Below, one piece after another: positions 1 to 64,000 of a stretch of DNA of 64,000 bases. The notes under the pieces were generated by a model that did no database searches, had not been told where the DNA came from, and was given only the letters and a program-made list of their open reading frames with translations. The stretch comes from Vulcanimicrobiota bacterium (lineage in GTDB: Bacteria; Vulcanimicrobiota; Xenobia; Xenobiales; JADMJV01). Every line of letters begins with the position of its first letter. Position 1 is the first letter of the stretch. A program made the translations under genes and the position numbers. The stretch covers positions 315,312-379,311 of the forward strand of contig JAHBVR010000005.1 of assembly GCA_019637395.1 (NCBI GenBank), given 5' to 3'.

Positions 1-1095
1 CTTCACAAGCCCAAGATTTTGTATCTGGCCGGCTCGATGTGGAATTTCGGAGTCTGCCTGGGCTGCCTTGGTATTCTCTCTGGATATACGGACGGCCTGG
101 AATGGTTGGAGTTCTGGTGGCCCATTGATGGACTGCTGGCTGTGGCCGGCGCCCTGGTAGCCATTCCTTTGTTTCAGACCATCTGGCGTAGCCAGGAAAA
201 GCATTTTTATGTGACCATGTGGTATACTCTGGCTGCCTTTATCTGGTTTCCCGTTCTGTTCGTGATTGCCAATATGCACTTTCTGCACACCGGTGTGCAA
301 CAGGGTATTGTCAACTGGTGGTTCGCGCATAATGTTTTGGGCCTGTGGGTTACCCCTCTGGGCCTGGGAATTGTTTACTATCTGCTGCCCAAAATTACCG
401 GCTACCCCATTTTCTCTTATCAACTATCTCTCTTTGGTTTTTGGGGTCTGGCCTTATTCTATTCTCAGGTTGGTGCTCATCATCTGCTGGGTTCGCCGAT
501 CCCGACCTGGGTCGCCAATCTTTCGATTGTCATGAGCGTGGGTATGGCCATTCCCGTCATCACGGTGGCCATCAATCACCACGTGTCGGCCTATCGGCAT
601 CTGGGGGTTCTCAGGCAGTCCGTCGTTCTCCGTTTCATTGTTTTTGGGGCGATGATGTACACGGTCAGTTCGTTGCAGGGTTCGCTGCACTCACTCAGGA
701 CCTTTAATTACATTTCCCATTTCACGCACTGGACCGTTTCGCACGCTCATTTGGGGCTCTACGGCTTTACCAGCATGGTCTTTTTCGGCGGGATCTATTT
801 TGCTCTGCCGCGGCTGCTCGACCGGGATTGGGAATACCCGGGTCTGATCAACCTCCATTTTTGGCTGGCAGCCACCGGTATCCTGACCTATGCCGTGTCC
901 TTGGGAATCGGCGGAATTCTCCAGGGTATGGCCCTGCGAGATTCTTCCGGGACCTTTGAGCAATCCCTGAAAGTAACGCTGCCTTACCTGGTGGGCCGCA
1001 GCCTGGGCGGCAGCCTGATGCTGCTGTCCCACCTTGTCTTTGCCTTCAATATCTGCGATCTGCTGGGCCGGACCGCCAGGGAGAAGAGGTCATGA
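1..1095 (+). CDS. ccoN: cbb3-type cytochrome c oxidase subunit I (CcoN), 5' partial
   Basis: This is the C-terminal part (about 364 residues) of the catalytic heme-copper subunit of a cbb3 oxidase, the inner-membrane enzyme that reduces O2 with electrons from c-type cytochromes. The frame is open from base 1, so the true start lies outside the window and the TTG at 19 is internal. Visible marks are a run of hydrophobic helices, the HH pair at bases 478-483 expected to bind CuB, and an SHAH motif near 739-750 carrying heme ligands. The stop overlaps the ccoO start in ATGA (1092-1095), which implies translational coupling. The oxidase genes continue as ccoO and a ccoP-like gene. Identity is clear; only the missing N-terminus is unseen. 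Confidence 0.95.
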   Translation, partial: LHKPKILYLAGSMWNFGVCLGCLGILSGYTDGLEWLEFWWPIDGLLAVAGALVAIPLFQTIWRSQEKHFYVTMWYTLAAFIWFPVLFVIANMHFLHTGVQQGIVNWWFAHNVLGLWVTPLGLGIVYYLLPKITGYPIFSYQLSLFGFWGLALFYSQVGAHHLLGSPIPTWVANLSIVMSVGMAIPVITVAINHHVSAYRHLGVLRQSVVLRFIVFGAMMYTVSSLQGSLHSLRTFNYISHFTHWTVSHAHLGLYGFTSMVFFGGIYFALPRLLDRDWEYPGLINLHFWLAATGILTYAVSLGIGGILQGMALRDSSGTFEQSLKVTLPYLVGRSLGGSLMLLSHLVFAFNICDLLGRTAREKRS

Positions 1096-1664
1096 AAAAA
1101 GCTTATATTTTCGTATTTGGCGCCAGCAGCACGCTTTTGCTGTCCACCTTTCTCTTCGTGATTGTGCCTCGGCTCGGACAAAGTGAGGTCGTTCAGGAGG
1201 GGCGGAGTGCCCAGCTCCCCTATACCGAGGTGCAAGCCCGAGGGCGCGCGGTTTATATCGAATATGGGTGTATTTACTGTCATTCCCAGCAGGTGCGCGA
1301 TCCGGTCGCCGGCGCCGATGGCCACTTTGGTTGGGGCCGCCCCAGCCGGCCTTCGGATTACATTTATGACCGTCCTCACCTGCTGGGAACTTCCCGAACC
1401 GGACCCGATCTTTCCAATATTGGCTTGAGACAGCCCAGCCGGGATTGGCACCATCTGCATTTATATAATCCTCGGCTGCTGGTTCCCTGGAGTATTATGC
1501 CCGGCTTTCCCTTCCTCTATCGGGTGGTTCCGGGCGAGCAGGCGCCCGCCGAGGGGGCGATAGAAATTCCCAACTCGAAGGGCAACTGGCTGCTCCCTTC
1601 AGAAAAAGCCAGCTCACTGGTTGAATACCTGACCTGCCTGAAGCGAGACGGGGAGACACCTTGA
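1092..1664 (+). CDS. ccoO: cbb3-type cytochrome c oxidase subunit II (CcoO), monoheme
   Basis: The 190-residue product is the membrane-anchored monoheme cytochrome c subunit that passes electrons to CcoN. An N-terminal hydrophobic anchor (about residues 5-27) is followed by the covalent heme site CIYCH (C60, C63, H64). A Met in an MPGFPF motif near residue 138 is the likely sixth heme ligand. The family-typical SQQVR follows the heme site. The ATG overlaps the ccoN stop and the TGA overlaps the TTG start of the next gene by 4 bases, so the three genes form a tight operon. No ccoQ is present between ccoO and the ccoP-like gene. Confidence 0.95.
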   Translation: MKKAYIFVFGASSTLLLSTFLFVIVPRLGQSEVVQEGRSAQLPYTEVQARGRAVYIEYGCIYCHSQQVRDPVAGADGHFGWGRPSRPSDYIYDRPHLLGTSRTGPDLSNIGLRQPSRDWHHLHLYNPRLLVPWSIMPGFPFLYRVVPGEQAPAEGAIEIPNSKGNWLLPSEKASSLVEYLTCLKRDGETP

Positions 1665-2263
1665 GCAACCTCTTTGAAGCCGACCGGGTGGGGCACGAAA
1701 AGCCTGATCCGATCGAGAACTCCTCGAGCCGGCTGATCGTCGTGCCACTGACCCTGCTGACGCTTTTTCTGGCTTTCGGAATGACTTATCTGACGATATA
1801 TACCGATAAAGTCGACTTTACTCAGGGAGACAGCCGTTCCCAGGGCGGGGCTGCTCTGGCCACACCCCTCTCGGACCCGAGCCTGCTCGGTCAGGAAGTG
1901 TTCCAGAAGAATTGCCAGGCTTGCCATCAGGTGAACGGAGCGGGCGTGGGCTCCACTTTTCCTCCCCTGGATGGCTCCGAATGGGTCAATGGAGAACCGG
2001 AAATGGTCTGTGCTATCGTATTGCACGGTATTTCGGGCGAAATTTCCGTCAAGGGACAGGCCTTTCGAGGTGTGATGCCGGCCTTTAAGGGGCAACTCAA
2101 GCCGGAAGAGATCGCGGCCGTGGCAACCTACATCCGGGGCGCCTGGAGCAATCGGGCTGCGGCGGTCGAGCCGGCCTTGGTGGAGAAAGTTGCTCAGGCT
2201 ACGGCAACCCGCAAGGAATCCTGGTCAGGCGGAGCGGAGTTGGAAAAGATGCCGTGGAAATAA
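1661..2263 (+). CDS. One-heme cytochrome c subunit, CcoP-like
   Basis: The 200-residue protein has one N-terminal membrane segment (about 24-47) and a cytochrome c domain with CQACH (C85, C88, H89) and a likely Met ligand at M139 in GVMPAF. Its position after ccoN and ccoO says it is the third oxidase subunit. Classical CcoP has two heme c sites; this protein has one, so it is a reduced or different electron-entry subunit. The start is TTG at 1661, overlapping the ccoO stop. The tail after about residue 155 is hydrophilic with no motif I recognise. An independent cytochrome c co-transcribed with the oxidase is the alternative, but the coupling favours a subunit. Confidence 0.85.
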   Translation: MSNLFEADRVGHEKPDPIENSSSRLIVVPLTLLTLFLAFGMTYLTIYTDKVDFTQGDSRSQGGAALATPLSDPSLLGQEVFQKNCQACHQVNGAGVGSTFPPLDGSEWVNGEPEMVCAIVLHGISGEISVKGQAFRGVMPAFKGQLKPEEIAAVATYIRGAWSNRAAAVEPALVEKVAQATATRKESWSGGAELEKMPWK

Positions 2264-2272
2264 GGAGGCTGC

Positions 2273-2719
2273 GTGTTTTCACAGACTGCCGAGTACGCCC
2301 TCAGGGCTGTCGTCCTGATGGCCGAAGCTTCCTCCGAAGGGGGTTGGGACAACAAGACCCTGGCCAAACAGGCCCAGGTGCCGACAAGCTACCTGGCCAA
2401 GGTGCTGCAGAGCCTGACCCGGGCTGGAATTACCAGGTCTAAGCGGGGGAGCAAGGGCGGCTTCGCGCTGGCTCGGCCGCCGCAAGAGATCACCATCTTA
2501 GAGGTCGTCAACGCGGTGGATCCCATCGCCCGCATCAAGAAGTGCCCTCTCGGTTTGCGTTCTCACTGCGAGATTCTTTGCCCCATGCATCATCGCCTCG
2601 ACCGGGCCATGGCCGAAGTGGAGAACGTGCTGGGAAATTCGACCATTGCTGAGTTGCTGGCAGATACGAGCCGTCCCAAGCCAATGCAAGAAACTATTCG
2701 ATTCTTACCGATCGTTTAG
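2273..2719 (+). CDS. Rrf2-family transcriptional regulator with three-Cys cluster motif
   Basis: A 148-residue winged-helix protein of the Rrf2 family (IscR, NsrR and RsrR relatives). The N-terminus FSQTAEYALRA and the KGGFALARPP segment (about 61-70) are family signatures. Three cysteines, C91, C99 and C103, in a C-x7-C-x3-C arrangement sit where relatives bind an Fe-S cluster, so a redox, NO or iron signal is likely. The start is GTG at 2273, set by the strong AAGGAGG at 2262-2268. It follows the oxidase genes by 9 bases, so it probably belongs to their operon and may control them. The sensed signal is inference. Confidence 0.9.
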   Translation: MFSQTAEYALRAVVLMAEASSEGGWDNKTLAKQAQVPTSYLAKVLQSLTRAGITRSKRGSKGGFALARPPQEITILEVVNAVDPIARIKKCPLGLRSHCEILCPMHHRLDRAMAEVENVLGNSTIAELLADTSRPKPMQETIRFLPIV

Positions 2720-2782
2720 AGGCTGACGGTTATTCGCAAGACCAGAGGAGGGCCCTGGCGAGCGAGCCCAAAAGCAAGGACC

Positions 2783-3469
2783 GTGGAAAAGCTGATTCGG
2801 AAGCTCAACAAAGAGTTTGCCAGACTGAAGTTCTCCGTCCCCTGGGTTTACAACCCCTGGGAGTATGCCGGCGAGGCTTACCTGGATTATTGGCGCCGCT
2901 ATGGGCAGGGCCGGAAACAACTGATGCTGCTGGGCATGAATCCGGGCCCCTGGGGTATGGCCCAGACCGGCATTCCCTTCGGGGAAGTGGAACTGGCCCG
3001 CGACTGGCTGGGCATCCGGGGACATATCGGTAAGCCCAAGAGGGAGCACCCGCAACGGCCCGTCCAGGGCTGGGAGTGCCCGCGCAGCGAGGTCAGCGGA
3101 CGCCGTCTGTGGGGCTATCTCAAAGAGAAATATCCGAACCCTGAGGACTTTTTTGCCAACGCCTACGTGGCCAATTATTGCCCGCTTGTCTTCATGGAAG
3201 AAAGCGGCCGTAACCTCACTCCTGACAAGCTGCCCAAAGCCGAACGGATCCCTCTCCTGCAGCTCTGTGACCAGTTTCTGTTGGCCCACCTCGAGCAGAT
3301 GCAGCCCAGGAAACTGGTGGGCGTGGGCAAATGGGCCGAGCAGCGCGGCCAGGAGCTGGTGGCCAAACTCGGCCTGCCTATCGAGGTCCTGAGCATTCCA
3401 CACCCCAGCCCGGCCAATCCGGGAGCCAACCGGGGCTGGGGCACGGAACTGGGGGCTTTACTCACTTAA
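2783..3469 (+). CDS. SMUG1-like uracil-DNA glycosylase
   Basis: The 228-residue product matches the SMUG1 branch of uracil-DNA glycosylases, which remove uracil and some oxidised pyrimidines from DNA to begin base-excision repair. Motif 1, GMNPGPWGMAQTG (51-63), and motif 2, HPSPANPGANRGW (207-219), are both intact; these form the uracil pocket and the active-site loop. The start is GTG at 2783, after a short AAGGA. SMUG1 was first described in animals but occurs in scattered bacteria. The CCA enzyme gene begins one base after its stop, so the two are probably co-transcribed. Confidence 0.92.
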   Translation: MEKLIRKLNKEFARLKFSVPWVYNPWEYAGEAYLDYWRRYGQGRKQLMLLGMNPGPWGMAQTGIPFGEVELARDWLGIRGHIGKPKREHPQRPVQGWECPRSEVSGRRLWGYLKEKYPNPEDFFANAYVANYCPLVFMEESGRNLTPDKLPKAERIPLLQLCDQFLLAHLEQMQPRKLVGVGKWAEQRGQELVAKLGLPIEVLSIPHPSPANPGANRGWGTELGALLT

Positions 3470-3470
3470 C

Positions 3471-6050
3471 GTGGAAATCATCGTTTCACACGCCGGCGCT
3501 GACTTCGACGCCTACGCCTCCATGGTGGCCGCCCAGCGACTCTATCCGCAAGCCAAACTGGTGACCATGGGCAAGCCGGCTCCCTCGGTGCGCGAATTTC
3601 TGCACCTCCATCAGGGCCATTTTCCCGTTCTCAACGCCAAGCAAGTGGATGCCGCCCAGGTCACGCGCCTGGTCATGGTGGATACCAGCAATCCCAGGCG
3701 CCTCGGTCCTTTCCGCATGCTGGCTCAGCAGAGCGGGGTGGAGGTCCACATCTACGACCACCATCCTCCCAGCGCCGAGTGCGTGCACGGCGACGTCTCG
3801 CATATCAAAATGCTGGGCGCGGCCGTTACCGTGGTGCTCGAGCAACTGCCGCGCGACACCAAGCTGAGCGTGGCCGAGGCCACTTTATTCTTGATCGCCA
3901 TCTACGAAGAAACCGGCAACCTGACCTATGCCTCCACTACTCCGACCGATCTGCGCACGGCCGCCTGGCTCCTGGAACAAGGTGCCAAGCTGAGCGTGGT
4001 CAATGAAATTCTCCAGCAGCCGCTCAGCCAGGAACAGCGTGAATTGCGCGACCAGCTCATGGCCAATGCCCGGCGCGTGCCCATCGAAGGAGCGCAATCG
4101 TTGTTGGTGACCGCTCGCGTGCCTCACTATATCGAGGAGCTGAATGAAGTGGTGTGGCGTTTGTTGCAACAGGAAACAGTGGATCTGGTGATTGCATCGG
4201 TTTCTATGGGTAGCCGTCTTTACCTGGTTGGCCGCAGTCGCCATCCGCGCTTCAATATGCTGCCCGGTTTCCAGGCGCTCGGAGGCGGTGGACATCCCTG
4301 CGCGGCCTCCGCCTCCCTCGCCGATGAAGACCCGGCCGATGCGCTGATGCGTTTGCTGACTCATCTGCGCTTCGGCGAATCTCAGAGCGAGCTGGTTCGC
4401 GACCACATGAGTCCTCGTGTGGATCCGATTGATCTCACCGGCTGCAACGTCACGGAAGCTGACCAGAAGCTGCGCGCCCTGGGGCGAACCGCCACGGTCG
4501 TCCTGAAGGACGGTGAGGTGGTGGGCATGCTGTCTCGTTCCGACCTGGACAAAGCGCTGGCCCACAACCTGGGCGAGATGCCGGCCGAGTCGGTGATGAC
4601 CCGGCCGGTGCTTTCGGTCACTCCCGATGCCACTCTGGACGAGGCGCGCGCCCAACTGGTCCACCATAACGTGGGACGCCTGCCGGTCATGGAGAACGGC
4701 AAGCTGCTGGGCATCATCAGCCGCACCGATCTGCTGCGCCACCTCTACGACACCAGCCGGCTGCGGCTGCCCGGTGATGATGCGCCCACCAGCAATTTCC
4801 TCATTCAGTTGCCCTATCGCTCGCTGGAGTTGCTCAAGCAGGCCGGCGCCGTGGCCGCGCGTTGCGGGGTGGAAGTCTACGCTGTGGGTGGTTTTGTGCG
4901 CGACTTGCTGCTGCAACGCCTGGACGAACGCACCTGGGATCTCGATCTGTGCGTGGAAGGTACCGTCGACCACTTCCTGGATGAACTGGCCATCAGTTGG
5001 GAAGCCTCGGTGCATCGCCACCCCCGCTTCGAGACGGCCACGCTGGTCTTGCCCGATGGGCAGAAGGTGGATCTGGCCCGGGCCCGCCAGGAAAGCTATG
5101 TACGCCCGGCCGCCCTGCCTGAGGTGCAGAGCAGCAATCTCAAACAGGATTTGTTCCGCCGTGACTTTACCATCAACGCGCTGGCGGTGCGCTTGACCGA
5201 GGGCCACTTCGGCGAACTGGTGGACTTCTTCGGCGGTCAGGCCGACCTGCAGGGGCAGACCATTCGGGTGCTGCACAATCATTCGTTCATTGATGATCCC
5301 ACCCGTATTCTACGTGCCGTGCGCCTGGAACAGCGGTTGGGCTTTCATCTGGGCACCACCACCGAGAATTTACTGCGCGGCGCTCTGCAACAGCGTATTT
5401 TGCCTCTGGCCGGACCGCAACGCATTCGCGACGAAATCGTGCTATGTCTCTCCGAAAAGCAAGCCGTCACCATTCTGGAGCGGCTCAACAAACTGCGGGT
5501 ACTTTTCACCCTGCATCCCGACCTGATCATCGACGCCAAAGTGCGCCAGTTGCTTCAAGCCGTGCCGCCTTCTCTGGAAGCGCTGCAAAGCCGCCTCAGC
5601 GTCGAACCCTGGCGGGTCTTCGTGCGCGCCTGGCTGCACCGTTGGAAACCCGAGCCGCTCAAGGAGTTGCTACGCTATTACCACTTCCATTTGAGCGGCT
5701 TCAATCCGCTGCCCGAAGTGCTTTGGAGGCTTAACCGCGAGCAGCTCAGCGCCAGTCAGCTCTATCATGTGTTGAAGCCGCTGGCCGCCGACGAAATCGT
5801 GGTCGTCTGGGCTTTGAACCGCGATTCGAAAATGAATCGCCGGCGGGGCGAAGAGCGTATCCTGCGCTTCCTGGACGAGCTCGCCCCGATGAAGCCGCTG
5901 CTGGTCGGCCACGAAATTTTGGCGGCGGGCGTTGAACAAGGACCGGAAGTGGCCCAAATCAAGAACGAGGCTTTTTGCCGCCAGTTGGATGAAGGTTGGA
6001 GCCGTGAGGAGCAGGCGCGAGGCTGGCTCAAGGAGAGGATGAAGGCTTGA
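3471..6050 (+). CDS. Long-type tRNA nucleotidyltransferase (CCA/A-adding) with DHH and CBS domains
   Basis: An 859-residue multidomain enzyme. Residues 1-300 form a DHH phosphoesterase domain (VMVDTS at 68-73, YDHH at 95-98) with a DHHA1-type GGGGHPCA segment near 268. A CBS pair follows at about 305-430. The C-terminal half is a class II nucleotidyltransferase with VGGFVRDLL (about 472) and the metal-binding DLD near 489, then a helical tRNA-binding region. This order is known from A-adding or CCA-adding enzymes of Aquifex-like and other bacteria that mature tRNA 3' ends. It could add the whole CCA or only the A; no second nucleotidyltransferase is in the window. Start GTG at 3471. Confidence 0.92.
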   Translation: MEIIVSHAGADFDAYASMVAAQRLYPQAKLVTMGKPAPSVREFLHLHQGHFPVLNAKQVDAAQVTRLVMVDTSNPRRLGPFRMLAQQSGVEVHIYDHHPPSAECVHGDVSHIKMLGAAVTVVLEQLPRDTKLSVAEATLFLIAIYEETGNLTYASTTPTDLRTAAWLLEQGAKLSVVNEILQQPLSQEQRELRDQLMANARRVPIEGAQSLLVTARVPHYIEELNEVVWRLLQQETVDLVIASVSMGSRLYLVGRSRHPRFNMLPGFQALGGGGHPCAASASLADEDPADALMRLLTHLRFGESQSELVRDHMSPRVDPIDLTGCNVTEADQKLRALGRTATVVLKDGEVVGMLSRSDLDKALAHNLGEMPAESVMTRPVLSVTPDATLDEARAQLVHHNVGRLPVMENGKLLGIISRTDLLRHLYDTSRLRLPGDDAPTSNFLIQLPYRSLELLKQAGAVAARCGVEVYAVGGFVRDLLLQRLDERTWDLDLCVEGTVDHFLDELAISWEASVHRHPRFETATLVLPDGQKVDLARARQESYVRPAALPEVQSSNLKQDLFRRDFTINALAVRLTEGHFGELVDFFGGQADLQGQTIRVLHNHSFIDDPTRILRAVRLEQRLGFHLGTTTENLLRGALQQRILPLAGPQRIRDEIVLCLSEKQAVTILERLNKLRVLFTLHPDLIIDAKVRQLLQAVPPSLEALQSRLSVEPWRVFVRAWLHRWKPEPLKELLRYYHFHLSGFNPLPEVLWRLNREQLSASQLYHVLKPLAADEIVVVWALNRDSKMNRRRGEERILRFLDELAPMKPLLVGHEILAAGVEQGPEVAQIKNEAFCRQLDEGWSREEQARGWLKERMKA

Positions 6051-6634
6051 AATACTGCAGTCAATGCGCCGCTGAAATGGCTTTTCAGGAAGGCTGGCCA
6101 CGCCGTTGTCCCGGTTGCTCGCGCGAGTTCTTTAAAAATCCCACACCGGTGGCGGTGGTGGTGGTGCCGGTGGACGGGGGAATTCTGACGGTGCGCCGGG
6201 CCATTCCTCCGCAAGTGGGGCATCTGGCTCTGCCCGGCGGTTTCGTCAATTGGGGCGAGACCTGGCAGCAGGCCGCCTGCCGCGAAGTCTTTGAAGAAAC
6301 CAGCCTGGTGATTTTGCCCGAGGAGCTCTCCTTGCTGGAGTTGATCAGCGTGCCCGAGGGCAATTTATTGATTTTTTGCCGAGCCCGACCGCGCGCCCGG
6401 GATCAGCTACAGTTAGACTTCCGCAACGAGGAAGTCAGCGAGATGGTGGTGCTTTACGGACCTCAAGAGTTGGCCTTCCCGACCCACACCCGGATGCTCG
6501 GCCAGGCCTTGGGAAAATCTTCTCGCACAAAAGAGGCATCGAAAACTTGTTCGCCAACCATGGTGGAGGAAAATTCCTCAAGGAGGCAGACCGATGTTGG
6601 AGACCAGACAGGCGAGACGATTCGATTGCGATGA
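6047..6634 (+). CDS. Nudix hydrolase with N-terminal zinc ribbon
   Basis: The 195-residue protein starts with a four-Cys zinc ribbon (C4, C7, C21, C24) followed by a Nudix hydrolase domain. The Nudix box runs about 65-87 with G65, E71, R79, E80, E83 and E84 in place; the late Gly of the consensus is Ser86. Such zinc-ribbon Nudix proteins (NudC-like or ADP-ribose-type) cleave nucleoside diphosphate derivatives; the substrate is not visible. The start TTG at 6047 overlaps the CCA enzyme stop. The last 40 residues are polar and overlap the following gene by 41 bases, so the tail may be non-essential. Confidence 0.85.
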   Translation: MKYCSQCAAEMAFQEGWPRRCPGCSREFFKNPTPVAVVVVPVDGGILTVRRAIPPQVGHLALPGGFVNWGETWQQAACREVFEETSLVILPEELSLLELISVPEGNLLIFCRARPRARDQLQLDFRNEEVSEMVVLYGPQELAFPTHTRMLGQALGKSSRTKEASKTCSPTMVEENSSRRQTDVGDQTGETIRLR

Positions 6635-7283
6635 AACGGTGGACTGCGAAGTGCGGGGCCAGGTGCGCGTCGCCTTCCTGCGTGACGTCTCTCTTACCGG
6701 CGCCCGTCTTCAGGGCGCCAATCTCCCTCCCGTGGGCACTCTGCTGCGCCTCAGTCCCACCTTCAGCGAATGGCTGCCCTGCGGGCCGCGCGCCTGGGTC
6801 TACGCCCAGGTATGCTGGACCAGGGAGGGGAAAGAAGCCGGCCTGCGCTTCCTTGAACCTTCTTCAAGACTGGCCCTGAACTGGGTGGGCCGGCTCTGTC
6901 AGGGGCGCAACGAGCGCCGCAGCAGCATCCGCGTGGCCACCGAAGTCTATATGGAGATCAAGGTGCCCGGCGTGCGCCGCACCTATGAAGCCCTCAGTCT
7001 CGACCTCAGCCAGGGCGGCGTACAGGCCAAATTGCCCGATCAAGTGTTACGCGAAGGCAGCATCGCCAAAGTCAGCGTCTGTCTGCCCTGGACCGTCATC
7101 GACGCCCCCGCCCAGGTGATTCGCCAGGGAGCCGACGACCGCCCCCAGCACTCGCTGCAGTTCACCAACCTGGACAGCTACCAGGCCGACGCCCTGGGCG
7201 GCTTCCTGCGCCAGGAACTGGCCGCGCAGAAACAAGCGAAGGCGGCCGATCCGTTTCTGGCTCGCCTTTTTAATCGCGAGTAG
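6594..7283 (+). CDS. Tandem PilZ-domain protein (c-di-GMP binding)
   Basis: A 229-residue protein with two PilZ-like domains. The first has R5-x3-R9 and DVSLTG (31-36). The second has R108-x3-R112 and DLSQGG (136-141). These paired RxxxR and [D/N]xSxxG motifs are the c-di-GMP binding signature, so both domains should be able to bind the messenger. No output domain is fused, so the protein may act as an adaptor. The ATG at 6594 is supported by a strong AAGGAGG at 6580-6586, even though it lies inside the end of the Nudix gene. The target process is unknown. Confidence 0.85.
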   Translation: MLETRQARRFDCDETVDCEVRGQVRVAFLRDVSLTGARLQGANLPPVGTLLRLSPTFSEWLPCGPRAWVYAQVCWTREGKEAGLRFLEPSSRLALNWVGRLCQGRNERRSSIRVATEVYMEIKVPGVRRTYEALSLDLSQGGVQAKLPDQVLREGSIAKVSVCLPWTVIDAPAQVIRQGADDRPQHSLQFTNLDSYQADALGGFLRQELAAQKQAKAADPFLARLFNRE

Positions 7284-7341
7284 CGAGCGGGGTGCGCGAA
7301 ATCGCGCTCACATGTGCGCGAACTGAGGTGGGATCGGGGCT

Positions 7342-8880
7342 CTAGAAACCGCCTTGTTGGCGGGCCTGGATGCGCAGGGCGGTACGCAGGCGGCTTTCCA
7401 CTTCCTTGCGCTGCTTCTCTTCCAGTTCCTTGGCCTTGATCAGCACGTCCACGCGCTCTTGCAGGCGTTCGTTTTCGGAGCGCTGCTTGCGCAGAGACTC
7501 GCGCAGATCGTCGGCGCGCAGCTTCCACTGGCGGATTTCCGCCTCGTCGCCGGCTCCACCGCCGCCCCCGGCCTTGATCTTTTCCAGCTCCTCGGCCAGT
7601 TGCTGCTTCTCGGTCTCCAGGCGTGACTGGCTGCGTTCCAGCGTCATCAGCTCCTGATTGGCCGCCTTCAAGTCGTTCTCCAGCAACAGGCACTTGCGCT
7701 CCAGCCGCTCGCGGTCGCTGCCGTCGCGGCGCAGGGAGTCCAGCTCGGAGTTTACCTCGATCAGACGTTTTTCCGCTTCCAGGTGGCGGCGTTCGGCCTC
7801 TTTCACAGCCTCCTGGTTGGCGGCCAGCACTTTCAGCTCTTCTTCACGCTGCAGGGAGGCAGCCAGACGCTCGCCCAGCAGACGAACTTCGTCCTGGTGA
7901 GCCTGGCGGAAGCTGGCCAGCTCGGCCTGAGCGGCCTGAATCTTGGCCTCGGCGGAGTCACGGAAAAGCTTGCATTCTTCGGCGTAAGCGCGGGCCTCGC
8001 CCTCACTGAGACGCAAAGCCTTTAGCTCGCGGCGGCGCTCCACGATGGTCTCCTCCAGGTCCTCCTTGAGCAGCTCCAACTCTTCCAGCTCCAGGCGGAG
8101 GTTGGACTCGGTTTCACGGACCTCATCGAGAGTGGCCTGCAATTCGCCCAGACGGCGCGACCACTGTTCCATCTCGCTTTCGCGCAGCTCGAGACGGCGC
8201 GAAGTCTCGGCCATTTCGTCCTGCAGGCTGGTGATCTGCTTGAGCTCGTCGGCCGCTTCCTGTTCCGCCGAGGTCAAGCGCGATTGCAGATCGCCATTGC
8301 TGGTCTGCAACTCGGCCAATTGCCTCTGGGTCAACTCCAATTCGAGTTCGTGTTCGACGGCTTTGTCTTGTAGAGAAGAACGCTCTTCGTTCCAACTTTG
8401 GCGGGCTTGCTCCAATTCAGAACTCAGTTGGGCCCGTTCCTCCTCCCAACTTTTGCGGAATTGCTCGACCATATCGCGCTCGCTGATCAACTGAGCGCGC
8501 TCCTGGTCCCAGGCCTTGCGCGCCTGCTCCCATTCGCCTTGCTGGGCGCGCAGACTGTCGATTTCCGCTTGCAGGCCCAGGCTGCGCAGAGCCGGTTCAG
8601 CAACCTCCGGATCGGGAGGGCGAACCACGGCCAGGCCTTGCGCCACCGCTTCCTCCGCGACCGCAACCTCGGCGCTTTCGAGCGAAGGCGGATCGAGCAG
8701 GGCCACCGCCGATTCGGCCGACTTGCTTTTTTTGGTGGTTTTCTTTCCGGCCGCTGCTTTCCGCGCAACGGCGACAGGCTCAGCCGGAGCTGCGGCGACT
8801 TCCTCCACGGCCGGGGGAGCCGGGGGTTGCGCCTTGGCGGCTTCGTTCTTTTTCTTGTTGCGGTTCGATTTGCTGGCCAT
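7342..8880 (-). CDS. Large coiled-coil protein, function unknown
   Basis: A 512-residue protein. Residues 1-90 are low complexity, rich in Lys, Ala and Pro, with a basic start (NRNKKK) that could bind nucleic acid or membrane. From about 100 to 500 it is almost continuously predicted coiled coil, rich in Glu, Arg, Leu and Gln, with a short Gly run near 430. I recognise no enzyme motif and no signal peptide. Its ATG at 8880 lies 101 bases inside the end of uvrC on the same strand, so it is likely translated from the same mRNA. A structural or scaffold role is inference from composition alone. It ends the S41-S41-uvrC operon. Confidence 0.75.
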   Translation of the reverse strand: MASKSNRNKKKNEAAKAQPPAPPAVEEVAAAPAEPVAVARKAAAGKKTTKKSKSAESAVALLDPPSLESAEVAVAEEAVAQGLAVVRPPDPEVAEPALRSLGLQAEIDSLRAQQGEWEQARKAWDQERAQLISERDMVEQFRKSWEEERAQLSSELEQARQSWNEERSSLQDKAVEHELELELTQRQLAELQTSNGDLQSRLTSAEQEAADELKQITSLQDEMAETSRRLELRESEMEQWSRRLGELQATLDEVRETESNLRLELEELELLKEDLEETIVERRRELKALRLSEGEARAYAEECKLFRDSAEAKIQAAQAELASFRQAHQDEVRLLGERLAASLQREEELKVLAANQEAVKEAERRHLEAEKRLIEVNSELDSLRRDGSDRERLERKCLLLENDLKAANQELMTLERSQSRLETEKQQLAEELEKIKAGGGGGAGDEAEIRQWKLRADDLRESLRKQRSENERLQERVDVLIKAKELEEKQRKEVESRLRTALRIQARQQGGF

Positions 8881-10729
8881 GCGAGGGCATTTCGGAGGCT
8901 TCGGGCAGTTCGCCTGCAGTATGTAAGTAATCGAATAGCTGGCGGGATAACTTCCCGCCCATTCCTTCTACCTGGGAGATTTCCGCCAGCGAGGCGGCCA
9001 TCAGTTTGCGCAGCGAACCGAAGTGCTTGAGCAGCGCTTGCTTGCGCCCCTCGCCAATGCCGGGAGCCTCGTCCAGAGCGGACTGCTTGAAAGCGGTTTT
9101 GCGCACGTGGCGGTGATAGGTGACGGCGAAGCGGTGGGTCTCGTCGCGCATGTGGGTGACCGTCAGCAAGGCTCGTGAAGTGCGCGCCAGAATGACCGGG
9201 TCACTGCGGCCCGGCACGAAAATCCACTCATTCTCCTTGGCCAGTCCGGCCAGCGCTACCCGGTCGCTCAGTCCCAACTCGGCCAGCACCTCCATGGCCA
9301 CGCCCAACTGCCCCTTACCGCCGTCCACGATCAGAAGTTCCGGCAGCCCGTCAAAGCTACGCCGGTCGTCGGGGGAATGGGCAAAGCGCCGCGTCAGAAC
9401 TTCGCGCATCATACGGAAATCATCGGGCGTGTCGCCGCTGCGAATGCGGAACCTCCGGTATTGATCCTTGCGCGGCAGCCCCTGTTCAAAAACCACCAGC
9501 GAACCCACCGCCTGGCGGCCCTGAAAGTTGGATATGTCGACGCATTCCATGCGCCAGGGAGCTTCGCTCAGCCCCAGCGCCTGCTGCAGCTCTTCCAGGG
9601 CCAGACGGCGCTGCTCGACGCCGCGCGAGGGGCGCAGATTCTCTTGTTCCAGCGTCTGGTGGGCGTTTTTTTGAGCCAGCTCCATCAGTTCGCGCTTGGA
9701 GCCGCGCTGGGGCAGGCGGATTTCCACCCGCATCTGCGAGAGGCTGCTCAGCCATTGGCTCAGCAACTCGCTCTCATCCGGCAGCACGCTCACCAGAATG
9801 CGCCGGGGAATATAGCTGTTCTGCTGATAATACTGCTTGAAAAAGGCCGACATCTGCTCGCCGGCTTCGCTGCCCCCCGGCGATTCCAAGAGAAAGGAGC
9901 GGTGTCCCAGCAGTTTGCCTTCACGCACCTGCAGCACCTGGGCGCAGATCAGTTCGCCGCTCGAAGCCACCGCCAGGTAGTCTTCGTTTTCGTCCCTGTC
10001 GGACACCATCTTTTGCTTTTGACCGGTTCTCTCCAGGTCCAGCAGCATATCGCGAATGCGGGCGCAACGCTCGAAATTGAGTGCTTCGGCCTCGCTCTCC
10101 ATCTCCTGGCGCAGGCGGCGCAGCAACTTATCCGAGTTGCCTTCCATGTAATCGATGGCCTGTTCCACCTGCTCCCGATAGTGAGGCGCGTCCACATAGC
10201 GGGTGCAGGGGGCGGTACACAGGCCGATGTAATAATCCAGGCAGGGCCGCTTTACTTTCTTGTCCATATCCAGCGAGCAGGTCCGGATCTGGAACATCTT
10301 TTGCAGAATGGTGACCGTGCGGCGCAAGGCCCCGGCATCGGGAAAAGGTCCAAAATACCGATTGCGCGGGTTGCGCTGGCGGCGCACCACGCGCAGGCGG
10401 GGAAATTCCTCGCCGGTGGTCACTTCCAGCAGCGGATAGCGCTTATCGTCGCGATATTTGGTGTTGAAATAGGGACGGTGTTTCTTGATCAGGTTACACT
10501 CGAGGATGAGCGCTTCCAACTCGGAGTCGACCACTACCGTATCGAAGTCTTTGATTTTGGAAACCATCCAGCGGATCTTGGGAGCATGATCGGAGGAGGG
10601 TTGAAAATAGCTGCGCACACGCTGGCGTAGCGAGGCTGATTTACCCACGTAGATGATGCGGCCTTTGGCGTCCTGCATCAGATAAACCCCCGGCTTGTCG
10701 GGGAGGAGCTTCAGTTTTTCGGCGATCAA
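8780..10729 (-). CDS. uvrC: Excinuclease ABC subunit C (UvrC)
   Basis: The 649-residue UvrC makes both incisions in nucleotide excision repair after UvrAB marks the lesion. In order it has the GIY-YIG nuclease domain (GVYLM near 14, IIYVGKS near 25), a Cys-containing segment around 150-180, a UVR region near 210-235, the RNase-H-like C-terminal nuclease domain (LLIVDGGKGQL near 465), and tandem helix-hairpin-helix motifs near 565-605. The start is TTG at 10729, directly after the TAG of the upstream S41 protease gene. The last 35 residues are low complexity and come from the stretch that overlaps the coiled-coil gene, so the C-terminus is extended beyond the usual family end. Confidence 0.95.
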   Translation of the reverse strand: MIAEKLKLLPDKPGVYLMQDAKGRIIYVGKSASLRQRVRSYFQPSSDHAPKIRWMVSKIKDFDTVVVDSELEALILECNLIKKHRPYFNTKYRDDKRYPLLEVTTGEEFPRLRVVRRQRNPRNRYFGPFPDAGALRRTVTILQKMFQIRTCSLDMDKKVKRPCLDYYIGLCTAPCTRYVDAPHYREQVEQAIDYMEGNSDKLLRRLRQEMESEAEALNFERCARIRDMLLDLERTGQKQKMVSDRDENEDYLAVASSGELICAQVLQVREGKLLGHRSFLLESPGGSEAGEQMSAFFKQYYQQNSYIPRRILVSVLPDESELLSQWLSSLSQMRVEIRLPQRGSKRELMELAQKNAHQTLEQENLRPSRGVEQRRLALEELQQALGLSEAPWRMECVDISNFQGRQAVGSLVVFEQGLPRKDQYRRFRIRSGDTPDDFRMMREVLTRRFAHSPDDRRSFDGLPELLIVDGGKGQLGVAMEVLAELGLSDRVALAGLAKENEWIFVPGRSDPVILARTSRALLTVTHMRDETHRFAVTYHRHVRKTAFKQSALDEAPGIGEGRKQALLKHFGSLRKLMAASLAEISQVEGMGGKLSRQLFDYLHTAGELPEASEMPSHGQQIEPQQEKERSRQGATPGSPGRGGSRRSSG

Positions 10730-12166
10730 CTACTTCTTCATCTGCTCCTGGAGCGTCTTGATGCCCACTTGCAGGACGCGGTCGTCCTTGTCTTTTTCCG
10801 TCACTTTCACGTTGATGTCGGCTTTGATGCCTTTGCGGTGAATGTCCTGGCCGGAGGGGGTGAGGTAATGGGCCACCGTGTATTTGAAAGCGCCGCCGTC
10901 GGCCAGATGTTCCACCTGCTGCACGCTGGCTTTGCCGAAAGTGGTCTCGCCGATCAACTTGGCGCGCTTATGGTCCTGCAGGCAACCGGCGGTGATTTCC
11001 GAAGCGCTGGCCGAGAAGCGATTGACCAGCAGGACCATCGGTCCTTCGATCTGGGCGCGACCCAGGCTGTCGTGGTCCTCGGAGCGATTGAGCCGCTGAT
11101 TGACCACCGAGACGACCCGTTCCCCGGCCGGCACGAAGTGGCTGCAAATTTCCAGCGCGGCGTTGATGTAGCCGCCTCCATTGTTGCGCAGGTCGACGAT
11201 ATAGGCTTGGGCCCCCTTCTTCTGCACCTTTTCGATTTCTTCTTCGAATTCGGTCACCGTTTCTTCACCGAAGACGTTGACTTGCAGGTAGCCGATCTTG
11301 GGAGCTACGATTTTAGAAGTGACGCTGCGTACGTGAATCATGTCGCGCTTCACGCTGACGTCAAAGGTGCGCTTTTCTTTGGGACGGTAAATCGTGAGCG
11401 CGACCATGGTGCCTTGCGGCCCGCGGATTTTATTGGCCGCCTTTTCAATATCCCAACCGTCGGTGGGCTGGCCGTCGATCTTGGCCAGCACGTCGCCGGT
11501 CTGGATGCCGGTCTTGTCGGCCGGCCCATCCGCAATCGGCTGGGAAACGGTCACGCGGTTCTTATGGTCACGGTCGAGTTCGATCATCACTCCGATGCCG
11601 CTGAAGTTGCCGCCTGACATGTGCTCTTCGAAAACGCGGAATTCGCGGGGTTCGAGCACCGAGCAGTAAGGATCCTTGAGCGCGCCCAACATGCACTTGA
11701 GAGCCAGATAGGTGAGCCGCTGGTGGTCGAATTTGCCGGCCACCTTGGGTTCGACTTTGGCGATCATGGCTTTCCAGGCCTGAGTCAGGCTGGCGCGATC
11801 TTCGATTTTCGGAGGTAGAGTGGGGAAGTCTTTGACGTCGACTTTCTGGCTGGCCAGAAATTCCTTCAAAAGCCGGAACGAACTGGCGAACAGAGCGCGG
11901 TCGTTGACTTCGTTGAGGTATTCCTGGTGCAGCAGGTCGAGCACGACGTCCAGGTTCGCCACCGTATCGATCGGCGGCCTGGGGGTTTCTTTAGGTGCCG
12001 GCGTTTCGGTGATTTCGAGAAGGCCCGGCGTGGCTTGCGAGGACACCGCAGGCGGCGAGATGGCGGGGTTGGGAAGGTACCGTTGGGAAATCAGGATCGT
12101 ACTCACGAAACCCAATCCAACCAGGGTATAGCCGCCCATCAGGACGCCCATGCGGTGAAAACTCAT
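10730..12166 (-). CDS. S41-family carboxy-terminal processing protease (CtpA-like), copy 2
   Basis: A 478-residue S41 serine protease. It has an N-terminal hydrophobic segment (about 8-27, anchor or signal), a proline-rich linker, a PDZ domain near 185-270 and the C-terminal catalytic domain. The Ser-Lys dyad is visible: SASASE at 385-390 with the nucleophile, and K412 in FGKASVQ. DLRNNGGG at about 325-332 is the family oxyanion-region motif. It should act in the periplasm or outside the inner membrane on protein C-termini. It lies 16 bases downstream of a paralogue and abuts uvrC, so it is in the middle of an operon. The substrate is unknown. Confidence 0.93.
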   Translation of the reverse strand: MSFHRMGVLMGGYTLVGLGFVSTILISQRYLPNPAISPPAVSSQATPGLLEITETPAPKETPRPPIDTVANLDVVLDLLHQEYLNEVNDRALFASSFRLLKEFLASQKVDVKDFPTLPPKIEDRASLTQAWKAMIAKVEPKVAGKFDHQRLTYLALKCMLGALKDPYCSVLEPREFRVFEEHMSGGNFSGIGVMIELDRDHKNRVTVSQPIADGPADKTGIQTGDVLAKIDGQPTDGWDIEKAANKIRGPQGTMVALTIYRPKEKRTFDVSVKRDMIHVRSVTSKIVAPKIGYLQVNVFGEETVTEFEEEIEKVQKKGAQAYIVDLRNNGGGYINAALEICSHFVPAGERVVSVVNQRLNRSEDHDSLGRAQIEGPMVLLVNRFSASASEITAGCLQDHKRAKLIGETTFGKASVQQVEHLADGGAFKYTVAHYLTPSGQDIHRKGIKADINVKVTEKDKDDRVLQVGIKTLQEQMKK

Positions 12167-12182
12167 TGCCAGACTCCGTTGT

Positions 12183-13733
12183 TTAATGCGTCAGAAAGGG
12201 CAGTTCCAGGCGCAGTTTGCGCGAGTCACCGGGCTTTTCCAGCGTGATTTCTTCAAACAGGTGGTCCTGTTCACGCACAAATTCTCGCTTGGTGACGGAA
12301 TACCCCTGAGCTTTCTGCTCCTCGAGGATTTTCAGTTCGTCTTCGACCGAAGCCACCACCATCGGCCCGGGCGCGACCGCGGCCGGCTGAGCCTTGACCT
12401 CGTTGATGGCGGTGGTCATGGCCGTCTTGAATTGATCGTCTTCGGGGGTGCCCACCTTCTGGATATTCATCGACACCTTGATGTCCGGCTCGATACCCAG
12501 CTTGTGGATGTCTTTGCCGTTGGGAGTGTGATAGTGGGCGGTGGTCACTTTCATGGCCGAACCTTCGGTCAGGGGAAAGATTTTCTGCACGCTTCCCTTA
12601 CCGAAAGTCTTGTTGCCCACCAGCTTGGCGCGCGACAGATCTTGCATGGCGCCAGCGGTGATTTCCGAGGCGCTGGCCGAGTATTCGTTGACCAACATCA
12701 CCAGCGGCTTGACGGGATGGAGATTGGGATGGCTGGGATAGGGAACTTCGGCCTGGCCGCGCTCCTGCACCGTGACCACGCGGCTGCCGGTGGTCAGGAA
12801 TTTCGAGCATACGTCCACGGCCGCGTTGATATAGCCGCCGCCGTTGTTGCGCAGGTCGAGAATGTAGGCCTGGGCGCCCTCTTCTTCCAGGGTGCGGATG
12901 GCGCTTTCCATTTCGTTGTTGGTGTTCTCGCCGAAGACCTTGAGCTTGATGTAGCCGACCTTGGTGCCGTCCTGGTCGACCAGTTTACTGTTGACGCTAC
13001 TGGTGCGAATTTCATCGCGGACGATTTCGACCCAGAAGGGTTCCTGATCGGCTCGTTTGATCAACAGTCTGACCTTGGTGCCCACATCTCCACGCAATAA
13101 GGTTTGCGCTTGAGGAATGGTGGCTGTCACGGTGGGAGTATCATTGATTTGCAAAATGACGTCACGGGAACGAAGGCCGCCGCGCATGGCGGGAGTGTCG
13201 GCCATCGGTTCAATGATCGTGAGCGCGTTGTTGTTCTTTTTGTCCAGCTCGATGTAGATGCCCAGGCCGCCGAATTTCGTTCCGTTCATAGCCTCTTTGA
13301 GCGAGGTGAACTCTTTCTTGTCCATATAGACGGTGTAGGGGTCGTCCAGGGTCTTGAGCATGCCGCGCACGGCTGCCACCTGCAGGTAGTCTTCTTTAAG
13401 CAGTTTGGGGTGCTTGGCGGCGACCTTGTAGAAGTCGGCGGTGAATTCTTTAGCCGCCTTCTCGAAGTCACCCTTGGAGTGAATCTTGGCCAGCTTCATA
13501 GCCGGTAGCTTCTTGGCTTTGATGGCCCCGTTCAGGCCTTCGACAGCGCCATCAAAGAGCTTCTCGGAAGGGGTTTTGTAGATGTATTCCGAGCTGATCA
13601 GCGCAGTCAGGTTTTTTACGAACTCCGCACCCCCCACAGCTTCGGGGCTCGGCGGAGCGGCCAGCACGCTGTGGGAGAGCAAGAGAGCGGTGGTGAGAGA
13701 GAGAACGACATACTTGGAGGGAGATGCCTGCAA
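12183..13733 (-). CDS. S41-family carboxy-terminal processing protease (CtpA-like), copy 1
   Basis: A 516-residue secreted S41 protease with a clear signal peptide (hydrophobic 8-25, VLAA cleavage region). The PDZ domain lies near 140-235, and the catalytic domain has DLRNNGGG (293-300), SASASE (352-357) and K379 in FGKGSVQ. It parallels the downstream S41 protein over most of its length, so the pair is a tandem duplication that has diverged at the N-terminus and the C-terminal tail. It is the first gene of the minus-strand operon that continues to the second protease, uvrC and the coiled-coil gene. A long C-terminal extension after about 440 has no motif I recognise. Confidence 0.93.
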   Translation of the reverse strand: MQASPSKYVVLSLTTALLLSHSVLAAPPSPEAVGGAEFVKNLTALISSEYIYKTPSEKLFDGAVEGLNGAIKAKKLPAMKLAKIHSKGDFEKAAKEFTADFYKVAAKHPKLLKEDYLQVAAVRGMLKTLDDPYTVYMDKKEFTSLKEAMNGTKFGGLGIYIELDKKNNNALTIIEPMADTPAMRGGLRSRDVILQINDTPTVTATIPQAQTLLRGDVGTKVRLLIKRADQEPFWVEIVRDEIRTSSVNSKLVDQDGTKVGYIKLKVFGENTNNEMESAIRTLEEEGAQAYILDLRNNGGGYINAAVDVCSKFLTTGSRVVTVQERGQAEVPYPSHPNLHPVKPLVMLVNEYSASASEITAGAMQDLSRAKLVGNKTFGKGSVQKIFPLTEGSAMKVTTAHYHTPNGKDIHKLGIEPDIKVSMNIQKVGTPEDDQFKTAMTTAINEVKAQPAAVAPGPMVVASVEDELKILEEQKAQGYSVTKREFVREQDHLFEEITLEKPGDSRKLRLELPFLTH

Positions 13734-13954
13734 CGGAGACCTCTTTCATGATAAGGAATCTAAGAGAGTTTCCTGCTGGACCTGGAAAACTCCCGCTGCG
13801 CAATGAATCACCAGAGAACTGTCTTGGTTCCCGAATAAGAAAATTCATAGTACGGCAGAACTGGTGTAAACACATGGGCTTCTTCCTGGGGTAGGCTGCG
13901 CTCGTGGACCTGAAAGGTTCACAAAAACTACGAAGCACATGGAGAACACAACAC
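13734..13954. promoter_or_regulatory. Divergent intergenic region, probable promoters
   Basis: About 220 bases separate the divergent S41 protease gene and the SpoVG-like gene. It is more AT-rich than its surroundings, especially near 13800-13890, and must carry promoters for both directions. I cannot assign -35 and -10 boxes with confidence. Confidence 0.4.
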
Positions 13955-14275
13955 ATGGAAAACCAAGTAGCTCAAAGCAACACCATCTATCCCCACCTTC
14001 CCGTGGTGCAACGGGTGATTCCCTGGACCCCCGACCCCAATATCCAAAGCAAGGCCGTAGCCGGCGTGCAACTGCGCTACGGGCCCATTCAGATCAACGG
14101 GAAGCTGATCCAGGGAGAGAAGCGCTACTTCCTCTCGATGCCCTGCCGCAAACATGAGACGAGTGGTGAGTACTACGACCACGCTTCGGTTCTCGACCGC
14201 AGCCTGCTGGAGCAATATGAGACTCTGGCCATCGCGGAGTATCAGAGGCTGACCGGCCTGGTCCTGGCCGCCTAG
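13955..14275 (+). CDS. SpoVG-like domain protein
   Basis: A 106-residue protein from the ATG at 13955, preceded by GGAG at about 13941; an upstream in-frame start at 13904 would add 17 unlike residues. The middle resembles the SpoVG fold: a strand pair ending in RYFLSMPCRK, then a polar stretch with Tyr-Asp, and a final helix ending in AEYQRL, matching the FVAMPSRK and EY.RL pattern of that family. SpoVG proteins in Firmicutes are small nucleic-acid-binding regulators. The match is by eye and the N-terminal 25 residues are extra. The neighbours, aat and a histidine kinase, do not indicate a role. Confidence 0.65.
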   Translation: MENQVAQSNTIYPHLPVVQRVIPWTPDPNIQSKAVAGVQLRYGPIQINGKLIQGEKRYFLSMPCRKHETSGEYYDHASVLDRSLLEQYETLAIAEYQRLTGLVLAA

Positions 14276-14356
14276 AACCCCGGTGGCGCGCGTCGGCGTG
14301 GCGGCGCGCGCTGCCGACCCCCTCCAAACGAGCGGCTTGTTTTGGAATCGATCCTT

Positions 14357-14509
14357 GGAGGACCCCCCAGAATTGACCAGAACCTTACAAAACCATCGTG
14401 TCCCCTTTGGCTGAAAGATACCTGGCGCTCTATGAGCAGGGTTATTTTCCGATGGCGGACCAGGATGGACGAGTGCGGGCTTACTGTTACGACCCTCGGG
14501 GGGTCCTCC
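14357..14509 (+). promoter_or_regulatory. Long-range inverted repeat across the aat leader
   Basis: GGAGGACCCCCC at 14357-14368, about 30 bases before the aat start, is exactly complementary to GGGGGGTCCTCC at 14498-14509 inside the gene. The left arm contains the only strong GGAGG near this start. In mRNA the 12-pair stem could hide that sequence. A regulatory role is inference, and chance in GC-rich DNA is possible. Confidence 0.3.
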
Positions 14510-14973
14510 CACTGGCGGAATTCCACATTCCGCGCCGTCTAACTCGCTGGTTGCGCAGGCAACCCTACCGCCTGACGCTGGATCAGGCTTTCCCGGAAGT
14601 GATTCGCTGTTGCGGGCAACGCAACCATACCTGGCTTTGCCCTGAGATCGAGTCTGCTTTTTGCGAACTGCATCAAGCCGGCCTGGCCCATAGTTTGGAA
14701 GCCTGGCAAGGCGAGCAGCTGGTAGGCGGGCTCTACGGGCTGGCTCTGGGCGGGACGTTTTGCGGGGAATCCATGTTCAGCAGCGCCGACAATGCCAGCA
14801 AGGCCTGTCTGGTCGAGCTTTACCGACGGATGTGCCAGGGAGGTTTTGATCTGATAGACTGTCAAGATGTAACCTCTACCCTGGCGCAGTTCGGCGCCAG
14901 GCACATCCCGTTCGCCCAGTATTTCGAAATGTTCCGTAGCTCTCGAGAGAAGGATTGCAAGCTGGATGGATGA
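14398..14973 (+). CDS. aat: Leucyl/phenylalanyl-tRNA--protein transferase
   Basis: A 191-residue Aat enzyme, which moves Leu or Phe from tRNA to the N-terminus of proteins to mark them for ClpS/ClpAP degradation. The N-terminal YEQGYFPMAD and the WDP-like region, the central GGLYGLALGGTFCGESMFS (about 109-127) and the late LIDCQ are family signatures. It is shorter than the E. coli enzyme (about 234), mainly at the ends. An in-frame TGA near 14374 rules out longer upstream starts, so GTG at 14398 is the best start although a Shine-Dalgarno is not evident at the usual spacing. Its end overlaps the kinase gene by 8 bases. Confidence 0.93.
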   Translation: MSPLAERYLALYEQGYFPMADQDGRVRAYCYDPRGVLPLAEFHIPRRLTRWLRRQPYRLTLDQAFPEVIRCCGQRNHTWLCPEIESAFCELHQAGLAHSLEAWQGEQLVGGLYGLALGGTFCGESMFSSADNASKACLVELYRRMCQGGFDLIDCQDVTSTLAQFGARHIPFAQYFEMFRSSREKDCKLDG

Positions 14974-16429
14974 GTTCGCTCAACTACCCGCCGACCCTCA
15001 GTTCATCGGTCCTATGATCGACAGCCTGGACGCGGGCTTTTGCGTGGTGGACGCGAACGGGCGCTTTCAGGTCTGGAACGCCGCCAATACCAAGATCCTC
15101 GGCAAGGGCGCGGCGGTCGGCCTGTCTCAGGAAAATTGGGCCTCTCACTACGGCCTGCACTGCCCCATTGAGCAACGCCTGTTGCGCCCCGAAGAACTGC
15201 CGCTGGTGCAGGCCATGGCTCGACGGGAGCAAGTCGAACAAGAGGTGGTGCTGATCAACGAGGCGCTACCCCAGGGGCGCTGGATCAAGGTCTTCGCGCG
15301 CCCTCTTTTCAATGGGCGGCGGGAATTGATTGGCAGCGCCGCCGTCATCCGTGACGTCACCCACGAAAAAGCTTCGCTTTTGGCCAGCCAGATGATGTCC
15401 TGGTTCTTCACCGCCAGTGACGACGCCATTATCGGCCTCAACATGGAAGGCACGGTCCTGCTCTGGAATCCCGGAGCCGAGCGTTTGCTGGGTTGGAGTT
15501 CCGAGGAGATGATCGGTCGCTCGGTCTTTCGCCTCGTTCCTTCCGGCCGCCAACGCGAAATTGAAGCGCTCATGCAGAAAGCGCGTTCCGAGCAACAACT
15601 GCCTCCCCTGGAAACACGCATCCTTCACAAGAGCGGCCACGAAGTGGCCGTGTCGCGCTCGATCACCACCATGCGTGACGCCGGCGGCGCTCCTATCGGC
15701 GGAGTGGTGGTGGCTCGCGATATCTCCCGGCTCAAGCGGGCCGAGTCGCAACTCGAAGAATCACGCCAGCAATTGCGGCAGCTTTCGGTTCGCCAACAGA
15801 ATCTGCTGGAGCAACAACTGCGCGCGCTGGCTCGCGAACTGCACGACGAATTCGGCCAACAGTTGGCCGCCATGAAGTTCGAACTGGCCTGGTTGGAACG
15901 CCACCTCGGCCACGACCCCCAGGTCGAAGAAAGACTGGATTCGCTCAATCAGTTGCTCGATTCCACCATCGCCGGCTTGCGCCGCGTTTCCAAACAAATG
16001 CGCCCGCCGCTCCTGGAAGAACTCGGTCTATGTCACGCCATCGACGAACTGGTGGGGGAGATTTCCCACCGTTATCCACTGGAGACGATCTACGAATGCC
16101 ACGTGAGCCAGTACAGCTTCGGCACCGAAGCTTCCCTGGCCATCTACCGCATCGTCCAGGAGGCCCTCACCAACGTGGTGCGCCATGCGGCCGCCAGTCA
16201 GGTGCGGGTGGTCTTGAGCCAGGAAGACGATCGCATGGTCACGCTGGTGGTGGACAACGGCCGCGGCCTGCCGGCCGACGCCAGGCCTCCCGGAGTGAAT
16301 TTCGGCATTCTGGGAATGCAGGAACGCGCCCGCAGTTGGGCTGGCGAAGTGATCGTCGCCAGCATGCCGAGCGGCGGAACCCAGGTGCGAGCCGAGTTTC
16401 CCTGGTCCCGGATCTTAGCGCACGACTAA
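14966..16429 (+). CDS. PAS-PAS sensor histidine kinase (HisKA_3, NarL-partner type)
   Basis: A 487-residue sensor kinase with no membrane segment, so it should be cytosolic. PAS1 spans about 15-135 and PAS2 about 145-255. A dimerisation helix of the HisKA_3 type follows, with the phospho-accepting H293 in [13 protein letters not shown]. The ATPase domain has [10 protein letters not shown] (N box) and VVDNGRGLP (G1 box). Kinases of this class usually pair with a LuxR/NarL-type response regulator, but none is adjacent: downstream is metH on the opposite strand, overlapping by 15 bases. PAS1 has several Cys and His but no clear heme or flavin signature, so the signal is unknown. Confidence 0.92.
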
Positions 16430-19400
16430 GTGTGAGTCCGGTTCATAGTTAAGATTGGGACTCAGCCAGCGCTCGACCTCGGCCAATTCCCAACCGGTGC
16501 GGCGGGCGTAGTCTTCGATCTGATCCTTGCCTACTTTACCCACCGCGAAGTAACGCGCTTCCGGCGAAGCGAAGTAGAAACCCGAAACCGAGCTGGCCGG
16601 CCACATGGCCAGACTCTCGGTGAGGGTGATGCCGGTGGCCGTGCCCGCATCCAGCATCGACCACAAGATCTTCTTGCCCTGATGGTCGGGGCAGGCCGGA
16701 TAGCCGGGAGCCGGGCGGATGCCGCGATAGCGTTCCTTGATCAGGTCCCGGATTTCCAGCTTCTCGTCCTTACCATAGCCCCATTCGCACCGCACCTTCA
16801 GGTGCAACAGTTCGGCCAGTCCTTCGGCCAGGCGGTCGGCCAGAGCTTTGGCCATGATCGAGTTGTAGTCGTCGTGCTCGGCGTTCAGCCGGGCCACAAA
16901 TTCGTCCAGGCCGTGGCCGCTGGTCAGGGCGAAGGCCCCGATGGAATCAGGGCGATCCTGGGCAATAAAGTCGCTCAGGGCCAGATTGGGCAGCCCTTCG
17001 GCCCGCACCATCTGCTGGCGCAGGGTGGGCAGACGCCATCGGCCGCCCTCGATCAGGATGTCATCCCCTTCGGCCTGCGCCTCGAAAAAGCCGTAGACCG
17101 CCCTGGGCTTGAGGATCTTCTCATCAATGATGCGCTGCAGCAAGGCCTGGGCGTCATCAAACAACTTTTTGGCCTCCGCTCCCACCTGCGCGTCCTGGAA
17201 AATGCGCGGATAAGCGCCGCGCAGTTCCCAGGTGGTGAAGAAGGGCGTCCAGTCGATATAGGGCACGATTTCCGAGAGTTCCGGCTCCCAGCTGCGCACG
17301 CCGTAGAACTCGGGCCGGGCCAGTTTGGCTTCGCTCCAGTCCAGCCTCAGCCCGTTGGCGCGCGCCTGCTCCAGCGAAAGAAATCGTTCCTTGGCCTGGC
17401 CCTCACCGTGGCGGCGGCGCAGTTCCTGATAGTCCTGCTCTTGCTCGGCCAGATAGCCGGGCAAAGCGGCCGGATCGGTCAGGTTTTGCATGACCTGCAC
17501 CACCCGTGAAGCGTCCTTGACGTGGATGGTGGGCTTGCCATAGCGGGGAGCGATTTTGACGGCCGTATGGGCGCGACTGGTGGTGGCGCCGCCGATCAGC
17601 AGGGGCAGGCCGACCTGCAGTCGCTCCATTTCTTTGGCTACGTGCACCATCTCGTCGAGAGACGGAGTGATCAGGCCGGAAAGGCCGATGGCCTGAACTT
17701 TCTGCTCTTTGGCGGTGGCCAGGATTTTCTCGCAGGGCACCATCACGCCCAGGTCGATGACTTCATAGGAATTGCAGCGCAGCACCACGCTGACGATGTT
17801 TTTGCCGATGTCATGCACATCGCCTTTGACGGTGGCCAACAGCACCGTGCCTTTGCTGGAACTGGCTCCGGCCCGCTCCTTCTCCATGAAGGGTTCCAGG
17901 TAGGCCACCGCTTTCTTCATGACGCGGGCGCTCTTGACCACCTGAGGCAAGAACATCTTGCCCGCTCCGAACAGATCGCCGACCACGTTCATACCGTCCA
18001 TCATGGGGCCTTCGATGACGGCCAGGGGTCGGCCCAGGGCCAGGCGCGCTTCTTCCACGTCCTCATCGATGTGTTCGACCAGACCTTTGACCAGAGCGTG
18101 CTTGAGACGTTCGGCTACCGGCCAATTGCGCCATTCGGCCGTTTCTTTCACCACCGGGCCACCCCCGGCGGCCGCGTTCTTGGCCTTCAGCTCTTCGGCG
18201 AAGGCCACCAGGCGTTCGGTGGCGTCAGGGCGGCGGAAGAGCAGCACATCCTCGACGTGAGCCAGCAGCTCGGCTGGAATTTCCTCATAGACACTGAGCA
18301 TGCCGGCGTTGACGATGCCGAAGTCCAGACCGTTTTTGATGGCGTGGTAGAGGAAGGCGGCGTGCATGGCCTCGCGCACCGGATTGTTGCCGCGGAAGGA
18401 AAAGGAGACGTTGGAAATGCCGCCCACCGTCAGACAGCCCGGGCAGGCTTTTTTGATGTCGCCCACCGCCTCGATGAAGTGCAGCCCGTAGAGGTCGTGT
18501 TCTTCCATGCCGGTGGCCACGGTCAGCACGTTGGGGTCGAAGATAATGTCCTCGGCGGCGAAGTCGAGCTTCTCGCGCAGCAAGTTGAAGGCTCGTTGGC
18601 ACACGGCCAGCTTGCGCTCGCGGGTGTCGGCCTGGCCGTTTTCGTCGAAGGCCATGACCACGGCGGCCGCGCCGTAGCGCTGCAGCAGGCGAGCGCGGCG
18701 CAGGAATTCGCTTTCTCCGTCTTTGAGGCTGATGGAGTTGACGACGCACTTGCCCTGCACGCAACGCAAACCGGCTTCGAGCACATCCCAGCGCGAACTG
18801 TCCAGCATCAGCGGAACCTTGGAAATATCCGGTTCCGAACCGATCAGGTTGAGGAAACGCACCATGGTGGCCTGGGAGTCGATCATTCCCTCGTCCATGT
18901 TGATGTCGAGCAGGTTGGCCCCGTTTTCCACCTGCTGGCGGGCCACCGCCAGCGCTTTTTCCAGGTCGCCCTGGCGAATGAGTTCGGCGAACTTGGGGCT
19001 GCCGGTGATGTTGGTGCGTTCCCCGATCATCGAGAACCCGGTGGTGGGTTTCAGGGTGTAGGCCTCCAGGCCGGCCACGCTGAGATGGCAGTTGCGCTCC
19101 GGGCGCCGGCGCGGCTCCAGACTGGCGATGTCCCTGGCCAGTCTTTCGATGTTCTCCGGTCCGGTGCCGCAACAGCCGCCGGCAATGTTGAGCCAGCCCT
19201 GGCGCGCGTATTCGCAGAGCACCTCGGAAAAATGTTCGGGCGTTTCGTCGAAGCCGCCCATGGCGTTGGGCAGTCCGGCGTTGGGATAGCAACTGATGTA
19301 GCAATCGGCCAGGTTGTGCAGTTCTTCCAGGAAGGGGCGCAATTCATCCGCGCCCAGAGCGCAGTTGAGGCCCACCGAGAACGGCCGGGCGTGGCGCACG

Positions 19401-20083
19401 CTGGCCCAGAAGGCTTCGACCGTTTGCCCGGACAGAGTCCGTCCCGATTTGTCGATGATGGTCACCGAAATCATCAGGGGAACGCGCCGGCCGGCTTTTT
19501 CGAAGGCGTCTTCCAGGCGGAACAGGCCGGCTTTGAGGTTCAGGGTGTCGGTGATGGTCTCGTAGAGCAGAACGTCCACGCCACCCTGCAGCAGGGCCAC
19601 CATCTGTTCGTAGTAGGCGTCGGCCATTTCCTCAAAGTTGGAAGCCCGGAAGCCCGGGTCGTTGGGGTCGACGGCCAGCGAGCAGGTCTTGGTGGTGGGG
19701 CCGATCGAGCCGGCCACGAAGCGTTTTCTGCCGTCTTCTTTTTCGGCGAGGTCGGCGGCCCGGCGGGCCACCCGGGCGCCGGCCAGGTTGAGCTCGCTGA
19801 CCAGCGACTGCATTTCGTAATCGGCCTGAGAAATGGCGTTGCTGCTGAAGGTGTTGGTTTCCACCATGTCGGCGCCGGCCCGGAAATATTCGAGGTGAAT
19901 AGCTTCCACCACTTCCGGCCGGGTCAGATTGAGCAGGTCGCAGTTGCCTTTCAGGCTGCCGGGATGGTTGGCGAAGCGTTGGCCGCGGTACTGCTCCTCG
20001 GTGATCTCGCGGCGTTGCAGCATCGTGCCCATGCCGCCGTCGAGGATAAGAATGCGCTGTTTGACAAGGTCTTCAATATGCAA
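16415..20083 (-). CDS. metH: Cobalamin-dependent methionine synthase
   Basis: A 1222-residue MetH, close to the usual length. It transfers methyl from methyltetrahydrofolate to homocysteine through methylcobalamin. Domains in order: homocysteine domain ([10 protein letters not shown] at 14-23; zinc Cys in GLNC near 240 and GGCCG near 305), pterin domain (FSMIGERTN near 350, LDINMDEG), cobalamin cap and Rossmann domains (DVHDIGKN near 755, with the cobalt-ligand His), and the C-terminal AdoMet reactivation domain. The start TTG at 20083 follows GGAG by 10 bases. I saw no cobalamin or SAM riboswitch in the short upstream gap, which begins after a terminator. It is a single-gene unit. Confidence 0.97.
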
Positions 20084-20180
20084 GGCTGAGGTTCTCCATT
20101 AACCACCTATGCAGCCCGGGACCCCAGGTTTGTAGGAGAGATAATCCAGTGTTCCAGACTGTTCTCCAGAGTTCCCCTTG

Positions 20181-20215
20181 GACAAACAAAAAGACCGGCC
20201 TGGCAGCCGGTCTTT
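20181..20215 (-). terminator. Rho-independent terminator of the Gly-rich gene
   Basis: On the minus strand, 24 bases after the Gly-rich gene stop, a perfect 10-pair stem (AAAGACCGGC / GCCGGTCTTT, 20190-20215) with a 6-base loop is followed by a T-rich tract. It also isolates metH from upstream transcription. Confidence 0.85.
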
Positions 20216-20238
20216 CTGATTGCTAGAGGAACGAACCC

Positions 20239-20514
20239 TTAGAGAAGAGCGCGAGCGGACTCGGAGTTTTTATTCGCCGAGGCCATCTTGTCTTTCTGAA
20301 TGCCGAAAGTGATGTCGTTGATCGAGGTCATGAGTTTGGCCACGTTAGCGCGGTCATTCTCATCGGCTTTCTTCAATTCGAGCTGGGTCTGGCGCTGCGT
20401 CGAGAGGGCTTGACGCTGGTCGGTGACCCGCATTTGCTCGTCTTGAGCCGCCTGATTGAAGTTGGTAACCTGGCCGCCGCCACCACCGCCGCCACCTACT
20501 CCGCCGATTGCCAT
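20239..20514 (-). CDS. Small Gly-rich, helical protein of unknown function
   Basis: A 91-residue protein. The ATG at 20514 is chosen because a strong AGGAGG precedes it at good spacing; the longer upstream frame covers AT-rich leader and is not credible. Residues 1-14 are MAIGG followed by a run of Gly, then residues 17-91 are polar, rich in Gln, Asp, Lys and Asn, predicted to be mainly helical, ending in RALL. It has no Cys, Trp or Tyr and no signal peptide. It carries its own AT-rich upstream region, strong ribosome site and strong terminator, which suggests high, separate expression. Family unknown; a filament, rod or secreted small protein is possible but unproven. Confidence 0.7.
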   Translation of the reverse strand: MAIGGVGGGGGGGGQVTNFNQAAQDEQMRVTDQRQALSTQRQTQLELKKADENDRANVAKLMTSINDITFGIQKDKMASANKNSESARALL

Positions 20515-20641
20515 AAAATGTTTCCTCCTGATTCCTTCGTTGCTTGCATTCAGTTTTACATATGAGCAAGCCTTTGGGAGCCCTGAGATGTTAACTTTTA
20601 TGTGTTTTTGTTTCAGAAAAGTTAAAACTCTATTTAGCTGG
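20515..20641 (-). promoter_or_regulatory. AT-rich leader with 9-base inverted repeat
   Basis: This stretch is far more AT-rich than its neighbours. It holds the inverted repeat TTAACTTTT (20591-20599) and AAAAGTTAA (20617-20625), separated by 17 bases, between the kinase stop and the Gly-rich gene. It most likely contains the Gly-rich gene promoter, and the repeat may be an operator or weak hairpin. No -35/-10 pair is assigned. Confidence 0.5.
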
Positions 20642-22393
20642 TCAACATGAGGCGGACTCGGGCAGGCGCCACTGGCAGATTTTTCCATCGCCTCCGCCGC
20701 TGGCAACCAATTGTCCGGCGCTGTCGTAGGCCAGACAACGGACCCATTGTTCATGTGCTTCGCTCTGCAGCAGCAGGCGGCCCCCGTCCAGGCGAAAGGC
20801 GCGCAGGTAGCGATCGGCGCATGCCGTCAGAACCAGATTGTGCTGGGCCTGAGCCGTCCAGATCATGCCTTTGTGGCCGCGCAGACAGCGCACCTCGCGT
20901 TTTTCTTGAAGTTCCCAGGCGCGTACCGTCATGTCCGCGCAACAAGTGAGCAGACCCCCTCCCTCACGCATGAAGCGCACCCCCTGGACCCGCGAACTGT
21001 GGCCCAGCAGGCTACCCCCATAGGTGGCCTCGGGCAAGGACCAGAGATGCACCGCCTTATCGTCTCCGGCCGTGACCAGCCAGTTGCCGGCGGGGTCGAT
21101 GGCCAGACTGTTGGCCGAGCCCTGGTGGGCCGACCAGCGATTGGGCTTTTCCAGGGTGGGCCCGAGCAGACAGCATTCGCCGTTGAGCAAGCAGGCCGCC
21201 ACCAGGGGCTGGGCGGGATGAAAGGCCAGACTGTTGACTGCGGGCCCCTTGTCCAGCAGTGGAAAACCCTCGCCCTGCGGAGCGAGTGCGCTCCAGAGAC
21301 GGATCGAGCCGTCCTGAGCGCCACTCACCAGGTAGGTTCCGTCGGCGGAAAGGGCCAGACTATGAATGGGAGCCTCGTGGGCTTGCTGGCTGTGCTGTAA
21401 CTCCATCTGCGGCCAGCTCCAGCTACGCCAACAACCGTCGCGGCCGGCCGAATAGAGGCGACCGCCGGCTGAGTCCAGGCAGAGGGCGTAGACGCCGCCG
21501 CTGTGGGCTCGTTTGTGGGCCAGAGCTTCGAAGCCGGGCAGGCCGGCTGGAGCCGATTTGGGAGAGACCTCCAGACCCAGGCTGGTCAGAAAAGCCCTCA
21601 TGGAGCCGGTTCGTTGCAGAGGGTCGAGCTGCAGGCCCTGGTAAATAGCCTGGCGCAGCCTCTCGGACAGGGTTTCCAGGGGAGCCAGGAGTTCGCCCCG
21701 CAGGCGCGCGCGTGCGTCCGGGGGAGGGCCGCCGCTGGCCAGATGGTACAGGCTGGCGGCCAGCGCATAAACGTCGGCCGCCGGCGTTAGAGCCACCCGC
21801 TCATATTGTTCAGGTGGAGAATAGCCGGGCGAGACCTCTCCCTGACTCCCCCAAGTACCCTCCTGCATACGGGCGGTGCCGAAGTCCAGGATGACATAGC
21901 GGCCGTGATGGGTCAAAAAGAGGTTGTCGGGCTTCAAGTCGGAGTGGATCAATCCGGCCGCGTGCACCAGCAGCATGGCCTGGCCCACTTGTGAGGCCAG
22001 GTCGAGCATGCGATGCAGCGACATGGATCCCGCCTGTTTTAATCCGGCGCTGAGGGTAATGCCTTGCAGCAGTTCTTCCACCAGATAAGCAGTGCCGTTG
22101 GCGCGGAAATTCCCCAGCACACGGACCACTCCCGGATGATAGAAGCGTTCGAGGGTGGTTCCCTCGCGCAGAAAGCTTTCGACGCCGCGTTGAAAGGCGG
22201 GGTCGTTATCCGAGAAGATGGAGTTGCCCTGGCGGCGGCAGCCGCTGGGAAAGAACTCCTTGATGGCTACCGGCAAGCGCCAACTGCCCTGAGTGGCTGC
22301 ATAAGTGAGACTGAAGCCGCCCTGTCCGACCACTTCTCCGATTTGAAATTGACCGTCGCCAAGCAAGCTGCCCGGCGCCAGGGGCTCACGCAC
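20642..22393 (-). CDS. Ser/Thr protein kinase with C-terminal WD40 propeller
   Basis: A 583-residue Hanks-type kinase. The kinase domain (about 15-275) has a Gly-rich loop near 21-28, VAIK with K45, HSDLKPDN (150-157, Ser in place of the usual Arg of HRD) and DFG at 170-172. A WD40-type beta propeller of about seven repeats fills about 300-583. No membrane helix separates them, so the protein should be cytosolic, unlike PknB-type receptors. Lack of the HRD Arg usually means activation-loop phosphorylation is not needed. The start is GTG at 22393 after GGAAG. It lies 8 bases after the adenylate-kinase-like gene, so the two are co-transcribed. Confidence 0.92.
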   Translation of the reverse strand: MREPLAPGSLLGDGQFQIGEVVGQGGFSLTYAATQGSWRLPVAIKEFFPSGCRRQGNSIFSDNDPAFQRGVESFLREGTTLERFYHPGVVRVLGNFRANGTAYLVEELLQGITLSAGLKQAGSMSLHRMLDLASQVGQAMLLVHAAGLIHSDLKPDNLFLTHHGRYVILDFGTARMQEGTWGSQGEVSPGYSPPEQYERVALTPAADVYALAASLYHLASGGPPPDARARLRGELLAPLETLSERLRQAIYQGLQLDPLQRTGSMRAFLTSLGLEVSPKSAPAGLPGFEALAHKRAHSGGVYALCLDSAGGRLYSAGRDGCWRSWSWPQMELQHSQQAHEAPIHSLALSADGTYLVSGAQDGSIRLWSALAPQGEGFPLLDKGPAVNSLAFHPAQPLVAACLLNGECCLLGPTLEKPNRWSAHQGSANSLAIDPAGNWLVTAGDDKAVHLWSLPEATYGGSLLGHSSRVQGVRFMREGGGLLTCCADMTVRAWELQEKREVRCLRGHKGMIWTAQAQHNLVLTACADRYLRAFRLDGGRLLLQSEAHEQWVRCLAYDSAGQLVASGGGDGKICQWRLPESASC

Positions 22394-22401
22394 CTTCCGC
22401 G

Positions 22402-23151
22402 CTAGACGGCCAGCATGCGCACGGGGGCGCTATGGAAGTTGTCCACCAGGGCTTCCAGGACGTCGGCGGTGTCCTGGCGATCCTTCTCGTCATCGACCTG
22501 GAAATACGCGCCGCGCTGACGGGCGGCCTGCACGACCGGAGTGCAATCGGCGCACTTCTGCTCAGGAGTGGAGAGTTCGATGAGGCGGAGGCCTTCGAGT
22601 TCTTCCAGCAGTGCTTCCGCTTTGTGGTGTTTGAAATCTTCGGGGTAAGCGTCCAGTACCATGCCGCGCTCCTGCACGTCGGGCTGCTCCACCCGCTTGG
22701 CCACCAGATCGTAAAGCAGCAGAGCCGGGGATTGGTCGCCGCCGTCCAGGGCTTTTTGGAGATTCACTCCCAGTTCGGAGCCGCTGCTGACTTCTTGTTT
22801 GATCATGTCGCCCATGTTCAGATGGACGAGGCCCAGGTTGTGGGCGATGGTTTCCGCCTGGTCCTTCTTGGATGAATCGTGGGTGCCGAGCAGCACCACC
22901 ATCAGCGGGGAGGGATTGGCGGCGGCGGCGATGGCGATGCCGGTCTGCTTGGAAAGGCTTTCCATGTTGGGATAGCCCGAGGGCCGAGCCTGGGCGGGTT
23001 GAGCCGGAGTCGGGGCGGAGTTGAGCTGGACGCTGTCCGGGACCAGCTTATATTCTGAGTCGCCCACGTGGGCACGCGGAGCCACCGCGCCCCAGGGGTT
23101 CCCCGTGCACATCGGCTTCCTTGCGTTCAGACTGGACGAGATCGAGTTCAT
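22402..23151 (-). CDS. Degenerate adenylate-kinase-like protein
   Basis: A 249-residue protein whose residues 83-240 follow the adenylate kinase pattern: a strand, a P-loop equivalent G89-THDSSKKDQ98, GDM (114-116) in the NMP-binding region, SELG, and VLDAYPED where active enzymes have the LDGFPR motif. The P-loop keeps the Lys (K95) but replaces the flanking Gly and Thr with Ser, Lys and Asp, and the catalytic Arg residues of FPR and the LID are not seen. It is probably inactive as a kinase but may bind nucleotide. The first 80 residues are a Pro/Ala-rich linker. It shares an operon with the WD40 kinase. Confidence 0.7.
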   Translation of the reverse strand: MNSISSSLNARKPMCTGNPWGAVAPRAHVGDSEYKLVPDSVQLNSAPTPAQPAQARPSGYPNMESLSKQTGIAIAAAANPSPLMVVLLGTHDSSKKDQAETIAHNLGLVHLNMGDMIKQEVSSGSELGVNLQKALDGGDQSPALLLYDLVAKRVEQPDVQERGMVLDAYPEDFKHHKAEALLEELEGLRLIELSTPEQKCADCTPVVQAARQRGAYFQVDDEKDRQDTADVLEALVDNFHSAPVRMLAV

Positions 23152-23247
23152 CGCTCTATTACAATACCGTCCAGGCTGGCCGGATCGGTTGCCGAGTTAT
23201 GAACTCATCACCAGGCAGTCCCCCTTGGTTCCAGGAGCAGGGGGGTC

Positions 23248-23979
23248 CTAGGGGGAGACGGCAGTCCCCCCTATATCTAGGGTTCGGCGGTATTCAAAAA
23301 GCACGATGGCGGCGCTGGTGGCGGCGTTTAGCGACTCGCAACCGTGCTCCATCGGGATGGTGCAAAGAGCTTGCACTTCCAGACTCAACCCGTGGGCTTC
23401 GTTACCGACCACCAGGCCCCAACGCCGCGGCCAGTGCATGGAGTACAGGTCACGCCCCCCGCGCGGCGAGAGTCCCACCAGCGGATACCCGGCCAGCTCT
23501 TCGCCCGACTTGAGCCGGTAGACGGGCAAATGGAAGATGGCGCCGGCGCTGGCGCGCACCACCTTGGGATTGAAGGGGTCGACCCCACCCAGGCAGACCA
23601 GGGCCTCCATGCCGGCCGCCCAGGCGCTACGCATGAGCGTGCCCAGATTGCCCGGGTCGGAAAGCCCGTCGGCCACGACCAGGCGATTGTACTGGTGCAG
23701 ATCGGGCCAGGGGCGAACTTCCACCACGCCCACTACCCCCTGGTGCGCTTCGCTGAGGCGGTCGAGCAACTCCGAGTCTACATGCCAGCCGGGTACGCCC
23801 AGGTCGAGGTCATGCCGGGCCGGGTCAAAGAAGATCTCGCGCAATTGATGATGGCCGTTGTGTGCCTCCAATAACAACTTGGGCCCCTCCACCAGGAAGA
23901 GCCCCAAGTCGCGCCTCACCGAGGCCTTGTCCAGCTGCAGCAACTGCTTTAGCTTCGGACTATGCCTTCCCAGCTTCAC
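23248..23979 (-). CDS. SpoU/TrmH-family RNA 2'-O-methyltransferase, copy 1
   Basis: A 243-residue SPOUT-class methyltransferase. An N-terminal substrate-binding domain (FLVEGPKLLLEA near 28-39) precedes the knotted catalytic domain with DGLSDPGNLGTLMRSA (about 104-119), GNEAHGLS near 191-198 and LNAATSAAIVLFEY near 216-229. This layout fits rRNA ribose methylases related to RlmB or TsnR, acting with S-adenosylmethionine; the exact nucleotide is unknown. The start is GTG at 23979, one base after the korB-CBS stop. The last codons and stop are built into the 25-base hairpin repeat at 23249-23273, so the repeat has become part of the C-terminus. Confidence 0.92.
   Translation of the reverse strand: MKLGRHSPKLKQLLQLDKASVRRDLGLFLVEGPKLLLEAHNGHHQLREIFFDPARHDLDLGVPGWHVDSELLDRLSEAHQGVVGVVEVRPWPDLHQYNRLVVADGLSDPGNLGTLMRSAWAAGMEALVCLGGVDPFNPKVVRASAGAIFHLPVYRLKSGEELAGYPLVGLSPRGGRDLYSMHWPRRWGLVVGNEAHGLSLEVQALCTIPMEHGCESLNAATSAAIVLFEYRRTLDIGGTAVSP
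23249..23273. repeat. 25-base hairpin element, copy 1
   Basis: TAGGGGG and CCCCCTA form the arms of a GC-rich hairpin. The element matches 21 of 25 bases at 46788-46812; all differences are transitions, and the outermost pair changes T-A to C-G, keeping the stem. No T tract follows, so it is not a classic terminator. Confidence 0.6.
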
Positions 23980-23980
23980 C

Positions 23981-25486
23981 CTATAGGGCTGCTTCGGCGG
24001 CGGCAGCCGTGAGCCAGCCCTTGGGCTTGAGGTCCTGGTCGACGACCACCAGGGCGGGGAGGCCGAGTTTGCCCATCTGATGGAAAGCTTGGGACAGGGA
24101 GGAGCCGGCGGTAACGTAGCCTTCTTTGCAGGTGGCTACTTGCTCGACGGTGATCGAAGCGGGGTCACTGACCAGGGTGGCCACCCGCAGCAGGTCGCCC
24201 GAGGTCAGGGTGGCGGCGTAGCAGCCCTGACCGTCCACGATGACCGCGCAGGGGCAGCCGTGCTCTTGCATGACCTCCAGAGCCTGTTTGAAGCTGGCTC
24301 CCGAGGAGACCTGGGGCAGCTTGCCCAGGCTGAGTTCGCCGGCTTGCTTGCGCAAAGCGCCCAGAGCCTGGGCCGAATAACCGCGGGACCAGCCTTGCAG
24401 CATTTCTTCGCCCAGTTCCGGGGAACTCCCGGTGAGGGTGTGGTTCTCGCTGCCGTCCGCGCCCACCGACCACAGATCGGAGGAACACAGCAGCCCGCGC
24501 AGATCGCCTTTGCCCTTGAGCTTGCGCGCCTCGGCCACCTGTTGCATCACGCCCTCTTCGTAAAGCGGGTGCTCTACGGAACGCAGCACTCCGATCGGTA
24601 CCGGGAAGGCCGGGAAAGTGAAACGGCTCAGCAGGTAAGCCAGGGTCGCGTCGTCGCGGTACTGATCGTGGACCATCAGTTCCTCGACGGGCACGTCTTC
24701 CACCACCTCGGGAATCATGGTCCTGGCGTTGAGGCGGATGCCTTTGTTGCCGGTCTGGCCGAAAACCATGGGCTTGCCGTGCTCGAGCACCAGCACGTTG
24801 TCTTTCTTGGTGGCGTTGTCTTTGACGTGGTCCCAGGCGCCGTCGTTGAAGATGTTGCAGTTTTGCATGATCTCGATGAAAGAGGCGCCTTTGTGCTGGA
24901 TCGCCTGCTTCATCATCTCGCCCAGATGCTTGATGTCGGTGTCTACCGAGCGGGCCACGAAAGTCGCCTCGGCCGCCAGGGCCACGCTCAACGGGTTGAG
25001 CGGATTCTCCAGCGAGCCCATGGGCGAGGACTTGGTCTTGGCGCCGGCCAGTGAGGTAGGCGAATACTGGCCCTTGGTCAGACCGTAGATGCGGTTATTG
25101 AAGAGCAGCAAAGTCACGTTGACATTCCGGCGCAGCACGTGCAGCAAGTGATTGCCGCCAATCGAAAACCCGTCACCGTCGCCGCTGATGATGAAGACGT
25201 GCAGATCAGGGCGGGCGATCTTCAGACCGGTGGCCAGGGTTGGGGCGCGGCCATGGATCGAGTGGATGCCGTAGGTGTCCATATAATAGGGAAAGCGGCT
25301 GGAGCAACCGATGCCCGAGATGAACACGAAGTTTTCGCGGGCGATGCCCAGTTCGGGCAGCACCTTCTGCATCTGGGCCAGAATCGAGTAGTCGCCGCAG
25401 CCCGGACACCAGCGCACCTCCTGGTCGCTGGAGTAGTCCTTGCGATTTTGAGGCGGAACGACGGGAAGTAACAGCTCGAGGGACAC
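23981..25486 (-). CDS. korB: 2-oxoacid:ferredoxin oxidoreductase beta subunit fused to a CBS pair
   Basis: A 501-residue fusion. Residues 1-300 form the thiamine-diphosphate beta subunit, with RWCPGCGDYSIL (C27, C30) and the ThDP/Mg motif GDGDGFSIGGNH near 100-111. The enzyme oxidises 2-oxoacids, probably 2-oxoglutarate (KorB type), to acyl-CoA and reduces ferredoxin. The last 130 residues (about 370-495) look like two CBS domains, which commonly bind adenosine nucleotides. Such a fusion would tie the activity to energy charge; this is inference. The start GTG follows the korA stop with no gap. The 2-oxoglutarate assignment rather than pyruvate rests on general resemblance. Confidence 0.88.
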   Translation of the reverse strand: MSLELLLPVVPPQNRKDYSSDQEVRWCPGCGDYSILAQMQKVLPELGIARENFVFISGIGCSSRFPYYMDTYGIHSIHGRAPTLATGLKIARPDLHVFIISGDGDGFSIGGNHLLHVLRRNVNVTLLLFNNRIYGLTKGQYSPTSLAGAKTKSSPMGSLENPLNPLSVALAAEATFVARSVDTDIKHLGEMMKQAIQHKGASFIEIMQNCNIFNDGAWDHVKDNATKKDNVLVLEHGKPMVFGQTGNKGIRLNARTMIPEVVEDVPVEELMVHDQYRDDATLAYLLSRFTFPAFPVPIGVLRSVEHPLYEEGVMQQVAEARKLKGKGDLRGLLCSSDLWSVGADGSENHTLTGSSPELGEEMLQGWSRGYSAQALGALRKQAGELSLGKLPQVSSGASFKQALEVMQEHGCPCAVIVDGQGCYAATLTSGDLLRVATLVSDPASITVEQVATCKEGYVTAGSSLSQAFHQMGKLGLPALVVVDQDLKPKGWLTAAAAEAAL

Positions 25487-27331
25487 TTAACGGACTCCTT
25501 TCAGGACGTCGACGAGGCGGGCGTGGACTTCAGCGATTTTGAAAGGCTTGCCCTCGACCTTGTTGAGTTCTTCGATGTTGGTCAGACCAAATTTGCCGCG
25601 AAGCAAGAAGGCCAACTGGCCTCCGTTGAGTTCGGCCACCAGGATTTTCTTGTAGCGCTTCATCAGGGCTTCCAGGTTTTTGGGGAAGGGACTGAGATAG
25701 CGGATGTGGGCATGGGCCACGCTCGCGCCTTCGCGTTGGGCCTGCTGAGCGGCGGCGCGCAGGGCCCCGTAGGTTCCGCCCCAACCGACGAGTAACACGT
25801 CGCCGCTCTCCGGTCCGAAGACTTCCTGATCGGGGATGACCGCCTGCAGCTTCTGCACCTTGGCGGCGCGCTCGCGGACCATCTGCTGATGGTGCGCGGG
25901 AGCGTAGCTGACGTTGCCGGTCTGAGGAGCTTTGGAAAGTCCGCCGATACGGTGTTCCATGCCGCGCGTGCCGGGCAACACCCAGGGCCGTCCCCCCGCT
26001 TCATCGCGCAGGTAGGGGAGGAAGTTCTCCGGGTTGGTGGGATGGTCGCACTCGATGGGAGCGATCAGATCCGGATCGGGAATGCGCCAGGGCTCGGAGC
26101 TGTTGGCAATGTAGCCATCGGTCAGGAGCACCACCGGGCACATGGCCCGCACGGCCAGACGGAAAGCTTCCACCGCCATGGTGAAACAATCGCCGGGCGT
26201 GGAGGCGGCGATGATGGGCAGCGGGCTTTCACCGTTGCGTCCGAAGAAGGACATCATCAGATCCGACTGTTCGGTCTTGGTGGGCAGGCCGGTGGAGGGG
26301 CCGCCGCGTTGCACGTTGACCATGACCATCGGCAGTTCCAACACCAGAGCCAGGTTGAGAGCTTCGGACTTGAGGGCGATACCGGGGCCGGAAGAAGCCG
26401 TCACGGCGAAGGCGCCGCCAAAAGCGGCGCCCACTACCGAGCCCATGGCCGCGATCTCGTCTTCGGCCTGGAAGGTGCGCACGTCGAAGTTACGCAGCCC
26501 GGCCAGGAAGTGGAGGATGTCGGAGGCCGGCGTGATGGGATAGGTGCCGTAGAAGAGCGGCTTACCGCTGCGGGAGGCGGCCGTCACCAGCCCCAGCGCG
26601 GTGGCTTCATTGCCGGTGATCTTGCGATATACTCCAGGGGGAAGCTGGGCCGGGGCGATGCGGTAGCGATGCTGGAAGGCTTCGGTCGTTTCGCCGTAGT
26701 TGTAGCCGGCCTTGAAGGCCCGGATGTTGGATTCTTGCACTTCCGGCTTCTTGAACTTGGCTTTGATCCACTCTTCCTGGCTGGTGACCGGGCGGTCGAA
26801 GATCCAGAAGGCCAGGCCGAGCGCAAAGAAGTTGCGGGTGCGGTCGATATCCTTTTTGTTCAGGCCGGCGATGCCTTCGACCGCTTCGCGGTTGAGGGTG
26901 GTCATGGGCAGCTTGTGGACACGATACTTGTTGAGACTTTCGTCTTCCAGCGGGTTGCTCTTGAAGTGAGCCTTTTTGAGGTTGCCGTCGGTGAAGGCGT
27001 CGGTGTTGATGATGAGCACGCCGCCGGCCTTGAGGTCGCTTAAGTTGGCGGCCAGCGCGGCCGGGTTCATGGCCACCAACACATCGGGAGCGTCGCCCGG
27101 GGTGAAGATGTCGGTGTTGGCCAGGTTGACCTGAAAGCCGGAGACACCGGCCAGGGTGCCGGCTGGGGCGCGGATTTCGGCCGGGAAGTCAGGGAAGGTG
27201 CTGATGTCGTTGCCGACCAGGGCCGAAGCATTGGTGAACAGGGTGCCCGTCAACTGCATTCCGTCACCGGAGTCGCCGGTGAATCGGATGATGACGGATT
27301 CGATTTCTTCGATTACGGGTGCGCTACTCAT
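25487..27331 (-). CDS. korA: 2-oxoacid:ferredoxin oxidoreductase, fused gamma-alpha subunit
   Basis: A 614-residue subunit from the ATG at 27331, supported by AGGAG; an in-frame extension to 27472 overlaps the upstream CBS gene and is unlikely. Residues 1-190 are the gamma domain ([15 protein letters not shown] near 15-29, [11 protein letters not shown]), fused to the alpha subunit with its pyrimidine-binding domain (about 210-450) and transketolase-like C-terminal domain (about 490-610). This gamma-alpha fusion is typical of two-subunit KorAB-type enzymes that use ferredoxin. It is translated with korB-CBS. Having this enzyme near a cbb3 oxidase suggests an O2-tolerant form in the TCA cycle, which is inference. 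Confidence 0.9.
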
Positions 27332-27338
27332 GAAACTC

Positions 27339-27794
27339 CTAAACTTTGGCCAGACTCGCTTTTTGGTCGCTGCCCCACTCGGGTGAGAACAGATAGGGCT
27401 TGGCCACCCGGTGGGTGGCCGTAAAGCGGGCCCAGCTGGTCCAGTGAAGCAGGCTCTTGACCTCGCCGCCATGGCAAGCGCCGACCCAGGTATTTTTCTG
27501 GAGAGCCTCCGACAGTTTGCTCAGCGAGTCGCTGCTGGCCAAGGTCATAAGGGGTTGCGCCAGCGCCGAAACGGGCTGTTGCAGAGCGTCCGGACCTTTC
27601 AGGAGCAATTCGGGAAGAATCTCGGCCGAAACCACACGCCAGGCTCCGTTGTCGCTATAGATGGCGGCCGCGCACTGATGGTCGCGGAGTTTGTCCACTA
27701 CCTGCGCCAGACTCTCGTCGGCCGTCACGCGCAGAAAATGCTCGCCGGCGATCTCCCCCAGAGTCCACTTGGAAAGGTCCAGATTTTGCTCCAT
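27339..27794 (-). CDS. CBS-domain-like small protein upstream of korAB
   Basis: A 151-residue protein that looks like a divergent CBS pair (about 10-115: [26 protein letters not shown], then a second half with [13 protein letters not shown]) and a 35-residue tail. GGAGG precedes the ATG. It lies 7 bases before korA and resembles the CBS half of korB-CBS in general form. Together they suggest nucleotide-responsive control of the oxidoreductase. The CBS assignment is by pattern, and ligand residues cannot be judged by eye. Confidence 0.65.
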
Positions 27795-27860
27795 TACACC
27801 TCCAGGTCGGCGTCCCCGACCCCCTTTAAATTCCCAGGGAGTTTGCCCGCAGACCTTTGA

Positions 27861-28856
27861 TTACAAACCTGGGTTAAATCGTTTCTTGAGAACCTGTTGC
27901 AGGTCATAGCGTTCGGAAAAGTCCGGAATCATCTGCCACAATCGTTCAATCGAGGCGGTATCCTCAGCCGATTCCAATTTCTGGAGGGCGGCCAGGGCTA
28001 CCGCCGCCACCGCCCGGCGGGCTTTGGTGGCGCCTTTGATGGCCACCAGGTTGGGCCACTTGAATCGTTCTCGATCTTGAAAATGTTCCAGGAGCGCGCG
28101 AAACTCCTCACCGGTGAAGCGGCTTCTCTGCCCGATGTATTCTCCCCAGCCCTTGGCCCAGAGTTCGGCGGGCAATTCCTGATTTTCGCCTACTTCTTTG
28201 GCGAAAGAGGCGGCCACCGCAAAGGTCTTGCCATTGATTTCCAGGGCCGTGGTGAGTTCGATTTCTTCATCGGCCACGCTGGTCAACATGGGCCGGTTGC
28301 GAGTCAGAAAAAAGGCGTAGGTTTCCGTGGTTTGCTCGTCCATGCGCTTGGCCAGCGCGGCCGTCTCCTGGCCTACGCCGCGCAACTGCAGCAGAATGCC
28401 GTCCAGGGCCAGTTGGTCTTGCTGGTCCATCTCCTTTTTCCAGCGGGTGCGCAGGGCTTCATATTCCGGCAGCTTGAGGCCCAATTGTTCGGCGGCTTTG
28501 CTGGCTTCGGGATGAAAGAGCAGACGCTGGCAGCGCAAAAAAAGCCGCTCGCCCTGGCGCCACAAGGCCTCGCCGGTGAGGCCTTTGCTGCGCTCCAGAA
28601 ATTCCAGGTTGGTCAGCTTCTTACTGCGTGCTTCCTCGGCGAAGGCCCGGGGCAGTATCGGCGTATAGAGCCAGGACTGGCAATAGGCGCCGGCCCGCAG
28701 CCAGCACTCGTCGGTCGGTTGCAGGCCGACCTCGGCCAGGAAGCCGGGACGGTCCAGGCTGATCGGGTCGAAAGCTTCGCTGAGAAACGGCTTGAGCCGC
28801 TGCAAGGTGGCCGGGTCTTCCAGATCGTCGATTCGCTCGGGCAGGTAACTGCGCAT
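27861..28856 (-). CDS. Conserved-looking protein of unknown function, 331 residues
   Basis: I do not recognise this 331-residue protein. It has no signal peptide or membrane segment. The first 140 residues mix Trp/Tyr-rich segments with helices. A helical stretch (about 130-200) contains WKKEMDQQDQLALDGILLQL. The C-terminal third is basic and helical. It precedes the CBS-korA-korB genes by 66 bases on the same strand and could be the first gene of that unit. The start ATG at 28856 lies 70 bases from the divergent gene, so a promoter must be in that GC-rich gap. Coding quality appears good, since composition and codon third positions fit neighbours. Confidence 0.6.
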   Translation of the reverse strand: MRSYLPERIDDLEDPATLQRLKPFLSEAFDPISLDRPGFLAEVGLQPTDECWLRAGAYCQSWLYTPILPRAFAEEARSKKLTNLEFLERSKGLTGEALWRQGERLFLRCQRLLFHPEASKAAEQLGLKLPEYEALRTRWKKEMDQQDQLALDGILLQLRGVGQETAALAKRMDEQTTETYAFFLTRNRPMLTSVADEEIELTTALEINGKTFAVAASFAKEVGENQELPAELWAKGWGEYIGQRSRFTGEEFRALLEHFQDRERFKWPNLVAIKGATKARRAVAAVALAALQKLESAEDTASIERLWQMIPDFSERYDLQQVLKKRFNPGL

Positions 28857-28927
28857 GGCCCGGCCCCTTTGCGGGCCAAGGGCCGGACCCTGCAGGACGC
28901 CGGCGGCCGGTCCGGAACTGCGCCCCG

Positions 28928-29338
28928 ATGCGGGCTCAACACCAGAACCTCTTTTCCCTGGCCGTTCCCGAGGGTTGGCAGTTCTTTGCCGACGATCAGG
29001 GAGGCAGTCTGATCACTCCATGTCAGACGGCGGTTCTGCACATTCATTCGGAAGCGGTCAGCGACCCGGCCGAACTGCCAAATCTAACCCGCATGCTGGC
29101 GGGCTTCCTGACGCTGCACCACAAGCCGGTGGCCACCGACGAGTTGCTGCCCATCAAGGTGGCGGGCGCGCTCTGCTTCGCCTATCAGTATGCCGAGCTG
29201 GAGCGAGTCGTGCGCGTCTGGATCCTCGGCAACGAGAAAGCCTGGGCCTTCCTCAACTTCCAGGTCCCCTTCGAAAAGGAGCTGACCTATCGAATCACGG
29301 TCGATCAGTTGATTCGCAATTTTCAGATTCTAGGTTGA
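28928..29338 (+). CDS. Small soluble protein with PEGW start, function unknown
   Basis: A 136-residue protein that starts with FSLAVPEGWQFFADDQGG, a pattern common to small alpha-beta domains of the PsbP/DcrB-like type. It then has alternating strands and two helices, ending in a helix with IRNFQIL. There is no signal peptide or membrane helix. Many Trp and Phe residues suggest a compact fold. No function can be assigned. It is divergent from the 331-residue gene and is followed by a 448-base stretch without a convincing gene. Confidence 0.6.
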   Translation: MRAQHQNLFSLAVPEGWQFFADDQGGSLITPCQTAVLHIHSEAVSDPAELPNLTRMLAGFLTLHHKPVATDELLPIKVAGALCFAYQYAELERVVRVWILGNEKAWAFLNFQVPFEKELTYRITVDQLIRNFQILG

Positions 29339-29786
29339 AGATTTCGTTAGAGCAATGGGTTTCGCACGGGCAGAGCAGGGTAGCAGCTCGTGGACTCCCC
29401 CAGAAGCATCAGGCTGGGTGAGCTCATCCAGGCATCCACTTGCGCGAGGGCGGCAGCGGGTGGGTAGGGGTTTTGTAAATGCGAGCGTGAGTCACCACCG
29501 AATAAGGGAATAGGCCGCGTCTCGCAGATCATCCCAGCCACGACCCTGAAATTCGGAAGTCAGCCCCCCTTCGCCCCAGGAAGCCGGCCCGTCAATCCAG
29601 GGACAGCAGGAGGCCTTTCGTGAGCAGCCCGCGCTCACCCGTGCACGCATTGCCGGCACCGGTGCACGCACCTCCGACCCGAGCAGCCCGCGCTCTCTCG
29701 GCCTCATCGGCTGAATATCACCACCAGGGCAACTCGGGGTGCTGCCGGTTTAGGCTTTGGCCGAGTTGCAACCCGAATAGGCCGCG
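29339..29786. other. Non-coding stretch with short repeats
   Basis: No convincing gene is present in these 448 bases. They contain short direct repeats: GAATAGGCCGCGTC at 29508-29521 and 29775-29788, GAGCAGCCCGCGCTC at 29622-29636 and 29681-29695, and GTGCACGCA at 29641-29649 and 29662-29670. This may be decayed sequence or an unrecognised RNA. Confidence 0.5.
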
Positions 29787-30695
29787 TCAATCAGGGCGCT
29801 GCAGGATCATGCGGCTATGGCTGAGATCGAAGGTCACGATGAAGTGCTTGAGAAATTCGTCGCCGATCAGGCCATCGTGGATGATTTGTTGGAACATGAC
29901 GCGGCCTCCGTTTTGCTCGAGTTTGGGATCGCCGTTGAGGCGCATGTTGCCGGGCAGCTTGGTGAACCAGCGGGTGAAGGCAAAGTCGGTTTCGTCGCGG
30001 GCCTGTACCACTCGGATGCCGGGGCCGCTCTCGGGAATGCCCAGCGCGGCCATGAAGCGGCGATGCAGGATCAAGGAATCGCTGCCGGTGTCGATCTCCA
30101 CCCGGGCCGGTTCGGCGCCGCTCACTTCCAGTGGAGCGAAGACGGTCAGCGAAGTATTCTGGTCGTCGTCCATCTCCAGAGGCACCACAATCCCCGATTT
30201 CACTCGTGATTGCAGCGTAATCGGGGTCTCCAGGATGAGTTGCTTCTGCCGATAATCCAGCGTGAAGGGGCGGTGCTGGAAAAAGCGCAGACCCAGAAAG
30301 CCATCGATATCGGCGAAGGCCGGAGTGTCCGGCAGGAATCCCTTGAAATCCCAGACCCCCACCGTTCCAAACTTCTGCAACTCCCGCCCCACCGTCAGGT
30401 TGCCCAGGTAGCTGAGCGGCACCTCGACCTCCTGCCCCGACATGCGTTTCCCTTTATAGCTGATGCCGGTACTCGCCACCTTCAATTTTTGAGCTAAACG
30501 GGTCGAGATCAGGTCGATACCGATGCCGGTGTCCAGGATAAAGCGCGAGGGAGTGCCGTTGCCGACCGTCACCGGAATGCTGATGAGATGGCCTTGAATC
30601 AGACCGTCGTCGCTGCCCGGAAGGTATTGGAAGGGAATGGATTCCTGGCTCCAGGCCGGCAATATCAGCAGCAGAAGAAAGAATAGCTTTTTCAC
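29787..30695 (-). CDS. Secreted two-domain retropepsin-like aspartic protease
   Basis: A 302-residue protein from the GTG at 30695, chosen because it gives a clean signal peptide (KKLFFLLLLILPAWSQ); a TTG at 30725 adds 10 residues. The mature part has two related halves, each with an aspartic-protease DTG in a hydrophobic setting: LDTGIGIDLI near 55 and IDTGSDSLIL near 202. Each is followed by a later Gly-rich strand (FLGLRFF, LIGDEFL). Bacterial proteins of this clan are called gag-pre-protease or pepsin-like; two DTG motifs in one chain could form an intramolecular active site as in pepsin. It should act outside the cytoplasm. Substrate unknown. Confidence 0.8.
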   Translation of the reverse strand: MKKLFFLLLLILPAWSQESIPFQYLPGSDDGLIQGHLISIPVTVGNGTPSRFILDTGIGIDLISTRLAQKLKVASTGISYKGKRMSGQEVEVPLSYLGNLTVGRELQKFGTVGVWDFKGFLPDTPAFADIDGFLGLRFFQHRPFTLDYRQKQLILETPITLQSRVKSGIVVPLEMDDDQNTSLTVFAPLEVSGAEPARVEIDTGSDSLILHRRFMAALGIPESGPGIRVVQARDETDFAFTRWFTKLPGNMRLNGDPKLEQNGGRVMFQQIIHDGLIGDEFLKHFIVTFDLSHSRMILQRPD

Positions 30696-30735
30696 GCGGT
30701 CTAGTTCTGAAGCGACCAGGGTCAACCTGCCGGCC

Positions 30736-30757
30736 GGCGAAACCGGCGCAGTGAATC
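30736..30757. repeat. 22-base direct repeat, copy 1
   Basis: This copy runs from GGCGAAACC to GTGAATC and is identical to 32919-32940; ten further bases are similar (two mismatches). The second copy spans the start of the modB-like gene. The pair brackets the LytTR-like gene. Confidence 0.7.
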
Positions 30758-30808
30758 GCTGGCGCGCTGGTGCCTGTAGAGGCTTTGACCAATAGCCCAG
30801 GCTGGCGC

Positions 30809-31060
30809 TTAGGCAACCCCACCGGGCGTGGTTGAGTCCCTATCCTCCAGCGCCGCTCCCACGACCTCCACCAAGCGCTCGACCGGACGCAGCCAGTCCG
30901 CGTGAATCCCCCGGGGCTTCCCGTCAATTCCGCCCGTCTCGGCCAGGAAATCATCCACCCGGCCGTCTTTCGCCGTCAGCGGCCGCGAACACAGCTCCAG
31001 TTCCTCCAGGCTAAAAAACCGCCGGAACCACCAGAAACTCCGGCCCCCGCGGACAATTCA
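30809..31060 (-). pseudogene. In-frame continuation of the LytTR-like gene past a TGA
   Basis: After the TGA at 31060-31058 the same frame stays open for 82 codons to a TAA at 30811-30809. The translated piece (IVRGGRSFWWFRRFFSL, then a Cys/Pro/Asp-rich tail) aligns by eye with residues after NRFVYMP in the first LytTR-like repeat, so it is the missing end of the last repeat. The TGA falls where the first copy has Arg. This could be a CGA-to-TGA mutation, a sequencing error or readthrough. There is no start or ribosome site to make it a separate gene. Confidence 0.65.
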
Positions 31061-32722
31061 CCCCGTAATGACCGAGATGCTCCGCGAAATGGGCAGAAGT
31101 CCCGGGTGCTGCGTGCGTGCTTCCGCGTAGCTGATCTCACTGTCTTTTTCGCTGCCGTCGTCCAGGTGCCAGACCGCCGTATCGCCTCGAGCCTCCAGCC
31201 AGAGAATTCGCTCCGGCGCACAGGGCAGGTCCGGCCCGCCGGCCAGAACCGCCGGAAGGCCAGACGCCTCGGGGACGGGTCCTGGATGATGCAGCACCTT
31301 GCCATCGCGCAGCTCCACCTGCCAACGACTGGGATGGGCCGGCTTCCAGGTGGCGATTTCCTCCGGCTCGGCCAGGTACAGTCCCTGATAGCTTTGCAGG
31401 GCAATGCGCCGAAACGGCTCCGCCCCTCCCAGGCTTTGCGGCACGGGCAATTCGGCCAACACCTCGGCCAGCTCACCCACCTCACGCAGCCGCACAGGCC
31501 TGCCGAAGGTCTCCAGATCCCTCTGATCCAGCCGGCGCCGAATCTCCTCCACCACCGCCGTCTCCAGATCCCACACCAGCAACTGCAGCGGTCCCCGCAG
31601 CTCATAGGCCAGACACTCCAGCGGGAGATGATACTCTCGAGGCACCACCAGCAGGCTGATGCCCGCGGCCCGCGTGGCTTCAGCGGCCTCGGCCCTATGC
31701 TCGGCGGCCGCCAACAGCACTACTTCCGGGCGCCGCGTCCCCAACTCGCGCAGACTCGGGTCCAGTTCGCGCTGACCCAGCTGACGCAGTCGAATCACGC
31801 CCAGTTCCAGCACCATCGCCAGCCGCAGCTGGTTCCAACGACTGCGAGAGTACTCGTAGCCGCACCGCCTGCCCGCCTCCACTAAATATTCGAAGAAACT
31901 CATCGGGTCCGATCCGAAGCTCAGACTTTCGCCGCGCTCATAGCGCAGCACCGTCTGCCACATCAACTGCTCTGCAAATTTCGTGGAATCGGGCAGCTCC
32001 CGACGAATGACCTCCGGAGCGGCAGCGGCCAGGTCAAAAGGAAACTCACGCAGCCGCCACAATTTCCAAAGCACCGAAGTGTCCTGGGTGGACAGACTCT
32101 GCAGGCCCAGATAACCGGCCAGCCTGGGCGCGAAGGTCTTGCCGTTCAGCTTGAACTGCTCGCCCTGGTCCAGCTTGACCCAGCCCCCGCCAAAGCCCGC
32201 CCCAAAACTCCGCACCCGGGGCATATACACAAACCGGTTCTGACTCACCTGAACCAAATTCACGAACAATTCGCGCAACTGATGCACGTTCAACCCGCTG
32301 GCCGATTCCCCCGAATGGGTCCGCCACACCCATTCCCGCCCGCGCCGCTCCACCGCCAGCAGCCCCAGCGGCAGTTGCTCATCCACCACCTCCTCCGCAG
32401 GCTCGCCCAGAGGCTCATAGGTATAGCGGAATCCCCCCGGATCCACCCAATGCTCCCCTTCCCGCCGCAGCCAGCGAGGACATGCCCGGCCAGCCCCCAA
32501 CCGCACCCACGGTCCCTCCGGCAGCTTGCCGTGCCGATGCCCCACCCGCCCATCCCGCAACACCACCCGCCACCGGTCCGGATAGGCCGGCATCACCGTC
32601 GCCACCTCATCCCCCGGCACATAAAGCATCCCCTCCGCAGTCTGCACAATCACCCTCATCCGGCAGCATTCGCACTTGCAGGCCATACTCTTGCCCGGCG
32701 ATGCCCGAAACGTCGGCGTCAT
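31058..32722 (-). CDS. Protein with duplicated LytTR-like modules, interrupted by TGA
   Basis: A 554-residue product. A module of a short strand-rich segment (RWRVVLRDGRVGHRH, about 50-64) plus a LytTR-like DNA-binding domain (about 115-205, with LVQVSQNRFVYM) is present at the N-terminus and again from about 455 on (RWQVELRDGKVLHHP; LLPISRSISVITG). The centre (about 205-450) has a possible Rossmann-like segment (VVLLAAAEHRAEAA, LQLLVWDLETAVV). LytTR domains are transcription-factor DNA-binding domains. The stop at 31058 cuts the final LytTR-like repeat, and the frame continues after it. Start codons at 32722, 32686 and 32659 are all possible. Function unknown; possibly a damaged gene. Confidence 0.6.
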   Translation of the reverse strand: MTPTFRASPGKSMACKCECCRMRVIVQTAEGMLYVPGDEVATVMPAYPDRWRVVLRDGRVGHRHGKLPEGPWVRLGAGRACPRWLRREGEHWVDPGGFRYTYEPLGEPAEEVVDEQLPLGLLAVERRGREWVWRTHSGESASGLNVHQLRELFVNLVQVSQNRFVYMPRVRSFGAGFGGGWVKLDQGEQFKLNGKTFAPRLAGYLGLQSLSTQDTSVLWKLWRLREFPFDLAAAAPEVIRRELPDSTKFAEQLMWQTVLRYERGESLSFGSDPMSFFEYLVEAGRRCGYEYSRSRWNQLRLAMVLELGVIRLRQLGQRELDPSLRELGTRRPEVVLLAAAEHRAEAAEATRAAGISLLVVPREYHLPLECLAYELRGPLQLLVWDLETAVVEEIRRRLDQRDLETFGRPVRLREVGELAEVLAELPVPQSLGGAEPFRRIALQSYQGLYLAEPEEIATWKPAHPSRWQVELRDGKVLHHPGPVPEASGLPAVLAGGPDLPCAPERILWLEARGDTAVWHLDDGSEKDSEISYAEARTQHPGLLPISRSISVITG

Positions 32723-32877
32723 CCGGGCCAGTGCGGCTTCCAGCGAGCGCTGGGTTTGCGATCAGCTCTTTGCCACACAGGATGCCAGGTTCGCCCCCTA
32801 ACTCTGGGACCCAACCGGTGGGTGGGAATAGCGATGGACCGTCCTGGTGGGATAAAGGCCTGAGACCCGCGCAGCTC

Positions 32878-32911
32878 TTGCCCTTTCAGTTATTCGGTGG
32901 GATAATCCCAC
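32878..32911 (+). promoter_or_regulatory. Candidate promoter with palindromic operator for modB
   Basis: TTGCCC at 32878-32883 and GATAAT at 32901-32906 are 17 bases apart, a good sigma-70 arrangement. The -10 box lies in the palindrome GTGGGAT-A-ATCCCAC (32897-32911). A half copy GGTGGGATAA occurs exactly 50 bases upstream (32846-32855). A repressor site is plausible; it does not resemble the known ModE operator. Confidence 0.45.
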
Positions 32912-32918
32912 TGACCAT

Positions 32919-32940
32919 GGCGAAACCGGCGCAGTGAATC
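32919..32940. repeat. 22-base direct repeat, copy 2
   Basis: Identical to 30736-30757. Here it covers the GTG start of the modB-like gene and a possible 6-codon leader (ATG at 32917, TGA at 32935-32937) whose stop overlaps the start as GTGA. Confidence 0.7.
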
Positions 32941-33584
32941 CCTGGCCCGCTATCCAGCTTTCCTTGCTGGTCGCCTTCGTCAGTTCGACTCTATTGTTGC
33001 CCATCGCCACCCTTCTTGGCTACTGGCTGCAGCGCGGACGGCTGGGCGTGTTGGCGCGCTGGTGCCTGTCCCTGCCGCTCAGTTTGCCGCCGCTGGCCTC
33101 GGGCGTGCTGTTGCTCTGCCTCTTCAGTCCGCTCTGGCCGGTGGGAGCCTGGTTTGCCGAGCACGGCATGAATCCCGTCCTCACCTGGTATGGAGCCGTG
33201 CTGGCCTCCAGCCTGGTGGCTTTGCCCCTGGCCGTCGAGGCCGGCGAGGCGGCCTGGCAAAGCTTTCCCGAAGAAATGGTCTGGGAAGCCCGCAGTTTGG
33301 GCGCCGAGCCCGCCCGAGCCTGGCGCGAGGTCGGGCTGCCCCAGGTGGCGCCCGGCCTGGTGCGTGCCTGGGCTGTCGCCTTCCAGCGCTCTTTAGGAGA
33401 GTTTGGCGCCACTTTGCTGGTGGCCGGCAACATCCCCGGCCAGACCCAGACTCTGCCGCTGGCTCTCTACGTGGCCAGCGAAAGCGGCAACTACGGAGAG
33501 GCGGGGCGGCTTCTGGGCTGGAGCCTGCTGCTGGCTCTGCTGGCCGCCAGCCTGGTTCAGTGGGTGCGCTTCCGCACCCCTTGA
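32934..33584 (+). CDS. modB: Molybdate/sulfate-type ABC transporter permease (ModB-like)
   Basis: A 216-residue inner-membrane permease with about five or six hydrophobic helices and the EAA loop (EARSLGAEPARAWREVGLPQ near 119-138) that contacts the ATPase. GEFGATLLVAGNIPG near 157-171 is characteristic of molybdate, tungstate and sulfate permeases. No binding protein (modA) or ATPase (modC) is adjacent, which is unusual because these three are normally one operon. It may work with partners elsewhere or be a remnant. The GTG at 32934 has no evident Shine-Dalgarno but overlaps the stop of a possible 6-codon leader. The DUF3830 gene follows after 18 bases. Confidence 0.85.
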   Translation: MNPWPAIQLSLLVAFVSSTLLLPIATLLGYWLQRGRLGVLARWCLSLPLSLPPLASGVLLLCLFSPLWPVGAWFAEHGMNPVLTWYGAVLASSLVALPLAVEAGEAAWQSFPEEMVWEARSLGAEPARAWREVGLPQVAPGLVRAWAVAFQRSLGEFGATLLVAGNIPGQTQTLPLALYVASESGNYGEAGRLLGWSLLLALLAASLVQWVRFRTP

Positions 33585-33602
33585 AGGTCAACCTCGAGGC
33601 AG

Positions 33603-34037
33603 GTGAAACCATTCGGAATGCTCATCGAAGTTGCCGGAATTCAATTGCATTGCCGCTGGGAGGAGCAGGCTGCTCCCCACACCTGTCGCGCCTTCCGGGC
33701 CCTGTTGCCCTACACTCAGAAGCTGATTCAGGCGCGCTGGTCGGGCGAAGCCGCCTGGGTGCCGCTGGGCGACTTCAAGCTGGAAGTGCCTTTTGAAAAC
33801 CACACCAGCCACCCCGCGCCGGGCCAGATTCTCTTTTACCCGGGCGGCTACAGCGAGACCGAGATCCTGGTGCCTTACGGGGCCTGCCTGTTCGCCAGCA
33901 AGATGGGGCAACTGGCCGGCAACCACTTCCTGACGGTGGTCCAGGGGCTGAAGGACCTGCCCGAGATCGGCCGGCGCGTGCTCTGGGAAGGGGCCCAGGA
34001 GATCCGCTTTGTGGATCAAATCCACGGCTCATGCTGA
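33603..34037 (+). CDS. DUF3830 (cyclophilin-like fold) protein
   Basis: A 144-residue soluble protein that matches the DUF3830 pattern: IQLHCRWEEQAAPHT near the start, ARWSGEAAWVPL, and FENHTSHPAPGQILFYPGG (about 64-82), a strongly conserved segment in that family. These proteins have a cyclophilin-like barrel and no proven function; they are often near catabolic or transport genes. The start is GTG at 33603 with an AGG just upstream; an ATG at 33618 is an alternative. It ends with a 7-base overlap with the TPR gene. Confidence 0.75.
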   Translation: MKPFGMLIEVAGIQLHCRWEEQAAPHTCRAFRALLPYTQKLIQARWSGEAAWVPLGDFKLEVPFENHTSHPAPGQILFYPGGYSETEILVPYGACLFASKMGQLAGNHFLTVVQGLKDLPEIGRRVLWEGAQEIRFVDQIHGSC

Positions 34038-34867
34038 AAAAGACTCTGATCTGTGCTTACCTCGTAAGCGGGCTGGCGGCCTGGGCCCAACAGGCTCCGC
34101 CGAGCCTGTTGGAGCTGGACAAAGCCGCCAGGCAGGCCATCACCAACAAAAACTTCGACCAGGCTCTGGAATACTACCGGACCATCTCCGAACGCGAGCC
34201 CAAATCGGCCGAAGCTGTTTTTCAGATCGGTTGGATCTATAACGAACAGAAGAAGTTCGATACAGCCGCCCGCTGGTTGAAGAAGGCCGCCGAGCTGGAC
34301 CCTCAAGATATTCGCATCCAAAGTGAACTGGGCTTTGCCTACGGCAAGCTGAACAACGCCGACGGCTCGGTCGAGGCCTTCACTAAAGCCACCCAGATCA
34401 AGCCCGACAGTCCGGCCGCCTGGGTAGGCCTGGGCGACGCCAATTTCGAGTTGAAGAAGGACTCGAAAGCGGCCGCGGCCGCCTACGCCAAAGCTATCGA
34501 GCTGGGCAACGCCAGTTCCTCGACTTACTACCGGCTTGGTTGGTGTCTCAATGACCTCAACCAGCATGCCGAGGCCGCCGCTCAACTTAAGAAAGCCGCC
34601 GCCCTCGAGCCCAAATCGGCCACCGTCTGGCTGGAGTGGGGCTACGCTTTATTGCGCAGCAAGCAATACGACGAGGCGGTCCAGGCCCTCACCCGCGCCA
34701 CCGTGCTCGACCCCAAGGAACGTCTGGGCCGGCTCTACCTGGGCCGGACCTACCTCTTGATGAAGAACAAAGCCCAGGTGGTCAGGCAAATCCAGGAATT
34801 GAAGCTGCTGGATGCCAAAAGCGCCGATACTTTGAACGAAGAGCTGCGCCAGGCCAACCTGAAATAG
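34031..34867 (+). CDS. Secreted TPR-repeat protein
   Basis: A 278-residue protein with a signal peptide (KKTLICAYLVSGLAAWAQ) and six to seven tetratricopeptide repeats over most of its length (for example ALEYYRTISEREPKSAEAVF, AARWLKKAAELDPQD, AAQLKKAAALEPKS). TPR proteins serve as protein-binding scaffolds; here it would be outside the cytoplasm. It overlaps the DUF3830 gene by 7 bases. The convergent gene is another secreted TPR protein, only 2 bases away. No enzyme motif is present, and partners are unknown. Confidence 0.88.
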   Translation: MLKKTLICAYLVSGLAAWAQQAPPSLLELDKAARQAITNKNFDQALEYYRTISEREPKSAEAVFQIGWIYNEQKKFDTAARWLKKAAELDPQDIRIQSELGFAYGKLNNADGSVEAFTKATQIKPDSPAAWVGLGDANFELKKDSKAAAAAYAKAIELGNASSSTYYRLGWCLNDLNQHAEAAAQLKKAAALEPKSATVWLEWGYALLRSKQYDEAVQALTRATVLDPKERLGRLYLGRTYLLMKNKAQVVRQIQELKLLDAKSADTLNEELRQANLK

Positions 34868-34869
34868 AT

Positions 34870-36144
34870 CTAGCGGAGTTCTTTGAGCCGGTTGCGCACC
34901 GGCCTGGCGGCGCTTTCATCGGTTTCCAGAGCCAGGTATTTTTCGTAGGCGCTGGCGGCCTGTTTGGGTTGGGCGCGTTTTTCGTAGAGTCGGCCCAGCA
35001 GGTACCAGGCACTGGCTTGCTGGGGGGCCAATTCGACGGCTTTGAGTTGGTGCAGCAGCGCTTCATCCAGCCGGCTCAGGCGCGTCAGCACCAGGGCCAG
35101 GTTGTTTTCCAGCGAGGGGCCGCCGGCTCCCAGCTTGACGGCTTGATTCAGGTAGTCCAGCGCTTCTTGATTGCGACCCAGGCCCAGCAGGGTCCAGCCG
35201 GTGACCTCGTGGAGATAAACCCGCGAGCCTTCGAAGCCGTCGGGCTCCAGCAGGGGGCGCAAGACGGTCAGAGCTTCGCTGTAGCGGGCGGCGCGATTGA
35301 GCAGGCGGGCGTAGAGCAAGCGGCCGGCTTGGCTGTTGGGCTGCTGATCCAGGGCCTGGGCGGCCAGGCGCAGAGCCTGCGCGTCCTGGCCGCGCTCGGC
35401 CAGGGTGGTGGCCAGATTGAGCGTGGCCTCAACCAGCTCTTGGGAAGGTAGCAGCGTGCGCCAGACTTTTTCTGCTTCTGCCGGCTGGTTGAGCTGGTGG
35501 AGGGCCACCCCGCGCAGCAGATCGGCGCGGGGACTGGTCCCGCCGGCGGGCAGCAGATCGAGGCCCTCTTGGGATTTGTTCTGTAGCAGCAGGGCTGTCA
35601 CCAGATTGAGCCGGATGTCCAGACGATCGCCCTGCAAGGCCAGGGCGGCCCGCAGGGGACCCTCGGCCCGGGCCGGCTGCCGGCGTTCCAGCCAGCTCAG
35701 GCCTTTGTAGAGCAGGTAATCGGGATGCTGGCTTTCCAGGACGGCCAGTTCCGCGTCCACTTCCTCCCAGCGTTTCAACCCGATCAGCGGCAGCAGGCGG
35801 GCCCGCCGTATTTTCACGTCCTGGCCTTCTTCAGCCAGATAGAGGTCGTATTGCTCCAGAGCGTCCTGATGCTGTGCCAGGCTTTCCAGCGCCTGGGCCA
35901 GGTAAGGCCGATATTCCAGGCGGCCGGGGTCGGCCGTCAGAGCTTTGCGGTAGAGATCGACGGCCCGGCTGGTCTGGCCCTGGCGGTGCAGTCGCTGCCC
36001 CTCGGCAAAGAGGAACCTGGCCTCCCGCATGTCCGCGGACTCGGGCACACGGTTGGGCACGTAGGGCAGATTGTAGCCGGGAATAATGGGCTGGGCCCAG
36101 GCCATCCCCGACCACAGAACCAGCACCAGCAGCCGTTTTTTCAC
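34870..36144 (-). CDS. Secreted TPR-repeat protein, 424 residues
   Basis: A signal peptide (KKRLLVLVLWSGMAWAQP) is followed by about ten tetratricopeptide-like repeats, for example VDLYRKALTADPGRLEYRPYLA (near 65), ALEQYDLYLAEEG and LEYLN-like units to the end. It should be exported and act as an assembly or binding scaffold. The GTG start at 36144 overlaps the valS stop (GTGA), so it is translated from the valS mRNA, a link with no obvious functional logic. It converges with the other TPR gene at 34867. No peptidase or lipoprotein signal is seen. Confidence 0.88.
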   Translation of the reverse strand: MKKRLLVLVLWSGMAWAQPIIPGYNLPYVPNRVPESADMREARFLFAEGQRLHRQGQTSRAVDLYRKALTADPGRLEYRPYLAQALESLAQHQDALEQYDLYLAEEGQDVKIRRARLLPLIGLKRWEEVDAELAVLESQHPDYLLYKGLSWLERRQPARAEGPLRAALALQGDRLDIRLNLVTALLLQNKSQEGLDLLPAGGTSPRADLLRGVALHQLNQPAEAEKVWRTLLPSQELVEATLNLATTLAERGQDAQALRLAAQALDQQPNSQAGRLLYARLLNRAARYSEALTVLRPLLEPDGFEGSRVYLHEVTGWTLLGLGRNQEALDYLNQAVKLGAGGPSLENNLALVLTRLSRLDEALLHQLKAVELAPQQASAWYLLGRLYEKRAQPKQAASAYEKYLALETDESAARPVRNRLKELR

Positions 36145-38753
36145 GGACCGGTGAAGAGCTTGAGGCGCTCCTCGGCGCCCCGGGCTCGCTCCTGGTAGTC
36201 GGCCAGGCGTTCGCGTTCCTTGGCCACCACTTCCGCTTTGGCTTTGTCCAGGAAGGCTTGATTGGCCAGCTTGCGTTCCGTGCCCTCGGCCAGTTTTTGG
36301 GCATCGGCCAGCTCTTTCTGAAGCCGCGCGACTTCACGAGAAAGATCGAAATCGGCCGGGAAGGGGAGAAAGACTTCCAGTTCGCCCACGCCCTGGGAGA
36401 GCGCCTTGCCGGGACGGCTTTCCCCGATGGTCAGGGGTTCGGCCATGGCCAGCGCTTCCAGCATGGGACGGTTTTGCTCGAGCAAAGCCTGGCCGGCGGC
36501 CGGGGCCACCAGGCAGATTTCGGCTTTCTGCTTGGGCAAGAGGCCCAGTTCGGCGCGCAGGTTGCGCGCCGCCCGCACCACCGCCTGCAAGGTTTCCATT
36601 TCGCTGACGGCCTGAGCGTCCTCCCAGCCGGGTTCCGGCATGGGCGCGTGGATCAGGGGCTGGCGCTCACCGGGCAGGAAATGCCAGAGCTCCTCGGTCA
36701 AAAACGGCATGATCGGATGGCTCAGGCGCATGTAGTGATCCAGCGCATAGATCAGGCATTGGGCCACGCGCTTTTGTTGAGGGGCGTCCTCCCGGAAGAT
36801 CGGCTTGATCAACTCCAGGTACCAGTCACACAGCTCGGTCCAGAAGAATTCGTAAAGGGCGCCGGCGGCCTGGTCGAAATTGTAGCCTTCGATGGCCGCG
36901 CGCACTTTGCGCGTCAACTGGGACACCCGGGTCAACAGCCAGCGGTCGGCCAGCGAGGTGGGTTCGGGCCGGTCGGTGGGCTGCACGTCCTTGGCCAGCG
37001 TCAAGGAAAGCTTGACGGCGTTGAAGATTTTGTTGCAGAAGTTACGGCCCTGTTCGTAACGTTCTTCGGTATGGCGCACATCCTGCGACTGGGTGGCCTG
37101 GCTCATCAAACCGAAGCGGGTGCCGTCGGCGCCGTATTTCTCGATGAGGTCCAGCGGATCGATGCCGGTGCCCTTGGATTTGGACATGCGCTGTCCGTCG
37201 CGGGTCATGATGGTGGCGTGAATGTGCACGTCGCTGTACGGCTTCTCGCCGAGAAACTCGTAGCCGAGCATAATCATGCGGGCCACCCACAGGTTGATGA
37301 TGTCACGCCCCGTCACCAGCACGCTGGTGGGATAAAAATACTTCAGATCGGCGGTCTGCTCCGGCCAGCCAAACACGGAGAACGGCCACAGACCCGAAGA
37401 AAACCAGGTGTCGAGCACATCCGGATCCTGCTCGTAGCGGGCATCGCCGCATTTCGGACAGCCGCCCGTGGGGTCTTCGATGTAGCCCTGACGGTGCTGG
37501 CAGGCCTCGCAGGTCCACACCGGGATGCGGTGGCCCCACCAGATCTGGCGGGAAATACACCAGTCGCGGATGTTCTCCATCCAGGCCAGGTAGGTTTTGG
37601 AATAGCGATCGGGCACGAAGCGCACCTCGCCGTTCTTGACGGCGGCGATGGCCGGTTCGGCCAGGCGTTTCATGTTCATGAACCACTGGTCGGAAAGATA
37701 AGGTTCGATCACCGTGTTGCAACGGTAGCAATGGCCCACCTTGTTGAGGTGCTCTTCTTTTTTGACCAGCAGTCCCTCGGCTTCCAGCTTTGCGGTGACG
37801 GCCCCGCGCGCTTTGAAGCGATCCAGGCCGTTGAACTCACCGGTCAGTTCGTTGAGTTTGCCTGTTTCCGTGAGGCACACCAGTTGCTCGAGATGGTGGC
37901 GCTGGCCGATCTCGAAGTCGGTGGGGTCGTGGGCCGGCGTGATTTTCAGGGCGCCGGTTCCGAAGTCGGTGAGCACGGCCTCGTCAGCGATGATGGGAAT
38001 CTCGCGATTGGCCAGCGGAATCTTGCATGTCTTGCCAATGAGGTGCTGGAAGCGCTCATCGGTCGGGTTCACGGCCACGGCCACGTCGGCGAAGATGGTC
38101 TCGGGACGGGTGGTGGCGATGGTGATTTCATCACTGTATTTCAGGAAGTAGAGAGCCCCTTGAGACTCCTCGTGCTCGACCTCCAGGTCGGAGAGCGCGG
38201 TCAAACAGTGGGGGCACCAGTTGATCAGCCGCTTACCCCGGTAGATGTCACCCTTTTCGAATAACCGCACGAAGACTTCGCGCACCGCCCGCGAGCGGGC
38301 CGCGTCCATGGTGAAGGCTTCACGCTCCCAATCACAGGAAACGCCCAGACGCTTGAGCTGGCCGACGATGGTGTGGCCGTATTGCTCTTTCCATTTCCAG
38401 ACGAGTTTGAGAAACTCGGGACGCCCCACATCATGACGGGTTTTGCCCTCTTTTTTGAGCTGTTTTTCCACCACCGTCTGAGTGGCGATGCCGGCGTGAT
38501 CGGTACCGGGTACCCAGCAGGCTACTTTGCCCAGCATGCGGTGATAGCGGATCAACACGTCCTGAATGGTGTTGTCCAGGGCATGGCCCATATGCAGCGA
38601 GCCGGTGATGTTGGGAGGCGGGATCACGATGGTAAACGGCTCTTTGTTGGGGTCGGGAGTGGCCCGGAAGTGGTGGTTGTCCATCCAGTACTGGTAGGTG
38701 CGAGACTCCACCGTTTTGGCGTCGTAGGTTTTGTCGAGTTCGGTCGTGCTCAT
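36141..38753 (-). CDS. valS: Valyl-tRNA synthetase
   Basis: An 870-residue class I aminoacyl-tRNA synthetase that charges tRNA-Val. The HIGH motif is PPPNITGSLHMGHA (about 46-59), the KMSKS motif is RMSKSKGTGIDP near 522-533, and an editing domain lies between them with TTRPETIFADVAVAVNP near 213-229. A zinc-binding Cys set (WTCEACQHRQGY, GGCPKCGDARY) is near 415-440. A C-terminal coiled coil (DLSREVARLQKELADAQKLAE) matches the bacterial ValRS arm. The start is ATG at 38753. Length and domains are complete. It is followed by a translationally coupled TPR protein. Confidence 0.97.
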   Translation of the reverse strand: MSTTELDKTYDAKTVESRTYQYWMDNHHFRATPDPNKEPFTIVIPPPNITGSLHMGHALDNTIQDVLIRYHRMLGKVACWVPGTDHAGIATQTVVEKQLKKEGKTRHDVGRPEFLKLVWKWKEQYGHTIVGQLKRLGVSCDWEREAFTMDAARSRAVREVFVRLFEKGDIYRGKRLINWCPHCLTALSDLEVEHEESQGALYFLKYSDEITIATTRPETIFADVAVAVNPTDERFQHLIGKTCKIPLANREIPIIADEAVLTDFGTGALKITPAHDPTDFEIGQRHHLEQLVCLTETGKLNELTGEFNGLDRFKARGAVTAKLEAEGLLVKKEEHLNKVGHCYRCNTVIEPYLSDQWFMNMKRLAEPAIAAVKNGEVRFVPDRYSKTYLAWMENIRDWCISRQIWWGHRIPVWTCEACQHRQGYIEDPTGGCPKCGDARYEQDPDVLDTWFSSGLWPFSVFGWPEQTADLKYFYPTSVLVTGRDIINLWVARMIMLGYEFLGEKPYSDVHIHATIMTRDGQRMSKSKGTGIDPLDLIEKYGADGTRFGLMSQATQSQDVRHTEERYEQGRNFCNKIFNAVKLSLTLAKDVQPTDRPEPTSLADRWLLTRVSQLTRKVRAAIEGYNFDQAAGALYEFFWTELCDWYLELIKPIFREDAPQQKRVAQCLIYALDHYMRLSHPIMPFLTEELWHFLPGERQPLIHAPMPEPGWEDAQAVSEMETLQAVVRAARNLRAELGLLPKQKAEICLVAPAAGQALLEQNRPMLEALAMAEPLTIGESRPGKALSQGVGELEVFLPFPADFDLSREVARLQKELADAQKLAEGTERKLANQAFLDKAKAEVVAKERERLADYQERARGAEERLKLFTGP

Positions 38754-38830
38754 GATGGGCTTGCCTTCCCCTCAGGCCGGGCGAGATCCTCGAAAAGAGG
38801 AAACGCGGATTTTTCTCGCACTAGGCAGCC

Positions 38831-40638
<1,808 letters not shown>

Positions 40639-40642
<4 letters not shown>

Positions 40643-41505
40643 TAAAGTTCCTCCAGCCACGGGTGGATCAGGGGGATGGGTCGGTTTCGGTAGGCCATCC
40701 GCTCCTTGCGGTTGATGACCTGCTGAGATCCCAGCATGCTGAAGTGATGGTTGCGCCGCCAGGGAAATCCGGCCAGGTCCACGCCTTTTTCCGCGAACTC
40801 GGTAGGGGAGAGCTTGAGCAGTTGGCGATAGCTCAGACCTTGTCCGTAGTAGTCGGGGCTGTACTGGGCGGGTCGGATCCACTCTTTTCCGTGGCGAAAG
40901 AAGGCGCCGCCGGGCCGGCCTGTCTGATTGCGCAAATCGGCGTAAAGCCTCTGAGCGTTGATAGGATGGGGCTGAAAGTCGCTTTCCAGCAAATCCTCGG
41001 AAAAATAAATCTCCAGGTGACGCTGCCCCTCTCCAGCGGGGCGCACGCTCACGAACAGCCACCAGATTCCGTCCAGCTGTAAAAGAGTACCGTCGCAGGC
41101 ATCGACGCCTTTGAGCAGAGTGCGGGCGTGGCGCCAGCGCTGCGGAAACTGTTCGCATTCATAAAGATCCACATTGCCGTTGGCGCAGGCTTCGGGCAAT
41201 AGCCAGAGCCGGCCCTGATAGTGAAGCGGAAAAGGATAAGACAGATGGTAGGGTCGATCCATCAGCAACTGGCCATCGCTTCCGTCCGGACGGCACAGCG
41301 CCAGTCTGCCCTTATTGGCCAGATATTCGAATTCCTCAAAAAGAATCCAGGTTTCGCCTTTCCACTCCAACAAAAACGGGTCGGCCCGGTAAGTCAGGAA
41401 CGGCTGCGGCAGGCGGCGCCACTCCCCACCATCCTTCCGGTGGTAGAGAGCGAAGCAGTCCTTGGGCAGGCGATGCAGGCCCTCTAAGGTTTTCCACAGT
41501 TGCAT
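40639..41505 (-). CDS. Five-bladed beta-propeller, glucosamine-IPC-transferase N-terminal-like (GH43-like)
   Basis: A 288-residue protein with repeated beta-propeller motifs: RADPFLLEWKGETWILFEEFEY near 38-59, then SYPFPLHYQGRLWLLPEA and DGTLLQLDGIWWLFVSVRP. This layout is the domain seen at the N-terminus of glucosamine inositolphosphorylceramide transferase-like proteins and is related to GH43-like folds. Bacterial copies sit in cell-surface glycan clusters, often near formyltransferases or glycosyltransferases. The clear catalytic acidic set of GH43 cannot be verified by eye. It is soluble with no signal peptide. The divergent glycosyltransferase gene starts 58 bases away. Confidence 0.7.
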
Positions 41506-41563
41506 CGGCAGCGCTTCCGCGCCGCCCGGCAGGACCCTGGTAGTACCGCAAGAAGCGCGGGCT

Positions 41564-42868
41564 ATGTCGCGGAAAGCCCTGCTGGGATTGGTTTTGCTGG
41601 GCTGGTCCCTGCGTCTGCTTCCATGCGCCTGGTACGACCTCGATTACGATGAAGGGGTGTATTACTCGGCTGCCGCCCTCTGGATCCGGGGCATTTGGCC
41701 CTATCGGGATACCGTCATCGTACATCCGCCCGGAGTGCTCTACGCCCTTTTGCCCGTGGCCTGGCTGCCTCCGGATTCGGGCTGGATGGTGGCGCGTCTG
41801 GCCATGACGGTGGTGGGTGCCCTCAACATTTATCTGATGGGCCGCCTGGCCGGGCGCGTGCTGGGAGCCCGGGCCGGTTATCTGGCCGCTCTGTGCTATG
41901 CCATTTATCCGGAAGCGGCCAGCACTGAGCGGCGTATTTTGCTGGAGCCATTGCTGAACACCTGTGCGCTGGCGCTGCTCTCCACGCGCGGCTGGAAAGC
42001 CGCCTGGTGGGGAGGCTGCGCTCTGTGCGTCAAGGCCTGGGGTACCCTCTGGCTCTTCTCCAGCCTGCCGCGCCTGCGCGGCTGGGCCGTGCTGGGCGGC
42101 CTCATCGGCGTCTTGCTTTGCCTGCCGGCGGTGATTGCCTCACCCCACGGTTTCTACGTCGACGTTTTCTGGTTTCAGGCCCACCGTCCGTCCCATGGAT
42201 TGGACAGCGCTTTCGAGCGCCTCTGGGATATTTTCGATCCCCGCCATCTGGCCATAACCCTGCTGGCTTTCGTCGGCTACGTCGGCAGTCGCCGGCGTTG
42301 GGACCCGGTATCCCTGCAGGTGAGCGCCAGCTGGCTCTTGCTGGTGGGCGCCTTTTACCTGGCCCCCGGCCATTTCTTTCATTATCGCGCTCAACTGGCC
42401 ATTCCCGAGTGCTTCTGGGCGGGCGCCGCTGTGGAAACGGTGCTGCGCCACCGCCGCCTGGCGACTCTGTGGTTGACGGTACCCTTTGGTTTTGTGCTGG
42501 CCCTGTGTCTGAAAACCGACACTGAACACATTCAGCGAGCTCAGACCATCCGGGAGCACGTTCCTCCCGGTGAAACCGTCTTCGCTTTTGAACCCAGTGT
42601 TTTGCTACGCGCCGGCCGGCTTCCCGACTGGCAGGGTAAGGCTCCGGTGGTCACCGATAGTTACGGGATGATGCTGATCGATGCCGGGCCCAACCAGGCC
42701 AGTGTCATCGCGGCCATGGCTAACCCGGCTTCGCGCACCCGCGTCAATCAGCGCCTGGCCTTGAGCCAGTGGCTGGTGGTGGATGACCGGGCTTTTGAAC
42801 AGGTCTCTTTCGACTGGTGCAAAGCCCACTATCGCCCTTGCTATGGAGACGTGTGGCGCGCCCGCTGA
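41564..42868 (+). CDS. Membrane glycosyltransferase, ArnT/PMT-like (GT-C fold)
   Basis: A 434-residue polytopic protein from ATG 41564; the in-frame extension to 41462 overlaps the divergent gene and is not credible. YDLDYDEGVYYSAA near 21-34 is the DE-containing motif of GT39/GT83-type transferases, which use lipid-linked sugars in the periplasm. About nine to ten hydrophobic helices follow, then a soluble C-terminal part (about 330-434). The acceptor is unknown. It overlaps the DUF2079 gene and lies near a propeller protein and an ABC exporter, so a surface-glycan locus is likely. Confidence 0.85.
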   Translation: MSRKALLGLVLLGWSLRLLPCAWYDLDYDEGVYYSAAALWIRGIWPYRDTVIVHPPGVLYALLPVAWLPPDSGWMVARLAMTVVGALNIYLMGRLAGRVLGARAGYLAALCYAIYPEAASTERRILLEPLLNTCALALLSTRGWKAAWWGGCALCVKAWGTLWLFSSLPRLRGWAVLGGLIGVLLCLPAVIASPHGFYVDVFWFQAHRPSHGLDSAFERLWDIFDPRHLAITLLAFVGYVGSRRRWDPVSLQVSASWLLLVGAFYLAPGHFFHYRAQLAIPECFWAGAAVETVLRHRRLATLWLTVPFGFVLALCLKTDTEHIQRAQTIREHVPPGETVFAFEPSVLLRAGRLPDWQGKAPVVTDSYGMMLIDAGPNQASVIAAMANPASRTRVNQRLALSQWLVVDDRAFEQVSFDWCKAHYRPCYGDVWRAR

Positions 42869-44898
42869 TCGGCTGCATGCTGGTCTACTGGCTGATTTTC
42901 AGCGGTTGGTCGCTGGCTTTACATCGTAATCTGGACACCGGCATTTTCGACCTGGGCATTCATTGTCAGGCCATGTGGTTGTTTGCTCAGGGGCTTCCGG
43001 ACTTTCTGACCACCCGGGGGATGCCGTCCCTGGCCGACCATTTTACGCCTGTTCTGTTCCTGTTGGCCCCGCTGGCCCGGCCGGAACTGGCTTTGATTTT
43101 TCAGTCGGTGGTGCTGGCTTCAGCTGCCTGGCCGCTTTATCGACTGGCTCGCCTGGAATTGGAGGAGAAACCGGCCTTCGGACTGGCGCTGGCCTACTTG
43201 CTCCAACCCGGACTGTGGTCGGCCAACCTGTTCGACTTTCACGCCTCTACTCTGGCCCTGGGCACGCTCAGTTGGGCCCTGTGGGGACTGCACAGCGGGC
43301 GCCCGGGCCTTTATTTCGTGTCTCTGATCCTGACGCTGGGAGAGGGGGAAGCACTGGGGATCAGCGTGCTTTTGTTAGCGCCGGAGGCCTGGCGAGCGGG
43401 GCGCCGCCGCACGGCACTGGCTACCTTTTGCCTGGGAGCGGCGGGAATGCTGGTGGCCGGTCTGGTGATGCGCGCCGCCAATGGAGGGCAAGGTTCCCAG
43501 TACCAGTCACTCTTCGCGCAGCCTAATTTGAACGTCTCGAGCTGGCTGTTTTACTGCTTGTTGCTTTTGTTGCCGCTGCTTTTTCTACCGCTGGCGGGCT
43601 GGCCCCGGTTGTTGCCGGTTCTACCGGTGGTGGTGGCCAATTGCTTGAGCTGGCGGGATGGGCAGCGCGGTCTGGACCATCACTATCTCTCGAGTATTTT
43701 GCCTTTTTTGATGTGGGCCGCGGTGGCCGGGCTGCGGCGCTGGCGCCCGCCGGCCTGGAGCCTGGGCCTGTTGCTGGTGGCCAATTTGCTGATGCATCGC
43801 TGGTTGTTGCTGACGGCCCTGCGTCCCCATCCCGAGCTGGTGGAGCTGCCAGCCGGCGCCAGTGTCAGCGCGGACAACGCTCCAGGGGCCCACCTGTGCC
43901 TGCGCCGGTCGCTCTTTCTGTTTCCCAACCCGCTGCAGCCGCTCTGTTGGGGCAACCGCACCGAGGCCATGGTGGAAACCATCGGTCAGGCCGGCCAGCC
44001 CCCCCTCCCCGGCAGCCTGCACCGCCGCCTGGAAGAATGTGGCCTGGACTATATCGTGCTCAGCCTGGCCCAGGACACCTGGCCTCTGCGCCCTTTGGAC
44101 AAGGCCTACTGGCTGAGCGAATTGCGCCGATCCGAACTCTACCGCGAGATTTCTCCCGGAGTTTTCCAGAGAGTGGTTAAGGCTCCGTTGCGTATGCCCT
44201 CGCTGGAAATTGTACCCCGACTGTCGGGTGATGGCGAGGTGCTGGTCTACGCCAATGAGCTTGGAGTGTGGCGTCAGGTCATGGGCCAGCCCGCTCGATT
44301 CTTGGGAGCGGGACACTCTCCCGAAGTCAGCGACGATGGCGAGCGCGTGATCTTTGTCAGCGAAGCCCAGAACCTGGTTGCCGGCGACCGCAACTGCTCG
44401 GCCGATTGTTTCTTGTGGGAAGCGGGCCGTTTGACGCGGCTGGGTCCCGACGGCCCGCCGGGCAGGGTCTCCGCCTATTGGGGCGGGTTCGGCCCGGACG
44501 GCCAGCCGGTGGTGCTCGGTTACGGCCCCGAGCGCCAGCCGGCCGGCGCTACCGGCCTGTGGATTGGGCCTGTGCGCGACGGCGCCGGTACGGTGATTGG
44601 CGCAGACGGTTGGCTGCAGCCGAAAGGAGTAAGTCGTATTTCATGTCGGCGAATGGGCCGGCACTACCAGCTGCTGGAAGGTCAGCGGGCCTTGACCGCA
44701 GGGGATATCGACAGCCTGGAGCCCAGTCTGAGCCGAGACGGCCAATGGCTGGCCTACAATCGCGGCGGCCGCGTCCTCCTCAGGCATGGCGACCGCCAGT
44801 GGGACCTCGGCCCCGGCTACAACCCTTGCCTTTCCGGCGATGGAGGCTGGCTGGTCTTTGCCCGGGGGGCGCAGGTCATCTGGCGTAGAGTTCGTTGA
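42853..44898 (+). CDS. DUF2079-type membrane protein fused to a TolB-like propeller
   Basis: A 681-residue protein from the GTG at 42853, preceded by GGAG; a GTG at 42817 is also possible. The first half (about 1-330) is polytopic and resembles DUF2079 (DTGIFDLGIHCQAMWLFAQG near 28-47 and DHFTPVLFLLAPL), a GT-C-like family. The remaining part has short repeats of the form LSGDGE, VSDDGERVIF, LSRDGQWLAYN and LSGDGGWLVF, typical of TolB/WD40-like PD40 propellers, presumably periplasmic. The combination suggests a glycan-transfer enzyme with a recognition propeller. Acceptor and activity are unknown. Confidence 0.8.
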   Translation: MARPLIGCMLVYWLIFSGWSLALHRNLDTGIFDLGIHCQAMWLFAQGLPDFLTTRGMPSLADHFTPVLFLLAPLARPELALIFQSVVLASAAWPLYRLARLELEEKPAFGLALAYLLQPGLWSANLFDFHASTLALGTLSWALWGLHSGRPGLYFVSLILTLGEGEALGISVLLLAPEAWRAGRRRTALATFCLGAAGMLVAGLVMRAANGGQGSQYQSLFAQPNLNVSSWLFYCLLLLLPLLFLPLAGWPRLLPVLPVVVANCLSWRDGQRGLDHHYLSSILPFLMWAAVAGLRRWRPPAWSLGLLLVANLLMHRWLLLTALRPHPELVELPAGASVSADNAPGAHLCLRRSLFLFPNPLQPLCWGNRTEAMVETIGQAGQPPLPGSLHRRLEECGLDYIVLSLAQDTWPLRPLDKAYWLSELRRSELYREISPGVFQRVVKAPLRMPSLEIVPRLSGDGEVLVYANELGVWRQVMGQPARFLGAGHSPEVSDDGERVIFVSEAQNLVAGDRNCSADCFLWEAGRLTRLGPDGPPGRVSAYWGGFGPDGQPVVLGYGPERQPAGATGLWIGPVRDGAGTVIGADGWLQPKGVSRISCRRMGRHYQLLEGQRALTAGDIDSLEPSLSRDGQWLAYNRGGRVLLRHGDRQWDLGPGYNPCLSGDGGWLVFARGAQVIWRRVR

Positions 44899-44899
44899 C

Positions 44900-45547
44900 T
44901 TACTCGGCGGAGCTGATTCGCTTTTCCATCGGTTCGGCGGCGCTGGGCCCGACATGCAGGCGAACCCGCGTCGGCAAATGGCGTTCCCACTCCAGCAATT
45001 CCAGACTCAAACCCGGCATCTGATGCTGCACGCACCAGTGGCGGGTGCGGCAGACGTAGCGCCATTCGTCCTCATAGGCCAGAGCCTCGGAAGCTCCGCT
45101 GACCAGATGACGGACTTCGTGCTGTAGAGTGGCCAGGGTGGCCACCAGGTCTGCGTCGGCTATTCCCGTGCAGAAACGGGGAGCCAGCATCTGCTGGCAG
45201 GTAAAGCACAAGTTGGGATTGAGCAGAATGCGCTTGCGCTCATCGGTATAACCGAAGGCGGCACGCTCCTCGGGGCGAGCGAAGGTCATTTTGTCCATAG
45301 CGCGGATGCGATGTTCCTTGAGCATGGTCGCCAGCAAGGGGTGCTCGCGGCCCTCCTGCTGCTTCCAGAGGTCCAGGGCGGCCACCACGACCCGTTCCTC
45401 TGAACCGGTCAGCGGTCGCGATAAAAACCTCCGACCCTCCCGCAGGGTCAGCATGGAGGCGCCAAAGATTAGCATGGATAGAGAAAATACCAACCACACC
45501 CAGGGTGGCGGCATACGCCAGAAGTCGCTTACTTGCTCGGAGTGCAC
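44900..45547 (-). CDS. Membrane-anchored HExxH putative metalloprotease
   Basis: A 215-residue protein with one N-terminal membrane segment (about 16-36) and a soluble domain. LQHEVRHLVSGASEALAYEDEW (near 142-163) contains HEVRH, the HExxH zinc-protease motif, followed by Glu residues suited as a third ligand. FTCQQM and other Cys are nearby. No larger family is recognised. Its start overlaps the end of the anti-sigma gene by 19 bases, so the two are co-transcribed. A role in regulated cleavage is possible. The single HExxH may also be coincidental, so the enzyme call is tentative. Confidence 0.65.
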   Translation of the reverse strand: MHSEQVSDFWRMPPPWVWLVFSLSMLIFGASMLTLREGRRFLSRPLTGSEERVVVAALDLWKQQEGREHPLLATMLKEHRIRAMDKMTFARPEERAAFGYTDERKRILLNPNLCFTCQQMLAPRFCTGIADADLVATLATLQHEVRHLVSGASEALAYEDEWRYVCRTRHWCVQHQMPGLSLELLEWERHLPTRVRLHVGPSAAEPMEKRISSAE

Positions 45548-46134
45548 TTCAGCGTGTAGGAGTGATGATCGGGGCTGACTTGATAACCGGGAGTGTAAGT
45601 ATCCTGGCCGCTGTCAGGGCAGTCGGGTAGCTTTTGTAAATACTCCGGCTGCAGTTGGCTCAAGCGCTCCGGATAGCGACCCTGATGCTCGCTCCGATAG
45701 GCTTCCAGCGCCTGGGTGACCACCTTGAGGCTGCGTTGACAGGCGCTGCCGTCGCTGCTGGAACGCCCCCGCCAGAGGTGGGGGCTGAGCACCTGGCCCA
45801 GAAGCACGACCGTTACGGCTACGGTGGCCAGACCGGTCAGCGGGGTGGGCCGGTGGGAAGCGAAGCGACCCAGGGCGCGATCGAGGCGGGCCCAGAAGCC
45901 CGGCTTTTTCTCAGCCTCCAGCCGAATAGCCGCCATGGTGCGCTCGCCCAGGTCTCTTGGAGGCTCTTCGGCCTGCCAGTGCTGCATATCGGCCAGACCA
46001 AATTGCAGCAGCTCCCATTGGGAACGGCAGTCGGAGCAGTCGGACAGGTGGCGGGACAGGCCTTCGTCCGCTCTTTCGTCCAGTTGCCCGAGCGCGCGTT
46101 CCGGCAGCAACTCCTGGTAATCTTCGCAGGTCAT
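45529..46134 (-). CDS. ZAS-type anti-sigma factor with pilin-like C-terminal domain
   Basis: A 201-residue protein from the ATG at 46134; upstream in-frame codons overlap the divergent sigma gene and are not credible. The N-terminus has the zinc-binding anti-sigma pattern with HLSDCSDC near 29-36 (H-x3-C-x2-C). One membrane helix lies near 98-117. The C-terminal domain (about 125-201) looks like a soluble pseudopilin: ALEAYRSEHQGRYPERLSQLQPEYLQKLPD, then YTPGY and strands. The divergent neighbour is the ECF sigma factor 91 bases away, a natural partner. The extracytoplasmic domain may sense an envelope signal. Confidence 0.8.
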   Translation of the reverse strand: MTCEDYQELLPERALGQLDERADEGLSRHLSDCSDCRSQWELLQFGLADMQHWQAEEPPRDLGERTMAAIRLEAEKKPGFWARLDRALGRFASHRPTPLTGLATVAVTVVLLGQVLSPHLWRGRSSSDGSACQRSLKVVTQALEAYRSEHQGRYPERLSQLQPEYLQKLPDCPDSGQDTYTPGYQVSPDHHSYTLKCTPSK

Positions 46135-46225
46135 CTTCAATTCTTCGCTATCCTTCGAGGGAATCTTTTTCGATACGCCGGTTGCCAGGCATTGGTTCAA
46201 AAAAAGCCGAACCTCCGCCGTCAAC

Positions 46226-46783
46226 ATGAGCGACCTGTCCGATGAAGCCCTCATGGAGCGCATCCAGAAAGGCGAAACGCATTTGCTGGAGCTGCTGATC
46301 AAGCGCTACGAGAAACCGCTCTTTGCCTACGCCTTTCGCGTGGTGCAGCAGCGCAACGCGGCCGAAGATGCCTTTCAGGAGACCTTTCTACGCGTCTTTC
46401 GCAAGCGTGACAGTTATCGCGCCGGCGCGTCTTTCCGGCCCTGGCTCTACACGATTTGCCTGAACACCTGCCGGGACGCCTTGCGTGCCCGGGCTCGCCG
46501 GCCCGAATCGGAGCTGGAGAAAGCCGCCCTCTTTGTGCCCGATGCTCAGCCCGGACCGGAAACGCTTTCCTCGCAAAGCATGCTGGCCGAACGCATTAAA
46601 GAAGCCATTGGAAAATTGCCCGAAAAACAGCGTGAAGTCTTTCTGCTCAGCTACTATCAGCAACTGCAGTATCCCGAAATCTCGGAAATTCTGGAGATCC
46701 CGGTGGGCACCGTCAAATCGCGCATGTTTCACGCCAGCCGTTTCCTGGCCGAACAACTCAAGGATTACCGCGACCAGGCATGA
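46226..46783 (+). CDS. ECF-family RNA polymerase sigma factor
   Basis: A 185-residue sigma-70 ECF protein. Region 2 (about 20-90) has the core-binding AEDAFQETFLRVFRKRDSYR, and region 4 (about 128-180) has LPEKQREVFLLSYYQQLQYPEISEILEIPVGTVKSRMFHAS for -35 binding. The anti-sigma gene is divergent rather than downstream. The stop is followed at 46788-46812 by the hairpin repeat and then by carbonic anhydrase. Its target promoters are unknown, though it may control its own divergent region. Confidence 0.93.
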   Translation: MSDLSDEALMERIQKGETHLLELLIKRYEKPLFAYAFRVVQQRNAAEDAFQETFLRVFRKRDSYRAGASFRPWLYTICLNTCRDALRARARRPESELEKAALFVPDAQPGPETLSSQSMLAERIKEAIGKLPEKQREVFLLSYYQQLQYPEISEILEIPVGTVKSRMFHASRFLAEQLKDYRDQA

Positions 46784-46787
46784 TGCT

Positions 46788-46812
46788 CAGGGGGAGGCGG
46801 CAGCCCCCCCTG
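46788..46812. repeat. 25-base hairpin element, copy 2
   Basis: CAGGGGG and CCCCCTG form the arms, five bases after the sigma-factor stop. It shares 21 of 25 bases with 23249-23273, with a compensating change in the outer pair. Confidence 0.6.
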
Positions 46813-46830
46813 TTGCGAAGGTTGCGGCCT

Positions 46831-47532
46831 ATGTCAGACCCCCATAAAACCACTCTCAACTTGAAAGAGATGCACGATCTCTCGGTTGTGCGCATGCTGG
46901 CCGGCAACCAACGTTTTGTAGAGCGTATGGCCGCTGAGGATCCCGGCTTTTTCGAGCGACTGGAACAAGGACAGAGGCCGCATACGCTTTGGATTGGTTG
47001 TTCCGATAGCCGCGTTTCCACCGATGTCATTACCGACACCGACCCGGGTAGCCTCTTTGTGCATCGCAATATCGCCAATCTGGTGGTGCACACCGATTTC
47101 AATGTCTTGAGCGCCATCGATTACGCCGTCAACCATTTGAAAGTCCAGCATATTGTGGTTTGCGGGCATTACAAATGCGGGGGCGTGGCTGCCTCCCTGG
47201 AAGCCAACGAATTGGGACTCATCGACAACTGGCTGCGCAACATTAAGGACGTGTATCGACTGCATGCGGCCGAACTCGACGCCATCGCCGACAAGAATGC
47301 GCGCACCGCTCGCCTGGTCGAGTTGAACGTGATGGAGCAGGTCTATAATGTGTGTAAGACATTCACCGTCCAGAAATCCTGGCGCGAGCACGGTCGCCCT
47401 TTCGTGCACGGTTGGGTTTATGACCTGAAGTCCGGCTTATTGAAAGACTTGAATGTCAATGTCAGCGGCCGCCGTGATCTTGAGGAAATCTACCGTTTCG
47501 ATGTAGATAAAGCCATCGGATCCGCGCACTAA
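46831..47532 (+). CDS. Beta-class carbonic anhydrase
   Basis: A 233-residue zinc enzyme that interconverts CO2 and bicarbonate, from ATG 46831. The zinc-binding set is visible: Cys and Asp in IGCSDSR (about 55-61) and the later His and Cys in VVCGHYKCGGV (about 112-122). Length and motifs match the bacterial Can type. An in-frame ATG at 46780 would read through the hairpin repeat and is unlikely. The following receiver-pseudokinase gene starts 4 bases after its stop, so the two are probably co-transcribed. Whether the sigma factor's promoter reads through the hairpin is unknown. Confidence 0.95.
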   Translation: MSDPHKTTLNLKEMHDLSVVRMLAGNQRFVERMAAEDPGFFERLEQGQRPHTLWIGCSDSRVSTDVITDTDPGSLFVHRNIANLVVHTDFNVLSAIDYAVNHLKVQHIVVCGHYKCGGVAASLEANELGLIDNWLRNIKDVYRLHAAELDAIADKNARTARLVELNVMEQVYNVCKTFTVQKSWREHGRPFVHGWVYDLKSGLLKDLNVNVSGRRDLEEIYRFDVDKAIGSAH

Positions 47533-47536
47533 AAAA

Positions 47537-49192
47537 ATGACACCGGCGCAAACATCCATCCTCCTTTTGGAGGACGATGACAACCTGCGCGAGGTGTTGG
47601 CCATGACGCTGGAGGACGCCAACTATCAAGTGACCGCCTGCCGTCGGCCCGAAGACGCCATTGCCGCCGCCAAAGCCCAACGCTTTCAATTATTCATCAC
47701 GGACGTGCGCATGGCCGGCAGCACCGATGGTGTGGGCGCGCTGGTGATTATCAAGGGCATCCGCCGCACTATTCGCACCATCGTCATTACCGGTTACGCC
47801 AGCGAGGATGTGCCCGTGCGAGCCATGAAGGCGCAGGCAGACGATTACCTGCTGAAAGGCGATCAAGGCTTTGGCATTGGGGAACTGCTGCGCGTCATCA
47901 AGCGTGTGCTGGAACGCGAGCCGGTCAGCGCCAGCTGGGGCGACCGCCTGCGCCGCTGGGTCTCCATGCCCAGCCGCATGCTGGTGGAGGCTCGCCTGCC
48001 CGAGTTGGAACAAGAGCGCCAGAATTTCTTCGACCAGTTCTTCGTGGGCCTGCGACCCGGTCATATCAACCCGGAAAATGCCTACCAGATCTGGCGCCGG
48101 CTCCAAGAATACGAGCTTAAGTTTCACCAGATCAGCCAGCCCTCGCAGGTGGATGTGCTGCGCACGGGCTACCGCGCGCTTTCCCAGCATCTGCTGACCA
48201 CCGCGCCGCTGCCCGAGGTGGAATGGAAAGACCAGTTGACCCGAGAGCAAATTTCCCGAATCGTTCGCCAGTTGCGTGAGGGCAAAGTCAGCAGCGAACA
48301 ACTGCGATTGGCCACCATCTTGCTGCTCGACCCGACGGCCCGGCGCAACTCGGCCGAAGCCTTCGCCTGCTATCAATTACTCTGGGGCGACGCGGAAAGC
48401 ACGGGCGAACCTTCCCCGGTCGATCCCCGCATCGGATTGACCGTGGCCGGGCACCGCATCGCCGAACTGCTGGAATCCCGGGGAGACGTGGAACGCTATC
48501 GGGCCCTGGCTCCCAAGGCCGGCGCGGAGCCACGCCTACTGGAAATTATTCCCGTCACCCCCGAATCTTCAAGCGCTCTGGCGCGGGCCAAGGAGCGCGG
48601 CAGTCTGCGCCACGGCGAGCGGCGCGAAAATCACTTCTGGGTGTTGCGTGATTGGCATACGCGCGAACAAACCCTCAGCGACTGGTTGCGCCCCGGCGGC
48701 TACGACGCCGTCGAACTGGTGGCCAACCTGCGCCCGCTTTTTGAAGCCATCTACCAATTTCACCATCAGGGGCTGTACGACGGCGGCTTGAATCTTGGTC
48801 GTATCCACCTGACCGCGCGCGGGCCGGTGGTGGAGGAGTTCGCCAGTTTCTTACCCTGGCGGCTTTTTCTGGAGCGCGGCAAGGCCATGGGCGGCGTGCA
48901 GGTCTTCTACATCGCCCCCGAGATCTTCCACGACGGATTAGGGCCGGCATCCGATCAATACTCCCTGGGCGTCATCGTCTATCAGTTGCTGACCGGCTCG
49001 AGTTCTCAGGACCTCACCCAATTGATGCAGGCTCGTTTCAACGGCCAGACCCCCGATCTGGTCGACGCCGAGAAATTGGCCGCCCCCTTGCGCCAGATGG
49101 TCCATCACGATCCGTCCCGTCGCTACGCCAACGTGGGATTGGCCTGGCAAGCCCTGCGCCAGGCCGCCGGTTTTCAGGGAGCTGAGGCATAG
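47537..49192 (+). CDS. Receiver-domain protein with C-terminal pseudokinase domain
   Basis: A 551-residue protein. The receiver domain (about 7-128) has E12-D13-D14, the phospho-acceptor D56 in FITDVRMAG, and DYLLKGD with the conserved Lys. A helical linker (about 145-320) follows. The C-terminal 220 residues resemble a protein kinase: YIAPEIF near 455-461 and SDQYSLGVIVYQLLTG near 470-485 match the late subdomains. The catalytic HRD is replaced by YDGG, the N-lobe lacks a clear Gly-rich loop and no DFG is visible. It should be inactive as a kinase. No histidine kinase is adjacent. The ATG follows the carbonic anhydrase stop with no Shine-Dalgarno. Confidence 0.8.
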   Translation: MTPAQTSILLLEDDDNLREVLAMTLEDANYQVTACRRPEDAIAAAKAQRFQLFITDVRMAGSTDGVGALVIIKGIRRTIRTIVITGYASEDVPVRAMKAQADDYLLKGDQGFGIGELLRVIKRVLEREPVSASWGDRLRRWVSMPSRMLVEARLPELEQERQNFFDQFFVGLRPGHINPENAYQIWRRLQEYELKFHQISQPSQVDVLRTGYRALSQHLLTTAPLPEVEWKDQLTREQISRIVRQLREGKVSSEQLRLATILLLDPTARRNSAEAFACYQLLWGDAESTGEPSPVDPRIGLTVAGHRIAELLESRGDVERYRALAPKAGAEPRLLEIIPVTPESSSALARAKERGSLRHGERRENHFWVLRDWHTREQTLSDWLRPGGYDAVELVANLRPLFEAIYQFHHQGLYDGGLNLGRIHLTARGPVVEEFASFLPWRLFLERGKAMGGVQVFYIAPEIFHDGLGPASDQYSLGVIVYQLLTGSSSQDLTQLMQARFNGQTPDLVDAEKLAAPLRQMVHHDPSRRYANVGLAWQALRQAAGFQGAEA

Positions 49193-50511
49193 TCGGCCAC
49201 CACCCGGTAGTAGATGCGCAAGGCGGGTTCGAACTGGTCCACGGGGATGCGCTCGGCGTCGGAATGCATGGAGGCGATGATGGAGGCGTCCACCACCGCC
49301 GTGCCCAGGCCATAGGCCTTGACGCCCTTTTGGCGCAAGCCGTTGGAGTCGGTACCGAAGGGCACCAGGTAGGGGGTGACCACCGCCTGGGCATACTCAC
49401 GCTGAATGGCTTTCTCGATGGAGGCAAAGAGGGGGGTGCGATAGTCGCTGACGGGAGTGGGATCGGTGCTGTGGGTTACCTCGAACTTGAGCCCGGGAAT
49501 CTCTCCCAAGAGGGTCTGCACTCGTTTGAGAAAGCCGGGTAAATCGGTCTCGGGCATGAGGCGAAAATCCAAGGTGGCTTCGGCTTTCGAGGGAATCACG
49601 TTGACTTTGGGAGGGTCCCCCACGCCGGAGCGGAGCGAAGTAATCGACAGCGTGTCGCGCTGGATGGCGCGGGTGAACTTGTTGTCGGCCATGCCGCTGA
49701 CGCGCTTCTGAAAATCATCGAGCAGGCGGCTCTGCACGCCCGGGTCTTTTTTCAGCATGGCGTCCAGCCGGTTCAAACCTTCCCGCAGGCGGTCGTTGGC
49801 GTTGTCGGGTACGGGCTGAGAGGCGTGGCCGCTGGTGCCCTCGGCGATCAGCCTGGCCCACACGATTTTCTTCTCGGCCACCGACACGCCGAAGACCAGC
49901 TCGCCCTTGCCCGAGAGCAGATCCCTGGTGCCGAATCCGCCTTCGTCCAGCGCGTATTCGCACTCGATTTCCGGCCAGTGCCGAGCGATCATCCACTGGG
50001 CTCCCTGATCCCCTCCGCTTTCTTCGTCGGCGCTGCACAGCAGCAGCACATCGTGTTGCAGTTCCAGCTTTTCCTTTTTCAGGGTGATGAGAGTAAGAGC
50101 CTGAAAGATGCCGGTGGTCTTCATGTCGATGGCGCCCCGCCCGTAGAGCAGGCCGTCTTTGAGCTGAGCGGCGAAGGGGTCGACCGGCCAGCGACTGGCG
50201 TCGGCTGGCACCACGTCCATATGATTGAGCATGAGCAGGCCTTTGCCGGGCGTTTTGCCGGGCAGGCGGGCCACCAGATTGACATGGCCCGGCGACGATT
50301 CAAACAGCTTGCATTCGATGCCCTCGGACTCGAGCAGCTTCTGCATAAAAGCGGCTGTTTGCGCGGTGTTAGCCGGCGGGTTGACCGACGGAATGCGGAT
50401 GTATTCCTGAGAGAGGGTCAGGGCTCTTTGCCCGAGTGACTTGAAATCGGGTTCGGCGATCGCGGAAGCACACAGAGCGAAAAAGAAAAAGGCCGGCCAT
50501 GCTTTGAACAT
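49174..50511 (-). CDS. Secreted M20-family metallopeptidase
   Basis: A 445-residue zinc peptidase with a signal peptide (FKAWPAFFFFALCASAIAE). Metal ligands are recognisable: H in LNHMDVV (about 97), D in GAIDMK (about 129), the EE pair in SADEESGG (about 164-165), and a late His in ASMHSD. A dimerisation-type middle domain (about 215-330) is present. M20 enzymes remove amino acids from peptides or deacylate amino acids; here it is exported. It converges with the receiver-pseudokinase gene, overlapping by 19 bases, and follows the RDD gene on the same strand. Confidence 0.92.
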   Translation of the reverse strand: MFKAWPAFFFFALCASAIAEPDFKSLGQRALTLSQEYIRIPSVNPPANTAQTAAFMQKLLESEGIECKLFESSPGHVNLVARLPGKTPGKGLLMLNHMDVVPADASRWPVDPFAAQLKDGLLYGRGAIDMKTTGIFQALTLITLKKEKLELQHDVLLLCSADEESGGDQGAQWMIARHWPEIECEYALDEGGFGTRDLLSGKGELVFGVSVAEKKIVWARLIAEGTSGHASQPVPDNANDRLREGLNRLDAMLKKDPGVQSRLLDDFQKRVSGMADNKFTRAIQRDTLSITSLRSGVGDPPKVNVIPSKAEATLDFRLMPETDLPGFLKRVQTLLGEIPGLKFEVTHSTDPTPVSDYRTPLFASIEKAIQREYAQAVVTPYLVPFGTDSNGLRQKGVKAYGLGTAVVDASIIASMHSDAERIPVDQFEPALRIYYRVVADYASAP

Positions 50512-50525
50512 GACCGGCGCTTCGG

Positions 50526-51101
50526 TTACAGGACCGAGTTGTCCTCGGGATGGGCCTGTAGCTCGGCCACTTCATAGACAGCGGTGTGGGTCAACTGGTC
50601 GTGCAGGGCCTGGCGCCCGGCGCCCAGGGCGAGGAAGCAGCCGCCCAAGACCACCGCCTGTAGTAACGGTGCCACAAAGGCGGCCGGGGCCAGGCCGATG
50701 AAGGTCAGCAGCGAGATCAGGATGGCGTTGTGTTTGACCAGCCAGCGCGAAAAGACCTGTCCGAGGGACGGGCTGGAACCGTCTTCATTTTTCACGCGCA
50801 GACCCATCACCAGCTTGCCGGGGGTCCAGCCGAAGAAGGCTTCCATCAGGTTGTAGGGCAGGCTGAGGAAAGTCGCCATCAAGGCCGTCACCAGCAAGAA
50901 TATTCCCACCCCCAGCAGGCCGCTGGCCAAAACGGCTGTTTCCGGTGAGGCCGCGGCGGCGTCCAGGTGGAAGAGCTTATGGGCGATCACGGAAGAGAGG
51001 CTGCCGGCCATCAATCCGAAGACGACCGAAATCGCTCCCAGCAAGAGCACGTCGATCACCAGCGCCACCAAACGGGGCCCGAAACCAGCACGTTGTTTCA
51101 T
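50526..51101 (-). CDS. RDD-family membrane protein
   Basis: A 191-residue protein from the ATG at 51101, with GGAAGG-type bases about 16 upstream. It begins RAGFGPRLVALVIDVLLL, the R..D start of the RDD family, and has four to five hydrophobic helices with LPYNLMEAFFGWTPGKLVMGLRV near 85-107, another family mark. RDD proteins are inner-membrane; some act in ion or Na+/H+ transport, but most are uncharacterised. The M20 gene starts 14 bases downstream, so the pair is an operon. Confidence 0.85.
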   Translation of the reverse strand: MKQRAGFGPRLVALVIDVLLLGAISVVFGLMAGSLSSVIAHKLFHLDAAAASPETAVLASGLLGVGIFLLVTALMATFLSLPYNLMEAFFGWTPGKLVMGLRVKNEDGSSPSLGQVFSRWLVKHNAILISLLTFIGLAPAAFVAPLLQAVVLGGCFLALGAGRQALHDQLTHTAVYEVAELQAHPEDNSVL

Positions 51102-51126
51102 AAGGGTAATCCACCTTCCTGCACTT

Positions 51127-51171
51127 ATTATAAGCACTTTTGTAAGCTAGACTACTGCAAAAAGTGTTTAT
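51127..51171 (-). promoter_or_regulatory. Probable promoter region of the RDD-M20 unit with inverted repeat
   Basis: A perfect minus-strand TATAAT (51127-51132) lies 26 bases before the RDD ATG in AT-rich DNA; a matching -35 box is weak. A 12-base inverted repeat (51130-51141 and 51160-51171, 11 of 12 matching) covers the stop of the upstream deacetylase gene and this -10 box, so it could serve as terminator or operator. Confidence 0.55.
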
Positions 51172-52682
51172 CTTTTTACGCGTCCCCAGAGTTCCGGCCA
51201 GCCCTGCACCGTTTCCCAGGCGCTCCAGGCCAGCCGGCACGGAGCTTCGCCCGGGTCCTTATCGTAGATCAGCACGTTGAATCCGAATTCCCGGGCCGGG
51301 GGCAGGGGAAGGCGTGTCTGCAGGCGGTAGCCGCCCGGCTGCCGGGTCAGTCGCAGGGGGCCGGTCCAGGGCCCGGGATGAGCGTCGGCGTCGCGGGCGG
51401 CCATCGGCTTACCGAGCGTATTCTGGGCGATGATGCCCAACTTGAAGGTGGTGCTGGTGTCCTGGCTGCGGCCACTGGGGTCGAGAGTGATTTCCACCGC
51501 GTCGGTGCGCCAGTGGGCGCGGTTTTCGCCGGGGGGCAGTTCGGCGACCAGCTGATCATCCTGGACCTCCACTTCCACGCACAGCTCCGCCGCCGCGGTT
51601 TTGAGACGGAAGCGTCCGGAAGCATCGGCTGAACCCCGATTTTCGCCTTCCCAGCTCGAGGTGATGGGCTGCCAGGCGCTCCAACTCGGCCCGATGGTCA
51701 GCGCCGGCACCACCTGCAGAGTGGCCGGAAGGCCGGCCAACCGCAACGGGTGGGGCCCAGGTTGGGCGGGAGCCCGGGTGACCACTTCCCCTTTGGGTTT
51801 CAGAGGCCAGCGCACCGTCTCCCCGGGGCGGCACACGCGGGTGGCCGGGGCCAGCACTTCCAGGTCCAGGCCCAGGCCGCGGCTCCAGCGCAAAAATCGC
51901 GTCAGGGCGGGAGTCCGCTCCAGTTCCAGGGCCGGCGCCGGACGAGGTCCCGGCGTCGATGGATCGGTTTCTCCTCGCGCGGCGGCCAGCACGAACGATT
52001 CGTAATCGGAGCGCTGGAGCAGGTGGGGCGGCCACTGGCTGCGATAGAGACGCAACGCCCGCAGTTCGAGATCGCCGAATTCGCCGGTGGGAAGGCGCAG
52101 GTCCGGTTTGAGCCCGTCGGCGCCATACTCCAGCGTGTAGTAGAGTTTGCGGGGGGCCCAGGCAGGCAGCCCTTCGCCGCCGCCGCGGGGGCTGACGAAA
52201 AAAGCTTCGGTGGTGAGCTGGGCGATCAGCTGATGATCGCCATGACCGCGCGGGGCCGGACTCATGGTGATAAGCACTTCCGGGCGGTAATAACGGACCA
52301 GGCGCACCAGTCGCTTCAGAGTTTCGGCTCGTCCCCAGTTGCGTTCACTCAGGCGGACGCTGGTGGTGAAGCCGGAATCCAGCCTTTCCAGATAGTGGAT
52401 GGTAGAAATTCCCAGCAAATTCAGGGCGGCCCGTTCTTCGCTTTCACGCAGCAGTCCGAGGGCGGCGCCTTGTTCCGGCCCGATCAAATTCCCGCCTTGT
52501 TCCCCCCGGGTGGCCGTGACCACTCCGACCTGCTTGCCTTGCGCGGCGTAGCGAGCCAGCGTGGCGGTAGCGGTGGAATCGTCATCGGGGTGCGCGCCCA
52601 CGAACAGAATGTCGAGTTTGCGTACAGGCTCGGCGCCGGCTGCGGCACAGAGCAGAGCGGCCAGCAGAAGTCGGCGCAGCAT
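51168..52682 (-). CDS. Secreted PIG-L/LmbE-family deacetylase with CBM9-like domain
   Basis: A 504-residue protein from ATG 52682 with signal peptide LRRLLLAALLCAAAGA. The PIG-L domain (about 20-290) has VGAHPDDDSTATATLA, the metal-binding HPDD motif with Asp in place of the usual Glu, and a late GHGDH His pair. PIG-L enzymes deacetylate N-acetyl-glucosamine derivatives or other amides. A beta-rich middle part and a C-terminal domain of about 190 residues (VEITLDPSGRSQD, FKLGIIAQN) resemble carbohydrate-binding CBM9-like domains. It should act on external sugars. A longer in-frame start overlaps the Uma2 gene and is not used. Confidence 0.85.
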   Translation of the reverse strand: MLRRLLLAALLCAAAGAEPVRKLDILFVGAHPDDDSTATATLARYAAQGKQVGVVTATRGEQGGNLIGPEQGAALGLLRESEERAALNLLGISTIHYLERLDSGFTTSVRLSERNWGRAETLKRLVRLVRYYRPEVLITMSPAPRGHGDHQLIAQLTTEAFFVSPRGGGEGLPAWAPRKLYYTLEYGADGLKPDLRLPTGEFGDLELRALRLYRSQWPPHLLQRSDYESFVLAAARGETDPSTPGPRPAPALELERTPALTRFLRWSRGLGLDLEVLAPATRVCRPGETVRWPLKPKGEVVTRAPAQPGPHPLRLAGLPATLQVVPALTIGPSWSAWQPITSSWEGENRGSADASGRFRLKTAAAELCVEVEVQDDQLVAELPPGENRAHWRTDAVEITLDPSGRSQDTSTTFKLGIIAQNTLGKPMAARDADAHPGPWTGPLRLTRQPGGYRLQTRLPLPPAREFGFNVLIYDKDPGEAPCRLAWSAWETVQGWPELWGRVKR

Positions 52683-52689
52683 GTTGGCC

Positions 52690-53286
52690 TTAATCCTCGT
52701 CGTCTTCCTCCGGTTCAGGCCCAAACTCGACCCGGTCGTAGATTTCCGCCAGAGGAAGTTCGCAGCCGATTTCGGGCAGTTCGATGACGGCCTCCAGCCC
52801 CTGATAAACCTTCCGCTCGAAACCCTGATCGGAGCGTCGATAGGCAACCACGGTGGGCTCGTCCTGCTCGACCATGAGGTAGACAGCCAGAGAAGCAATG
52901 CGCAAGTAGCCTTCGCGCTTTTCGCCCATATCCAGCCGGCGAGTACGTCGTGAAAGGACTTCCACGATCACTTTGGGGTGGTCTTGGAAGGCTTCGTCGT
53001 CCGGGTTGGGCTGGCAAACCACCATGGCATCCGGGTAGTAGAAGCGCACATGACTGGGAAGTTGGATACGCACCTTCATATCCGAATTGAAAGGCTCGCA
53101 CTTGCGACCCTTCAGGCTCTGGCGAAAGGTTCCCAGCACGGAGGTCGCGATGCGGTTGTGGCGAGTCCGGGCACCGGACATCGCGTGCACTACCCCGCCC
53201 ACGTATTCATGCTTGATGGGGGAGTCCAGCTCACGCGCCAGATATTCGGCCGGAGAAAGGAGTTGGGTGGGCTTGAGAGCGTTCAT
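52690..53286 (-). CDS. Uma2-family (DUF820) PD-(D/E)xK nuclease-like protein
   Basis: A 198-residue protein from ATG 53286. LLSPAEYLARELDSPIKHEYVGGVV near the start and PDAMVV, then KVIVEVLSRRTRRLD (about 104-118) match Uma2-type restriction-endonuclease-fold proteins, with D in PDAMV and E in VEVLS as likely metal ligands. Many genomes hold numerous copies; their function is unknown, possibly DNA cleavage. An acidic tail (EPEEDDED) is at the end. The downstream deacetylase gene begins 7 bases after its stop, probably only a shared transcript. Confidence 0.9.
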   Translation of the reverse strand: MNALKPTQLLSPAEYLARELDSPIKHEYVGGVVHAMSGARTRHNRIATSVLGTFRQSLKGRKCEPFNSDMKVRIQLPSHVRFYYPDAMVVCQPNPDDEAFQDHPKVIVEVLSRRTRRLDMGEKREGYLRIASLAVYLMVEQDEPTVVAYRRSDQGFERKVYQGLEAVIELPEIGCELPLAEIYDRVEFGPEPEEDDED

Positions 53287-53354
53287 GGGCCCAGTATACC
53301 CGAATCGGCTGAGAGCGGCCAAGGAGGATCTGGGCGGTCCGCAGAGCAGGTGGG

Positions 53355-54656
53355 TTGCCTGTGAATGAAAGCCTGGCCTGGCTGGCCACTACTCCGGAAG
53401 GCGATGCCTTGGGCAGAGCCGCCGCGCAATCCGTGCAGATCGTGCACGAGTCCCGTCCCTGGTGGGCTTTCCCGGTGGAGCCCATGCACTGGTTCTACTC
53501 GATCTTCGGCATAGCTCCCCACTCGTTTTATGCGGCTGTTCTCTTTCTGGCCATGGCCGCGCTGGGTGGTTGGCTGGCCTCCCGGCAGGGCGGCTGGAGG
53601 GCCGGACTGGCCTGGATGACCACTTTGACCATGACCTTGATCGGTGGCATGCAGGCCCATGGCTGGCTTTACACACGCATCCCTTTTGGGATTCGTTATC
53701 AAGTGCCGGCGCAGGCGACCTTTCGGCTGGCCAATTTGCACTGCCATACCCAGGCTTCCGGTGGAGTGCTGCTTCCAGCCGATGCCTTGCGCTGGCACCT
53801 GAGGAAGGGGTTCACGGTAGTGGGCGTGACCGACTCCAATAAGACTTATCCAGGAGTGCGCGCCCAGAGCGAAGCCGCGGAGCAAGAACTGGGGGTGGTG
53901 GTGGTTCCCGGAGAGGAGTATCGCGGGACCACTCATTTGCTGATGTTCGGGCTGAAAGAACCGATTCGGGCCGACCAGGTCGATATCGCCAGCGCCATGG
54001 CCAGGGCCCGCGAGCAAGGAGCGCTGGTGATTGGCGCCCATACCTGGACCGGCCAGCAGACCTCTCTGCAGCTGTTCGATTGGGGCGCGGCCGGCTTTGA
54101 GGCCTGCAACGGCCCCACCACCGTCGATGAAGCTACCCTCAAGCTGGCCCGGGAGCACAAACTGGCTTTGCTCGGAAGTCTCGATTTTCGTCAGGGTAAT
54201 GTCCCCAAGACGGCCACGGTGCTGCCTTATGAGGCAAATACGGCCGAAAAGGTGTTGCAGGCTCTGCGCGAGGGGCGTTGCGCCACCCTGTATTGCCCCG
54301 AGTGGCGTGAGGACACCCAATTCAGTTACTGGGTCCGGCTTCAGCACAACCTTCCTGAGCTGGTCGGAAGAGGGGGCATCTGGCTGATTCCCGGCCTGAT
54401 TTTGTGGTGGAGGTTGGTTTTGCTGGCCCGCCGCTATGCTCCCTGCCAGCCTCGCAAGGGCCTGGAGATCATACTCATGCTGGCGATTGGCGGCGGCATC
54501 CTGGGTCTTTGGGCCGTCTGGTGGAAGTATAAGTCTGGTTGGTTTCCTTCGCTGGAACTGGCTCTCAGCCTGTGGGTCGTGGCCTGCCCGTTGGGTTGGT
54601 ATCTGGCCGGCTGTGAGTGGCTATTCGGTCGGGAACGCCGCCAGCAGGCGCTCTAA
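53355..54656 (+). CDS. Membrane-anchored PHP-domain metal hydrolase
   Basis: A 433-residue protein from TTG 53355. Two membrane helices lie near 50-100. A PHP-type phosphoesterase domain (about 120-325) has LHCHTQASGG (about 130-139), GVTDSNK (about 157-163) and late His and Asp residues (HTW, SLDFRQG). The C-terminus (about 330-425) has three or four further hydrophobic segments. PHP domains hydrolyse phosphoesters with bound metals; whether this one faces outside is unclear. It overlaps the convergent aminotransferase gene by 36 bases. The membrane-PHP-membrane layout is unusual and the substrate unknown. Confidence 0.8.
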   Translation: MPVNESLAWLATTPEGDALGRAAAQSVQIVHESRPWWAFPVEPMHWFYSIFGIAPHSFYAAVLFLAMAALGGWLASRQGGWRAGLAWMTTLTMTLIGGMQAHGWLYTRIPFGIRYQVPAQATFRLANLHCHTQASGGVLLPADALRWHLRKGFTVVGVTDSNKTYPGVRAQSEAAEQELGVVVVPGEEYRGTTHLLMFGLKEPIRADQVDIASAMARAREQGALVIGAHTWTGQQTSLQLFDWGAAGFEACNGPTTVDEATLKLAREHKLALLGSLDFRQGNVPKTATVLPYEANTAEKVLQALREGRCATLYCPEWREDTQFSYWVRLQHNLPELVGRGGIWLIPGLILWWRLVLLARRYAPCQPRKGLEIILMLAIGGGILGLWAVWWKYKSGWFPSLELALSLWVVACPLGWYLAGCEWLFGRERRQQAL

Positions 54657-55673
54657 GTCTCCCCGGGTCAAATCGCCCATGACGGCGATGCGGAACATTT
54701 CGTCGCTCAAGCCTCCCTGGCCGGCGTAAATGACAAAGCCCGCCTCCTTCAGGCGGTCGTGCAATTGGGCATAGGTGACTCCGGGGGGCAACCGATAGGA
54801 GCCGAGGATGGAGGAGCGTCCCTCGCGTAAGAAGGGGTCGATTCCCAATCGGGCCAACCCTTCTTCCAGTTGGGCCGCGCGCCGGCGGTAAAGGTCGCGC
54901 CGAGCCTGCCAGCCGCCTTGATCCCGGATTTCCGCCAGCGCTTCATCCAGCCCATAACAGGCCTGAACCGCTTGAGTGAAAGGGGAACCGTCTTTTTCCT
55001 GCAGTTCGTAATAATTGTGCAGATCCAGGTAAAGAGCCGGACTGTGGCCGGGGGCTTGCAGAGCGTTGCGCCGGGCCACCACGAAAGAGACGCCGGGCAC
55101 GCCGTGCAGGCACTTATTGGCGGTGGCCGCGCAAGCTTGCAGATTCCACTCTTCAAATAGGATTTCTTCGCCGCCAAAGCTGGAGACGGCGTCCAACAAC
55201 ATGGGGACCTGGTTTTGCCGGCACAGTTTACCCAGCGAGGCCAGATCGTTGAGCCGCCCGGTGGTGGTTTCGTGGTGCACGGCCAACACGCAGGCACAGC
55301 CGCTGATGCGTTCTGCAACCCCTGCTAAATCCATCGGTTCAGTCCAGGCGGAAGTTACCACTTCAAAGTGGCGCCCGTGGCGTTTGAGCATGGCGGCCAT
55401 GCGTTCGCCGTAGACACCGTTAGCCACCACCAGGGCAGGCTTGTCGTTCGGCCCCACCAGGCTGCCGACCATGGCTTCCACCGCGGCGGTGCCGGATCCG
55501 GTCAGCAGTACCGAGGCATACTCCTGGGAGCAGCCGTAGAGATCGGTCAGGCGGTCGCGGATGCGCCGCTGCATCTGCAAAAATTCCGGCTCGCGGTGGC
55601 ACAAGTCCGGCTTTTGCAGAGCGGCGCGCACACGCTCGCTGAGGGTAACCGGACCCGGGTTGAGTAATTTCAT
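54621..55673 (-). CDS. Class V PLP aminotransferase (alanine-glyoxylate / 2-aminoethylphosphonate type)
   Basis: A 350-residue PLP enzyme. LLNPGPVTLSERVRAAL and LCHREPEF at the start are typical of this branch. SGTAAVEAMV (about 60-69), HHETTTG (about 132-138), DAVSSFGGEEI (about 160-170) and the K in ATANKCLHG (about 187) for the Schiff base are all visible. The fold fits 2-aminoethylphosphonate:pyruvate or serine/alanine:glyoxylate transaminases. No phosphonate gene is adjacent, so the substrate cannot be decided. The start is ATG at 55673; the divergent gene is a chorismate mutase 50 bases away. Confidence 0.9.
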   Translation of the reverse strand: MKLLNPGPVTLSERVRAALQKPDLCHREPEFLQMQRRIRDRLTDLYGCSQEYASVLLTGSGTAAVEAMVGSLVGPNDKPALVVANGVYGERMAAMLKRHGRHFEVVTSAWTEPMDLAGVAERISGCACVLAVHHETTTGRLNDLASLGKLCRQNQVPMLLDAVSSFGGEEILFEEWNLQACAATANKCLHGVPGVSFVVARRNALQAPGHSPALYLDLHNYYELQEKDGSPFTQAVQACYGLDEALAEIRDQGGWQARRDLYRRRAAQLEEGLARLGIDPFLREGRSSILGSYRLPPGVTYAQLHDRLKEAGFVIYAGQGGLSDEMFRIAVMGDLTRGDLERLLAAFPTE

Positions 55674-55723
55674 TAGCCAGGCTACTCGACGGGGAACCGG
55701 CAGGCCTGCCCGAAGACCCTGGA

Positions 55724-56188
55724 ATGAAGAAAACTCTCCTGTTTCTCTGGCTCTGCTCCTGGCCCGCCCTGGCTCAGCAGCATATCGACAAACTACTGCA
55801 GTTGATGCAGCAAAGGCTGGCTTTGGCTCCCACTGTGGCTCAGGTGAAGTGGAACAACCACCTGCCCGTCGAGGACCCGGCGCGCGAGGAGCAGTTGTTG
55901 GAAAAGGTGCCGGAAGCGGAGCGGGCCTTTTTGCGGGCTCAATTTGAGGCCAGCAAGGTCATTCAGCAGCAGTGCCGCCGGAATTGGGTCGGGCAGCACA
56001 GTGGAGTTTTCCCCTCCGCGCCCACTCTGTCCGAGATCCGCTCCCAATTGGATCAAGTGACGAGGGAAATGTTGCAGGCGCTGGAGGCGGCCCGCCCCGA
56101 ATTGGCCCGGCCCGAGTTGCTCGAAAAGGCCCTCAGCAAGTTTCCCGAAAGCGATGCCTGGAACCGCGCTCTAGAGCCACTCCGCTAA
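55724..56188 (+). CDS. Secreted chorismate mutase (AroQ-gamma type)
   Basis: A 154-residue protein with a signal peptide (KKTLLFLWLCSWPALAQ). The mature start has IDKLLQLMQQRLALAPTVAQVKW and LPVEDPAREEQLL, then ERAFLRAQFEASKVIQQQCRRNW, matching the periplasmic AroQ-gamma chorismate mutases by pattern. These isomerise chorismate to prephenate outside the cytoplasm. Key active-site Arg, Lys and Glu are plausible but not verified one by one. A shikimate pathway is not seen nearby. It overlaps the convergent Hsp90-like gene by 18 bases. Confidence 0.85.
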   Translation: MKKTLLFLWLCSWPALAQQHIDKLLQLMQQRLALAPTVAQVKWNNHLPVEDPAREEQLLEKVPEAERAFLRAQFEASKVIQQQCRRNWVGQHSGVFPSAPTLSEIRSQLDQVTREMLQALEAARPELARPELLEKALSKFPESDAWNRALEPLR

Positions 56189-57997
56189 GCGGCGCACAGG
56201 GTTTTCCGGAGCCAGCATGGCGAGCTGGACCTGGTCCTGGACCAGTTGAGCCAGGGAATGGACCCCGCTGGCATAATCCAGTCGAGCCGCCGGCGGGCGC
56301 CGGTTCTTTCCAGGCAGGCCTCGCATCCACAGACAAAGCAGCCCGGCATAGTGCTCCAGGTGGACTTTGCCCAGCCCTCCTTGCTGCTGCAGTTGTGTCA
56401 GCCATTCTTCCACCTTGGCCAGAAGGGCCTGGCGCAACTCATCCATAATGCTCTTTTGCGCGAACTCCAAAGCACCGTCATAGCTTCCGTCGAGGCTGAT
56501 CACAAAACTGACGGGCAGCTGGAAGAGCGGTGTGTGCTCGCTCCAAAATCGCTTGCCGGCGCGCCGCATCAACAAGTAGTTGGCCCCCCACTGAGAGGGT
56601 AGAATGACGGTCGCTTCCCAGCTCTCCGCGCGTACCAAAAAGCGCTCGAAAGGTTCAAAGGACAGGTCTTCCGTACTTCTGGCTTCGCGGACCCAGGGGG
56701 TGGCGTCCACGGTGGGTACTTTCAATAAACGACTGAGCTTCTTCAGGTTATTCTGGGTGGGATGCAGCAGCGGGCGGTCGTGCAGGTGGGTTGCCGGCCC
56801 GGTGTGCAGGGCCGGAAAGCGCACCAGGCTCTGGCGCAGTTCTCCCAGGGTCAGGCTGCTCTGACCGTCGCCCAGCACCAGTAGCGGCATGGGCTCCAGG
56901 GCGCTGAGCAGGGGTTGATGATTGGCCGACCGGTTGAGGCTATTCAGCAGTCCCTGTAAAAAGGCCAGCAGATCGCCGTTGACCCGCTCGGGGTCGAGCT
57001 GGCGCAGCCAGGCGGCCGTTCCTTCCAGCACCCACTGGCGGGCCGTCTCGATGCGCTGGCGCAGTCGCTGATTTTGCACCACGTGCTGGCGGGAAGCGTC
57101 CAGGTCCAGGCTGTCGGTGTTGATCACCCCATGAAAGCGCACCGCCTGACCGGTGAGATGGTGGCGGGCCAGAATCAAACCGCGATAGACCAGCAGCAAC
57201 TGGCTGGCGCGCGGATCGCCCGGCAAAATGGCGCAGCGCAGGCTGGTGCGCGCCCGGGTGCTGCGCTGGTGGCAGAAAAACGGCTCGGCGTCGGGGTAAT
57301 TGGGCAGCCCCAGCCCGGTGATTTGCGACTGGATATTGATGGTGGCCAGCGTGCCCGAAGGTAGACTGGGCGGCTCCAACTCGTAGCTGGAACGCCATTT
57401 GCCTCTTTCTTCGAAGAGAATGGGGGAAGGGGACCAGCGCGTGCGTGCCTGCAGAATCTGCAGGTCGCTGGCCGGAGCCCAGCGGCGCAGCAGCCAGCGC
57501 CACCAATCGGTCAGGGAAGCCTGGCGCTGGAGGCGCAACTCCCAGCCCGGCGTGGGCACCGGGATGGGCTGGGTCTTCCACTCGCCGCCCTCGAACCAGC
57601 CGCGCCGATCGCCGGCCAGCACTTCCAGAGCCTGGCAATATTTGGGAAAGAGGCTGTTGAAAGCCAGCCCCAGTTCGCGCAGCAGCGGCGGCTGGTCTTT
57701 GCGGAACAGGTCGCGCATCAGGTTTTCCAGTTCGCTGGCCGAAGGCGGTTTGGCATCGCAATGGAATTCCCAGCCCGTGCGCAGACAGGCCACTTTGACT
57801 TGAGTGGCTCCACCCAGTAGCGCGGCCGCGATGACCGCCAGCAAGGCCTCGGAGGAACGCGAAAAACGGCTGTTGGCCAGTTTCTCGCGGGCCTTGGAGG
57901 CGTCCAGGGTGATGCGCCCGTGCGAGTCCAGGTCGCCTTCCTCGACCAGTTGCTGTAGAAAATCGTCCAGCATTCTATGCACCCTTTCCAGAGGCAC
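56171..57997 (-). CDS. Divergent Hsp90/GHKL-like protein
   Basis: A 608-residue protein with no signal peptide. Two parts recall Hsp90 family proteins: an early helix-strand segment with SRFSRSSEALLAVIAAALLGG, near 43-63, and GVINTDSLDLDASRQHVVQNQRLRQRIETARQWV, near 292-325, which resembles the HtpG middle-domain VDSEDLPLN.SREMLQ region. The N-terminal ATP-lid motifs of true HtpG are not evident. The start is GTG at 57997, supported by GGAG at 7 bases. The C-terminal half has no recognised motif. It may be a degenerate or special chaperone; the assignment is by eye and tentative. Confidence 0.6.
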   Translation of the reverse strand: MPLERVHRMLDDFLQQLVEEGDLDSHGRITLDASKAREKLANSRFSRSSEALLAVIAAALLGGATQVKVACLRTGWEFHCDAKPPSASELENLMRDLFRKDQPPLLRELGLAFNSLFPKYCQALEVLAGDRRGWFEGGEWKTQPIPVPTPGWELRLQRQASLTDWWRWLLRRWAPASDLQILQARTRWSPSPILFEERGKWRSSYELEPPSLPSGTLATINIQSQITGLGLPNYPDAEPFFCHQRSTRARTSLRCAILPGDPRASQLLLVYRGLILARHHLTGQAVRFHGVINTDSLDLDASRQHVVQNQRLRQRIETARQWVLEGTAAWLRQLDPERVNGDLLAFLQGLLNSLNRSANHQPLLSALEPMPLLVLGDGQSSLTLGELRQSLVRFPALHTGPATHLHDRPLLHPTQNNLKKLSRLLKVPTVDATPWVREARSTEDLSFEPFERFLVRAESWEATVILPSQWGANYLLMRRAGKRFWSEHTPLFQLPVSFVISLDGSYDGALEFAQKSIMDELRQALLAKVEEWLTQLQQQGGLGKVHLEHYAGLLCLWMRGLPGKNRRPPAARLDYASGVHSLAQLVQDQVQLAMLAPENPVRRLAEWL

Positions 57998-58033
57998 AGG
58001 AAAGCTCCGCCTGAGTTTGAATAACCGTCCCCC

Positions 58034-60187
58034 ATGCGGGGACCTAAATGGCTAATTTTTTTCACGGCCACCATGTTGCTGGGCTGTGCTCCGCCCGCTT
58101 CCCAGGAGGGAGGCGAAGTCATCCGCATCGTCTCCAGCCTACCCTTGACGGGTAGCTCACGCACTCAGTCGGAAACCATGTCCAAAGGCATGCAGATGGC
58201 TCTGGAAGAGGCCCATTATCGTGTCGGGCCCTACAAAATCGATTACTTGAGCTGGGACGACGCCACCGCCCAGGCCGGCACCTGGGACGGAGGTAAGGAA
58301 AAGGAGAATGCTCAGCGCGCCGCCGCCGACCCGGACGTGATGGCTTACCTGGGCACCTACAACAGCGGCGCCGCCAAGATTGCCATCCCCATTCTCAATC
58401 ATGCTGACATGGTCATGGTCAGCCCGGCCAATACCTATTCCGGCCTGACCAAGCCGGGATTTGGCGAGAAGACCGAGCCGGATATCTATTACCCTAAAGG
58501 TTTTCGTAATTTTTGCCGGGTTGTGCCCGCGGACGACCTTCAGGGCCAGGCCGGCGCCTGGTGGGCCCAGTCGCTGGGCGTAAAAAAGGCCTACATTCTC
58601 GATGACAAGGAACTCTACGGCAAAGGTCTGGCCAGTGTTTTCGAGCAAAGCTGTAAAGAGCGCGGTATCGAAGTGGTCGGGCGCGAAGGCATCGACTCCA
58701 AAGCGCCCGATTACCGGGCCGTGGTCAACAAGATCCGCGAAACCGGCGCCGAGCTGGTCTACTTCGGAGGCATTACCCAGAACGGTTCGGGCAAGCTCGT
58801 CAAAGATCTGCGTGACTCCGGCAGCAACGCTTATTTCATGGGTCCCGACGCCAATAAGGAGACGGCCTTCCTGGAAGCGGCCGGCCCGGCCGCCGAAGGG
58901 GCCCTGATCACCCTGGGCGGCCTGCCTCCCGAGCAGATGAATGACGAAGCCAAAGCCTGGTATGCCCGCTATCGCCAGCGCTTCCAGGGCGAACCCGAGG
59001 CCTACGCTATTTATTCTTATGAGGCCATGCAGGTTACCCTCAAAGCCATCGCCCGGGTGGGCGTAAAAGACCGCACCAAGATCCGTGAGGCCATCATGGC
59101 CACCAAAGATTACCACGGTCTGCTGGGCGACTGGAGCTTTGATAAGAACGGCGACACCACCATCACTTCCATGTCCGGTTACGAAGTGGTGGACGGCAAA
59201 TTCGAATTCTCGGCCGCTCTGGCTCCGGCCACCCCTCCCGAAAAGCTCACCCTCAAAGGCAAAAAAGGCGAGCAGGCCGCCGGCGGCGCCAATGCCTTTC
59301 AGATTTTCCTGGAACAACTGCTGAGCGGCCTGGCCAACGGCAGCCTGATCGCGGTGGTGGCGCTGGGCTATACGCTGGTTTACGGACTGGTCGAGCTGAT
59401 CAATTTTGCCCACGGCGAGGTTTTTATGATGGGCGCCATGGCGGCGCTCACGGGGGTGAGCATCGCCGGCGGCGGAGCCGGCATCGTGGTGGTGTTGCTG
59501 GCGGCCATGGGCTTCTCGGCCCTGCTGAATCACCTGATCGATCAGATGGCCTACCGGAGATTGCGGGGAAAACCACGCCTGGTTCCGCTGATTACCGCCA
59601 TCGGTGTGTCGTTTGTATTGATGAACCTGGGCGGCTACTGGAAGGGCTGGGCCCCCGTCTTCTTCCCCGACCTGCTGGGTAAGCACGACGTCAATCTGCT
59701 GGGTGACAACATTCACTTCAAACTGAGCCAGTTGATCGTGATCCTGGTGGCCGTGCCCTTGATGGCCGGTCTGCACTTCTTTATTCATTACACCCGGCTG
59801 GGCAAGGCCATGCGGGCCACCGCGCAAAACCCTCAGGCGGCCCGGCTTATGGGCATCGACGTCAACGCCACCATCGGGGCCGCCTTCTGGATGGGCGGCG
59901 CGCTGGCCGGGGCGGCCGGCTGCCTCTACGGTTTTTATAACCACCAGGTGCGTTTCGACCTGGGCTTCCGCCAGGGCTTGAACGCCTTCACGGCGGCCGT
60001 GCTGGGCGGCATCGGCAACGTGCGCGGCGCCATGCTGGGCGGACTCATCATCGGCGTGGTGGAAGCCCTGACCGCCTACTACTGGTCCCAAGCGGTGGCG
60101 CCCGCCGTGGTCTTCGGCGTGCTCATCGCCATCATTCTGGTGCGCCCCTCGGGTCTGTTGGGCTCCAATCTGCCGGAGAAAGTATGA
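58034..60187 (+). CDS. Branched-chain amino-acid ABC transporter: binding protein fused to LivH permease
   Basis: A 717-residue fusion. Residues 1-18 form a lipoprotein signal with Cys18 in LLGCAPP. About 28-400 is a type I periplasmic-binding domain (VSSLPLTGSS, LGTYNSGAAKIAIPILNH, GREGIDSKAPDYR) of LivK type. From about 420, FLEQLLSGLANGSLIAVVALGYTLVYGLVELINFAHGEVFMMGA and eight or so helices are the LivH permease. In known systems these are separate proteins. A tethered binding domain would raise local substrate concentration. A 4-base overlap couples it to livM. The start is at 58034, 36 bases from the divergent gene. Confidence 0.93.
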   Translation: MRGPKWLIFFTATMLLGCAPPASQEGGEVIRIVSSLPLTGSSRTQSETMSKGMQMALEEAHYRVGPYKIDYLSWDDATAQAGTWDGGKEKENAQRAAADPDVMAYLGTYNSGAAKIAIPILNHADMVMVSPANTYSGLTKPGFGEKTEPDIYYPKGFRNFCRVVPADDLQGQAGAWWAQSLGVKKAYILDDKELYGKGLASVFEQSCKERGIEVVGREGIDSKAPDYRAVVNKIRETGAELVYFGGITQNGSGKLVKDLRDSGSNAYFMGPDANKETAFLEAAGPAAEGALITLGGLPPEQMNDEAKAWYARYRQRFQGEPEAYAIYSYEAMQVTLKAIARVGVKDRTKIREAIMATKDYHGLLGDWSFDKNGDTTITSMSGYEVVDGKFEFSAALAPATPPEKLTLKGKKGEQAAGGANAFQIFLEQLLSGLANGSLIAVVALGYTLVYGLVELINFAHGEVFMMGAMAALTGVSIAGGGAGIVVVLLAAMGFSALLNHLIDQMAYRRLRGKPRLVPLITAIGVSFVLMNLGGYWKGWAPVFFPDLLGKHDVNLLGDNIHFKLSQLIVILVAVPLMAGLHFFIHYTRLGKAMRATAQNPQAARLMGIDVNATIGAAFWMGGALAGAAGCLYGFYNHQVRFDLGFRQGLNAFTAAVLGGIGNVRGAMLGGLIIGVVEALTAYYWSQAVAPAVVFGVLIAIILVRPSGLLGSNLPEKV

Positions 60188-61197
60188 GAGGCTTACTGCT
60201 CTTCGGATTGCTGCTGCCGCTGCTCAACGCGGCCGTGCAGGGCAGCATTCTGCCCGCCTGCTGCCAGGTGCTCATCTACTTGATGCTGGCTCAGGGCCTG
60301 AATCTGGTGGTCGGCTACGCCGGCCTGCTGCACCTGGGCTATGCCGCCTTCTTCGCGGTGGGTGCTTTTTCCATGGCCTATCTGACCAGCCCGCAAAGCC
60401 CGTTCCATTTGCAGTGGTCTTTTTACCTGGCCCTGCCCGTGAGCGTCGCTTTCACGCTGCTGGTGGGAGCGCTGCTGGCCTGGCCCACCTTGAGATTACG
60501 CGGTGACTACCTGGCCATCGTCACCATGGGTTTCGGCCTGATGCTCGACCCCTTGATGCGCAACTACGACGACGCCACCAAAGCCATCACCGGTATGGCC
60601 GCCATCGCCACGCCGTTCGCTGGCATCAACGCCATGATTTGGTACTATTTGCTGCTGGCCGGCGTGTTGGTGTGCGTGGGGCTGGCCTATCGAGTGCGCC
60701 ATTCCAGCCTGGGACGGGCGCTTCGGGCCTTGCGCGAGGATTCGGTGGCCGCCGAAGCTTGCGGTATTTCTCTGGCGCGCACCAAGTTGCAGGTGCTGAC
60801 CCTGGGGGCGGCCGTGGCCGGGCTGGCGGGGGCGCTCTATGCTTCCTATATCGGCACGCTGAACCTGGCTTTCCCTTTCGATTTCAATGGCTCGATCATG
60901 GTGCTGGCCATGGTGATTTTGGGCGGGGTGGGCAGCATTCGTGGGGCGCTGGTGGGCGGACTGGCCCTGGGCGTGCTCAATCTGATTTGTATCCCTAAGT
61001 TGATCGATGTGGTCCAGGTTCATGTGCAGCCCGGGCTGGCTCGCGCTCTCTCGGACAGCCCGGCTCTGTGGGCCAAGATCGAGCCCTGGCTGGATTTGTC
61101 CAAGGCGCAGTTCCTGATGTTCGGGTTGACGCTGGTGATCATGATGCTGTTACGGCCCGAGGGCATCATCCCCGAGCAGCCGGTAAGCTACGAATGA
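60184..61197 (+). CDS. livM: Branched-chain amino-acid ABC transporter permease LivM
   Basis: A 337-residue permease with about nine helices. GLNLVVGYAGLLHLGYAAFFAVGAFSMA near 39-66 and GRALRALREDSVAAEACGISLARTKLQVL near 177-205 (EAA loop) are LivM marks. It pairs with the LivH half of the upstream fusion to form the transmembrane channel. ATG 60184 overlaps the fusion stop, and its TGA overlaps livG, both by 4 bases. Length is typical. Confidence 0.95.
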   Translation: MRGLLLFGLLLPLLNAAVQGSILPACCQVLIYLMLAQGLNLVVGYAGLLHLGYAAFFAVGAFSMAYLTSPQSPFHLQWSFYLALPVSVAFTLLVGALLAWPTLRLRGDYLAIVTMGFGLMLDPLMRNYDDATKAITGMAAIATPFAGINAMIWYYLLLAGVLVCVGLAYRVRHSSLGRALRALREDSVAAEACGISLARTKLQVLTLGAAVAGLAGALYASYIGTLNLAFPFDFNGSIMVLAMVILGGVGSIRGALVGGLALGVLNLICIPKLIDVVQVHVQPGLARALSDSPALWAKIEPWLDLSKAQFLMFGLTLVIMMLLRPEGIIPEQPVSYE

Positions 61198-61958
61198 GTT
61201 TGCTGGAGGCTCGCAAGGTCACCCGCCGTTTCGGCGGTCTGACGGCCGTCAGCGCGGTCGATTTCCGCCTGGAGCCGGGCATTGTGGCTTCCGTGATCGG
61301 GCCCAACGGCGCCGGTAAAACCACTTTTTTCAATTTGCTGGCCGGCGTTTATGAGCCGTCGGAAGGCAGCTTGCTTTTTCAGGGGCAGCCGTTGGCCGGG
61401 CTGACCACCCATCAGATCGTGCGCCGCGGGCTGGCCCGGACCTTTCAGAACATCCGCCTGTTTGGACCGATGAGCGTACTCGAGAATTTGCTCATCGGCA
61501 TGCACACCCAGATGAAAACCAGCGTGATCAGCCAGTGGTTGAATACCCCGGCCGGGCGCGCCGAAGAAAAAGCCGCCCGGGTCAAATGCCTGGAAACCCT
61601 GGACTTTGTGGGTCTCCAAGGCGAGGCGCATAAGGCCGCCAACAGCCTGCCCTACGGCCACCAGCGCCTGGTGGAAATCGCCCGGGCTCTGGCCAGTGAT
61701 CCCAAGCTGCTGCTGTTGGACGAACCGGCCGCCGGCATGAACCCCAGCGAGACCCACGAGTTGACCGAGTTGATCGGGCGCATCCGCGACAAAGGTATCA
61801 CGGTGCTGCTGATTGAGCACGATATCAAGCTGGTCATGGAAATTTCCCAGCAGGTGATGGTGCTCGATCACGGGCACAAAATTTCCGAGGGCACGCCCGA
61901 GCACGTCAGTAAAGATCCGAAAGTGATTGAGGCTTATCTGGGGGCACCCGAGGAATGA
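61194..61958 (+). CDS. livG: Branched-chain amino-acid ABC transporter ATPase LivG
   Basis: A 254-residue ATPase from ATG 61194. Walker A GPNGAGKTT (about 36-44), the signature-region LPYGHQRLVEIARAL (about 150-164) with the family-specific YG in place of SG, Walker B LLLLDEPAAGMNP (about 170-182) and the H-loop (LIEHD) are intact. Family-typical additions such as RTFQNIRLFG are seen. An earlier in-frame start overlaps livM and is not used. It powers the transporter with LivF. Confidence 0.96.
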   Translation: MSLLEARKVTRRFGGLTAVSAVDFRLEPGIVASVIGPNGAGKTTFFNLLAGVYEPSEGSLLFQGQPLAGLTTHQIVRRGLARTFQNIRLFGPMSVLENLLIGMHTQMKTSVISQWLNTPAGRAEEKAARVKCLETLDFVGLQGEAHKAANSLPYGHQRLVEIARALASDPKLLLLDEPAAGMNPSETHELTELIGRIRDKGITVLLIEHDIKLVMEISQQVMVLDHGHKISEGTPEHVSKDPKVIEAYLGAPEE

Positions 61959-62662
61959 GCGCGTTACTCGAATTGCAGGGTGTGAGCGCGGCTTACGGGG
62001 CCGTCAAGGCGCTGCACGAAGTGAGCTTGAAAGTGGATCCGGGTCAGGTGGTCACTCTGATCGGCGCCAACGGAGCGGGCAAAAGCACCTGTCTCAAGGT
62101 CATCACCGGCTTGCTGCCGGCCAGCCAGGGCCGGGTTCTCTGGCAGGGGCGCGATCTGGCCGCCCTGTCGGCCCACCTGCGGGTGGGCGAGGGGATGGCC
62201 ATGTCTCCGGAAGGCCGCCAGGTGTTTCCCCGCATGACCGTTCTGGAGAACCTGGAAATGGGCGCCTTCACCCGCAAGGACGATATCAAGGACGATTTGG
62301 AACGGGCCTTCCATCTCTTTCCCATTTTGAAGGAGCGCATCGCTCAGGCGGCCGGCACGCTCTCCGGCGGCGAGCAGCAGATGCTGGCCATCGGGCGGGC
62401 CCTGATGAGCAAGCCCAGGTTGCTGATTCTGGACGAACCCTCCTTGGGGCTGGCGCCTCTGATCGTCAAGCAGATCTTCGCTATCATCCGGGAGATTCGC
62501 GAACTGGGCCTGGCCGTGCTGCTGGTCGAACAGAACGCCCGCCAGGCTCTGCAGGTGGCCGACTTCGGCTATGTCTTCGAAGTGGGGCGCGCCGTGCTCA
62601 GTGGTCCGGCCGGAGAGTTGTCGACCAATCCTGACGTACAGAAGGCTTACCTGGGACTTTGA
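61955..62662 (+). CDS. livF: Branched-chain amino-acid ABC transporter ATPase LivF
   Basis: A 235-residue ATPase with Walker A GANGAGKST (about 37-45), SPEGRQVFPRMTVLENLEMGA, signature LSGGEQQMLAIGRAL (about 135-149), Walker B LLILDEPSLGLAPL and a LVEQNARQAL switch segment, all LivF marks. The ATG overlaps the livG stop by 4 bases, and its TGA overlaps the TTG start of the SpoU methyltransferase, so the RNA-modifying gene is part of this transcript. Confidence 0.96.
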   Translation: MSALLELQGVSAAYGAVKALHEVSLKVDPGQVVTLIGANGAGKSTCLKVITGLLPASQGRVLWQGRDLAALSAHLRVGEGMAMSPEGRQVFPRMTVLENLEMGAFTRKDDIKDDLERAFHLFPILKERIAQAAGTLSGGEQQMLAIGRALMSKPRLLILDEPSLGLAPLIVKQIFAIIREIRELGLAVLLVEQNARQALQVADFGYVFEVGRAVLSGPAGELSTNPDVQKAYLGL

Positions 62663-63213
62663 GGCGGGAGCCCTACTATTCGGACGACTCGGGCGCTCCT
62701 CCCGAGCGTCTGCCCGTCCATGTGGTGCTCGACAATGTGCGCAGCGCTTTCAACGTCGGCTCCATCTTCCGCACTGCCGACGCGGCCGGTATCGGTTGCA
62801 TTCACCTGTGCGGGATCACTTGCTGGCCGCCCCATCCCAAGTTGGAGAAGACCTCTCTGGGAGCCCATCAATATGTGCCCTGGAAGCGCCACCAGAGCAC
62901 CGAGGAGGCCTTGCTCTGGCTGCGTGCCCAGGGCATTCCGGTAGTGGTGTTGGAGACCCGTGAGGATGCGCAGGTCGTGGGCGAATATCGCTGGCCCAGC
63001 CCGGTGGCGCTGGTGTTGGGCCACGAGGTGGTGGGCGTCTCGGATGAAGTGCTGCAACTGGCCGATGTGTTTTTACGCATCCCGATGTTTGGAGTCAAGA
63101 ACTCGCTGAACGTGGCCAGTGCCTTCGCGGTGGTGGCTTATGATATCATCGGCGCCAGCGTCTCGGTGGCAGGCCCAGGCGGGAACGCCAGCGCGGGCCG
63201 CTGGCTTGAGTAG
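62659..63213 (+). CDS. SpoU/TrmH-family RNA 2'-O-methyltransferase, copy 2
   Basis: A 184-residue SPOUT methyltransferase lacking the N-terminal substrate domain of copy 1. VVLDNVRSAFNVGSIFRTADAAG (about 22-44), LVLGHEVVGVSDE (about 118-130) and IPMFGVKNSLNVASAFAVVAYD (about 140-161) are the three SpoU motifs. The short single-domain form fits TrmH- or TrmL-like tRNA ribose methylation. TTG at 62659 overlaps the livF stop. It converges with the kinase gene, overlapping by 68 bases. Confidence 0.92.
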   Translation: MRREPYYSDDSGAPPERLPVHVVLDNVRSAFNVGSIFRTADAAGIGCIHLCGITCWPPHPKLEKTSLGAHQYVPWKRHQSTEEALLWLRAQGIPVVVLETREDAQVVGEYRWPSPVALVLGHEVVGVSDEVLQLADVFLRIPMFGVKNSLNVASAFAVVAYDIIGASVSVAGPGGNASAGRWLE

Positions 63214-64000
63214 GCGCCGCTTGTTCCTCAGCGGCTGGCTCGGGGAGCGGTGAGGGTTGGATTCGTTCGCTGGCCTGGTAGGTCGGGTAGCTGCTGGCGC
63301 CCAGGCTGGGGCGAATCTCCGCCACCGGAGCTGGAGGTTTGGGAGGCGGTGGGGGCGTGGTTTCGACTTCCGGCTCAGGTGCGGTATGGTCGGCCACCCG
63401 GGTCGGAGCTGCGATGGGAATAGCGGGTGCGGGCGGCGGTCCCACCACTGTCGGCTCGCCGGGCTTCACCGGAAGTGAGGCCGCAGCCGGTGCCGCAACG
63501 GGAGTCGGGTTTTCCGAGCGTCCCAGCCAGGTGCCCAGTCCCAGGGCCAGCACGAGAGCGGCGGCGGTGGCGTAGCCGCGCCAGCGATGGCCCGGCGCCT
63601 CGACATAGACCACCTGAGGTTGCGGAGGCTCCGGCTCCATTCCGCGCCGTTCCAAACTTCGTAGGTAGAGCTTGAGATCGCCGGCCATTTCTTTGGCGCT
63701 GGCATAACGCTCATGAGCCTTTAGCCGGGTGGCTCGTTGAATGATTGGGCGCAGGCCGGGCGGGATTTTTTGCAGTTGGGCTTCCGGTTTGAGCATGTCC
63801 GGATCCTGGCCGGTCAGCAGTTGAATCATGGTCGCTCCTACTGAGTAGAGGTCGGAGCGAGTGTCGGCGCGTCCAATCGCTTGTTCGGGAGCGCAGTAGC
63901 CCAGCGTGCCTACAGCCGTCTGGGTGGCGCCGCAGGCAGCCCGGGCCAGGCCAAAGTCGACTAATTTGATCTGGCGGCTGCGCCGGTCGCGCAGGATGTT
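63146..64000 (-). CDS. Ser/Thr protein kinase, C-terminal part (5' cut by window edge)
   Basis: The frame is open to base 64000, so the N-terminus is outside the window. The visible 284 residues begin within the kinase domain: IKLVDFGLARAA with DFG, GTLGYCAPEQAIGRADTRSDLYSVGATMIQLLTG, then the late helices with ERYASAKEMAGDLK. A juxtamembrane linker is followed by one membrane helix (GYATAAALVLALGLGTWLG) and a Pro/Ala-rich external tail with no sensor domain I recognise. It is a PknB-like inner-membrane kinase. Its end overlaps the SpoU gene on the other strand. Confidence 0.9.
   Translation of the reverse strand, partial: NILRDRRSRQIKLVDFGLARAACGATQTAVGTLGYCAPEQAIGRADTRSDLYSVGATMIQLLTGQDPDMLKPEAQLQKIPPGLRPIIQRATRLKAHERYASAKEMAGDLKLYLRSLERRGMEPEPPQPQVVYVEAPGHRWRGYATAAALVLALGLGTWLGRSENPTPVAAPAAASLPVKPGEPTVVGPPPAPAIPIAAPTRVADHTAPEPEVETTPPPPPKPPAPVAEIRPSLGASSYPTYQASERIQPSPLPEPAAEEQAAPTQASGPRWRSRLGLPPRRWRR

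Follow-up and report, generated by a model that had tools for sequence, protein, structure and literature searches.

An adenylate kinase (Adk)-like gene in a bacterial genome placed in Candidatus Eremiobacterota encodes, by the evidence of its sequence, a true bacterial pseudoenzyme, which is under strong purifying selection and is encoded immediately before a Ser/Thr protein kinase with a WD40 propeller, its first candidate partner. The gene lies in the window, i.e., the whole stretch of 64,000 nucleotides that was analysed, on contig 32 of this 7.66 Mb genome (G000). The comparison covered five genomes from the genus itself (g1), a single genome (G025) from a different genus of its family, and further genomes from families f2–f4 of the class. 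The initial annotation had described a degenerate Adk, a WD40 Ser/Thr kinase and a small Gly-rich protein as one cluster, and the three genes were indeed found in this order on the minus strand, with 8 bases between the first two (Table 1).

Table 1. Features of the Adk-like/kinase locus, with positions in the window and the evidence for each.
Feature	Position	Strand	Evidence
Predicted Adk-fold pseudoenzyme, 249 aa	22402..23151	-	Pfam ADK, PDB matches, model, residue loss, dN/dS
Ser/Thr protein kinase with WD40 propeller, 583 aa, GTG start	20642..22393	-	Pfam, motifs, dN/dS
Gly-rich 91-aa protein with Gly-rich N-terminus and one long predicted helix	20239..20514	-	Family search, model
Degraded Walker A, residues 88-96 (L-G-T-H-D-S-S-K-K)	22864..22890	-	Alignment with intact relatives (GPPGSGKST)
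DAYPED, residues 167-172, at the DGFPR position	22636..22653	-	Alignment
Intrinsic terminator 3' of the Gly-rich gene	20180..20221	-	-27.2 kcal/mol, z -5.07; stem and T run conserved in the genus
Conserved block TTCATAACTCGGCAACCGAT 5' of the pseudoenzyme gene, candidate promoter/operator	23184..23203	-	Alignment of five upstream regions

The Adk-like protein matches the Pfam ADK family (PF00406, 2e-14, 54.4 bits against a cut-off of 26.8) over residues 87–183, corresponding to positions 1–97 of the 151-position profile, and its residues 84–186 also match PDB sequences of adenylate kinases; the ciliary protein FAP42 is a further PDB sequence match. This Adk core is preceded by a low-confidence N-terminal extension of ~80 residues, which carries the conserved MNSI...GNPWGAVAPR, and is followed by a conserved C-terminus. 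The AlphaFold model, which was built with only four close sequences and is poor outside residues 84–186, has a mean pLDDT of 47, with block means of 58–89 in its usable part (residues ~91–180). A Foldseek search with this model returned only adenylate/UMP-CMP kinases or proteins containing them among the top 50 matches (32 matches with E ≤ 0.001), showing that the predicted model has an Adk fold in its core, in agreement with the initial annotation.

The catalytic features have been lost from this fold. At the site of the Walker A motif, GxxGxGK(G/S)T, the GPPGSGK(S/G)TQ of intact enzymes is replaced by GTHDSSKKDQ(A), in which only the first Gly and the lysine remain. The NMP arginine, located after GD[ML][LFI], varies between K, E and R among the five orthologs, and the FPR arginine has become Glu171 through the change of DG(F/Y)PR to DAYPED. 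The LID and the catalytic helix RxDDxxxxIxxRL are deleted in all five orthologs, the C-terminal strand–helix resuming at GAYFQVDD.... An alignment showed that the Walker A, YPED, LID and helix defects are common to the genus, and the damaged P-loop (GTHDSSKKDQA) and lost FPR arginine (YPED) first noticed in a single sequence are thus real in five genomes. Because the inner Gly and the Ser/Thr residues of the P-loop, the NMP arginine and the LID are lost or variable, the canonical ATP and AMP sites are not kept, and canonical catalysis is not plausible and not expected for this protein. A nucleotide-sensing role, in which a nucleotide would be bound via the remaining P-loop lysine and the adenylate level would be signalled to the kinase, is consistent with the invariance of K95 (aligned with the Walker lysine) and D167 in the genus and with the strong constraint on the Adk half of the protein. 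However, the loss of the inner P-loop glycines and Ser/Thr, the variable NMP position and the missing LID make such sensing improbable.

Purifying selection was assessed from five orthologs by the Nei–Gojobori method, which gave dN/dS ratios of 0.066–0.131 for the whole pseudoenzyme gene, 0.04–0.12 for its Adk half and 0.13–0.24 for the kinase, all approximate because dS is high. The ratio of the pseudoenzyme is therefore below that of the kinase, and it is similar to that of the neighbouring trmH. The loss of catalytic residues might also be read as the mark of a decaying pseudogene or a misassembly, but the frame is open in five genomes with dN/dS of about 0.1 and the five orthologs share their defects; this explanation is refuted by the selection test and keeps a negligible probability. 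Together with the intact relatives described below, the lost residues, LID and helix and the purifying selection strongly support the earlier claim of a pseudoenzyme. When 500 genes were ranked by codon adaptation to ribosomal genes, the Adk-like gene stood at the 93rd percentile, the Gly-rich gene at the 71st and the kinase at the 43rd, so that the label "highly expressed-looking", originally given to the Gly-rich gene, fits the Adk-like gene better. The differing codon usage of pseudoenzyme and kinase suggests that they are made at unequal levels.

A profile search found five ADK-family genes in the genome, i.e., four intact ones scoring 170–177 bits and the pseudoenzyme scoring 56, and the four intact genes constitute redundancy alongside the pseudoenzyme. 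One intact adk sits in a ribosomal-protein operon, between genes named SecY-like and map-like from their position and sequence start rather than from a profile. Nothing else in the same genome significantly matches the ~80-residue N-terminal extension, and a tag common to other proteins was rejected. The extension is recognisable (MNxI...PWxAV) on intact adenylate kinases of two other families of the same order, f2 (G029, G033, G035) and f3 (G027). In the tree, these extended intact relatives and the pseudoenzyme fall into one clade that excludes the paralogs (99% ultrafast bootstrap); the pseudoenzyme is on a long branch, and support inside the clade is weak. The f3 relative lies less than 6 kb from aat and trmH, genes that are also near the cluster here, and the kinase is absent beside it. 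Since the intact relatives share the N-terminal extension and one of them is also near aat/trmH, the sequences indicate that a working ancestor lost catalysis and gave rise to the pseudoenzyme. The position of the f3 gene suggests that the lineage probably occupied this locus while still intact, the kinase having joined later or having been lost in f3. Compared with Adk (PF00406), the pseudoenzyme retains the CORE and NMP-half fold, with similarity over residues 84–186 and an origin from an intact member, whereas it has lost Walker A, the NMP and FPR arginines, the LID and the catalytic helix and carries the 80-aa extension.

The kinase consists of a kinase domain (residues ~17–226; Pfam Pkinase, 9.7e-30) and a WD40 propeller (residues ~286–578; PF00400, 1.5e-43, five scored repeats). 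The Hanks motifs are present as GQGGFSLTY at 23, VAIKEFF at 42, HSDLKPDN at 150 and DFG at 170, intact except for HSD replacing HRD. No segment of the protein is hydrophobic enough for a membrane helix (maximum 19-residue mean 1.39), which, with the PF00400 match, bears out the earlier description of a cytosolic kinase with a WD40 propeller. The combination of a kinase domain and WD40 in one polypeptide is a known and frequent bacterial pairing (PMC5587647, PMC6113231). Relative to PkwA-type WD40 Ser/Thr kinases, the domain pairing is the same, the differences being HSD for HRD and the status of a genus-specific paralog beside a pseudo-Adk. Orthologs in the genus diverge down to 58% identity. 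Close paralogs occur in every genus genome, and distant ones (32–35% identity) in G025, G027 and G045; this family is dispersed among other neighbours, and no Adk-like neighbour was found at the paralog loci inspected. The genome has a large Ser/Thr kinase set, with 93 Pkinase (PF00069) matches in its 7.66 Mb.

Across the five genus genomes, 8, 11, 8, 2 and 24 bases separate the pseudoenzyme stop from the kinase start, and both genes are always on the same strand. Because the gap is this short in all five, one transcript is likely, and the two genes would be co-transcribed. However, gene order is equally collinear at unrelated loci in the genus, and none of the genomes searched beyond the genus has the pair, so that the conserved adjacency adds little. 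In G025, which represents the sister genus, metH lies directly next to trmH and the unit is missing. By chance, ~3% of genes would be expected to have a kinase beside them (93 kinase matches, ~6,200 genes estimated). With the pair restricted to the genus and synteny general, a functional link is plausible, and not more; the tight spacing supports the initial pairing with the kinase at the level of an operon, and the conserved neighbourhood carries little weight.

Strong constraint without plausible canonical catalysis points to binding as the most likely mode of action of the pseudoenzyme, and the kinase is the first candidate partner because it is probably made from the same transcript. Towards the kinase, the role of the pseudoenzyme would most likely be that of a substrate, an adaptor or an allosteric partner, and docking could use either the propeller of the kinase or the conserved tail GNPWGAVAPR at the N-terminus of the pseudoenzyme. 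We consider it about evenly balanced whether the kinase is the partner, either phosphorylating the pseudoenzyme or being regulated by it. A more specific proposal, offered tentatively, is that in a single genus a bacterial Adk has become a non-catalytic protein dedicated to a WD40 Ser/Thr kinase, as its regulatory subunit or its substrate-adaptor. Close behind the kinase-partner explanation, and a serious contender that falls short of an even chance, is the explanation that the pseudoenzyme is real and the kinase merely its transcriptional companion, the pseudoenzyme serving something else, e.g., the intact Adk enzymes or some abundant complex of metabolism. Service elsewhere is suggested by the high-expression codon usage of the pseudoenzyme, and the difference in codon usage from the kinase, the kinase-free f3 locus, the dispersal of the kinase family and the high synteny of the genus all agree with it. 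However, the same-strand spacing of 2–24 bases has been kept in all five genomes despite the divergence of the kinase, which speaks for the kinase as partner.

Two of the five Adk genes in the genome are beside kinases, for which the chance expectation is roughly 1% (estimated from 93 kinases and ~6,200 genes), and a recurrent Adk–kinase neighbourhood is suggestive only. The other case is an intact adk on C10 (L060:7686–8465), which is divergent from the gene of a 1196-aa Ser/Thr kinase with AAA_16 (L060:8652–12242), an arrangement kept in G043 and G037.

Adk-like domains have been described in the ciliary scaffolds FAP42, CPC1 and Hydin_ADK, which are eukaryotic multidomain proteins with a proposed nucleotide-level control (PMC9113940). 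The resemblance is that of Adk-fold domains placed inside a structural/regulatory complex; no homologous context is present here. In the part of the literature searched, no paper with both "pseudoenzyme" and "adenylate kinase" was found, nor was a bacterial Adk pseudoenzyme with extended intact relatives beside a WD40 kinase. It is rare for a pseudoenzyme derived from a metabolic kinase to have its intact relatives as well as a probable signalling partner in view, and five dead orthologs together with the extended intact relatives in f2 and f3 make the step from enzyme to partner directly testable side by side. If the partnership is true, the pseudoenzyme would represent a novel type of kinase regulator, and its intact relatives survive in sister families.

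The Gly-rich gene follows the kinase on the same strand, as initially annotated, and its real start, at 20514 (91 aa), gives a shorter frame than the mechanical ORF and has a GGAGGA ribosome site that five genomes retain. The protein has no Pfam, NCBIfam or PDB match and was modelled, from a shallow alignment, as a single helix over residues 14–90. Its family was found only in the genus, in 2–6 dispersed copies per genome (five in this one). A module in which the three genes act together as kinase, sensor and effector, as first proposed, could draw on the presence of the Gly-rich gene beside the kinase in all five genus genomes, even in G031, where ~2 kb separate it from metH. However, the survey of 18 genomes of the class found the three genes together in the five genus genomes and nowhere else, the other copies in this genome have no Adk-like or WD40-kinase neighbour, and the gene has a ribosome site of its own, a ~130-base leader and a strong genus-conserved terminator. 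The single three-gene module is accordingly very unlikely, and the effector role is not supported; the sequences place the Gly-rich gene in a different family with a terminator of its own, and they give no support for its membership in the kinase unit.

In G049, one Gly-rich copy lies ~1.3 kb from the gene of a different Ser/Thr kinase, which is on the opposite strand. Another copy (L136:5484–5729; G000:C34:117489), with counterparts in L137, L138 and L140, comes after a flagellar-type cluster running from flgB/flgC/fliE-like genes to flhA, at a locus that also has a second FliQ-like gene, a homocysteine-methyltransferase-like gene and an aminotransferase; four genomes share this order, and the leader of ~130 bases is conserved. 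The nearby flagellar export genes prompted consideration of a type III secretion needle or rod protein, which was rejected because neither a profile nor a PDB entry matched and the model shows a single helix instead of a helix-turn-helix. Partial segments of the family occur at L145:8951–9514, L147 ~3271–3387 and L146 ~9209–9295, one of which continues into other sequence (187 aa), and they point to shuffling of domains or to decay.

A motif D-x-V-x-[LV]-[STN] recurs in the low-complexity N-termini of unrelated proteins (DSVQLN, DSVRVN, DQVDLT, DEVTLS, DNVSLS), the carriers being L136:5879–6478 and 6491–7333, L068:4729–6114 and 11675–12580, and the Adk-like gene of the window, several of them near Gly-rich genes. 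A general N-terminal export tag D-x-V-x-L-S was rejected, as its enrichment at residues 20–60 in 530 genes is only mild and several matches come from loci picked for their Gly-rich copies. A scan for sigma-70 promoters gave nothing convincing. Similar TAACT..GCAAC elements lie 5' of the pseudoenzyme gene (in the conserved block of Table 1), of the Gly-rich gene (20560–20630) and of the flagellar-locus copy (L136 ~5369). TAACT...GCAAC has five matches on both strands of 253 kb, against ~1–2.4 expected, a margin that chance may explain; a shared regulator of these genes is possible.

Follow-up and report, generated by a model that had tools for sequence, protein, structure and literature searches.

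The window, a stretch of 64,000 nucleotides, carries on its minus strand an open reading frame of 554 aa (31058-32722) that is ended by a TGA (31060-31058), and the same frame stays open for 82 further codons, up to a TAA (30811-30809). These elements are all present in the window sequence as the original prediction claimed, and they raise the question of what the stop codon stands for. It had been taken for an Arg codon changed from CGA to TGA by a single transition, within a LytTR-like repeat completed by the post-stop translation, in a gene recently broken, misread or read through. Comparison with relatives leads to another answer: the feature is very probably a deletion-fusion pseudogene, bearing two lesions, of an operon of two genes (D and U) set between a protease gene and tupB, and the intact family appears to be Spo11/Top6A-like, Spo11 being the enzyme that initiates meiosis.

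The nearest relatives of D were identified by a genome search in the same genus (Vulcanimicrobiota/"Eremiobacterota") as three proteins of 834-844 aa:

D of G002:C565 (L006), 844 aa, 50% identical to the window
D of G001:C18 (L007), 843 aa as cut, 49% identical to the window
D of G001:C77 (L011), 834 aa as cut, 42% identical to the window

These D proteins consist of an internal duplication in which a LytTR-like part followed by a C-terminal module occurs twice (copies A and B), and each D gene overlaps a downstream paralogous gene, U, encoding a single unit of about 441 aa. All three D genes, like the U genes paired with them (one of these with four residues unread in its record), run intact through the site that is broken in the window. 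No homologue sharing the stop was found, and the three intact D genes have no stop at that place. Set against these relatives, the window remnant is composed as follows:

31058..32659, minus strand: D remnant, made up of copy A (a LytTR-like part plus a degenerate winged-helix/Toprim) and the beginning of copy B, from tblastn
31460..32659, minus strand: copy A, deprived of its catalytic residues (Tyr and Glu-Lys absent, DxD without its second Asp), from an alignment in which the window copy A is set against the copies A of three D proteins, copy B of one D, and one U
31097..31420, minus strand: start of copy B (LytTR-like), cut by the deletion, from a D copy B match at 31420-31097 with 53% identity
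31082..31097, minus strand: deletion junction, about 2.07 kb absent compared with two intact operons
31014..31088, minus strand: 3' part of the partner gene U in frame -3, outside D's frame, from tblastn to U34, U31, U32 and U39
31058..31060, minus strand: the TGA, an out-of-frame triplet across the V and N codons of the U segment
31013..31018, minus strand: T6 run, site of the 1-nt frame shift that puts the U tail into D's frame
30809..31015, minus strand: 3' end of U including its TAA, 75% identical over 56 aa to U of G002

The true start of the D remnant is likely the ATG at 32659, where similarity to the homologues sets in; a start at the ATG of position 32722 would lengthen the protein by 21 residues that have no homologue. 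In tblastn, residues 1-509 of the D protein of G002 match the window at 32659-31097 (49%), and the match then jumps to residues 784-837. The target of this jump is closer to U, with the 75% identity to U of G002 given above against 50% to D's own end, and the window leaves D at residue 509 and continues at U residue 359-364 (373 as counted in the open frame of U34), the frame changing on the way. The matched ends lie 2078 nt apart in L074 and 2093 nt apart in L075 but about 14 nt apart in the window, from which about 2.07 kb is therefore missing; the homologues being only about 40-50% identical, the exact breakpoint and any microhomology are illegible.

Such a loss might also be produced by the assembly, with D and U intact in the cell, the contig misjoined and/or the T6 run a base-calling error, and the paralogy of D copy B and U would lend itself to a misjoin. 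However, the two share just about 35-37% protein identity and the breakpoints do not correspond in position between the paralogues, so that repeat collapse is no natural cause, and the junction lies in a contig of 386 kb, in a genome of 36 contigs. An artefact is thus a quite improbable source of the whole feature; the T6 run, for its part, could be a sequencing error of this assembly.

The deletion-fusion reading also accounts for the TGA. Within a 25-codon stretch (31088-31014) its bases form, in U's frame, the end of a GTG and the start of an AAT (V-N), and the frame -3 match to U stops in tblastn at 31014, a frame -1 match beginning at 31015. No T run stands at the site equivalent to T6 in the U genes of L074, L075 and L076. 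The frame appears open past the TGA because a 1-nt gain in T6 returns the U tail to D's frame; the open frame behind the TGA is U's own coding frame, shifted into D's by this single-base gain. The triplet straddles two codons of another frame matching U's C-terminal part and is not a mutated Arg codon. A CGA-to-TGA point mutation in an otherwise intact gene, or a programmed readthrough of the TGA, would be in keeping with the 82 codons that remain open behind it, but the bases on either side of this stop are coding in another frame, the tail derives from a different gene and about 2 kb is absent. Readthrough would moreover add 15 out-of-frame residues, whose resemblance to U is matched by 32% of shuffles, before U's tail resumes, and programmed readthrough is therefore unsupported. 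Both explanations were rejected on the frame -3 match to U and the missing 2 kb, and they are scarcely conceivable.

The nature of the tail points the same way. Compared with the C-terminal end of U it scores 197 and with the end of D 127, values reached by none of 500 shuffles in either case, against 21 for the LytTR region of copy A, which 79% of 500 shuffles reach; the completion of a LytTR repeat by the tail was rejected on this count. The family profile, a 476-position model whose full matches finish at 473-475, puts the tail at positions 414-473, the C-terminal end, and a Pfam search of the tail gave no match whatsoever. By these comparisons the tail forms the last part of a Toprim domain and not a LytTR repeat. 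As to the LytTR-like domain in general, it is plausible in the first copy from the match of the family profile to the LytTR structure 3d6w (E 2.1e-4), whereas a Pfam search of the window open frame yields no LytTR match at E<=1. That the gene is broken, as had been proposed, is borne out by the loss of about 2.07 kb and the 1-nt frameshift relative to intact relatives; both lesions are established by sequence comparison with these relatives.

The following course of events is proposed. An operon of two overlapping genes would first have inserted between the aspartyl-protease gene and tupB, D holding two units, of which copy A is catalytically dead and copy B intact, and U a single one. A deletion of about 2.07 kb then took out the greater part of both copy B and U, joining D's front to U's tail, and the 1-nt gain in the T6 run is the second lesion. 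The window retains only the dead copy A and part of a LytTR-like domain, and the remnant could give at most a truncated protein deprived of any cleavage centre. It may be asked whether such a truncated D, with its LytTR-like parts and dead Toprim, was retained as a functional DNA-binding protein after the loss of the nuclease, as its 554 codons hold no other stop and copy A is already catalytically dead in intact relatives. This is unlikely, given a single case with a ragged junction and a second lesion, in a genus where comparable loci are often mere fragments.

Decay is indeed frequent among the relatives. Among 21 family loci in genomes G000-G004, 10 look intact, 10 are incomplete (the window among them) and one is mixed (G003:C7, where only the tail of D precedes an intact U); this tally rests on profile coverage and open-frame length, so that a strongly diverged intact gene might count as a fragment. 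Besides the window, three incomplete loci have an in-frame stop inside the profile match, and G004 holds four fragments (C84, C104, C113 and C115) and no intact copy. The stop-codon puzzle itself is ordinary gene decay.

The site of insertion can be read in G001: the orthologues of the protease gene (83% identity) and of tupB (90%) are neighbours there, and the gap that separates them holds no family gene. The gap of G001 contains a 103-nt tandem repeat in 8.8 copies (L089 5491-6401, G001:C69), which was not found in G000, G002, G003 or G004. In G002, protease and tupB stand at contig ends and the site is illegible; G003 has tupB with no protease match, and G004 a protease match with no tupB. 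A direct repeat of 33 nt (94%) brackets the insertion in the window:

30736..30768, no strand: left copy of the 33-nt direct repeat
32919..32951, no strand: right copy, at the 5' end of tupB

With up to 2 mismatches allowed, the 22-nt core of this repeat has just two occurrences in the genome, and the G001 gap holds one stretch that aligns to both window copies. The repeat looks like a duplication made on insertion, to judge from these alignments. At 11 other family loci, flanking repeats score like shuffled controls, which speaks for one insertion event and not for a family trait; a general mobile cassette with 33-nt direct repeats was rejected, the repeat being present only at the window copy. 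An exact 18-nt repeat at 30760-30777 and 33052-33069 of the window marks a second piece of the tupB 5' region beside the left direct repeat, as if two tupB fragments had been stitched together.

The interest of the locus lies in the family from which the remnant derives, which has no NCBIfam match (0/19 members) or confident Pfam match and seemingly carries a full Spo11/Top6A catalytic set beside a LytTR-like part. Pfam LytTR is matched by 3/19 members at E<=1 (best 0.0039). For the C-terminal module, weak Pfam matches concern DUF2399 (2/19), JetD_C (1/19, E 0.18 only) and TOP6A-Spo11_Toprim (1/19). The phage family phrog_6247 'DNA topoisomerase' is matched by 7/19 members at E<=0.01 (best 1.3e-4); where positions are given, the match covers the Toprim part, in 4/10 members at E<=0.05. 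PADLOC families at E<=1 (Cas5, JetD1-3, RTasDnaG-like and SIR2) were considered and none was convincing, the best value being 0.0049 for Cas5. The Pfam TP6A_N profile is absent from all 38 genomes searched, family carriers included, and positive in four archaeal controls; the family is therefore said to work like Spo11/Top6A, not to be a Top6A.

A Tyr, a Glu-Lys pair and a DxD motif are invariant in the 19 units, and an Arg stands at Y-4 in 16 of them, missing only from three D copies B. In copy A of D, the Tyr and the Glu are gone and DxD is without its second Asp, both in the three intact relatives and in the window. Two AlphaFold models, both of U of L074, were obtained, one full-length (9-sequence alignment, pLDDT 71.5) and one of the C-terminal module (6 sequences, pLDDT 80.1). 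Top6A ranks first in Foldseek for both (E 1.7e-3 and 1.9e-3, respectively), and tops all four fold searches. In VIA-align, the full-length model gives Z 10.8 and 10.7 for Top6A, 8.6 for JetD and 8.3 for Spo11. With the module alone, Top6A (8.7 and 8.5) is barely above DnaG (8.4), so that the Z score by itself decides nothing, although the only chains aligned to the module over more than 200 residues are those of Top6A and Spo11. The fold alignments are given as residue ranges, and the invariant Tyr is a candidate for the catalytic Tyr of a winged-helix (5Y-CAP) domain.

In a tree of the 19 units, whose deepest forks are weakly supported (61/50), two pair types are seen, and in each of them the first genes of the pairs group apart from the second. 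The tree needs 2 and 2 changes, against shuffled means of 5.9 and 6.3, and none of 500 shuffles is as low, a pattern to be expected if the hetero-partners are stable. Judged by its conserved residues and its predicted fold, the family most likely works like Spo11/Top6A. The two paralogous subunits would dimerise in Spo11/Top6A fashion, DNA would be cut by the R-x3-Y tyrosine of one subunit together with the Toprim metal site of its partner, and the LytTR-like domains would pick the cutting site.

The family profile finds members in 12/118 genomes searched as relatives (E<=1e-5) and in 7/84 of the good-quality ones. On viral contigs, 57 stretches fit a pattern and none is a relative; plasmids and phages gave no match at E<=1e-3, and at E<=10 weak matches in 16 phage and 5 plasmid records, four of the phage records being used for the comparison with phage proteins below. 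The weak plasmid matches come from Streptomyces, Kitasatospora and Nostoc, with a best E of 2e-3. Those of Streptomyces and Kitasatospora (H17 and H19-H21, best E 2e-3) are Toprim-region similarities to hypothetical proteins of actinobacterial plasmids.

As for genomic context, one D-U pair (L076 5500-14066) is near a gene for a type I restriction R subunit, and ankyrin-repeat genes adjoin family genes in two genomes (L029 8591-10420, L074 258-1475); the ankyrin-repeat product is a possible partner of the family. Five of ten scanned neighbours have no Pfam match and two have unrelated ones. The biological purpose of the family may be guessed to be a defence or mobile-element function.

The literature searched, partly judged by title, gave no description of a LytTR fusion with Toprim or a Spo11-like module, and none of topoisomerase VI in Eremiobacterota; so far as it shows, the intact family looks undescribed. 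It is tentatively put forward, with somewhat less than an even chance of holding, that the family is an undescribed bacterial clade of ATPase-free Spo11-like makers of double-strand breaks, working as obligate hetero-dimers encoded by two overlapping paralogous genes, aimed at particular DNA sites through fused LytTR domains, with an extra dead copy in one subunit and subject to rapid gain and loss in the manner of mobile or defence cassettes. If true, a bacterial ATPase-free, site-directed Spo11-type cutter would offer a simple system for the targeting and restraint of Spo11-like dimers.

Among known systems, DNA-binding LytTR proteins resemble the family through the 3d6w match, but the LytTR-like part is joined here to a cleavage-type module and not to a response-regulator receiver, and just the three members mentioned match Pfam LytTR.

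The phage proteins of the DNA-topoisomerase type share Toprim homology with the family (hhalign E 2.9e-10 and 7.8e-12). The four taken from the loose search have R-x3-Y, E-K and DxDPSG invariant, with R-x3-Y ahead of Toprim in 4/4. They differ in that the hhalign match is confined to Toprim, the winged helix lying outside, and in being single, phage-borne genes for proteins of about 300 aa with no LytTR. The phrog_6247-type proteins are presumably of the mini-A type. The name mini-A occurs in an excerpt of PMC8185306.

JetD/MksG, the Wadjet nuclease (DUF2399), is alike in its Toprim, through the weak DUF2399 and JetD_C matches and in the Z of 8.6 between the JetD structure and the U model. No SMC gene is found among the ten neighbours scanned. 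The tyrosine is invariant in the family, whereas the 5Y-CAP domain of MksG offers no candidate tyrosine according to PMC10123090, which places the family closer to Spo11/Top6A than to JetD/MksG in this respect.

Top6A/Spo11 itself, the type IIB kind with a winged helix and a Toprim, is distinguished by the unmatched TP6A_N profile, by the LytTR-like N-terminus of the family and by its paralogous gene pairs, one gene of which is a double unit with a dead copy; no gene for the Top6B ATPase is found among the ten neighbours scanned. The apparent likeness lies in a predicted fold that would span both domains (the Z of 10.8 and 10.7), in the Toprim E-K and DxD present in 19/19 units, and in the catalytic set: Top6A of M. 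mazei uses Y106, R102, E202, D254 and D256, as given in the portion of PMC13040014 dealing with it, and the family's R-x3-Y and DxD have the same spacing as R102/Y106 and D254/D256.
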